DNA of 35,393 bases from Methanobacteriota archaeon (GTDB lineage: Archaea; Halobacteriota; Methanosarcinia; Methanosarcinales; Methanosarcinaceae): the NCBI GenBank assembly GCA_030054735.1, contig JASGVX010000140.1, positions 1 through 35,393 of the forward strand, read 5' to 3'. Made by a program: the position numbers and the translations under genes. The notes under the pieces are model-generated. The model did no database searches, was not told where the DNA came from, and saw only the letters and a list, made by a program, of their open reading frames with translations. Shown in pieces: positions 1 through 35,393 of this stretch (its first letter is position 1; every line of letters starts with the position of its first letter).

Positions 1-2387
1 TCGATCAAACTCAATATTCAAGCTCTTCTGGCACAGGTCAATATGTCATGCTCAAAGAATTGTGCCATATTCAAAATCTAGTGATTTTTGATTTTTATGA
101 TTATCACTAGATTTTGGCATTGTGTCATTTTAAATCGACTTAAATAATTTTTTACAAAATAAGTATTATACTCAAATATCATTGAAAAATAAGGAATTTG
201 ATGGAAAATGGCAAAACCTCAAAAAAGTAAAAAAGATTAAGATTTATTGTTTAAAATCATTTCGTCAAAAAATACATTTTTTGCCACTTTTTAAATTATT
301 GTATGTTTTGAGTATATAATTTTTAACTTTAATTTTTATAGAGAAACATGGTATACTATAGTCAAACATTGAAATTTCTGTAATTACTATGTGTTTTATG
401 TCTAGTTTATTTTAATTAGTCTAGACCAACGTGATCATAAAGTATATTATAATTATATCTTAATAATACTCATAATTCTTATATCTTATCCTTGTTTTTT
501 AAAGATTATTTATAAGATTAGATATAACTTAATATCTATTAATCTGCACAAAATATGGAAAAAATAATTTTAAATATATTATAAGAAATGTATAAATTTA
601 TACACTAATTAAAATATATCTGATAAATAATTGATATAAAATTTTATTACAATAAAATATAAGCTATATGATTATAAATATTTTCAATTATCTGTTTATG
701 TATTATCTATTTTAATATTACTCAATTAAGTATAGATAATATACTATCATTAACATTAAAATATAAAATAAAGTCTTATTTTTAAAACAAATAATTTTAA
801 GTATATATTATGTTAATATAATTAGTATATTTACCATAAGTTAGAAAACAAATATTTAGTTAAATAGTTATTAAAATATCACTTTTAATTTATAATAGCT
901 ATGTAGAAAATATATTTTATAGAATATCTCTTAGATTACCAATTAATCAAATATATTATGTTTACTCTAAAATTAATCATCATCTATTTAATACATATAT
1001 ATATATATTATTTAATATATGATATTACTAATTTCAATTTCTAATCATTTTTGAGAATTATGGAAAATTCCATCTAAAGTAAGATTTATTACACTATAAT
1101 TATAATTTATTTTTTGACTACAAGATGCGGTAGTTGGTCAAAAAATCATAAAAACACATAGCATAATAATTAAGATATTTACAATGATATTAATAAAATA
1201 TTATTTTTAAAAAAAAAGTTTAACGATTTATAATTAACTACCTGATGTTATGAGTTAAATGTGCATTGATAGATACATATAGACTATATGAATATATTCT
1301 ATTGTATTTGGAATCCTTTTTTCTTAGTATTATTTTGCATTTAATGGGGCGGTGATCGGCGAAAAGTACTGTATTCTTATAGTATGTAGAATAACCGACT
1401 TAACAAAAATAGGGGGTAAATTGGAAATTTCACTTTGAGCTGGATCTGTACATATATTATATATGAATAATCTGATTAATACATTTTACTAGATGTGCAA
1501 GATTTAACTCAAAAATGAGTACGAGGCTGACAATGACTAATTTGCAAAAAATAATAATGCCAATGAAAATATATTATAAACATGTGGATTTGTCCAGTAA
1601 ATACAGAATCAGGTTTGTTAAAAGAGTAAATTCTTGAATTTATGATTTGAAAAAACCTGTTTTTTTAAGAATTCATTTTTTTAAATATTTATTGATTATT
1701 TTTGTTGCATATGTAAATATGTTTTTATTTCTTTTATTTCAAAATATATATTTAAAGATACTTTATAATTAATATTCATATATTTTTATATAATATTTTT
1801 TGTATCAAAGACTCTATACTCTTTAATCTAAAAATAGACTAAAACACATATGTAAAAAATAATTATATTTGTAGTTATATACAATAAATCTCCATTATAT
1901 GTATAATATGGTCAAAAAATAACGATATTCAAAAAATAAGTTTTTGTTTTACTGTGCCATTTTAAAGTCATAATACAGTTACATACTAAATATATGCTGT
2001 CAGAAATAATTTATCCCTATTTTTATCAACTTTTCCTGTCAGAATTAATATTAAGAAAGCCATATATTTATTTTTTATTTAATATTTAGTACTTCTTATT
2101 AAACTATTATTATAACACTATTTTCCAGAGAGATCATATCTACATCTTGTCTATATGTGGTTCAGACTCAACTGTACTATATAATTTCCTTTGACTAATT
2201 TTTAGTTACTTATTATTTTCGCCATCAAATATTTTCATTAAATGTCACTTTATATAATCTAATAAATATTATTTTTATTCATTTTTTATCTAAATCCACT
2301 AAAAAAATAAAATCTCAAGTAACCTTAAACTTAGGTTTCAATCAATTCTTAGTATAAATATATTAAAAAAGCCTGAATGGGTCAAAA
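1..2387. other. AT-rich gene desert
   Basis: No convincing gene is present. The stretch is extremely AT-rich, with stops in all frames, in clear contrast to the coding DNA further right. The longest frame with coding flavour that I noticed is a 40-codon ATG frame at 1515-1637 (plus), which I do not recognise. A short patch near 1335-1420 is richer in G and C and may be a worn remnant. The near-repeat TGTGYCATTTTAAA occurs near 121 and again near 1953, and TGGTCAAAAAAT occurs near 1136 and 1910, hinting at decayed repeated elements. Confidence 0.7.
72..116. repeat. 14-bp perfect inverted repeat (hairpin)
   Basis: CAAAATCTAGTGAT at 72-85 is exactly complementary to 103-116, with a 17-nt AT-rich loop. 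The flanks (TGTGCCAT on the left, GGCATTGTGTCAT on the right) are partly symmetrical too. This could be the end of a decayed mobile element or a terminator. Which of these it is cannot be decided here. Confidence 0.6.
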
Positions 2388-2490
2388 TTAAAAAGAATTT
2401 TTATAGAAAAAGGATAGATCCGTCTGCCTTTTGAATCGGGCAGGACGGATAGCACTCGATAAAGTAAGAATTCCGAAGCGGAGTTTAGAT

Positions 2491-2691
2491 TTAATAGCGG
2501 TTCTCTCTGGGCTTCCTGTGGTTTGGAAGGCAGTCCCTGCAATAGACCGGTCTGTCGGGATCAGGTTTAAAAGGAACTTGAGTTTCAGCACCACAGTCAG
2601 AACAGATTGCATTGTGTAGTTCTCTTGGAGCTCCACCGAAACCTCCCCGGTTGTCTCTTCCCCTGAAGGAATTTCTGTCATTAAAAGCCAT
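2491..2691 (-). CDS. CxxC-x17-CxxC zinc-ribbon mini protein
   Basis: A 66-residue protein. The N-terminal third is rich in Arg, Gly, Asn and Phe (an RGG-like flexible tail). A single compact zinc-binding module follows, in which two CxxC knuckles (CSDC and CRDC) are separated by exactly 17 residues. This spacing defines a small zinc-binding domain family frequent in methanogens and other anaerobes, of unknown biochemical role. The RG-rich tail plus zinc ribbon suggests nucleic-acid binding, but that is inference. The start is well supported: GGAGGTG lies about 8 nt before the ATG at 2691. A longer overlapping minus-strand frame (2388-2702) is a shadow. The gene stands alone between the AT-rich desert and a transposase relic, so context gives no functional hint. 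Confidence 0.85.
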   Translation of the reverse strand: MAFNDRNSFRGRDNRGGFGGAPRELHNAICSDCGAETQVPFKPDPDRPVYCRDCLPNHRKPRENRY

Positions 2692-2702
2692 TTTCTTTTC
2701 AC

Positions 2703-3045
2703 CTCCGCTTACAACGGATAGTCATTTGCTTAAAAATAAGATTGTATAGTGCTCATTGATTAAAAACAGAAATTAGTTTTTAATAACAGATTATACGTCT
2801 CTTTATTTTTAATGCCTTTACTATACAGTCAAATTACATAAATTTAACTCATAAATATTAACCTTAACTCCACTTAATTATAGGGACTATATCCTACAAT
2901 TTGTTCATTTTTTCTTTTTTTAAACTTCAATTGAACCATTTAAAATAGAAATTTGCCAATACTGTATTCCCTATGCAATAGAGGATATAAATACTTGGGT
3001 AAGAAAATGTCTTGAAGATCAGCGTAAAGCTGGAGAAAAAATGTC
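2703..3045. other. AT-rich intergenic stretch
   Basis: This is the upstream region of the zinc-ribbon gene, AT-rich, with TATA-like segments. Its right part (from about 2940) is stop-free on the minus strand in continuation of the transposase relic described next. It also carries a roughly 40-codon open plus-strand frame ending at 3049 that looks coding-like but is unrecognised. I see no complete gene. Confidence 0.5.
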
Positions 3046-3454
3046 TTGATATCAAAGTTCGAGGCTTCTGTCATTATATTTATCGCTCTACAAGTAGATA
3101 TGACAAAAAAATCAAGTAGTGTAGGACGAGCTATACGATTGAGTGCTATTGAAAGTTCATGTTCCTGTCTTTTTCTTTAAACAGATCTCCGAGATACTCT
3201 CCAATATGGAGTTCATCTGTTATTTTTTGTAAGGGTAGAAGCTCACCATAGTTGCAAACTTTTATAGGTTTGCTGGAAGGTAAAGAAATTTCCCCATTGG
3301 AGTTCAATGTATCCCAAATTCTAACAGGTTTGCCGTTTATGTTTCTACCAACGTATCTGGATCGATGGCGAATCTGTTTCTTTTCTCTGTCATAGTAAGG
3401 GGTGTCTTCATATCAGTATTCAATTCCATTTATTTCTTGAACGGAGTGTAGATT
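3046..3454 (-). pseudogene. Transposase relic (IS1634/IS4-like, N-terminal part)
   Basis: Reading the minus strand from 3454 gives an N-terminal segment typical of large DDE transposases of Methanosarcina IS1634/IS4-like elements: V-Q-E-I-N-G-I-E-Y, then YEDTPYYDREKKQIRHRSRY, then VGRNINGKPVR. It is interrupted by an in-frame TGA at 3413-3415 and then stops after the MNFQ residues near 3149. The homologous reading continues in another frame as LSIALNRIARPTLLDFF, so a frameshift lies around 3150-3165. No start codon is evident, and the catalytic DDE core and C-terminus are missing. It is a dead fragment. Family assignment is from recognition of the N-terminal pattern, not from a search. Confidence 0.75.
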
Positions 3455-3457
3455 TCA

Positions 3458-3482
3458 TATGTGCTTATAATATAAGCACATA
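3458..3482. repeat. 11-bp palindrome with 3-nt loop
   Basis: TATGTGCTTAT at 3458-3468 is perfectly complementary to ATAAGCACATA at 3472-3482 around AAT. It sits immediately upstream of the decayed transposase frame and may be part of the relic's end or an operator-like site. Downstream (3509-3602, plus) there is a 35-codon stop-free tail that looks coding-like but has no start and is not recognised. Confidence 0.5.
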
Positions 3483-3627
3483 ATTGCATTTGAATTTTTC
3501 TAATTGAAGCTAAAAAGAAGGCAAATTCGTGCGCAACTACATATGAATTGGGAGAACTCAAACAGATTATGAAAATTATGCGCTTAAAATATGGGAAGTA
3601 AGGATGAAAGAAATATTTCCCTAGATC

Positions 3628-4236
3628 TTAAGAAAGTTCTCCTCTTAGCACCAACAATTCTTCAAATGAGATTTTTTTTCTCCGTACAACACCAACCTCA
3701 AAGCCTATTTTCATCATTTTCTCTTCTACTACTTGAAGTCCGGTAATCGACGAGATCAATATCAAAATTTTCCCACCTGGTTTCAGGTAGTTTCTTACAT
3801 CATCTAAAAATCTGTCAAGGGTCTCCCGCCCGCTAGCTCCGCCGTCAAAAGCGTAATTCAGCCAACCTGGAACTTTTTCTTCTTCAGAAGTAGGGAGATA
3901 TGGAGGGTTAAAGAGTATGAGGTCAAAAGAAACTCCCATACTTCCGGATCTTATGCCTTTGAAAAGGTCGGTACGGATTACTTCAACCCCGTTTGCTTTT
4001 GCACAGCGTGCGGCATGTGGATTAATCTCAGTTGCAATTACACGGATGCCTGAGGTATTTTCTCTAAGTACGGCAGATACAAAACCTGAGCCTGCTCCTA
4101 TTTCAAGAATGCACATTCCTGGCTCTGCCTCTTCGAGGGCTGCGTCGGCGAGCAAAAAGGAGTCTTCTGCTGGCTCGTAAACAAGATCTAAGTCTCCGAG
4201 TTTAACCCTGGTGTTTTTATATTCGATTTCAGCCAT
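3628..4236 (-). CDS. HemK-type (Mtq2/PrmC-like) protein N5-glutamine methyltransferase, archaeal class
   Basis: A 202-residue class I SAM-dependent methyltransferase. The SAM-binding loop LEIGAGSG lies near residues 44-51. The signature tetrapeptide NPPY is at 110-113, the hallmark of enzymes that methylate the amide of Gln or Asn. The short form without an N-terminal helical domain matches the archaeal and eukaryotic Mtq2 group, which methylates the GGQ glutamine of class I release factor with a Trm112 partner. The substrate (aRF1) is inferred from the family. The gene is the last of the conserved cluster and starts 3 nt after the rsmA stop, so translational coupling is likely. The Shine-Dalgarno is weak. 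Confidence 0.9.
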   Translation of the reverse strand: MAEIEYKNTRVKLGDLDLVYEPAEDSFLLADAALEEAEPGMCILEIGAGSGFVSAVLRENTSGIRVIATEINPHAARCAKANGVEVIRTDLFKGIRSGSMGVSFDLILFNPPYLPTSEEEKVPGWLNYAFDGGASGRETLDRFLDDVRNYLKPGGKILILISSITGLQVVEEKMMKIGFEVGVVRRKKISFEELLVLRGELS

Positions 4237-4239
4237 GTT

Positions 4240-5049
4240 TTATCGGGATCTAAGTTCATAAATCATGTTTGCAACGCAAGCAAGCTCTCCAGGAGTAAGG
4301 TTCTCAGCCCTTTTGCTCATGAAATCTTCAGGGAGCCGGTTTACAACCTCTTTAACGTCAGGAATTTTGAGCATATAATTGGTGTTCAAGATAGAGTTCC
4401 TCAGCTTTTTTCGGCGCTGGCTGAAGACTGCAGACACAAAGTCAAGGAAAAAGGCTTCATCGCGAACATCGAAAGGAGCAGGGCGTGGAACAAGTTTGAC
4501 AACCGCAGAGTCAACTTCAGGGACTGGCTGGAAGGCTCCTTTTGGGACCATCATGAAAATAGAGGCATCAGCAAAGTAATATGTATCAACAGTAAGGCGG
4601 GAATAGTCTTTACAGCCAGGAGGAGAGACCATACGGACTGCAAACTCATATTGGTACATAAGGATTCCAAGTTTGAATTTATGCTGCAGAAGTTTGAAGG
4701 TGATTTCTGAGGAGATGGAATAGGGGAGGTTTGAGACGACCTTGTCAAACTCAGGGAAGCTTACTTTAAGTGCATCGCCTGCAATAATCTCTATATTCAC
4801 GACATTGTCGAAACGCTCGTGCAGGACTGAAACAAGGGCAGGGTCAAGCTCGACAGCAATTACCTTTTTTGCTCTTCTTGCAAGCCTTTCGGTAAGATTT
4901 CCGATTCCTGCACCGATCTCAAGAACCGTATCCTGCTGACTCAGATCAGCAGCAACAACTATCCTGTCCAGGTAGACTGTATCAATGAGGAAATACTGGT
5001 CAAAGGTGCCTCCTTTTATATTGTACTTTTTAAGAATAGAACGAACCAG
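4240..5049 (-). CDS. rsmA: 16S rRNA dimethyladenosine transferase RsmA/KsgA (apparent CTG start)
   Basis: RsmA dimethylates the two adjacent adenines near the 3' end of 16S rRNA during small-subunit maturation. The frame contains the SAM loop LEIGAGIGN, the acidic VELDP motif and the catalytic NLPYSIS motif, plus the C-terminal RRKKLRNSIL region, so the enzyme looks complete and active. A GTG at 4800 would remove the whole SAM-binding half. The frame stays open upstream to a TGA at 5068-5070. The family's usual N-terminus (V-R-S-I-L-K-K-Y-N-I-K-G-G) begins right after a CTG at 5047-5049. AGGAGG lies 8 nt before that CTG, and no in-frame ATG, GTG or TTG fits. I therefore place the start at CTG, giving 269 residues, the normal length. 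It lies in a cluster with DUF655 upstream and the HemK-type gene 3 nt downstream. Confidence 0.9.
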   Translation of the reverse strand: MVRSILKKYNIKGGTFDQYFLIDTVYLDRIVVAADLSQQDTVLEIGAGIGNLTERLARRAKKVIAVELDPALVSVLHERFDNVVNIEIIAGDALKVSFPEFDKVVSNLPYSISSEITFKLLQHKFKLGILMYQYEFAVRMVSPPGCKDYSRLTVDTYYFADASIFMMVPKGAFQPVPEVDSAVVKLVPRPAPFDVRDEAFFLDFVSAVFSQRRKKLRNSILNTNYMLKIPDVKEVVNRLPEDFMSKRAENLTPGELACVANMIYELRSR

Positions 5050-5208
5050 GGCTAAAGCCTCCTGAATAGATCACATGTTTTTAATAGATTAATTTTTATA
5101 AAAAATTTTAATAAACTAATTTTTATAGAAATTTTAAATCATAAAAAGCCAAATCTGCAGAAGCCAGATAGGCAGAAACATAATTAAAAATAGAAAAAAG
5201 GTTTCCCC

Positions 5209-5946
5209 TCACTCGGGCCTCGGACGGCGGGGAGGAGTGGTGAACAGCCGGTACTTTATGAAGTCATCCTTTAGTTCTTCTTCAATCCTGTTAGAGATAA
5301 CTTTAGAAGGGTCACGAAGACTCGGAATCCTTTCGCGGATATCCTGATAACTCTTAAAGTACCCTTTTTTGCGTTCATCAATAATAGACCACATGAGTTT
5401 CTTACCTATTCCTGGAAGGAGGTCGAGCATATGCAGGCGGGTTGTAATGGAAAGGGCATCATTGAAGAACTTTACAAACCTTTCTTCCTGGTGTTTGACA
5501 ATGGCTTCAAGGATAAAAGGTAATTCCAGATTGGCTCCGGTAGTGAGGTCAGAATAGCCTATCCTCTGCTTTACGTGGTCTATTTCATTCCTATCTCCTG
5601 GACCTATATATACCCGTGACTGGATTTCAGGAATTACTCCATTTTTGGGAACGAGCTCCATTAAAGTGAACTTCTTATCCCCAATAGCCTGTACAAGAGG
5701 TTTTTTCTGATAGGTTGGCTTGCCGTCAACGGACTTTCCATAGGGAAGGTAATCGAGAACCCAAACGTATTCTTCCCTTACCTCTGAAATTTTCATATTT
5801 TTTTCGGATGAGCGCGGAGCTCTTTCTGAATGTCTATCAAATTGCTGTTTGCCTCCCGGACGCCTGCCGCCAGAAGAAGGTCTTTCAGCAGATGATCTGC
5901 CAGTGTACGGTCTACCTAATTGCGACTTATCTACTTTCATCAGCAC
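5209..5946 (-). CDS. DUF655 predicted RNA-binding protein (HhH)
   Basis: A 245-residue protein of the archaeal DUF655 family (COG1491). The first about 50 residues are Arg/Ser/Gly-rich and probably disordered. Next comes a beta-rich region with VWVLDYLPYGK and a PEIQSRVYIGPGDR segment, similar to an OB-like fold. A helix-hairpin-helix motif LPGIGKK lies near residues 179-185. The tail is basic. HhH and basic regions suggest RNA binding; the precise role is unknown. Its constant position between rpoF/L21e and ksgA in archaea points to rRNA maturation or ribosome assembly. The start could be GTG at 5946 or ATG two codons later (5940); upstream GGATGGGTG is a modest ribosome-binding site. A gap of 159 nt separates it from rsmA. 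Confidence 0.88.
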   Translation of the reverse strand: MLMKVDKSQLGRPYTGRSSAERPSSGGRRPGGKQQFDRHSERAPRSSEKNMKISEVREEYVWVLDYLPYGKSVDGKPTYQKKPLVQAIGDKKFTLMELVPKNGVIPEIQSRVYIGPGDRNEIDHVKQRIGYSDLTTGANLELPFILEAIVKHQEERFVKFFNDALSITTRLHMLDLLPGIGKKLMWSIIDERKKGYFKSYQDIRERIPSLRDPSKVISNRIEEELKDDFIKYRLFTTPPRRPRPE

Positions 5947-5973
5947 CCATCCTATCGGTAAATATGAAATCCT

Positions 5974-6168
5974 TTAAATACGAAACCCCAATTTATCTAT
6001 TTTCAGGGTATGCTCAAACTTAGATATTCCCAACTTCTTTAACTCTTCTACTGGATCAGGGTCTTTCCCAGTTGCATTGTACTCCCTAAACCAGTTCTGA
6101 AAACTGGAGACTGACCTGTAACACGATACTATCTGGTCCGGGGATTTAGAGAACCAGAAAACTCTCTG
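5974..6168 (-). pseudogene. Stop-free coding-like frame without start (possible gene relic)
   Basis: Between rpoF and DUF655 the minus strand carries a frame of 64 sense codons bounded by TAA at 6169-6171 and TAA at 5974-5976. It has no ATG and no GTG. Its composition is protein-like, with segments such as FSKSPDQIVSCYRSVSSFQN and PDPVEELKKLGISKF. I do not recognise the family. It ends about 30 nt before the DUF655 start and so overlaps that gene's likely promoter. It could be the C-terminal remnant of an inserted gene, or chance. Confidence 0.35.
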
Positions 6169-6287
6169 TTACTAAATTTTTTAGCTTAGGCCACTTCCAT
6201 ACTTTAAAGTACTCTAACCGGATTATAGATACTTCCTTAATAAATAACAAATAAACTTCTATATAGATTATTCTCTTAATCTTTTAG

Positions 6288-6641
6288 TTATTCCATAGCT
6301 GTGAATACATAGTCCAGAATTTGATCCAGCTCTTCATTGCTCAGTGTGTACTTTTCTTTTGCATAGATTGACCTGAGTTCGTCTCTTGATTGAGGCAGAA
6401 TGTCAGCTATCCTTACCGCAATAACGGGTTTCATTTTTTCAAGTTCAAGCAGTTTATTAACAAGTTCTCTTGATTTTTCTCCGCTAATTTTGGAGAACTG
6501 TTCCGCATGATACAGGGCTTTTCTGAAATTGTATTCGACCTCGAGCCCCTTTTCTCTGCGCTCTTCAGCGATCCCGGAAAGTATATCCTTGACCTCGGCC
6601 AGTGTCAATAACTCTTCGTTGAGGACTTCCTTAACTATCAT
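6288..6641 (-). CDS. rpoF: DNA-directed RNA polymerase subunit Rpo4 (RpoF)
   Basis: A 117-residue homologue of archaeal Rpo4/F, the counterpart of eukaryotic Rpb4. It forms the polymerase stalk with Rpo7, which binds nascent RNA and helps open-complex formation and elongation. The helical N-terminus (V-L-N-E-E-L-L-T-L-A-E-V) and the HRDC-like C-terminal half ending in ELDQILDYV are typical, and the length is normal. A GAGTG sequence about 10 nt before the ATG could serve as ribosome-binding site. It lies between L21e and DUF655 in the conserved archaeal order, with an unusually long 469-nt upstream spacer. Confidence 0.95.
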   Translation of the reverse strand: MIVKEVLNEELLTLAEVKDILSGIAEERREKGLEVEYNFRKALYHAEQFSKISGEKSRELVNKLLELEKMKPVIAVRIADILPQSRDELRSIYAKEKYTLSNEELDQILDYVFTAME

Positions 6642-7110
6642 TGAAATACACTCTTTTGAATTAAAATATCAGGTATTTGTACTTCTTACAGAGCAATCTG
6701 TTCTAATGGTTTTATTGGTGAGCCCTGAACCCTGCTGCCAGAATTTCTATCTTTCAGTATACAGTAATCACCCGGTAAGGCGGACAAGTTCAAATAATCT
6801 TGTCCTAAATATGTCTGCTATATTCACAAACGATGTATCTTAACCATATGCTTTACAAATGATATATAATTATAGATGTTTCTTACCGGGATAAGATATT
6901 AATTTTAAAAAGCAGTTGTTCCAGATCCCTTTTAATCATGTCTTTTTAAGGGATACTGGTCCTGTAATATAAAATCCTTTAGCTGGCTATTATTCAGCCT
7001 TTATTTACTGATTTCTGGCAGGATTTCAAACCTACGGTAGGTGGTCTACATACCTTAAATCCTATATGAGAGGGAGATTAAGTTGTAAAACCTGACTACC
7101 TTGGTCGAAA
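6642..7110. other. Long spacer between rpl21e and rpoF with structured leader
   Basis: No gene is seen. On the minus strand, AATTATATAT near 6860-6870 is a good TATA-box candidate for rpoF, implying a leader of about 200 nt. Two nested inverted repeats occur at 6771-6891 (separate entry). Confidence 0.45.
6771..6891 (-). other. Nested inverted repeats upstream of rpoF
   Basis: CCCGGTAAG near 6771-6779 is complementary to CTTACCGGG near 6883-6891. Inside, GGACAAG and CTTGTCC (about 6781-6804) form a second stem with a 10-nt loop. On the minus strand the outer stem would close a roughly 100-nt domain containing the inner hairpin. A TATA-like box lies inside the outer loop, so the whole domain is probably not transcribed from that promoter. 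It may be an operator pair or a chance pairing. Confidence 0.35.
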
Positions 7111-7431
<321 letters not shown>

Positions 7432-7665
7432 TCATTTCTTTTTTATTAAGTTTCTGTTTAATATTTGGTTTTCCTCTAAATAAGATGGATATTATTTAAA
7501 TGAACCGTTCATTAAGCCACACATTTCCTGTGACTCGTCCGGCCAGTGAAACTGATAAGATAGACACAAATTCATTTAAGTTCAGATAGATCCAGATTCA
7601 GATCAGACCTATCCAAATTATTTAGATCAATCTGGATTTTTAGGGAAGGTTCAGATATATGAGGC

Positions 7666-8961
7666 TTAAATTTCGACGTTAACCACATCAAGATCTTCCA
7701 CGAGCGCAGGGATTCCTAAAAGCCCTGTCAAGCTCGGTTTTGTCCTGCCTTCATCTCCGGAAACCAGTTCTTTGACGTACAGGCCGCCTTCACAGTTTAC
7801 GGTGATATAAGCATAACCTTCATCTGTCAGCTTGTCAAGCGTGGTGCTGTGCACAGATCTTTTCCGGAGAAGGTCTGCCCGCCTGTGAAGCACGCGATTT
7901 GGAGTTTGCTGGGCAATCTCTCTGCCACTCAAAGACTCCAGGCAGGATTTAAGCTTTTCCTCTGAAACAGGCTCTTTAAATGTAACTTTAAGCTTATAAG
8001 TTTTATCCGCCTTTAAGCTTTTCAGGGTCTCAATCATAGCTTTTTCAACAAAGTGAAGATCCCTTACTTCAACTTTCCCGGCAGCACTTTCGTTGATTTT
8101 TACAGTAAGTTCTTCAAGGTCAGCCACTCGTTTTACAGGAGACTTTGCCTCCACCACAAAGGGCCTGCCGCTACCAAGCATAAGGGCATCGATATCTTCC
8201 CTGCCCGAACCATGGAAAGCCGTATCAACCGCTTCAAAGGCTTCTATAACTGGACCTTTTATCAACTCGTCTACAGATTCAGGGTACTGTTTGCCTGTAA
8301 AGCCGCATTTTTCACAGCCTTTTCCCTTACATTTCCTGCAGGGCCAGCGGGTCTGAGGGATTCCCCGAATCTTTTTCAGGTAGCGTCCATAGATATATAC
8401 CGAGCGTGCCTGAAGTTCGAAGTTGTTTGTTGCAAGGTTAAGAGTGATCACAATATCAGGGTTTTCAAAATCCACTTCCTTATCAACTTTTTCCGCAATC
8501 CGCTTGCCCACTTCCCGGTTAAGTTCGCTTTTCAACTGCTCGACATGTGCTGTTCCTGCCTCAGCCCACAGAATTTCCTCATTTTCACTGAGAAGCCCAC
8601 TGACCTTTGTGCCGACAAGGAAGGTGGAGTACTCAAGCCCTTCCAGAGCTTTTGTGGCTTCGTCTGCCCAGGAATCCAGTTTTTTAAACTGGTCAAGGCA
8701 TAGCCAGCACTGCTCATCTTCACCCTCGATTCTGAGAGTTTTCCTTGCAATGGCACTGCAGGGGACAAGTTCCTTTAAAAGGGAATCGTCATTTTCACTT
8801 TTGTAAATACGGTCCCCTTCAAGGACGAGGGCGAGTTTAATTGCCTGACCGCGCTCTCTATTGCTGAGGCCTGTGGATAATTTTGCAAACTGACGGCCCA
8901 TGCAATGGTCACAGATAGGTCCTTCGTGCAGAATCTTTTTTGAAATTTCGAGTACATCCAT
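7666..8961 (-). CDS. pus10: tRNA pseudouridine synthase Pus10
   Basis: A 431-residue archaeal Pus10, which makes pseudouridine 55 and, in many archaea, pseudouridine 54 in the tRNA T-loop. The N-terminal zinc module shows CDHC (residues 17-20) and CWLC (85-88), followed by a THUMP-like region. A second cysteine group, CRKC and CEKC, lies at about 208-219. The catalytic domain carries the R-E-D-I-D motif at about 254-258, containing the catalytic Asp, then MLGSGRPF. The C-terminus (SGDEGRTKPSLTGLLG) matches the family. Length is normal. No strong Shine-Dalgarno precedes the ATG at 8961. The gene heads the L21e/rpoF/ksgA cluster, and trmY, the next enzyme on the same nucleotide, lies just beyond an integrase relic. 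Confidence 0.95.
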   Translation of the reverse strand: MDVLEISKKILHEGPICDHCMGRQFAKLSTGLSNRERGQAIKLALVLEGDRIYKSENDDSLLKELVPCSAIARKTLRIEGEDEQCWLCLDQFKKLDSWADEATKALEGLEYSTFLVGTKVSGLLSENEEILWAEAGTAHVEQLKSELNREVGKRIAEKVDKEVDFENPDIVITLNLATNNFELQARSVYIYGRYLKKIRGIPQTRWPCRKCKGKGCEKCGFTGKQYPESVDELIKGPVIEAFEAVDTAFHGSGREDIDALMLGSGRPFVVEAKSPVKRVADLEELTVKINESAAGKVEVRDLHFVEKAMIETLKSLKADKTYKLKVTFKEPVSEEKLKSCLESLSGREIAQQTPNRVLHRRADLLRKRSVHSTTLDKLTDEGYAYITVNCEGGLYVKELVSGDEGRTKPSLTGLLGIPALVEDLDVVNVEI

Positions 8962-9053
8962 TTTATTTCACATTCTCTAAGCTTTATTCGGGAGAAATAT
9001 AGAAGATAACAAACCTTATCTAAACTTCAGAAAGTTGCGGAGTTAGTGCTTAT

Positions 9054-9319
9054 TTGGAATTTAGACAACTAAAGGACGATAAGTATATAAAAGATTGGCT
9101 TTCCGGTATTGGGGTAAGGCAAGAACTAAAGGAAGCTATATCGACTGTTTAAGGTTTTATACGGAATTCCTGGATAATACACCCAAGCAAATAATTATTG
9201 AATCTGAGGAAGATATAAGATCCGGTAAGCTGATGAGGAAAAGAATGATATTCAAAGAATTAAGGGGAAAAGCACAAGAGTTGGAAGGATTTACCTTTCA
9301 TCCATTGTTTTTTACATAA
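9054..9319 (+). pseudogene. Tyrosine recombinase (integrase) N-terminal relic, frameshifted
   Basis: From a TTG at 9054 the frame reads L-E-F-R-Q-L-K-D-D-K-Y-I-K-D-W-L-S-G-I-G-V, typical of the N-terminal SAM-like core-binding domain of archaeal tyrosine recombinases. Around 9105-9130 the homology jumps frame and continues as GSYIDCLRFYTEFLDNTPKQ, then EEDIRSGKLMRKRMIFKELR, to a stop at 9319. The catalytic domain with the R-H-R-Y residues is absent, so this is a dead fragment of about 85 residues. It sits between pus10 and trmY. The family call rests on pattern recognition. Confidence 0.7.
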
Positions 9320-9611
9320 CTTTACATTTCTTTTTTACTTTCTCATATTTTTTATATAATAGAATACGCTAAGCAAGACAGATATGCCATAAATAATTTC
9401 AAAAAAGGTAAGGAAAAAAGACTTTCATTTATCCCCTAAATGCTTAAGTAGCATCTTCAAAATTTAGAAACATTTATTGGTGAAAATCACATTCAAATTT
9501 GATGATTATCTTTTTAACCAGGCTACATTCTACTAAACGATTATTTTCAACTCATACAAAATAGCGAAGAGCCATATAACTTTTGGGATAAAAATCGTAG
9601 ACAACCGCATC
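9320..9611. other. Intergenic region 3' of trmY
   Basis: AT-rich sequence between the integrase relic and the trmY stop. I see no gene; it may contain further decayed integrase-element DNA. Confidence 0.4.
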
Positions 9612-10247
9612 TTAATCCTCGGATACGGATATGTTTCCTCCCGGGATTTTTCCTCTTTCGGCTTCAGCCCTATCCAGTTCGTTATGAATAAGAGTTATGC
9701 ATTGGTTGGAGTGAAGGGAAATGGGGCCAACGGAAATTATCTGTGCTCCTGCTTCAAGAAGCTGCTTTTCCTCTTCTTCCGTAACACCTTCGTGGTCACC
9801 CAAAACAAAAACCGGATCTTGAATATCACAGGCAATTTCCCTGATATCCTTTCCATCTTCTCGAAGATAGAGAAGAGCCCTGCCTTCAAAAGAAGAAAGA
9901 AGAGATTTCAAATCGCCGGTGCGGATCCATACTCCGGGTGTGGACCGGATATCCTGTTCGCTTGCATTTTTCTGAAGGGCTTTATTGATAAGCGACCCGC
10001 TGCTTCTTTCGTCCGGGTTGAGGTATCTCAGGTGGAGCCCTTCAAATCGGATAATTTTTCCAGGCTCGGGATCTCCCAGCAGGAGCAGGTGCACATTTAC
10101 ATCCCTGCGCATTCCAAATGAAAGAAAAAGGGCAGAGCTTACGCAGCGGCAGAGGATATCCATTCTTCCTGCGGACCCCGGAAGGTCATTTAAAGAAAAA
10201 TCGCTGCTAGTCTTTGCTTTATGCCCTATAATAACGATATCACGCAT
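9612..10247 (-). CDS. trmY: tRNA (pseudouridine(54)-N1)-methyltransferase TrmY
   Basis: A 211-residue SPOUT-class methyltransferase that converts pseudouridine 54 of archaeal tRNA to N1-methylpseudouridine using SAM. Family-typical features are the N-terminal MRDIVIIGHKAKTS, the central RTGDLKSLL segment, and the C-terminal knot region: VFVLGDHEGVTEEEE, then SVGPISLHSNQCITLIHNEL. Length is normal. No clear Shine-Dalgarno precedes the ATG, so a leaderless or weakly led message is possible. It depends on the Pus10 product, and pus10 is the neighbouring intact gene on the same strand. Confidence 0.95.
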   Translation of the reverse strand: MRDIVIIGHKAKTSSDFSLNDLPGSAGRMDILCRCVSSALFLSFGMRRDVNVHLLLLGDPEPGKIIRFEGLHLRYLNPDERSSGSLINKALQKNASEQDIRSTPGVWIRTGDLKSLLSSFEGRALLYLREDGKDIREIACDIQDPVFVLGDHEGVTEEEEKQLLEAGAQIISVGPISLHSNQCITLIHNELDRAEAERGKIPGGNISVSED

Positions 10248-10338
10248 GGGGCAGTAATATTACATAAGGAATATAAAACATGTATGCATCTTCACAGAAG
10301 AACAACATGACATAAAGTGCAATAGAGATGGGTCTTTG

Positions 10339-10393
10339 CCAATTTGGCTATTAATGTGTTTAACTTAATTTTAAGCATTAATAGCCAAATTGG
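10339..10393. repeat. 18-bp perfect inverted repeat
   Basis: CCAATTTGGCTATTAATG at 10339-10356 is perfectly complementary to 10376-10393. The 19-nt loop can itself pair (CTTAA with TTAAG). It could terminate the DUF2156 transcript before trmY, or be a miniature mobile element. The length and perfection exceed what is typical of archaeal terminators, which are usually T-runs. Confidence 0.65.
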
Positions 10394-10533
10394 AAAAGGC
10401 TAATTTCTTTCAATTTTCTGATTTTTTCTTTTTCCCTGTCTCTATTTCCTTTTTTGGAAAACTCCCCCTCCTGCTCCGAGAGGACAGACATTTTAAGTGA
10501 AGCACCTACTCGAATCAATCAATTCGTCCTCTT

Positions 10534-10551
10534 GAGCGAGCGGAGCGAGCG
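10534..10551. repeat. Tandem GAGCGAGCG repeat block
   Basis: GAGCGAGCG occurs twice head to tail, flanked by GTCCT on the left and AGGAC on the right, so the block can form a hairpin. It is much more GC-rich than its surroundings. Similar gagcgagcgg strings are, to my recollection, dispersed in Methanosarcina intergenic DNA. Confidence 0.5.
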
Positions 10552-10587
10552 AAAAGGACCTCGTGCTCCCGACGCGAAATTCGGGTG

Positions 10588-11487
10588 TCATTCGAAATTT
10601 GGGCGTTTCAGAGAATATACCTCAACCATGTGGTGCGGGTGATACCTCAGCTTTGCCTCTCTTAGGCCGCCAACTCCCAGATCACTCTCACGGTTGATGT
10701 ATTTTATTTCGTTTGCAAGAGCCGCTGCCGTACTCGCGTTGATTGCCTTATAGATGCCTTCGCAGTCCGGAAGCCCTTTTTCAAAATTGATCAATGCCGT
10801 ATCAGCATTAAGACGCTCAAAAAGGGAAAAGGCGCCGACCTCCGAATTTACCTTGAGCAGTAAGCCTCTCAGGGGGAGCTCTGTGAAATGCTCAACCGCA
10901 TAGAAGGCTGCTTCGACCTCATGGGCAAGAACTGGATTCTTGTCACACCCTTTCCAATCGCGCCATTTTCTCAGGAGTTCCATAACCTCTTCCAGGTTTC
11001 CTGATGTTATCGGCTCTACTGTGTTCACGCAGTTCTTCCGGAACCAGTTGAGCTGGCTGCGGATTTTTTGATATTTCTTTCCCGGGAGTTCTGCAAGGTC
11101 GGAAGCCTTGTAGACATACTCGAAATTGTCACGATCAGGTACCAGCGTAAGATCAGGCTCAAGCTCGTGTATCCATTGTGCAGTATCCGGATCTATGAGC
11201 ATAAGGAGGGTGTCGTCGCTTACGTCCAGCGCCAGTTGTATAAGCTCACGCATAAGCTCGGGATCTCGGGGACCTATTGGTGGGTGGAAGCGGGTAACCC
11301 CTTCTGTGGTGCATGAAATAATCACGTTTCCGTTCACGTATGCATATTGGTATGGTGTTAAATGGTTCCAGCAGACCATATTTGTGAATGTGTTGTTGCT
11401 GTGGGTTTGCGGGTAAAGTGAGTAATGCCGCTCAAAAAACTCCCTGGCATCATGCGTGACCGGTTTGAAATCTTCCTGACAAAGCAT
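10588..11487 (-). CDS. DUF2156 / LPG synthase C-terminal-like acyltransferase-fold protein
   Basis: A 299-residue soluble protein of the DUF2156 (COG4866) family. It has the same fold as the C-terminal catalytic domain of phosphatidylglycerol lysyltransferase (MprF) and GNAT/Fem-type aminoacyl transferases. Recognisable parts are the N-terminal PQTHSNNTFTNMVCWN, a central KYQKIRSQLNWF, and the C-terminal INRESDLGVGGLREAK followed by YHP. There are no membrane segments, so it is not a full MprF flippase. The substrate is unknown. It may transfer an aminoacyl or acyl group; this is inference. The start is supported by AGGTGATCC a few nt before ATG 11487. Its last codons overlap the edge of the GC-rich repeat region. 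Confidence 0.82.
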   Translation of the reverse strand: MLCQEDFKPVTHDAREFFERHYSLYPQTHSNNTFTNMVCWNHLTPYQYAYVNGNVIISCTTEGVTRFHPPIGPRDPELMRELIQLALDVSDDTLLMLIDPDTAQWIHELEPDLTLVPDRDNFEYVYKASDLAELPGKKYQKIRSQLNWFRKNCVNTVEPITSGNLEEVMELLRKWRDWKGCDKNPVLAHEVEAAFYAVEHFTELPLRGLLLKVNSEVGAFSLFERLNADTALINFEKGLPDCEGIYKAINASTAAALANEIKYINRESDLGVGGLREAKLRYHPHHMVEVYSLKRPNFE

Positions 11488-11777
11488 TCAGGATCACCTG
11501 TTTGTCTTTAAATGAAATGCTATGAAATTAAAGTTTATTGTTTTATCGGTTTTCATCTGTCTCACCATTTTTTACATTGATTCTTTCGATTGGTCTTATA
11601 CCCTCTACAGCAGTTATGCTTTTCACTCGAAAAGAGGGAAATTGTAGACTCTTAAAAGTTGCCTGAATAGTTACTTTCTGTTTTTATTCTTCAAACCGTT
11701 CTTCTAAAATTATTTCAAACAATTCATAACTCATTTGTTTATGATATTTGTTATCTTAAAATAGGTCTTTGTAAATA

Positions 11778-13217
11778 ATGGTAACCATGAAAATGCAGAT
11801 TTATGGAAAAGCGGTAGATGCGTGCGGAGGCGAGTGTTTTGATGTTAAAAACCCAGCAACAGGTGAACTTCTCGAGCAGGTTCCGAAAGGCACAGAAGAT
11901 GATGTTTCCCTTGCGGTAGAAGCCGCAGATTCAGCTTTTGAAGGCTGGGCTTCCACATCTCCACAGAAGAGGAGCATGATTTTTTACAGGGCGGCTGAAC
12001 TTGTCAGGCAGAGGAAGGAGAATATTGCCATCCTGCTTACACAGGAAGAGGGAAAACCTCTTGCAGAAGCCAGAAGCGAAATAGAGGGCTTTGCATACGT
12101 GCTTGAATACTACTGCGGGCTTGCAAGCAGTTTGCGAGGAGACTTCATCCCTGTTCCGGGAAATGGGTATGCTTTTACTGTAAAAAAGCCACTGGGGGTC
12201 TGTGCAGCTATAATCCCCTGGAACATGCCTGCTCTGATAATGGGCTGGAAAATTGCTCCTGCCTTGATTTCAGGCAATACTTTTGTACTGAAACCAGCAA
12301 GCAATACTCCCCTTACAAACCTCACCCTGGCTTCTATCCTGAACGAGGCCGGCCTGCCCGCGGGCGTCCTGAATGTCGTCACAGGTCCAGGCGAGACCAC
12401 AGGAGAGAGCCTTGTGCATAATCCCAATGTACGAAAAATCTCTTTTACGGGAGAATCAAGGACAGGAAAAAGAGTGGCTGAACTTGCAGCGAGCGGTATG
12501 AAAAGGGTTACCCTTGAGCTGGGAGGAAGTGACCCAATGATAGTTTGTGATGATGTGAATCTCGAAAGTGCAGTTGCCGGAGCCATAAGAGGCAGATTTT
12601 ACAACTGCGGCCAGACCTGTACTGCTGTCAAGAGGCTGTATGTTTTTGAATCCGTTGCTGATGAGTTCATAAGAAGACTTGAAGTAGGCGTTAAAAGCTT
12701 GAAAGTCGGAAATGGGCTTGATAAAAACATAGATATGGGACCTCTTAACAACTGCCACCAGCTGGACTTTATAAAAGGTCTGGTAGCAGAAATCACTGAG
12801 AAGGATGAAGGCAGAATAATTACTGGAGGGAAAGTTCCTGAATTTAAGGGTTCAGATAAAGGCTATTTCTTTGAACCTACTCTCGTTTCAGATGTTTCAG
12901 GAGATTCCAGGCTTCTTAAAGAGGAAGTATTCGGGCCTTTGCTGCCCATAGTCACGGTAAAGGACATGGATGAAGCAATAGAAGAAGCTAACAGGAGCAG
13001 TTACGGGCTTGGTGCATCTATCTGGACAAAAGACCTTGACAGGGTAAGGATAGGATGCGAGCAATTAAACGCAGGGATAATATGGGTCAACCAGCACCTG
13101 AAGGTAGCCCCCGAAGTTTCTTTCGGAGGAGTTAAAGAAAGCGGGTTCGGAAGAGAAAACGGGCCTGATATACTATCCGAATATCTGGACACCAGAACCA
13201 TAAAGTTAAAAACCTGA
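11778..13217 (+). CDS. NAD(P)-dependent aldehyde dehydrogenase
   Basis: A 479-residue member of the ALDH superfamily, oxidising an aldehyde to its acid with NAD(P). The N-terminal catalytic half contains PWNMP, KPASNTP, FTGES and ELGGSDP with the general-base Glu247. The active-site Cys281 is in GQTCTA, 34 residues after the Glu, as expected. PEVSFGGVKESGFGRE is present near the C-terminus. Closest groups by motif style are succinate-semialdehyde or lactaldehyde dehydrogenases; the substrate cannot be fixed from sequence. In some methanogens a related enzyme supplies lactate for F420. The start may be ATG 11778 or the ATGs at 11787 or 11793; AGGTC about 10 nt upstream fits the first. It is a lone plus-strand gene, divergent from DUF2156 and convergent with the FAD enzyme. 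Confidence 0.93.
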   Translation: MVTMKMQIYGKAVDACGGECFDVKNPATGELLEQVPKGTEDDVSLAVEAADSAFEGWASTSPQKRSMIFYRAAELVRQRKENIAILLTQEEGKPLAEARSEIEGFAYVLEYYCGLASSLRGDFIPVPGNGYAFTVKKPLGVCAAIIPWNMPALIMGWKIAPALISGNTFVLKPASNTPLTNLTLASILNEAGLPAGVLNVVTGPGETTGESLVHNPNVRKISFTGESRTGKRVAELAASGMKRVTLELGGSDPMIVCDDVNLESAVAGAIRGRFYNCGQTCTAVKRLYVFESVADEFIRRLEVGVKSLKVGNGLDKNIDMGPLNNCHQLDFIKGLVAEITEKDEGRIITGGKVPEFKGSDKGYFFEPTLVSDVSGDSRLLKEEVFGPLLPIVTVKDMDEAIEEANRSSYGLGASIWTKDLDRVRIGCEQLNAGIIWVNQHLKVAPEVSFGGVKESGFGRENGPDILSEYLDTRTIKLKT

Positions 13218-13233
13218 TTTTAGTGAAATGGGA

Positions 13234-13260
13234 TACGGTAAACAGAGTACGGTAAACAGA
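13234..13260 (+). repeat. Direct repeat and T-rich terminator after ALDH
   Basis: TACGGTAAACAGA occurs at 13234-13246 and again at 13248-13260, one base apart, just after the ALDH stop. The following ATTTATTTTTTTA is a T-rich stretch suitable as an archaeal terminator between the convergent genes. Confidence 0.5.
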
Positions 13261-13293
13261 ATTTATTTTTTTATATCAGCTTTTAGATCCTTT

Positions 13294-14616
13294 TTACTTG
13301 TTTCTGATCCCTTTTTCTTTTATCAGCAATTCTGCTGATTCAAATCCTGCTTTTATCGAACCGTTCATGCTCCTTTCCGGGTAATTGCTTGAGGAGAACA
13401 TGCCTGCAAGGAAGAGTCCGGAAGGACCTGGAGAGAACGGAAGCACTTTTTCAAGATAACCCTGTTCGTATACCGGAGCGGTATCAATTCTACGGTAGAG
13501 CTTTGTCCAGCGTAGATCTTTTCTTGAGAAATCGGGAAAGATCCTTTCAAGCCCTTTTAAATAGGAACTGATAACATTTTCTTCATTCTCTGTCCAGAGA
13601 GAGCTCTTTTCATCCTGGAAATATGATGTTACATACACAAGGTTTTCCCCATAATCTTCAAAAGGCAAAAAATTAGTATGCTCGATTACGGCTCCAAAAG
13701 GCACATCTGCTTTTATGTTCAGCCAGTAATTCCCGTCCCCCATAAGACTTCTGTCAAGCCCGATAAGAGCGCATGCCGTTCCTTGATAGCGGATACTCCT
13801 AAGGGTATTGTGCAGGCCTCCAAGTTTGTCTCCGGAAATCGTATCAAGTACAGCGGGTTCTACAGTTGAGATGACAGCATCACAGGCTATGAAATCCCCG
13901 TTAACTACCACTCCCTGTACGGCGTTGTCTTTGATCACAATCTCCGTTACTTCACTGTTTGTTCTGATCTCTCCTCCGTTTGCAGTTATCTCCCCTGTCA
14001 GGGCTTCTATAAGGGAATTAAAACCTCCCTGCATGTACCCAAGCTTCTCTCCTCCTATTCCCCTATCTGACCTTATTTTTACCCTTCCTATAAGCCAGGC
14101 GGCTGAAATATTTCCTGCGTTATCTCCAAATTTGCTTTTCATCAGGGGGGCAAAAAAGTTCTCATAAACTGACTTTCCCGCAGTACCGAGAATCCAGTCC
14201 TTTGCATTTATCCTGTCATAGGGGGTCGTGTCTTTTATCAGCTTTATCCTTAAGACCAGAAGGCCCAGTTTTAGCAGATCCAGAACGGAAAGAGGGCTGA
14301 AGTGCAATATCTCAAGAGGCGTATTCATAGGATAATTTTTACCGTCCACGAAATAGGCATTTTTTCCCTCCAGCCACAACATTTGTTTTTCAAGCCCGAG
14401 TTCTTTTATAAGAGCAAGAAGTTCGGAATCACTCCTGAATATATGGTGGTAGTATTTTTCGATAAAGTATTTTTTTCCGGAATGCTCCAGAGAGTAGCTT
14501 GCTGACATCCCTCCAATATCAGGATCTTTTTCAAAAACGCTTACTTCATTAGATTTACAGAGCCTGTAAGCTGCTGACAAACCGGCAAGTCCGCTTCCGA
14601 TTATTACTATCTTCAT
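13294..14616 (-). CDS. FAD-dependent NAD(P)-binding oxidoreductase (amine oxidase/protoporphyrinogen oxidase-like)
   Basis: A 440-residue flavoprotein. The N-terminal dinucleotide-binding fold IIGSGLAGLSAAYRL (residues 4-18) is followed by VFEKDPDIGGMSAS. The C-terminal FAD-contact motif is GLFLAGMFSSSNYPERSMNGS. It has the overall build of the protoporphyrinogen oxidase, UDP-galactopyranose mutase and phytoene desaturase superfamily. The insert EKYYHHIFRSDSELL is characteristic of a prokaryotic subgroup often found near polysaccharide or lipid genes. Substrate unknown. No transmembrane helix is obvious. A GAAGG lies about 13 nt upstream of the ATG, and AT-rich TATA-like sequence precedes it. 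It is monocistronic here. Confidence 0.85.
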   Translation of the reverse strand: MKIVIIGSGLAGLSAAYRLCKSNEVSVFEKDPDIGGMSASYSLEHSGKKYFIEKYYHHIFRSDSELLALIKELGLEKQMLWLEGKNAYFVDGKNYPMNTPLEILHFSPLSVLDLLKLGLLVLRIKLIKDTTPYDRINAKDWILGTAGKSVYENFFAPLMKSKFGDNAGNISAAWLIGRVKIRSDRGIGGEKLGYMQGGFNSLIEALTGEITANGGEIRTNSEVTEIVIKDNAVQGVVVNGDFIACDAVISTVEPAVLDTISGDKLGGLHNTLRSIRYQGTACALIGLDRSLMGDGNYWLNIKADVPFGAVIEHTNFLPFEDYGENLVYVTSYFQDEKSSLWTENEENVISSYLKGLERIFPDFSRKDLRWTKLYRRIDTAPVYEQGYLEKVLPFSPGPSGLFLAGMFSSSNYPERSMNGSIKAGFESAELLIKEKGIRNK

Positions 14617-15132
14617 GTATATTTTTTCCTTCTATTCTTTATATTTTTAAACTAACTTTTGATAGCTGGTTTTTGCATTATAACCCACTTTCCGCAGGAT
14701 TTTTTCGAAAATCAATTTTTTTCTTGATAGCGTTTTTGAGACACATCAAATTTATTTGAATATTTGATGGAACCTGTTGAAAATTGAATAATATCGTTTT
14801 TCGGCCTCCAAATACATATAATAGCTGCGTCACCTCCTGCATTAAATTCCAATAAATACACGTTTTATTGAAAATCGATAGCAGGAAAAATTGTTAATAT
14901 ACGAAAATTTACTGCGGAAACTGGTTTTCATGTTCAGATAAATTCGACTGACTGTCCAAAATACGAGATTCAAAAATCAAATTTTGAGTTTCGGGATAGG
15001 CTCATTATTTAAATGTTAATTTATGAGTGAAATGATGGTGAAAGCAAGGGAGACGGATTGGAAGACTGCGCCTGAGTGCTTAATTATCAGGAAATTTCAG
15101 CTTGTGATGTAAAGCAAGAACAACTGCATCAT
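14617..15132. other. Intergenic region between FAD enzyme and fluoride locus
   Basis: An AT-rich region carrying the FAD-gene promoter. A 29-codon plus-strand ATG frame at 15024-15113 lacks a Shine-Dalgarno and is not recognised. No gene is called. Confidence 0.5.
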
Positions 15133-15467
<335 letters not shown>

Positions 15468-15505
15468 TCATGCAATTTTTCTCACTACACGCTGATTGAT
15501 CGTTT

Positions 15506-15904
15506 TCATTTCATCCCTCCATGGAGGTAAGAGATTACACTTAGAGCTACAATCTTACCTGAATATACAGCTAGCATGGAAAATAATACTGTTGATACTA
15601 CATTTATCGCCATCAATGTTAATTTTGATTCATCAAGTAATCGAAATGATTCGTAACCAAATGTTGATAGCGTTGTGAAAGCTCCCAAAATACCTATTGT
15701 AAGGAATATTCTGCTTTGATCACTGAAGACACCCTGATATTCAGAAAGATACATTATTAAGCCCAAAAAGAAACTACCAGCAGTATTTATTGTGAGTGTA
15801 CCCACTGGAAAATTATCAAATCCGTTCTGTATCCATCCGCCTATTATATACCTTAAAATAGCACCTATAAAGCCGCCAATACCGACTAACAAAATAGTAT
15901 ACAC
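15506..15904 (-). CDS. crcB: Fluoride channel CrcB/Fluc
   Basis: A 132-residue membrane protein with four predicted helices that works as an antiparallel dimer to let toxic fluoride leave the cell. Family signatures are all present: GGFIGAILRY near the N-terminus, GTLTINTAGSFFLGL (helix 2, with the key Asn), and GILGAFTTLSTFGYES (helix 3, with the Na+-binding TT/S-T-F segment). The start is GTG at 15902-15904, with GAGGT 6 nt upstream. The fluoride riboswitch lies about 21 nt before this start, so expression is expected to rise with fluoride. The broken DUF190 gene follows on the same transcript, and no second crcB is present. Confidence 0.95.
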   Translation of the reverse strand: MYTILLVGIGGFIGAILRYIIGGWIQNGFDNFPVGTLTINTAGSFFLGLIMYLSEYQGVFSDQSRIFLTIGILGAFTTLSTFGYESFRLLDESKLTLMAINVVSTVLFSMLAVYSGKIVALSVISYLHGGMK

Positions 15905-15925
15905 ATTAAAACCTCAACAGTTATT

Positions 15926-15983
15926 TAGAAGTCATCAGCATAAGCGGTTTAGACCATAATGTCTGGGCGGACTTCATCACCAA
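15926..15983 (-). promoter_or_regulatory. Fluoride riboswitch (crcB motif)
   Basis: On the minus strand, the 5' part GGTGATGAAGTCCGCC and the 3' part GCTGATGACTTCTA match the conserved core of fluoride riboswitches. The GGNGATG...CGCC stem-loop, the AAACCGC linker and the terminal CTGATGRCNTCTA are all recognisable. GAAGTC pairs with GACTTC. An extra small stem (AGAC with GTCT) sits in the middle. It directly precedes crcB, the expected target, about 21 nt from the GTG start. Translational control is plausible because the Shine-Dalgarno follows immediately, but the expression platform is not proven. Confidence 0.92.
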
Positions 15984-16065
15984 TAAGTTAGCGTTTACCG
16001 ACATTAAATAAATAAATTACGGTAATATAAGTAGTTCGATTTGCTGTCGCGCCGAACGACTATTC

Positions 16066-16318
16066 CTAATCATTTCTGATTTTTTTCCCCTGTATACATG
16101 GAATGTCTCTACTTCCATAATGTTCCTTGTCATAAAAGTCAACAGCTATGTCATGAACGTTATTTTTAAGGATTATCATCTCAAAGATTTCATTATTTAT
16201 TTTTCGAAATGAAGAGAGTATATATTCAACGGAATTGGATTTGATGTAATTAAAAATAGTATCAGCTGAAGGAACTCTTATCTCTGGAATTTTGGATCTG
16301 AGATCATCGTAAAAAAAC
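16066..16318 (-). pseudogene. Transposase relic (ISH3/IS4-like fragment)
   Basis: The minus-strand frame ending in TAG at 16066-16068 reads FYDDLRSKIPEIRVPSADTI, then FNYIKSNSVEYILSSFRKIN, then HDIAVDFYDKEHYGSRD. This matches the region around the first catalytic Asp (in VDFYDKEHYG) of ISH3/IS4-like transposases seen in Methanosarcina. The upstream part is lost (no start codon) and the frame ends soon after the first Asp, so the rest of the DDE core is missing. The fragment of about 84 codons is inactive. Confidence 0.7.
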
Positions 16319-16432
16319 GAGCTTCGGAACTAAAGAGATTCAGAACTAAGGAGATTCGGAACTACTGTTCAAGAAAATGTAAATACAAAACTTAAGCCTT
16401 CCCCGTTTATTTATCCGCTTCTCTGTACAGGT

Positions 16433-17623
16433 TCATTCAATCAAAAAGACATCCACTTCCTGTCCTTCTTCATAACCTTCTATGTGTTCAGGCACCAGCA
16501 CGTAACCGTCAGCCTTTGCAACCGAGCTCAGGATTTCTGCCTTTCCAGTAAGCGGGCGCACTTTATCCCCTTCAAAAACAACCTGGATGAAGTTAACATA
16601 TCCTATTTTCGAACTTATTTTTGCAGCCAGGCGCTTTCTAAGGACAACCACAGGAAGTTCAGGAATCGATCCCAGTTTCCTTATCCCGGGTCGGACAAAG
16701 AAATACAGGGCAAGAAGCCCGGCAACCGGATTTCCTGGAAGGCAAACTACAGGAGTTTTACCTATGACTCCAAGAGCTGCAGGCTTTCCGGGATTGACTG
16801 CAATTCCGTGCACAAGCAGTTTTCCCAGGGATTCGACAAGTTCGGGAGTGTGATCACATTTACCAACTGAAGTCCCCCCTGAAAGGATGAGCATATCGGC
16901 ACCAAGGTTTGCCTCTATAGCTTCTTTTATGCTCTCAGGGCGGTCAGGAACTATACCTGTAGATATGGGAGTTCCACCCCATTTTTCCACATAGAGTGCA
17001 GCCATAAGTCCATTTGTCTCGAACACCATTCCCGGAGGAGGAACTTCTCCGGATTTCTCACGGCTTAGCAGTTCATCTCCTGTGGGAATGACTGCAACCA
17101 CTGGTTTTTGGAAAACCTTCACCCTGTCAAGCCCAATAGAAGCAAGGACTGCAGCATCACAGGGCCTGAGGAGATGACCTACTTCAAAAACAGGATCTTC
17201 TTTTTTTATGTCCTCTCCAACCTGCCCCACGCTTCTTCCCGGGTGGACCTGAGCCCTGATTTCAACCATGTCTCCAACTGTAACGGTATCCTCCACCATT
17301 ACAACCGCATCGGCTCCTTCAGGCAGGACAGACCCTGTATGAACCCAAACTGTAGTTCCTTCCTCCACGCTCTCAGAGAGCTGTAAAAGTACGGGATTTG
17401 CAGGAGAAGCACCAGGAGTATCAGATGCCCTGACAGCATATCCATCCATTGCAACCCTCCTGTAGTCAGGCACATCCCTTCCGGAAATTACAGACTCTGC
17501 AACTACCCTTCCCGCACAGTCTTCAAGTGACAGTTCTTCAGTGCGCCTGAGAGGAGAAAAGCTTTCAAGAAAAAGCTGTAAAGCTTCGTCAATAGAAGTA
17601 CGTTCTTTGAATATTCTGCCCAT
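16433..17623 (-). CDS. moeA: Molybdopterin molybdotransferase MoeA
   Basis: A 396-residue MoeA, which inserts molybdate (or tungstate) into adenylated molybdopterin to finish the cofactor used by formylmethanofuran dehydrogenase and other enzymes. Domain order is typical: N-terminal MoeA domains I/II with DVPDYRRVAMDGYAV, HTGSVLPEGADAVVMVEDT and the central PTGDEL; the MogA-like domain III with ETNGLM and LILSGGTSVGKCDHTPE, then NPGKPAALG and LPGNPVAGLLAL; and a C-terminal beta domain. Length is normal. CAGGAG lies very close to the ATG. moaD ends 20 nt upstream on the same strand, so the two form an operon. Confidence 0.96.
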   Translation of the reverse strand: MGRIFKERTSIDEALQLFLESFSPLRRTEELSLEDCAGRVVAESVISGRDVPDYRRVAMDGYAVRASDTPGASPANPVLLQLSESVEEGTTVWVHTGSVLPEGADAVVMVEDTVTVGDMVEIRAQVHPGRSVGQVGEDIKKEDPVFEVGHLLRPCDAAVLASIGLDRVKVFQKPVVAVIPTGDELLSREKSGEVPPPGMVFETNGLMAALYVEKWGGTPISTGIVPDRPESIKEAIEANLGADMLILSGGTSVGKCDHTPELVESLGKLLVHGIAVNPGKPAALGVIGKTPVVCLPGNPVAGLLALYFFVRPGIRKLGSIPELPVVVLRKRLAAKISSKIGYVNFIQVVFEGDKVRPLTGKAEILSSVAKADGYVLVPEHIEGYEEGQEVDVFLIE

Positions 17624-17643
17624 ACTCCTGGCCCCTGAAATGT

Positions 17644-17937
17644 TTATCCTCCAGAAACAGGGGGCAGAATTCCGATCTCATCCAAATCTTTAAGGCCAGT
17701 GTCAAGCCCTTCGAGGTGCCGTATGTTATTTCCGTTTACCAGGATGTTAATGGAAGCGCAAAGAACTGGACTTTCATCCTGTTCATTGAATTTCTCAAAA
17801 ATGAGATCCTTTAACTCAGGATATTTCTCTGTGAGAGATAAAAGGACAGCAATAACCTTTTCTCCGGAAAGCAGGAGTTCAGATCTACCTGCGGCCTCAC
17901 GCAGATTTGCAAATAACTTAACCTTTACTTCAGCCAT
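17644..17937 (-). CDS. moaD: MoaD/SAMP-like ubiquitin-fold sulfur carrier
   Basis: A 97-residue beta-grasp protein ending in the diglycine V-S-G-G. That tail is thiocarboxylated or adenylated for sulfur transfer in molybdopterin synthesis and, in some archaea, conjugated to proteins (SAMP). The N-terminus KVKLFANLREAAGRSEL and the C-terminus EIGILPPVSGG are diagnostic. Position directly before moeA favours the cofactor role. No Shine-Dalgarno precedes the ATG. A TATA-like element sits about 30 nt upstream, so the message may be leaderless. Confidence 0.93.
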   Translation of the reverse strand: MAEVKVKLFANLREAAGRSELLLSGEKVIAVLLSLTEKYPELKDLIFEKFNEQDESPVLCASINILVNGNNIRHLEGLDTGLKDLDEIGILPPVSGG

Positions 17938-17960
17938 GAGGAAGACTATTTCATCCTATT

Positions 17961-17973
17961 CCTTAAATATACC
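17961..17973. promoter_or_regulatory. Shared TATA-like element between moaD and agl23-like gene
   Basis: In the short divergent spacer, CCTTAAATATACC reads as GGTATATTTAAGG on the minus strand, about 30 nt before the moaD ATG. It reads as TTAAATATA on the plus strand, about 45 nt before the ATG at 18015. It is the only good TATA candidate for either gene in this gap. Confidence 0.4.
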
Positions 17974-18014
17974 TATGCTCCATAAGAAGCTGTCATAACA
18001 CAGGTTTGGAAACA

Positions 18015-19607
18015 ATGCAGAAAATGCTAGATTACGAAAACAAAGGTTCACCAGGGCTCTCTGATAAAAAGTATGGGCTTCTGGGACTTCTAATAATTTT
18101 TTTTGGCATTGCCCTCAGGCTATTTGAGCTTGGAGAGAGAGTTTTCCATCATGACGAAAGTGTACATGCTAGCTTTACTCTCAAATTGCTTAAAAGTGGG
18201 GAATACAGTTACGATCCAGCTTACCACGGCCCTTTTCTGTTTCATTCTACAGCAGCCGTCTTTGACTTCCTCGGAACAAATGACATAACAGCACGCCTTA
18301 TCCCTGTCTTTTTCGGAATTGCAACTCTTCTTGTGCTCTTTTTGCTGAAGAAGGAACTGGGTAAAAATGGTGTACTCTGGTCGATGTTTCTGCTTGCGTT
18401 TTCTCCAAGTATGGTGTACTTTTCCAGGTTTTTTAGAAATGATATGATAATTGTATTCTGCACCCTTGCTGCAGTCGCAGGCGCATTTCGCTATCTCGAT
18501 AACATTCACAGTTTAAAGCGCTATCCTTACATCATTCTGACGGCTTTATCCCTTGCAATTGCCGTCTCTTCTAAAGAAAATGCTTACATCATTATTGCCA
18601 TCTTCGGAGCTTATGCCGGAATGGGCCTGTTATACTGGATTTATTCAGACTGGAAAAGAGAGAAACTGGGGTTGAAGAAGACCCTACTCCGTAAAACCTC
18701 AACTATTTTACCCTACATTCCTGAGATAATTCTTTCAGGAGCACTTTCCATTTTTATAATTTTGTTTTTTTACTCCAGTGTTTTCAGGTACGATGTATCT
18801 CTTTTCTCTATCGTGGAAAGAGCTTTTAGTCACTGGATGGAAATGCACAGGACAGAGAGGATAGGAGGCCCCTTTTATTATTATATCCCTATTCTTCTTA
18901 TATATGAGATTCCGGTTATACTCTTTGGGACTGCCGGTTTTTTACATATCCTGAGAAATAAAGGGAGAAATAAAGGACAGAATTACTCATTTTTCCTCTT
19001 CCTCTGTTACTGGGCCCTTACAAGCCTGCTACTCTATTCCTATCTTCAGGAAAAAGTCCCCTGGCTTGTCGTTCATATCGTCCTGCCTTTTGGACTCCTT
19101 GCTGGAGCTTTCCTCGGAGAAGTATTTTCCCTAAATACTGAAGACAGACAAGCGGGACAGGAAAATTACTCCAGCAAAACCCGCACTTTACTGGCAGGAA
19201 TTCTGCTGCTCACTCTAGTTGTTTCCATAGGCCAGTGCATCTCGGTAAATTACTTCAGGAGTATGGAGGATAAGGAACTGATGATACACACGCAGGCATC
19301 TCCTGATATAAGAGAGCTTATGGAAAAATTAGGGGAATTCAAGGGAAGCCCTGAGGCCCTGCGGATTTATGTGGTTGACCCGAATAATCTTTACTGGCCC
19401 CTGCCCTGGTACCTGCTGGAATATGAAAGAGCATCATACTCATCAAAACCACCAGCAAGCGAGAAATATGATGCTATAATCGTACCCGCATCCTATGAGA
19501 TGTACAGGGAACTTCCCAAAGAAGAATACTCTTTTTACAATTTTACCCTGCGCCCGGGAAGAGATTTCACTCTCTATTATAATAACAAACTGGAAAAAAC
19601 CGGATAA
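18015..19607 (+). CDS. Agl23-like / GT39-family membrane glycosyltransferase (TIGR03663 type)
   Basis: A multi-spanning membrane protein of about 530 residues. After a short cytoplasmic N-terminus, helix 1 (GLLGLLIIFFGIALRLFEL) leads into F-H-H-D-E-S-V-H, the acidic loop typical of lipid-linked-sugar-dependent GT-C glycosyltransferases. SRFFRNDMI in the next loops follows the same style. About ten hydrophobic segments follow, then a soluble tail with YVVDPNNLYWPLPWYLLEYE. The family is annotated in archaea as flippase activity-associated Agl23, and a role in surface glycoprotein or lipid glycosylation is inferred. A TTG at 18006 could also start the frame; the ATG at 18015 with AGG upstream is preferred. 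It is divergent from moaD. Confidence 0.82.
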   Translation: MQKMLDYENKGSPGLSDKKYGLLGLLIIFFGIALRLFELGERVFHHDESVHASFTLKLLKSGEYSYDPAYHGPFLFHSTAAVFDFLGTNDITARLIPVFFGIATLLVLFLLKKELGKNGVLWSMFLLAFSPSMVYFSRFFRNDMIIVFCTLAAVAGAFRYLDNIHSLKRYPYIILTALSLAIAVSSKENAYIIIAIFGAYAGMGLLYWIYSDWKREKLGLKKTLLRKTSTILPYIPEIILSGALSIFIILFFYSSVFRYDVSLFSIVERAFSHWMEMHRTERIGGPFYYYIPILLIYEIPVILFGTAGFLHILRNKGRNKGQNYSFFLFLCYWALTSLLLYSYLQEKVPWLVVHIVLPFGLLAGAFLGEVFSLNTEDRQAGQENYSSKTRTLLAGILLLTLVVSIGQCISVNYFRSMEDKELMIHTQASPDIRELMEKLGEFKGSPEALRIYVVDPNNLYWPLPWYLLEYERASYSSKPPASEKYDAIIVPASYEMYRELPKEEYSFYNFTLRPGRDFTLYYNNKLEKTG

Positions 19608-19859
19608 ACCTTTTTTTCGGCCGCGAAACTGAAATATGGGCTTTTAAAGGATGGAATAGAGAATTGACACCCGCAACTTAATAAGTAACAAAGGCATGCA
19701 TTTAAAGGCGTGTATTTAAAGGTGTGCATTTAAAGGCGTGTATTTTAAGACCCAGGTATGGAAGAGATATCAAATTTTATACAGATTCTCTTTGGCCGGC
19801 CTATTATATAAAAAAGATTTTATTACTAAAAATTGATAATTTAAAAAATGGAAAATAGG

Positions 19860-19871
<12 letters not shown>
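19608..19871. other. Intergenic region after Agl23-like gene
   Basis: Contains a T-run just after the stop (CCTTTTTTTC), probably the terminator, the 14-bp tandem repeat array at 19691-19747, and AT-rich sequence. No gene is seen. Confidence 0.5.
19691..19747. repeat. Four-copy 14-bp tandem repeat
   Basis: The unit AAGGYRTGYATTTA is repeated four times without gaps, with only C/T and A/G transitions between copies, the last copy having one extra T. The purpose is unknown. The 14-bp period does not match a multiple of three, and no frame is open through it with a start. Confidence 0.75.
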
Positions 19872-20682
<811 letters not shown>

Positions 20683-21402
20683 GTGATTCCCGTAAAAAAT
20701 GATCTCATTGATATCAGGCTTGCCGAAGTTCAGGAGGAAGTTCTGGATTTAAAAAATTTCCCTGACTCCGAGTTTGTTGGCATAATCAAAGAACTTGGGT
20801 TCAAATGCGAACTCTGTGCCCGCTGCTGCACTAAAGAGTTTAATGACCATGTGTTTCTGCTTGATTCAGACTTGGAAATAATAAGGCAAATAGAGCCTGA
20901 TGCCGTCACCCCTGCTCCATATTATGAGTTTTGCGACCAGAACGGCAGGTTCTATGTTTCCGGCTACGCAGTGAAAACAAAACCGGATGGCTCCTGCGTT
21001 TTTCTAGAAAATAATAGATGCAGGATTTATCAGAGCCGTCCTTCAATTTGCAGGGTATATCCTCACATGCTTCACAGGGAAGCCGATGAATTTGGAAAAA
21101 TGGACTGGAGGCAGATAAGCGGCTTAAACGAGCACGGGAGCTATTATTCAGAACTTGATGAGCATGCGTGTGAAGAAATTGCACGGGATGTCAGGGCTTA
21201 TGAAGAAGCTTATCTCAAACAGATGATTGACTTTTTCGAAGCTGTGAAGACTCATTTCAGGAAGAACGGTTTAAAACACGTCCAGAGGACTTATGACCGC
21301 AAAATACGGGAATTTATTAAAGGCAAATGCGGGCTGGAAGTTTTTGTATATTGCAAAGGCGGGTTTGAAATGCAAAAAATAAGGCCCGGATCAGACATAT
21401 AA
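20683..21402 (+). CDS. YkgJ-family cysteine-cluster protein
   Basis: A 239-residue protein with the YkgJ (UPF0153) cysteine pattern: CELCARCC near residues 46-53, then C..L..N-N-R-C-R-I-Y, then RPSICRVYP, and more cysteines after these. Such clusters probably bind zinc or an Fe-S centre. The function of the family is unknown. The start is GTG at 20683, immediately after AAAAGG. No ATG exists in this frame upstream before a stop, and a downstream start would be far inside. A helical, charged C-terminal half with no close family signature follows the cysteine domain. It stands alone on the plus strand. Confidence 0.85.
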   Translation: MIPVKNDLIDIRLAEVQEEVLDLKNFPDSEFVGIIKELGFKCELCARCCTKEFNDHVFLLDSDLEIIRQIEPDAVTPAPYYEFCDQNGRFYVSGYAVKTKPDGSCVFLENNRCRIYQSRPSICRVYPHMLHREADEFGKMDWRQISGLNEHGSYYSELDEHACEEIARDVRAYEEAYLKQMIDFFEAVKTHFRKNGLKHVQRTYDRKIREFIKGKCGLEVFVYCKGGFEMQKIRPGSDI

Positions 21403-21571
21403 TCAGCAGAACTGCCCAATCCAGGGAGATGCGCATCAAATGAGTGGCTTTAAATAAGAAACTAAAATGGCTGAAAGCCTGCATTTGTGGATAAAAAGCT
21501 CGGTTTTGGTGTCTGAGTCTGGATGCTTTTTCCCTAAAGTCATTGATTGAATCAAAAATTCCTTCCTGGCA

Positions 21572-22864
21572 TTAACTATCAGCCTTTAATATCAGGCGTT
21601 CAAGCAAGATTACAGTAATTACTCCCATTACAAACCCGTTTCCTAGAATTGGTCTCAGTACGGGAGGAAAAGTTGCCAGGAGCTCGGAAGGAGTAAAGGC
21701 CAGCATCGTTGCGATCAGGATGGGAAAACCGACTATCAGCCCTTCATTAAATCCACTGATGGCATTTCTTTCAGCAAGCATGAGCAGCCCTGAAGCTATC
21801 TGAGCAGTCATCAGATAGACCAGAACACTTCCTATCACTACCGGAGGAATACTACTGATAAAATTGACTGCTGAGGGGAAAAATGATAGGAGGAGCAGAC
21901 CGATTCCGGCCGGGAGCAAAGAATAGCGCGAAGCGCAACCCGTGGCGGTGATCAGCCCGGGGCTGAAAGAGAAATTAACAGACCCGACAACTCCAAACAG
22001 GCCTGCTATGACATTACCAAGCCCTGTAATCCCAACTCCTTTCCGGACACGTTCTTCCATTGAGCTGGCGTTTAAGAGACTTCCAACGGATTGGATCGAA
22101 CCCAGGTCATTTATGGAGAGTGCCAGATAACAGAACAAGAAAGAGAGCAGGACTCCCGGATCAAGGGCAAGTTTAAATGAGAGACCTTCAAAGAAAAGGC
22201 CGAAAATTGGAAGTTCCGGGGTGGAGACAGAAGACGCTGGGGCAAGAACAGTTTGTAACAAATTATGAATAACACTCCCAAAAAGAACGCCACAGACAAC
22301 TACAGTTGCTTTCCAGACCCCTTTAAGCATTTTATTAGCAGTGAACATAGCAAGACAAAGCAAGATGGCAAAAGAGAGGTCGAAAAGAGGAGAGAGAGCT
22401 GATCCAGGAGAAAAGATCAGGTTAAGAATTACAGGAGATAAGGTAAAGGCTATAAGAATAAGGATTACGGAAACTACTCTTACTGTAAAAAACTTCTGCA
22501 CATGAGCAAAAAGCCCGGAAAAAGCAACCACAGCCAGTAATAGGCCCCCTATTAAAATAGAAGTTGATATGAATTCAGGTCTGGTGCTCTGAGAAGCTAT
22601 AATCCCTATCAACAGGACGGTTGCAGGCCCTAATACTAGAGGCAAACGGTGCCCCCACAATACCTGAGCAATAAATACAATGGAAGTAACAAAAAGAAGT
22701 TTTTGTATATATATGATCTGCTGCCCAGGATCATCATATTGCATTGTGGCAATTAACTTTCCTATAATTAGCAGAGCCGGGATGCTCACAACAAACCACT
22801 GCAGACCGTAAATTATCATTTCCAGTCCTTTAGGGCTGTCATCTAATCCATATTTTAACTGCAT
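21572..22864 (-). CDS. NCS2-family (xanthine/uracil-type) permease, atypical
   Basis: A 430-residue, very hydrophobic transporter with about 12-14 segments. The overall NCS2 (SulP-like 7+7) pattern is visible: G-L-Q-W in helix 1, GHRLPLVLGPA in helix 3, a helix 8 region LALSINDLGSIQSVG, and the signature SPGLITATGCASRY in helix 10. Compared with UraA as I remember it, the helix 1 Q-H is Q-W. The substrate-binding Glu of helix 8 (A-E-H-V-G-H) is Asn in I-N-D-L-G-S. The Glu of helix 10 (G-E-N-I-G) is not acidic. The substrate is thus probably not a standard nucleobase. GGAGG lies 13 nt before the ATG. Monocistronic. Confidence 0.8.
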   Translation of the reverse strand: MQLKYGLDDSPKGLEMIIYGLQWFVVSIPALLIIGKLIATMQYDDPGQQIIYIQKLLFVTSIVFIAQVLWGHRLPLVLGPATVLLIGIIASQSTRPEFISTSILIGGLLLAVVAFSGLFAHVQKFFTVRVVSVILILIAFTLSPVILNLIFSPGSALSPLFDLSFAILLCLAMFTANKMLKGVWKATVVVCGVLFGSVIHNLLQTVLAPASSVSTPELPIFGLFFEGLSFKLALDPGVLLSFLFCYLALSINDLGSIQSVGSLLNASSMEERVRKGVGITGLGNVIAGLFGVVGSVNFSFSPGLITATGCASRYSLLPAGIGLLLLSFFPSAVNFISSIPPVVIGSVLVYLMTAQIASGLLMLAERNAISGFNEGLIVGFPILIATMLAFTPSELLATFPPVLRPILGNGFVMGVITVILLERLILKADS

Positions 22865-23188
22865 TTCTTTCTCAGATCCTCCATTATATGAACTCTATTC
22901 CAAAACCTGGTGATTTTACATTTCTTGATAAAAGGCCTGAATTCACCAGAAGAAGCAGGTCTTTAATCAAAATTAATATTAGAGATCTAAAGACTTCAAT
23001 CCAAAATTCTTCTTACAGGATTCTAATTAATCATAAAATCAAATTATTTTCAATCTAACATTCATCACTGGATTTTGCTGCTGAGCCCTTATCTATTAAA
23101 TAATTAAACTGATTATTATTAAAAAGACTTTGGAATTATATATGCATACTGAAAGATACTGTGTCATTTTATAAAGGAAAGAAAAAAT
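22865..23188. other. Intergenic region upstream of the permease
   Basis: AT-rich, 324 nt. It carries the permease promoter region; TTAATATTAGAGAT and similar AT stretches are present. No gene or strong repeat is seen. Confidence 0.5.
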
Positions 23189-23875
23189 TCAATTTCTTTT
23201 CCCTTTAACCTTCCAGTTGAGGAGTATACCATCTTCGATTTTTTCAGCCGAAAGCAGTTCAAGTCCGAGGAGTTCGGCTTCCGTGAAACCTTCCCCGTCT
23301 GCAAAGGTTGGAGCTGTTTTCCCTCCTATAATCAGGTTTCCAACGAAAGTGTATACTTCATCAACAAGACCTGCGGAGAGCATGCTCCAGTTAAGGGCTC
23401 CACCTCCTTCGACCATAAGAGTGTCTATGCCCATCTCCTTTAATTTTACTGCAAGCTCTGCAAGGTCAACTTTATGGGCTCCTGTTTTTATGACCAGGGC
23501 TTTTTCTTCCAGACTTTTTATTTTTTCTGCTGGGGCTGAATTTGAAACGGCAATTATCCTGAGCCCTTCCCCTTTTTTGAATATATCGGCATCATGAGGG
23601 GTCTTTGCTGCGCTGTCCACAACAATCCTTACAGGATTTTCACTTTTTCCGGCAGCTTTTCTGGCAGCTTTTCTTTCAGGAGATTTTACTGTCAGGCTCG
23701 GGTCATCAGCAAGTAAGGTCCCTATCCCTACCATAACCGCATCTGAATTAGCTCTGAGCTCATCCACTCTCTCAAAATCAAGTTTTCCGGAGATCTTTAC
23801 CTGTTTTCTTTCCTTTGTTGAGAGTTTACCGTCGGCTGATATAGCAGAGTTTATAAAAATAAAGGGTTTGTCCAT
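23189..23875 (-). CDS. 2,5-diamino-6-ribosylamino-pyrimidinone 5'-phosphate reductase (archaeal riboflavin pathway)
   Basis: A 228-residue enzyme of the RibD C-terminal (dihydrofolate-reductase fold) family in its stand-alone archaeal form. It reduces the ribosylamino-pyrimidine after GTP cyclohydrolase III to the ribitylamino compound, on the way to riboflavin and F420 precursors, using NAD(P)H. Motifs are FINSAISADGKLS at the N-terminus, SDAVMVGIGTLLADDPSLTV, and LMVEGGGALNWSML. Length matches the archaeal type. AGGAGC lies close upstream of the ATG. It is followed upstream by the CBS gene on the same strand, with 127 nt between. Confidence 0.93.
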   Translation of the reverse strand: MDKPFIFINSAISADGKLSTKERKQVKISGKLDFERVDELRANSDAVMVGIGTLLADDPSLTVKSPERKAARKAAGKSENPVRIVVDSAAKTPHDADIFKKGEGLRIIAVSNSAPAEKIKSLEEKALVIKTGAHKVDLAELAVKLKEMGIDTLMVEGGGALNWSMLSAGLVDEVYTFVGNLIIGGKTAPTFADGEGFTEAELLGLELLSAEKIEDGILLNWKVKGKRN

Positions 23876-24002
23876 TTTATAGCTCCTGAATAAGCATTGA
23901 ATTAAGAAGCAGATTTTTTATTTTTTAGCTAAGATGAGTTTAAGCAGGAGCCTTAACTATTCCTGGCCCTGCTTAAAACTTTTGGCAATTTAGCCTGCTT
24001 AT

Positions 24003-24854
24003 TCAGGATTCTATCAGGGGTTTCAGGAGGTCGTGGTCTCTTAAGAGGCCCTGAAGCTTGCGGTTTGAATTAATGATTGGTATCTGGTCGATCCTGTTGC
24101 GTTTCATTTTTCTTGCGCAGTCGCTAATAGATGCAATATAGGTAGCCGTGATCGGTTTCTTAATCATGACATCGTTGGCTATTGAATTTGGGATCTTGAT
24201 CCTGGATACACTGTAATAGATACTCATGGTATCTCTCAAGGCCTCCCAGGTCCAGGCATCGTCGTCCTGCCCTGAAGACATATCCGACATCTCCACGCTG
24301 TCCTCAATAATACTGGCAGAGATAATGTCCCTATCCGAAATGATCCCTACGAGCTCAAGGGATGCGTCAAGTACAGGAACGGCTTTGACACTGGCAAGTT
24401 CCATAATCCAGGCTACGACAGGCAAAGGCGTCTCATTATATATTGCAACTACTTCCTTTTCTACATAGTCTTTGATAGGAGTATCTATATTCATATCCGC
24501 AATTGCACCCACGACATCTGCAACCGTAACGAGCCCCACAAGTTTTCCATCATCGACCACTGGAAGCCTTCTTATTCCGTATTGCAGGAGCAGGCGTGAA
24601 GCAGTCTGCAGGTCAGATCCAGGGGTTATGGTTATCGGTTCTCGCGTCATAAGAAGGGCTAGCTGTTCCTCTTCTGGGTTTTGCAAAAGGTTTGTCCTGG
24701 TCACAATTCCTACTACTTTTGAATCTTTGAGTACCGGGACTCCCGAGATGTGTTTGTTCTTAAGAATTTTAAGAACCTCGTCCCTGGAACCAGGCAGTGT
24801 TGCGCATGCAACGTCCCTTACCATGATATCTTCTATGAAGATGTTTTTTGGCAT
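24003..24854 (-). CDS. Four-CBS-domain protein
   Basis: A 283-residue protein made of two CBS-pair (Bateman) modules. Each CBS unit shows the usual pattern, for instance HISGVPVLKDSKVVGIVTR, GIRRLPVVDDGKLVGLVT, KAVPVLDASLELVGIISDRD and RIDQIPIINSNRKLQGLLRD. Such proteins bind adenosyl ligands (AMP, ATP, SAM) and act as energy or metabolite sensors. There is no attached enzymatic or DNA-binding domain, so the partner is unknown. A good AGGTG is placed before the ATG at 24854. It lies between the riboflavin-pathway reductase and a universal stress protein, all minus strand. Confidence 0.92.
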   Translation of the reverse strand: MPKNIFIEDIMVRDVACATLPGSRDEVLKILKNKHISGVPVLKDSKVVGIVTRTNLLQNPEEEQLALLMTREPITITPGSDLQTASRLLLQYGIRRLPVVDDGKLVGLVTVADVVGAIADMNIDTPIKDYVEKEVVAIYNETPLPVVAWIMELASVKAVPVLDASLELVGIISDRDIISASIIEDSVEMSDMSSGQDDDAWTWEALRDTMSIYYSVSRIKIPNSIANDVMIKKPITATYIASISDCARKMKRNRIDQIPIINSNRKLQGLLRDHDLLKPLIES

Positions 24855-24943
24855 ATGATTTACACCTGTATTGTCCTCTGAATCCTGAATTTTTTCTTCT
24901 ATCGCTTTTTCAAAAGACTTTGTTTAAAGCAAAATCAGCTCTC

Positions 24944-25393
24944 TTACCCACTCCGGACGACCATTGTAGGAACCTTTGAGCCTCTGACCACTTTTTCTGC
25001 AACGCTTCCCAGAAGGAACCTGTCAATACCGGTTTTTCCAAGTGTCCCCATAACTATCAGGTCAACGTTGTTAGTCTCTGAGAACTCAATGATCTCATTA
25101 GTCGGGTGCCCTTCAAGGACAAGCTCTCTTACCTCTACGCCTGCAGCCTCTCCCTGGTTCTTTATGGCAGAGACTGCTTTTTCACCCTCCTTTTTCAGGA
25201 TTTCATACATTGCTCCCCAGCCGCCTTCCGTGCTCATTGGAATTGACGAAAAAGAAGATGTGTCCACTACATAAATTGCGTGAACTGTAGCCCCGCTGAG
25301 TTTTGCAATTTCAAGTCCGTAAGAAATTGCTCTCTGGGTATTCTCGGATCCGTCTGTTGCAATTACTATGTTCCGGTAAAATTCGCTATTCAT
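24944..25393 (-). CDS. Universal stress protein (UspA family)
   Basis: A 149-residue Usp domain protein. N-terminal IVIATDGSENTQRAISYGLE and the C-terminal ATP-binding motif G-T-L-G-K-T-G-I-D-R-F-L-L-G-S (GxxG-x9-GS) are intact, so ATP binding is expected. A methionine- and glycine-rich loop (STEGGWGAMYEI) sits in the middle. Role is stress adaptation or signalling, unspecified. GGAGA lies upstream of the ATG. The amidohydrolase gene ends 18 nt upstream, so both may be co-transcribed. Confidence 0.93.
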   Translation of the reverse strand: MNSEFYRNIVIATDGSENTQRAISYGLEIAKLSGATVHAIYVVDTSSFSSIPMSTEGGWGAMYEILKKEGEKAVSAIKNQGEAAGVEVRELVLEGHPTNEIIEFSETNNVDLIVMGTLGKTGIDRFLLGSVAEKVVRGSKVPTMVVRSG

Positions 25394-25411
25394 GTCTTGT
25401 TCTCCATTTGC

Positions 25412-26524
25412 TTATGAATGAAGCACCGCTAATATGTCATCAGGCCTTGCACGTTTTGTAATTCCACATATAGGGTCATGTATCCCTTCAAGATTATTAG
25501 AACTCCCGTTCAGGATCATTATATTGGCATTATTCCCCTTTTCGATGATAGAACCCGTGGAGTCTGGTCCCATTACAAATGAACCATTAAGTGTGCAAAT
25601 TTTAAATACTTGCCTATCGTCTAAAGAAAATATTTTAGACATAAATTCCATTTCAGCAAACATATTTACAGAATTTAACATTACATTATCTGTCCCTGCT
25701 GCGACCTGAATTCCAGCTTCAAGCATTTCAGCTATCGGTACCATTCCTACTCCTGTTACGAAGTTTGACCTCGGGCAGACAACAACCGGAATTTTTGCCT
25801 GAGCCACCTCATCAAGGTCTTTTTTTGTGGCTTGTGTTAAATGGATTAGCAGGTCTGGCTCCAGCGATAGGGATTTTTCAATATCACTCCTGTCCTTTTC
25901 CCCGGAATGGATTGCAAAAAGTTTGTTTCTATCTCGAGTATAAGCTGCAATCTCCTCCAGGAGCCCTATCTCGAGATCATTTGCTCCGCTCATCCCAATA
26001 CCATCGGAACGCAGTAAAATCCTTCTTAGTTCTGCAAGTAGCACTTCAAGAGGGAGATGGGGTTCTGAAGGTCTTCCAAATATCAGGGAATCTAATTCCA
26101 GTCCTTCAAGGGCTTTATTCAGAGCTGCAACTCCTACAACTCCTCCTTCTCTAAAATCCGCAAAAGCACAGGTGCCTGTTTCTATCATATCCAGTAAAGA
26201 CCTTCTAATGTGCTCTACAAGTATTTTATAAGGAGTTTCATTGAGAATTCTGTGTTTTAATCCATCAGGAGGTTTTACAAGTGAGTCCAGGTCTCTCTGA
26301 ACCCGAAAACCGGAAACATTTCCCATTGCAGGGTCTTTACAAACTGAATCTCCAAGATGAGTATGAGCATTGACAAAACAGGGAGCTATTATATTTTTAG
26401 AACTTGTACGCTCTTCTCCTATTTCCGTAATTCTTCCATTTCTTACACAGATGTACCCTTCAATGGGTATAAGCTCGGGACCTGAAATAATTGTTCCGAA
26501 AATTATCTGTTCAGTGCCGTACAT
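25412..26524 (-). CDS. Amidohydrolase-superfamily deaminase/hydrolase (COG0402-like)
   Basis: A 370-residue metal-dependent hydrolase. The metal-binding N-A-H-T-H-L-G-D (His54, His56) is followed by F-A-I-H-S-G-E, L-I-H-L-T-Q and the catalytic Asp in A-A-G-T-D-N. This set resembles chlorohydrolase, guanine or adenosine-type deaminases, and the substrate is not fixed. The N-terminal small beta domain (IIFGTIISGPELIPIEGYI) is also typical. Start is supported by GAGAGGTG 7 nt before ATG 26524. It is the first gene of a possible amidohydrolase-usp pair. Confidence 0.86.
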   Translation of the reverse strand: MYGTEQIIFGTIISGPELIPIEGYICVRNGRITEIGEERTSSKNIIAPCFVNAHTHLGDSVCKDPAMGNVSGFRVQRDLDSLVKPPDGLKHRILNETPYKILVEHIRRSLLDMIETGTCAFADFREGGVVGVAALNKALEGLELDSLIFGRPSEPHLPLEVLLAELRRILLRSDGIGMSGANDLEIGLLEEIAAYTRDRNKLFAIHSGEKDRSDIEKSLSLEPDLLIHLTQATKKDLDEVAQAKIPVVVCPRSNFVTGVGMVPIAEMLEAGIQVAAGTDNVMLNSVNMFAEMEFMSKIFSLDDRQVFKICTLNGSFVMGPDSTGSIIEKGNNANIMILNGSSNNLEGIHDPICGITKRARPDDILAVLHS

Positions 26525-26828
26525 CTATACGCACCTCTCTTACTCCTCAAACGCCTGTGCTCAGTTTATGGAAGACCAAATATATACATCATATATAATC
26601 TTTCCTTAGCCCTATTCCTCTAATATCCAGTTGACAAATTCCTGTAATTTGATTTTCTTTGACTGCTGGCGATTGACTGCTTTTTCTCATTGTTCGTAAG
26701 TTGATTTTCGGTTTCCTCATTTTCATTAGAATCGATATCAACAGACGTGTTTTGATGGGCTGAATAATTACAATCTAAGGATATATTCATAAGGACATAT
26801 TCAATTGATAGTAAAATTCACAGAATAT
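26525..26828. other. Spacer between amidohydrolase and ABC exporter genes
   Basis: About 300 nt. A TATA-like TATATATGATGTATATAT region near 26578-26598 probably drives the amidohydrolase. It also holds an uncertain small open frame (26620-26790), described separately. Confidence 0.45.
26620..26790 (-). CDS. Possible 56-residue hydrophilic protein
   Basis: An ATG-started minus-strand frame with a composition rich in Asn, Ser, Glu and Gln (segments HQNTSVDIDSNENEETENQL and SSQRKSNYRNLSTGY). It starts 38 nt after the stop of the ABC ATPase, on the same strand. No Shine-Dalgarno is seen, and low-complexity AT-rich frames can be open by chance. It might be a detached C-terminal extension of the ATPase. 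Not recognised. Confidence 0.25.
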   Translation of the reverse strand: MNISLDCNYSAHQNTSVDIDSNENEETENQLTNNEKKQSIASSQRKSNYRNLSTGY

Positions 26829-27557
26829 TTATACAATAGATTGGTAGAGACTTATCATTTCCTCAGGAGACCCAATTCCAATCTGTTCTCCATGATTCAA
26901 TAGAAGCACCTTATCACAAAAACGCTGCACTGTACTCAAATCATGGCTGACATAAACAACAGTTTTGTCCATTTCTCTATACCTGTCGAAAACTTCAAAA
27001 CATTTTTTCTGGAAATCAAGGTCTCCTACTGCCAGGACTTCATCCAGAAGAAGAATTTCCGGCTCGATTTGAACTGCCGTTGAGAACGCAAGCCTTACAA
27101 TCATCCCACTTGAAAAATTTTTGATTTTAGTATCCTTGAAACGGATTAATCCTCCAAATTCAAGAATACCATCTATTCGCTTCTCTATTTCAGTGTTTGA
27201 GAGTCCCATTATAGCGCCATAAATTTTTATGTTTTCTTTTGCGGTTAAATCCGGTTGAAAACCTATTCCTAACTCCAGAAATGAGGTTATTTTTCCGTTT
27301 ACCGTAATATTGCCTTTTGTAGGACGAATTGTTTTTGCAATAATCTTTAGAAGAGTGCTTTTTCCACTTCCATTATGGCCTATAACTCCGAGCCATTCTC
27401 CTTTTTTTACAGTGAAATTTATGTCTTTTAATGCGGTGAAGGACTCATATCCCATTTTAGTATCCAGCAGTCCATATAAGGTCTCAAATAAAGTATTTCT
27501 TTTTTCATAAGGGATCTTGTAGTTTTTCCATATGTTTTTTGCTACAATAATGTCCAT
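26829..27557 (-). CDS. ABC transporter ATP-binding protein, polysaccharide export (Wzt/TagH type)
   Basis: A 242-residue ABC ATPase that powers export of lipid-linked glycans. All motors are present: Walker A GHNGSGKST, Q-loop region ELGIGFQPDLTAKENI, signature NFSSGM, Walker B ILLLDEVLAVGD, and H-loop VVYVSHD. The FSSGM signature and the TAKENI segment are typical of O-antigen and teichoic-acid exporters. The C-terminus ends shortly after the nucleotide-binding domain, so there is no Wzt-type sugar-binding domain. GGAGGT inside the permease end serves as ribosome-binding site; the gap is 5 nt. Confidence 0.94.
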   Translation of the reverse strand: MDIIVAKNIWKNYKIPYEKRNTLFETLYGLLDTKMGYESFTALKDINFTVKKGEWLGVIGHNGSGKSTLLKIIAKTIRPTKGNITVNGKITSFLELGIGFQPDLTAKENIKIYGAIMGLSNTEIEKRIDGILEFGGLIRFKDTKIKNFSSGMIVRLAFSTAVQIEPEILLLDEVLAVGDLDFQKKCFEVFDRYREMDKTVVYVSHDLSTVQRFCDKVLLLNHGEQIGIGSPEEMISLYQSIV

Positions 27558-27562
27558 TATAA

Positions 27563-28330
27563 TTAAACCTCCTCTGCAAATCCAGGCTCAAGCTTCGAGA
27601 AGATGAAGTATCCAACAAGTAATATTACAAGGGCAGAGACCAGGCAAAAAGTGAGGTCCTGGGTGGATACTGCTTTATTATACAGGACGCAATCCCTTGA
27701 TATTAAGAGTATTCTTGCCATGGGGTTCAAAAGCAGCGTTCTTTTAAGGTCAGCATCATAAGCCGAGAAATCGATAAAAACACCACTTGCAAAAAAACCA
27801 GCCTGAAGGATAACTGCCCAGATATACTGGACATCTCGATAATATGTATTAAGTGCGCCCAGTGCAAGGGAAAAACCAAATACCAATATGAATATGATTA
27901 TGAAAATTAAGGGTAAATAAATAATAGTTGATGTTGGCATCAAACCTGAAATCGCCATGAAAATACCAAATACCACAAGTTCAAGCACTGCCATCATAAG
28001 AGCGGTCAGAGATGAGCTGAATATCAGTATTTCTCTTGGGATATAAACCTGTCTTACCATACCTGGTTTGCTAAGTATAGCATGTAAGCCCATTGAGGTT
28101 CCTTTTGCGAAAAAATCCCACAGAGCAATGCCAAGAAGAAGGAATAAATGAAAATTTTCCTGAGTACTTGGGAATATGTCTGCAAAAACTATATACAAAA
28201 CCAGCAGCATCAATAGCGGTTCTAATAAGGACCAGAAAAAGCCCAGGACTGAGTTTTTATATCGTACCTTGAAGTCGCTAAATGCTAATCTTTTTACAAG
28301 ATTACGATATTTCCATAGGTTCTTAATCAT
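27563..28330 (-). CDS. ABC-2 type permease, polysaccharide export (Wzm/TagG type)
   Basis: A 255-residue membrane subunit with six predicted helices. N-terminal [20 protein letters not shown] and [16 protein letters not shown] form the family's amphipathic interface and first helix. Later [12 protein letters not shown] and the C-terminal [12 protein letters not shown] also match. It would form the channel with the neighbouring ATPase, moving a lipid-linked glycan across the membrane. The 5' end overlaps the end of the first GT4 gene by 4 nt, so translation is coupled. Confidence 0.94.
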
Positions 28331-29403
28331 TCGCTGATTACCTCTTTCGTTTTTCTAATAAATTCTGATGTATCAAAATGTTTTGCTCTTTGAAGGCAGG
28401 AATCCTTAAATTTTTCTGGATTTTCCGAGACGGTTCTTATTGCCCTAATAATGCTACCTGTATTTGCTTCAACCAGCAGCCCTGTTTTCCCGTCAACCAC
28501 GCTTTCGAGGAATCCACCTTCTTTGACCGCCACTACAGGTTTTCCTGCAGCCATGGCTTCAACTGGTGTCATCCCAAAATCCTCATCCATTGCCGTTGTT
28601 ATGTGGCCCATGCAGGTTGCATATAATTCAAGCAGTTTTTCTTCTGAAACACTGCCAATTAACATTACATTTTCCGGGAGTTCGGTCATTAATCTGGACG
28701 CATATGCTGAAGCATGGTCTCCTGACGCATAGCCTCCTACGATAAGCAGTTTTTTATCTGGCATTTCCCGGAAAGCTTCAATTTGCAGTTCCACTCTCTT
28801 TTCGGGATAGAGCCGATTTACGGACAGCCAGAAATCTCCATATTCCTTGAATTTAAATTTTGAAGTGTCAACCGGAGGATAAATTACTTCGGAATCCCTA
28901 TTTAAGTACTTTCTTATTCTATTTTTAGTATTTACAGAGTTAGTAACAATCTTGCATACATGAGATAGGTAGTAATCAGAAAATTTCCTGTGAAACTGTA
29001 CCCACACCATAAATGCTAGAGAAACAAAAATTGACTTGTTTTTACGGTAGACATCGTAAAGGTCATAGAAAGCTCTTGTTGGCGTATGACAGTAGTAAAG
29101 ATTTGCTTTGTGTCTTTTCGCTGCAAAAAATGCCCAGTTTCCGGAAAAAATAAAAAAATCATATTTTTTTGAAAAATCACATCTTGCAAATTTAATCGAG
29201 GCATCTATCTGCTTAAGGGGCGGCATCTTTAAGGTACTCCCGAGGCTTATGATTTTTACATCTTCAAAACCCATTTTTTTTACAGAATCCATGTCCACAT
29301 CTGTGCTAATCACGTCTGCCTTCAGTCCCCTCGCAAGAGTCAGGACCAGTTTTTCCCCGCCGCCTATTGCTCCAATGTAATCATGGAATATTGCAATTTT
29401 CAT
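28327..29403 (-). CDS. Glycosyltransferase family 4 (WbaZ-like mannosyltransferase type)
   Basis: A 358-residue GT-B enzyme. N-terminal [20 protein letters not shown] is the acceptor side. The donor half contains [29 protein letters not shown], and the E-x7-E motif in [19 protein letters not shown]. Sequence style is that of WbaZ/WbdC mannosyltransferases, but donor and acceptor are not certain. It overlaps the following permease by 4 nt and the preceding GT4 by 4 nt (ATGA-type junctions), so the products are probably made together. Confidence 0.92.
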
Positions 29404-30563
29404 GCAAATTCCTCATAACTGTGTTCCAGTTTCACTAATAATTCGTCCCAATCATATTTTTTAGCTTTATTTAATGCCGCTTCTGAAGCCTTTCTGTTCT
29501 CTGAATCCTTTGAAATTATTATTTTCACGGCTTTTGCAATATCTCTTTCTTCAAGCTCCACAACAAAGCCATCAATTCCATCTGAGACCAGCCCCTGTGC
29601 CGCGTTATACTTTTCTTTTACCGTGACTACAGGAACCCCACAGGCAAAAGCCTCGATTACAACCATACCGAAACCCTCTCTGCTTGAAGGCAAAACAAGG
29701 ACTTTTGAAGCTTTGATTTTCCCAATTAATGTGCTGTACTCCTGAAACCCTTCAAATAACATATTTTCCTGCACAGCGAGCTCAAGACTAAGTTTCTCAA
29801 GAGCTTTCCTTTCAGGCCCGTCTCCAATGACGCAGCAGCAGATTTTGGGGATGTCCTTTTTTAACAGGGAGACTGCTTTTATCAAAACATTGACATTTTT
29901 TTCTTTTATGAGTCTGCCTGCAAAGATGATATCGTAAATTTTTTCTCCCTCGCTTCCTGAATAATCCTTTCCAGCAGGTTTGATTTGAGATATCAAGTTC
30001 AGGTCGACTCCATTAGGCAGGACTGCTATTTTTCTACCTGTCCACACAAGGGTTTCAAGCCTTTTCTTTGTCCAGTCCGAGACTGCAATACTATTTTTTG
30101 AAATTTTTGCAACTATGATCTCTATCGCAAGCCCGAAAACACCCTTCTTTTTTCCAAGGTATTCATACCAGTAATCTCCCCATACTTCATGCCATGTAAA
30201 TACGACAGGGATATTTTTTAAGACTGAAATCGCTTTTACTGTAAAACAGGAAAAATAAGGAAATACACTTACGTCAATAATGTCGAACTTTTCATTTATG
30301 AGAGCTGGAAAGAGTTTTAGAGAGAAGACGAGAGCTTCTGAAATTGAACGCCTGCCATTCACATAAAGGTCCTGCGCTTTACAGACTCCGTGCAGGGTCA
30401 TGCCTTCATACTTTAAAACATCTTCACCTTCCCACCATTTAACCCCGAATAGGTGCACATCATGTCCCTGTAAAGAAAGCCGCCTCCCCAGTTGATGAAT
30501 GCGCAGTTCTGCGCCTCCTTTGACCCAGGGATAAATAGCATCGTATACAAAGGCAACTTTCAT
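29400..30563 (-). CDS. Glycosyltransferase family 4
   Basis: A 387-residue GT-B enzyme. N-terminal [21 protein letters not shown] with the glycine-rich acceptor loop is clear. In the C-terminal domain [20 protein letters not shown] and [20 protein letters not shown] are the donor-binding motifs with E-x7-E. No membrane helices. It probably adds one sugar to a lipid-linked chain exported by the adjacent ABC pair. 4-nt overlap with the next gene, and 9 nt after the GT2 stop. Confidence 0.92.
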
Positions 30564-30572
30564 TCCATCACT

Positions 30573-31700
30573 TTACCAATCAGTATCAACTTCAAGTAGC
30601 ATTACACTTACAAAGATTGCAGAAAAAATGAGCTGAAGCCCGACTGCTGCAAGGACCATTGAAATAACTGCTGATTCGACTTCTTCAAGGGAGCCATACC
30701 CGGAACTGACCCATGTATAAGCAACTTTCATTCCGAGAACAAAGCCTGAACCCAGGAGGAGGGAACCTCCGAGCAGCTCTTTTTCAAGGGAATGGTAATT
30801 CAGCAATTTTTTGCTTTTTTTATCATCACGGTACATACCATGGATAATAGCGTATGTTTTCATATATCCGCCAGTGGCAAGAATCTGCCCGCCAATGATT
30901 AAGAGCATACTTCCCAGAATAAACGAATGCAGCCGGTTATAGGCAGCATTGCCTGTAAGAAGAAGGGAAACGGTTATAAGAAAACCCAGGATAAATACAA
31001 AAGCTCCGGGGATATAGAGGAACGGGACAGGGTTGTAGAGCATCATAAACCTTACATGCCTCCAGCCGTCCTGAAACGAGCGCAGTTTGGAAGGGGTTTT
31101 GCGTGGATAGTAAGTTATGGGCACTTCCTTAATCCGAAGCCCACGCCATACAGCTTCAATTACCATCTCGGATGCAAGTTCCATGCCGTGACTTTTAAGG
31201 TCCATTTTTTCAAGGGCTTCTTTTGTAAAAGCCCTCATCCCGCAGTGTGCATCTGATATTTTCGTTTTGAACAGGAAATTTAGCAATCCTGTAAGGATAG
31301 GGTTTCCAATGTACTGGTGCAGCCATGGCATAGCCCCTTCTTTGATTTCACCCTTAAGCCGTGTCCCCATTATGAAATCGGCCTCTCCTGCCATGAGTGG
31401 GTCCAGAAATCGGTCAAGCTCAAGGAGGTCATAGGTGTTGTCTGCATCTGCAATAGCAATGTAGTCTCCTTTTGCCTCGGCCAGTCCTTTGATGTAGGCA
31501 TTCCCATACCCTTTTATTGGGCCTATAATTTTTGCACCCAGGGATGCTGCAATCTCTACAGTCCTGTCCGAAGAATTATCAACAACTATTATTTCCCCCT
31601 CTATACCATACTTTTCGAATACGGCCTGAGCTTTCTGTATACAAATACGGATGGTTTCTTCCTCATTCATGGAAGGCATTACGATAGAAAGAGAGGGCAT
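30573..31700 (-). CDS. Membrane-anchored glycosyltransferase family 2 (dolichol-phosphate sugar synthase-like)
   Basis: A 375-residue protein. The N-terminal GT-A domain (first about 230 residues) has LSIVMPSMNEEETI, IIVVDNSSDRTVEIA, YIAIADADNTYD with the metal-binding Asp residues, and DAHCGMRAFTKEALEKMDL. About four hydrophobic helices follow (from about residue 230), anchoring it to the membrane. This type transfers a sugar from a nucleotide to a polyprenyl phosphate. A TATA-like CATTATATAG about 100 nt upstream of the ATG could start the operon. It is the first gene of five co-directional genes to the ABC exporter. Confidence 0.93.
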   Translation of the reverse strand: MPSLSIVMPSMNEEETIRICIQKAQAVFEKYGIEGEIIVVDNSSDRTVEIAASLGAKIIGPIKGYGNAYIKGLAEAKGDYIAIADADNTYDLLELDRFLDPLMAGEADFIMGTRLKGEIKEGAMPWLHQYIGNPILTGLLNFLFKTKISDAHCGMRAFTKEALEKMDLKSHGMELASEMVIEAVWRGLRIKEVPITYYPRKTPSKLRSFQDGWRHVRFMMLYNPVPFLYIPGAFVFILGFLITVSLLLTGNAAYNRLHSFILGSMLLIIGGQILATGGYMKTYAIIHGMYRDDKKSKKLLNYHSLEKELLGGSLLLGSGFVLGMKVAYTWVSSGYGSLEEVESAVISMVLAAVGLQLIFSAIFVSVMLLEVDTDW

Positions 31701-31954
31701 GTCCTGCTAATACATCATATTTCTTAATAACTATTTTGATTCAGAAGGGTCAAGAGAATAAAATAGATCAGGTAAAGAGACCTGAATTCCTTAACAAGCT
31801 ATATAATGCATTGGAAAACTGCCTTTAAGGAGAGAATTTTTCATGGCTTAGAACAGCGATTTTGTTTTCAGGACCCAATTCAGCATTTCAGTACATTTTT
31901 AATGCCTTTTTGAGAGGGGGGCCTAATGGTCAAGCTAAATATAATTTCTACAGA
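31701..31954. other. Promoter region upstream of the glycan operon
   Basis: Contains the TATA-like element near 31800-31809 (minus-strand reading CATTATATAG) and AT-rich DNA. Near 31911-31923 there is a G-run (GAGAGGGGGGCC). No gene is seen. Confidence 0.45.
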
Positions 31955-32176
31955 ATGGATGAAAACGCAGGCGCTAACTCATGTGAGCTTGAAGAACTGC
32001 CGGAAGAGGTGAGATTCTACAGAAAAATAAGCTGTAAGGCACGCTATCAGAGAAGGCACGCAGCCCAATTGCAAAAAAACTCGCTGAAACACAGGAAGCT
32101 TAAAAATGAAAAATGTGGAAAAACCTTCCCTTCTCCAGGGATGTTTTCCTTTCAGCTTTTTGAGTTTTTTTCCTGA
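31955..32176 (+). CDS. Possible small basic protein, uncertain
   Basis: A 73-codon plus-strand frame from ATG 31955, with charged, protein-like composition (MDENAGANSCELEELPEEVR, then basic segments such as KARYQRRHAA and KHRKLKNEKCGK), more GC than its flanks. No Shine-Dalgarno is visible, and the same frame is open further upstream to 31862. The last 20 residues look like noise. Not recognised. It may be a relic. Confidence 0.25.
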   Translation: MDENAGANSCELEELPEEVRFYRKISCKARYQRRHAAQLQKNSLKHRKLKNEKCGKTFPSPGMFSFQLFEFFS

Positions 32177-32187
32177 TAAAAGAATGT

Positions 32188-32400
32188 TCAACTAAAGCCT
32201 GAAAAGGCTCTGCCTCTGAATTCAAAACTGTCCTGATCTCTTGCCAGGCAAGCCAGAGTACAGTACACTGCCTTCTCCTCGGCATTCCTGAGGACAAAGA
32301 ATTCTTTCCCGCAAACGGGGCATATTTTTTTTATGTAAACCATAGTAGGCACGCACATTTTTGTCTGTCGATACTTTTTTAAAGACTGGTTTAAAGTCAT
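32188..32400 (-). CDS. Small Cys-rich (zinc-finger-like) protein
   Basis: A 70-residue protein with CPVC and C-T-L-A-C separated by 16 residues, so a single CxxC/CxxxC zinc-binding unit of MYM/FCS-like appearance. The segment between contains K-E-F-F-V-L-R-N-A-E-E-K. The start is uncertain: ATG 32400, or the internal ATGs at M15 or M20, since no Shine-Dalgarno is clear. A role in nucleic-acid or protein binding is likely but unproven. It precedes a spacer and the GNAT gene on the same strand. Confidence 0.6.
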   Translation of the reverse strand: MTLNQSLKKYRQTKMCVPTMVYIKKICPVCGKEFFVLRNAEEKAVYCTLACLARDQDSFEFRGRAFSGFS

Positions 32401-32714
32401 ACTAAAAAGAACATAACTAAATATAAACTTTTTTGTGAAGTTATTATATATCTTTAATAAGATATTAAATTGACCTCTAATGACCCCAATTTTTAAAAAA
32501 TACTGTGTGATAAATCTATGTGTATTTTCTCCAGACAGATATATAGTAGAAATTATATTATAATGTTCTATATGAAGACTATAGTTTTTAAGGCTAAGCT
32601 TGACATTTCCACATACTTTTCTTTCCTTAAAATCTTTCAGCGATATATTTGCTCCTTATAAGAACTCAGGTCCAGAAGCTCATCCCTTGCTTTTAAAGAG
32701 GCAGGATGGGCAGT
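32401..32714. other. AT-rich spacer
   Basis: 314 nt between the small Cys-rich gene and the acetyltransferase. It has TATA-like sequences and no gene that I can see. Confidence 0.45.
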
Positions 32715-33152
32715 TTACAACAATTTCTCGTAGTAAAAGTACCCTTCTTTTTCTTTTACGAAAGAAAATCCGTGTTTGAGGTACATGTTTATTGCTTTTT
32801 TAAGGGTTGAATCGGTTTTAAGTACGGCGCCTGCACTATTTTTCCCGGCAAATTCCAGAGCAGCCAGAAAAAGCTTTTCCCCATCGCCTTTTCCCCTGTA
32901 GCCTTTTTTAAGGTAGATGCGCCTGATTTCACACATGCCTCCATCGATTATGCGGACTCCTGCAGTGCCCACGACCCTGCCGTTATCAACTCCTACAAAA
33001 AAGGTGCCTCCTTTTGAAAAATAGTAGCCGTTGATGTCCTTGAGGTCAGCATCTTTAAGCCTGTCATATTCAAAGCCGTGCTCCATAAGGACTTCCAGGA
33101 CGACACTGCGGACCTCTTCCTTTCTGGAATCATCATATTTCTGGATTATCAT
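32715..33152 (-). CDS. GNAT-family N-acetyltransferase
   Basis: A 145-residue acetyltransferase. The acetyl-CoA site R-R-I-Y-L-K-K-G-Y-R-G-K-G-D-G-E-K-L follows the family R/Q-x-x-G-x-G/A motif, with IYL and the preceding MCEI in beta-4. The C-terminal MYLKHGFSFVKEKEGYFYY is typical of GNATs acting on small amines or amino acids. Substrate unknown. AAGGAG lies 6 nt before the ATG. It is 39 nt downstream of the M20 gene stop, so probably co-transcribed. Confidence 0.9.
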   Translation of the reverse strand: MIIQKYDDSRKEEVRSVVLEVLMEHGFEYDRLKDADLKDINGYYFSKGGTFFVGVDNGRVVGTAGVRIIDGGMCEIRRIYLKKGYRGKGDGEKLFLAALEFAGKNSAGAVLKTDSTLKKAINMYLKHGFSFVKEKEGYFYYEKLL

Positions 33153-33191
33153 GTTTTTCTCCTTTTAGGAATAAACAGCGCCCTGTATAAT

Positions 33192-34478
33192 TCAGGATTT
33201 TTCAAGATAGTCCCGAGGGCCAGGGTATTTTTGGGAGTTAAGATATTTTTCAGGGTGCTTGAGGAAATCCAGGGATATGGTGTAGAAAATTTCCGTGCCT
33301 TTGAGCAGGATATCTTCATCGATATCGAATGTACATGAGTGGTTTATCTCCACTATCCCTTTTTTCGGGTTCAGGGTGCCGAGGGAGATGTAGATTCCGG
33401 GAACGGCTTGCAGATAGCTTGCAAAGTCTTCGGCAGCAAAGGTTTTTTCCAGTTCCGGATAGATTGTAAGCTCAGGGAAGCTTTCTTGCAGTTTTAAGTT
33501 AACTGCACCTGTGAAAACAGGATCATTTACCAGGACCGGATACCCATGCAGGATGTCAAGCTTGTAATCCGTAAACCCTGCAAACTCCTCTCCGGGTTTT
33601 ATGTATCTTTCCTTTATCCTCTCAAGGCATTCTTTTATCGTTGTGTCTATTATTTCTGTAGTCTCGCTGTCAAATGTCCGGTAACTTCCGAGGACCTCTA
33701 CACTGTCAGGGATCCTGTTGAACTGGGCTCCTCCCTGAATCCTTCCTACTCCAAGTACATATTTGTCAGGTCCAAGTTGTTTTTCAAGGGCCGGGTAGAT
33801 GCTGCTTATGAAGTCCGTTGCCATACGGACAGGGTCAATGCATTTATTGGGTTTTGAGATATGGCCCCCTTTCCCTTTAAAGTTGATTTCAAAACGGTTT
33901 GTGCTTGCCATAAAGGGCCCAGGGCGAAAACCCACGCTTCCAGATTCATGGTTGCTAAAGATGTGCATGCCCATAACTGCGTCCACACCTTCAAGCCCGC
34001 CTTCGGCAATGACTCTCACCGACCCTCCTGGAGGGATCTCTTCTGCAGGCTGGAAGATGAAGCGGACTTCTCCTGGGAAATCTTTGTTTTCTAAAAAGAG
34101 TCTTGCGGCCCCAAAGACCATTGCCATGTGCCCGTCGTGCCCGCAGGCATGCATTACTCCATCATTTCTGGAAATATATTCCCTGTTTCTTTCAGAAGGC
34201 TCTTCCTGGACCTGAAGCCCGTCAGTATCCGCCCTCAGGGCAATGCAGGGGCCAGGCATAGTGCCACGGATGCTTGCAAGTACGCCTGTATCTGCAATCT
34301 TTCTGGCCTCAATTCCAAGTTCTCCAAGGATTCTCAGGATTCGCTTCTGGGTTTCGTATTCTTCGAAACTGAGTTCCGGATATCGGTGGAACTCTCGCCT
34401 CAGCCGGATAATCCAGGCTTCAAGTGGTTCTGCACTCGGGTCATCTCTCAAACTTATTACCTCAGATATTCTGCACAT
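33192..34478 (-). CDS. M20 family metal-dependent amidohydrolase (aminoacylase/IAA-hydrolase-like)
   Basis: A 428-residue M20D-type amidohydrolase cleaving N-acyl amino acids or related amides. Metal ligands are apparent in HACGHDGHMAMVFGAA, FQPAEEIPPGGS and GMHIFSNHESG; the catalytic Glu is in A-E-E. The lid domain (GKGGHISKPNKCIDPV) and a C-terminal zinc ligand in N-H-S-C-T-F-D complete the set. It is a cytoplasmic protein without signal peptide. The substrate is unknown. No Shine-Dalgarno is obvious before ATG 34478. Confidence 0.92.
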   Translation of the reverse strand: MCRISEVISLRDDPSAEPLEAWIIRLRREFHRYPELSFEEYETQKRILRILGELGIEARKIADTGVLASIRGTMPGPCIALRADTDGLQVQEEPSERNREYISRNDGVMHACGHDGHMAMVFGAARLFLENKDFPGEVRFIFQPAEEIPPGGSVRVIAEGGLEGVDAVMGMHIFSNHESGSVGFRPGPFMASTNRFEINFKGKGGHISKPNKCIDPVRMATDFISSIYPALEKQLGPDKYVLGVGRIQGGAQFNRIPDSVEVLGSYRTFDSETTEIIDTTIKECLERIKERYIKPGEEFAGFTDYKLDILHGYPVLVNDPVFTGAVNLKLQESFPELTIYPELEKTFAAEDFASYLQAVPGIYISLGTLNPKKGIVEINHSCTFDIDEDILLKGTEIFYTISLDFLKHPEKYLNSQKYPGPRDYLEKS

Positions 34479-34929
34479 GCAGTTTATTCCGTTTTTTTTC
34501 GATAAGGTTCAGTATTTTTTGTTTTATTCTTTTAGTATATATTGCTCCGGGTATATTATTCCATATTCTTACTTTATGTTAATTATCAAACTGTTAAACC
34601 CTGGACTTTTGGGGTTGCCCTCAAAACTCAAAAATTACTTCTTTGAACTCGATTTTGAAATAAATTTTAGAGCTACTGGCCAGGAAATTAGTTTTGATAC
34701 TCCAGAATCTGGAAATAAAAGTTGCTTTTGGGATAAGCCCCTGGTTTAAGGTAAATATACATTTGTATTTCATCCGGGGTAGTAATACAAAAATTAAATA
34801 TGATAACATTAAATACCATACTAACTACGAAAAGTGTTAAATACAAGTTTGACATACATACGTATATCCGAAAGACTCAAAAACAGACACGCCTCCTAAA
34901 TCTGTAACAAACATACAACGTTGGAAATT
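34479..34929. other. Upstream region of the M20 gene
   Basis: About 450 nt, AT-rich, without a recognised gene. Open frames there appear to be chance. It presumably holds the M20 promoter. Confidence 0.45.
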
Positions 34930-34957
34930 CCTCACCTGTAATTGCAGGCGGGTGAGG
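34930..34957. repeat. Hairpin (7-bp stem, extended)
   Basis: CCTCACC (34930-34936) is complementary to GGTGAGG (34951-34957), and CCTG with CAGG can extend or compete with the stem. It may be a terminator, as a T-run follows on the plus side. Confidence 0.45.
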
Positions 34958-34976
34958 AGTTTTCAGGTTTAAAGAA

Positions 34977-35001
34977 AGAGCAGAATTTAATCTTCTGCTC
35001 T
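34977..35001. repeat. 9-bp hairpin
   Basis: AGAGCAGAA (34977-34985) is perfectly complementary to TTCTGCTCT (34993-35001) with a 7-nt loop. It lies close to the preceding hairpin, so the two may form one terminator block between the partial gene and the M20 gene. Confidence 0.5.
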
Positions 35002-35163
35002 GCCAAATATAAATCTTTTTTGAAAAATAGCAAACAGAGGACAGGAGATTAATTTAGATAATTGCAACTTAAGCTGAATTTCAATCAGGAATGCTTTGCT
35101 TCTTAAGCTTTTACATATCTTCCAGATTTTAAAATCAGGGAATGAAGATAATTAAAAATTAAA

Positions 35164-35201
35164 TGGGAGTTAGAGCCTGTTTTTCAGTCAGCCTCCTCCC
35201 A
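35164..35201 (-). terminator. Hairpin downstream of the partial gene
   Basis: TGGGAG (35164-35169) pairs with CTCCCA (35196-35201), with further imperfect pairing inside. On the minus strand it is followed by TTTAATTTTTAATT, so it could end the transcript of the gene at 35274. Confidence 0.45.
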
Positions 35202-35214
35202 TAATTTCTTTTTA

Positions 35215-35273
35215 CAGGATCACGTTTTTTCAGATCACGTTTTTTCAGATCACGTTTTTTCAGATTACGTTTT
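35215..35273. repeat. About four copies of a 15-bp tandem repeat
   Basis: The unit CAGATCACGTTTTTT is repeated with small length changes (16, 15, 15, 14 nt) just past the stop of the partial gene. On the minus strand the unit CTGAAAAAACGTGAT contains TGA, and the gene's own stop TGA lies in a matching partial unit. It may have arisen by duplication of the 3' end. Confidence 0.8.
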
Positions 35274-35393
35274 TCAGCGTATTGTCAAATACCCGGTATC
35301 AAACCCTGAAATTGTAGATGTTTCCGATTTCACGTTTGTCCTGAAAAGCTTGCGCCCTGCTTTAGTCCCTTCATCAACAGTCACTTTTACCGG
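35274..35393 (-). CDS. C-terminal end of a gene running off the window
   Basis: The last 39 codons and TGA stop of a minus-strand frame: PVKVTVDEGTKAGRKLFRTN, then SETSTISGFDTGYLTIR. The pattern of alternating beta-type residues suggests an extracellular or surface-type beta domain, but the family is not recognised. The rest lies to the right of the window. Confidence 0.55.
   Translation of the reverse strand, partial: PVKVTVDEGTKAGRKLFRTNVKSETSTISGFDTGYLTIR

Follow-up and report, generated by a model that had tools for sequence, protein, structure and literature searches.

A conserved CTG codon as the probable weak start of rsmA in Methanosarcina

Introduction

Some genes are known to keep a non-AUG start codon across genera. 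The ksgA gene of E. coli, in work attributed to van Gemen from 1989, is said to be under autogenous translational control. A close described system is E. coli infC, an initiation and fidelity gene that encodes IF3 and starts with AUU; changing AUU to AUG abolishes autocontrol, according to a title cited in PMC9845219. In the available sections of a comparative study (PMC5622118), CUG is the rarest NUG start codon and is very rarely switched to, with 2 cases from 61,358 ancestral AUG starts and 1 from 2,468 ancestral UUG starts. Presumably that study relied on annotated starts, in which case CUG may be undercounted. The same sections report that genes started with GUG or UUG more often have a strong Shine-Dalgarno (SD) sequence, a standing correlation only, with no significant association between start codon switches and SD strength. 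A review of archaeal initiation (PMC7531240) names AUG, GUG, and UUG as start codons in its accessible text, from which the word CUG is absent. In excerpts of a ribosome-profiling study of Methanosarcina mazei (PMC11456600), ATG starts 79% of the longer genes, and CTG is assigned to about 5% of 314 unannotated small open reading frames (ORFs).

Here we describe the rsmA (ksgA) gene of Methanosarcina, for which a CTG codon is the likely start. The genus is that of the CTG-started small ORFs of M. mazei, but those ORFs, in the excerpted text, are unannotated, whereas rsmA is a conserved housekeeping gene. Like the known genes with conserved non-AUG starts, rsmA keeps a non-AUG codon across genera; it differs from them in being archaeal and in having CTG in one genus. 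A literature search over titles and abstract openings, with most subscription journals out of reach, found neither a CTG start for rsmA in Methanosarcina nor KsgA feedback through non-AUG codons, and the available passages of PMC7949028 contain neither.

Results

We analyzed a 35,393-nucleotide stretch of DNA (the window) from a genome of the genus Methanosarcina (coded g1 among the genera compared). A frame on its minus strand is open from a CTG at 5049-5047 to a TAA at 4242-4240, and the leader, which runs from AGGAGG at 5063-5058 through an 8-nt spacer to the CTG, reads CTTTAGCC. A sequence-only reading had proposed this CTG as the apparent start of rsmA/ksgA, with AGGAGG 8 nt before it. 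The AGGAGG is at that place when read on the minus strand, and the CTG appears to be the only plausible start of the frame. The same reading placed an in-frame TGA at 5070-5068 and saw no ATG, GTG, or TTG between it and the CTG; the interval indeed lacks such codons, but the TGA is at 5073-5071, three nucleotides from where it had been put. The features of the locus are as follows.

3628 to 4236, minus strand: following gene with an ATG start (ORF list), presumably a HemK-like methyltransferase
4240 to 5049, minus strand: rsmA/ksgA coding sequence as read from the CTG, 269 amino acids (TIGR00755, 238.6 bits; Pfam RrnaAD, 207.1 bits)
4720 to 4731, minus strand: NLPY, residues 107 to 110 (sequence), which we take to be an RsmA motif
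4798 to 4800, minus strand: GTG at codon 84, the first standard start downstream; a start here would lose the N-terminal SAM-binding motifs
4909 to 4929, minus strand: TVLEIGA block, residues 41 to 47 (sequence), which we take to be SAM-binding motif I
4984 to 5004, minus strand: FDQYFLI, a conserved N-terminal block, residues 16 to 22 (sequence)
5047 to 5049, minus strand: CTG, putative start codon (sequence; CTG in 27/29 and TTG in 2/29 genus genomes)
5050 to 5208, minus strand: AT-rich stretch of 159 nt that separates the rsmA start from the stop of the preceding gene (sequence)
5058 to 5063, minus strand: SD sequence AGGAGG, 8 nt 5' of the CTG, complement of CCTCCT at the 16S 3' end of genomes G001 and G007
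5071 to 5073, minus strand: upstream in-frame TGA stop (sequence)
5074 to 5076, minus strand: in-frame ATG immediately 5' of the TGA, missing in relatives L003 and L004
5209 to 5946, minus strand: preceding gene (ORF list), presumably DUF655

In the eight genomes of g1, g4, and g5 with an aligned N terminus, the preceding gene itself opens with three consecutive start-like codons (window positions 5938 to 5946), either GTG-CTG-ATG or GTG-TTG-ATG.

The protein started at the CTG matches NCBIfam model TIGR00755 over its full length with 238.6 bits against a cut-off of 171, which places it in the RsmA family, and it carries the FDQ.FL block, EIGA of motif I, and NLPY at residues 16 to 22, 41 to 47, and 107 to 110. 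The 186-amino-acid form started at GTG 4800 reaches 158.2 bits, below the same cut-off, and matches Pfam RrnaAD from profile position 77 onward only. A second NCBIfam model, NF011486, gave 260.6 bits, below its cut-off of 450. The expectation in the sequence-only reading that automatic annotation would begin at GTG 4800 is borne out only by a mechanical ORF list, which chooses that codon and so drops the SAM-binding motifs. The genome holds one full-length RsmA match and a second that is partial and weak (E = 9e-6). The gene is thus like RsmA/KsgA/Dim1 of TIGR00755 in being a single-copy, full-length match above cut-off, and it differs in its start codon and in an N terminus about 11 to 13 residues longer than that of the sister families. 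A helix-45 stretch with two adjacent A residues was found in the 16S rRNA of G001 and G007. In the 16S 3' ends of two Methanosarcina genomes (L269 to L271) this stretch reads GTAGGGGAATCTGCGG. The common form of helix 45 is GGGGAACC, from which the Methanosarcina stretch may differ at one base.

We searched the genus and the family Methanosarcinaceae for rsmA. The gene was found at full strength in 29 of 30 genus genomes, the exception (G021) being 75% complete, and in 105 of 111 family genomes, and the codon at the homologous column was taken from all 105. This codon is TTG in 64 genomes, CTG in 27, GTG in 7, and ATG in 7. All 27 CTG genomes belong to Methanosarcina, where the other two of the 29 have TTG and none has ATG. 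This comparison with relatives, which the sequence-only reading had suggested as a check, removes the explanation by a sequencing error. The window's assembly consists of 149 contigs, but the same CTG is present in 27 genomes, single-contig ones included, and an error at one base is practically impossible.

Non-ATG codons occupy the rsmA start column in 98 of the 105 family genomes, which span 14 genera, so that the gene has a conserved non-AUG start in the family; this extent of ATG avoidance is beyond what a reader of a single sequence could see. ATG is found in g6 (6/6) and in one g8 genome, the other g8 genome having TTG. Five GTG and three TTG occur in g10, 25 TTG and one GTG in g11, and one of each in g13; the remaining eight genera have TTG throughout (g2 and g3 being represented by a single genome apiece). 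The rsmA ATG of g6 (L084 to L089) lies behind a weak SD sequence. In the sister families of the order (f2 to f5), of which 20 of 65 matching genomes were sampled, the codon before the conserved block is ATG in 15 and GTG in 5, and the N terminus of RsmA is shorter, starting about 11 to 13 residues later. Eight loci from further groups gave ATG in seven and, in L052 (Methanocellales), TTG only. Non-AUG starts are therefore found outside the family too (GTG in 5/20 sister-family genomes and TTG in L052). In one sister-family genome (L247; G142, f4), a CTG stands immediately 5' of the rsmA ATG (CTG-ATG), possibly by chance.

Four lines of evidence agree on the CTG at 5049-5047 as a start that appears to be genuine. 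Codons 2 to 15 are conserved as protein over the genera of the family (approximately LVRxILxKYGIxGG), loosely in g6, g8, and g9, and this conservation means that translation starts no later than codon 2. Stops in the same frame are close by: 54 of the 105 genomes (9 of the 29 genus genomes) have one at most 8 codons upstream, and 7 of 105 have one at most 2 codons upstream, among them the genus genome L019, which reads TAA GCT CTG. The spacing from GGAG to the codon in the genus is 8 nt in 8 genomes, 9 nt in 20, and 10 nt in 1; because genus genomes differ in it by one or two bases, the stretch 5' of the codon is not translated in frame throughout. The start column is limited to CTG or TTG in 29/29 genus genomes, a limitation seen in 0 of 19 invariant-leucine columns of rsmA, and CTG and TTG together make up 29% of the leucine codons of the gene. 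The column thus behaves as a start rather than as a leucine codon. Codons 2 to 15 contain no other NTG in 27 of the 29 genus genomes; L025 and L030 have a GTG at codon 11 and an ATG at codon 15.

These observations make it very unlikely that the CTG is an ordinary leucine codon and that translation starts elsewhere, whether at an upstream codon, at the ATT of codon 5, or downstream. Such a start could draw on the in-frame ATG, GTG, or TTG codons present at scattered places upstream in 8 of the 29 genus genomes, on the internal codons of L025 and L030, and on the sister families, whose later start means that the first residues are not strictly needed by the enzyme. The upstream stops, the indels in the spacer, the lack of another NTG in 27 of 29 genomes, and the CTG/TTG-only column speak against it, as does codon 5, where one clade has ATT and the other CTT. 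The ATG-TGA pair at 5076-5071 is probably incidental, because relatives L003 and L004 do not have it; for the same reason, read-through of the pair upstream of rsmA was ruled out.

We compared the starts of rsmA with those of five neighbors, which we take to be hemK, rpoF, rpl21e, pus10, and trmY, in 24 family genomes. The neighbors start with ATG in 106 of 108 cases counted, and rsmA has a codon other than ATG in 22 of these 24 genomes, so that it is the one gene among the six compared with persistent AUG avoidance. The count was limited to matches that begin at residue 1 with an NTG codon, which excluded hemK in G039, G040, and G101 and rpl21e in G095 (which has an ATG two codons on); the genes without a match in G039 and G040 were likewise left out. 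The DUF655 gene was also left out, its N terminus being aligned in g1, g4, and g5 only. A DUF2156 gene near rsmA was matched in no other genome of the 24-genome comparison. The 20-kb stretches compared for G039 and G040, both of g6, yielded no rpoF, rpl21e, pus10, or trmY. The aIF1 gene was ruled out as a further non-AUG gene, with ATG in 16/16 resolved cases (17 looked at, L254 being the other).

A wider control compared 400-kb stretches of the genus genomes G007, G001, and G010, which gave 161 ortholog triples; 93 were dropped for overlap with a better one and 68 were kept. A common standard start column was present in 51 of these, CTG columns only in 4, and neither in 13; the 7 GTG among the triples are an overcount, since several GTG columns lie upstream of a likely real ATG (e.g., in trmY). 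Among the 68, rsmA alone had a CTG in all three genomes behind an SD sequence. Besides rsmA, the CTG-only triples are G007_191, in which one genome has GTG, and G007_176 and G007_898, which were rejected as CTG starts because their CTG codons look like internal leucines.

The SD sequence of rsmA is stronger where the start codon is weaker. Anti-SD duplex energies were -10.94 kcal/mol for CTG (n = 27), -6.69 for TTG (n = 64), -6.43 for GTG (n = 7), and -3.07 for ATG (n = 7), and every CTG genome has a strong SD sequence (-10.0 to -11.2 kcal/mol). In five genus genomes the rsmA SD energy averages -10.0 kcal/mol versus -6.6 elsewhere, and the SD sequences of the neighbors in the genus (five genomes) are equal or weaker, with a largest strengthening of 0.2 kcal/mol (rpl21e). 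The strengthening is therefore specific to rsmA among the genes compared. In G001 and G007, both of the genus, the 16S 3' end reads GGATCACCTCCT and fits AGGAGG in full; a 16S match was sought in G000 and none was found. As in the accessible sections of PMC5622118, a stronger SD sequence goes with a weaker start codon, but here the relation is followed along one gene in one family and includes CTG, which that study omitted from its SD analysis because there were too few cases.

We placed the start codons on a tree of the 105 RsmA proteins built with the first residue left out; this is a quick, unrooted tree in which 43 of 102 inner branches are open. The start codon changes at least seven times on it, including two changes between CTG and non-CTG and two between ATG and non-ATG. 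We read the two CTG changes as a single gain that followed the branching of L013, which has TTG, and a return to TTG in L029. Because the independent codon changes are few, the correlation between SD strength and codon is suggestive only. The gap between the preceding gene and rsmA measures 11 to 28 nt in eight genera, and larger values occur in g1 (53 to 369 nt), g4 (84 nt, measured in one of two genomes), and g5 (105 to 189 nt, measured in three of four); it could not be measured in g6, g8, and g9. The 5' end of rsmA is the most conserved synonymous window of the gene (1 of 244), but hemK (4 of 179) and DUF655 (2 of 223) show the same trend, and special 5' synonymous conservation was dropped. 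The mRNA of the start region is weakly folded, with a mean of -5.8 kcal/mol versus -11.0 in the gene (29 genomes), which we take as ordinary.

Discussion

Our preferred explanation, to which we give a probability of about 0.6, is that rsmA of Methanosarcina has a genuine, selected weak CTG start that would limit RsmA synthesis and is partly offset by a stronger SD sequence. We infer initiation at the CTG, its weakness, and selection for low or controlled dosage from the identity and conservation of the codon, its restriction to rsmA among the neighbors tested, and the rise in SD strength as the codon weakens. The initiator tRNA would decode the CTG as Met. On a tree that is unrooted, the earlier arrangement in the family would probably be TTG and a moderate SD sequence of the GGTG type, with rsmA 11 to 28 nt from the preceding gene, and Methanosarcinaceae would mostly have kept a non-AUG start at rsmA. 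On the line to Methanosarcina, rsmA would have moved off its upstream neighbor, the SD sequence would have become a full AGGAGG, and TTG would have changed to CTG once. The CTG would then have been held as a weak initiation site, which would limit RsmA though the mRNA can bind the 30S subunit well. Against a weak start, the strong SD sequence may fully restore output, so that expression would not be low; in addition, ATG is present in seven family genomes (all of g6 and one of g8), and non-AUG codons also occur at rsmA outside the family.

The same codon could instead be a historical relic, TTG having drifted to CTG under a perfect SD sequence with adequate output and no selection for weakness. 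The two CTG/non-CTG changes on the tree and the strong SD sequence in every CTG genome are in keeping with such a drift, and the absence of A and G at the first base of the start is only moderately unlikely under neutrality. Of 23 four-fold columns where C or T predominates, 3 are likewise free of A and G among the 29 genomes, so this absence is not extreme for a free position. We nevertheless consider neutral drift improbable, because ATG is one transversion away and the available sections of PMC5622118 count 43 UUG-to-AUG changes among 2,468 in close relatives versus 1 to CUG, and because 27 species kept CTG, 98 of 105 family genomes have no ATG, and the neighbors have ATG in 106 of 108 cases. 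A more specific proposal, which is a special case of the selected weak start, is feedback, in which a shortage of RsmA would promote initiation at the CUG of its own mRNA and full methylation would lower it. RsmA enzymes dimethylate two adjacent helix-45 adenines near the decoding site, and ribosomes without this mark would start more readily at non-AUG codons. In the accessible text of PMC7897474, deletion of KsgA/Dim1 in Haloferax volcanii and E. coli gave up-regulated proteins enriched for non-AUG starts, a 1997 reporter study by O'Connor is cited as agreeing, and overexpressed, catalytically inactive KsgA was dominant-negative, which means that dosage could matter. Passages of a review (PMC7949028) report more initiation with mutant initiator tRNA in bacteria without the RsmA methylations, and excerpts of PMC6237735 report that archaeal aIF1 destabilizes the initiation complex on non-AUG mRNA, which fits CUG as a sensitive codon. 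That rsmA is the only AUG avoider among six genes, with CUG in the genus, also favors feedback. It is at odds with the ATG of 15/20 sister-family and 7 family genomes and with the modification status, which PMC7897474, in the same text, reports as independent of the amount of KsgA; moreover, a fixed set point predicts the SD strengthening equally well. Feedback of this kind is therefore a tentative proposal that we regard as unlikely. We are equally doubtful that the rsmA start of Methanosarcinaceae senses the methylation state that its own product makes, with under-dimethylated 30S subunits more efficient at UUG or CUG, so that synthesis tracks need, and that this sensing was sharpened in Methanosarcina by the rarest NUG codon combined with the strongest SD sequence.

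The likeness to infC and IF3 lies in a gene of initiation and fidelity with a non-AUG start. It would be one of working principle at most: the non-AUG start is kept in 29 of 29 genus genomes and 98 of 105 family genomes, but g6, one g8 genome, and 15 of 20 sister-family genomes have ATG. Among the differences, rsmA encodes an rRNA dimethylase in another domain of life and has another codon and a very strong SD sequence. That the CUG-started rsmA is a functional archaeal counterpart of infC-AUU/IF3 is a speculative idea that we consider unlikely.

The gene encodes an ordinary enzyme with what appears to be a real and well-conserved CTG start, and it joins the known genes that keep non-AUG starts. 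The case is of interest as a conserved CUG start in an archaeal genus, one for which laboratory strains exist, at a gene whose product reportedly influences non-AUG initiation; if the regulatory reading were true, archaeal ribosome maturation would be tuned through the choice of a start codon. There is also a practical consequence, because tools limited to ATG, GTG, and TTG would truncate a near-universal enzyme in the CTG genomes, 24 of 27 of which have no further standard start before codon 31.

Two further observations concern single genes. The rsmA of L108 (G063, g10) has an in-frame TAG in its C-terminal part (LAD*EDI) where three relatives have Arg or Gln (LADREAI, LANQEDI, and LADQEAI); the TAG may be read through as pyrrolysine, may truncate the enzyme, or may have arisen by a recent mutation. 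The orthologs of G007_191 (L152 to L171), which encode a secreted-looking protein, share a column behind a G-rich SD sequence that holds GTG in G007 but CTG in G001 and G010, and they are a second candidate for a CTG start in Methanosarcina.
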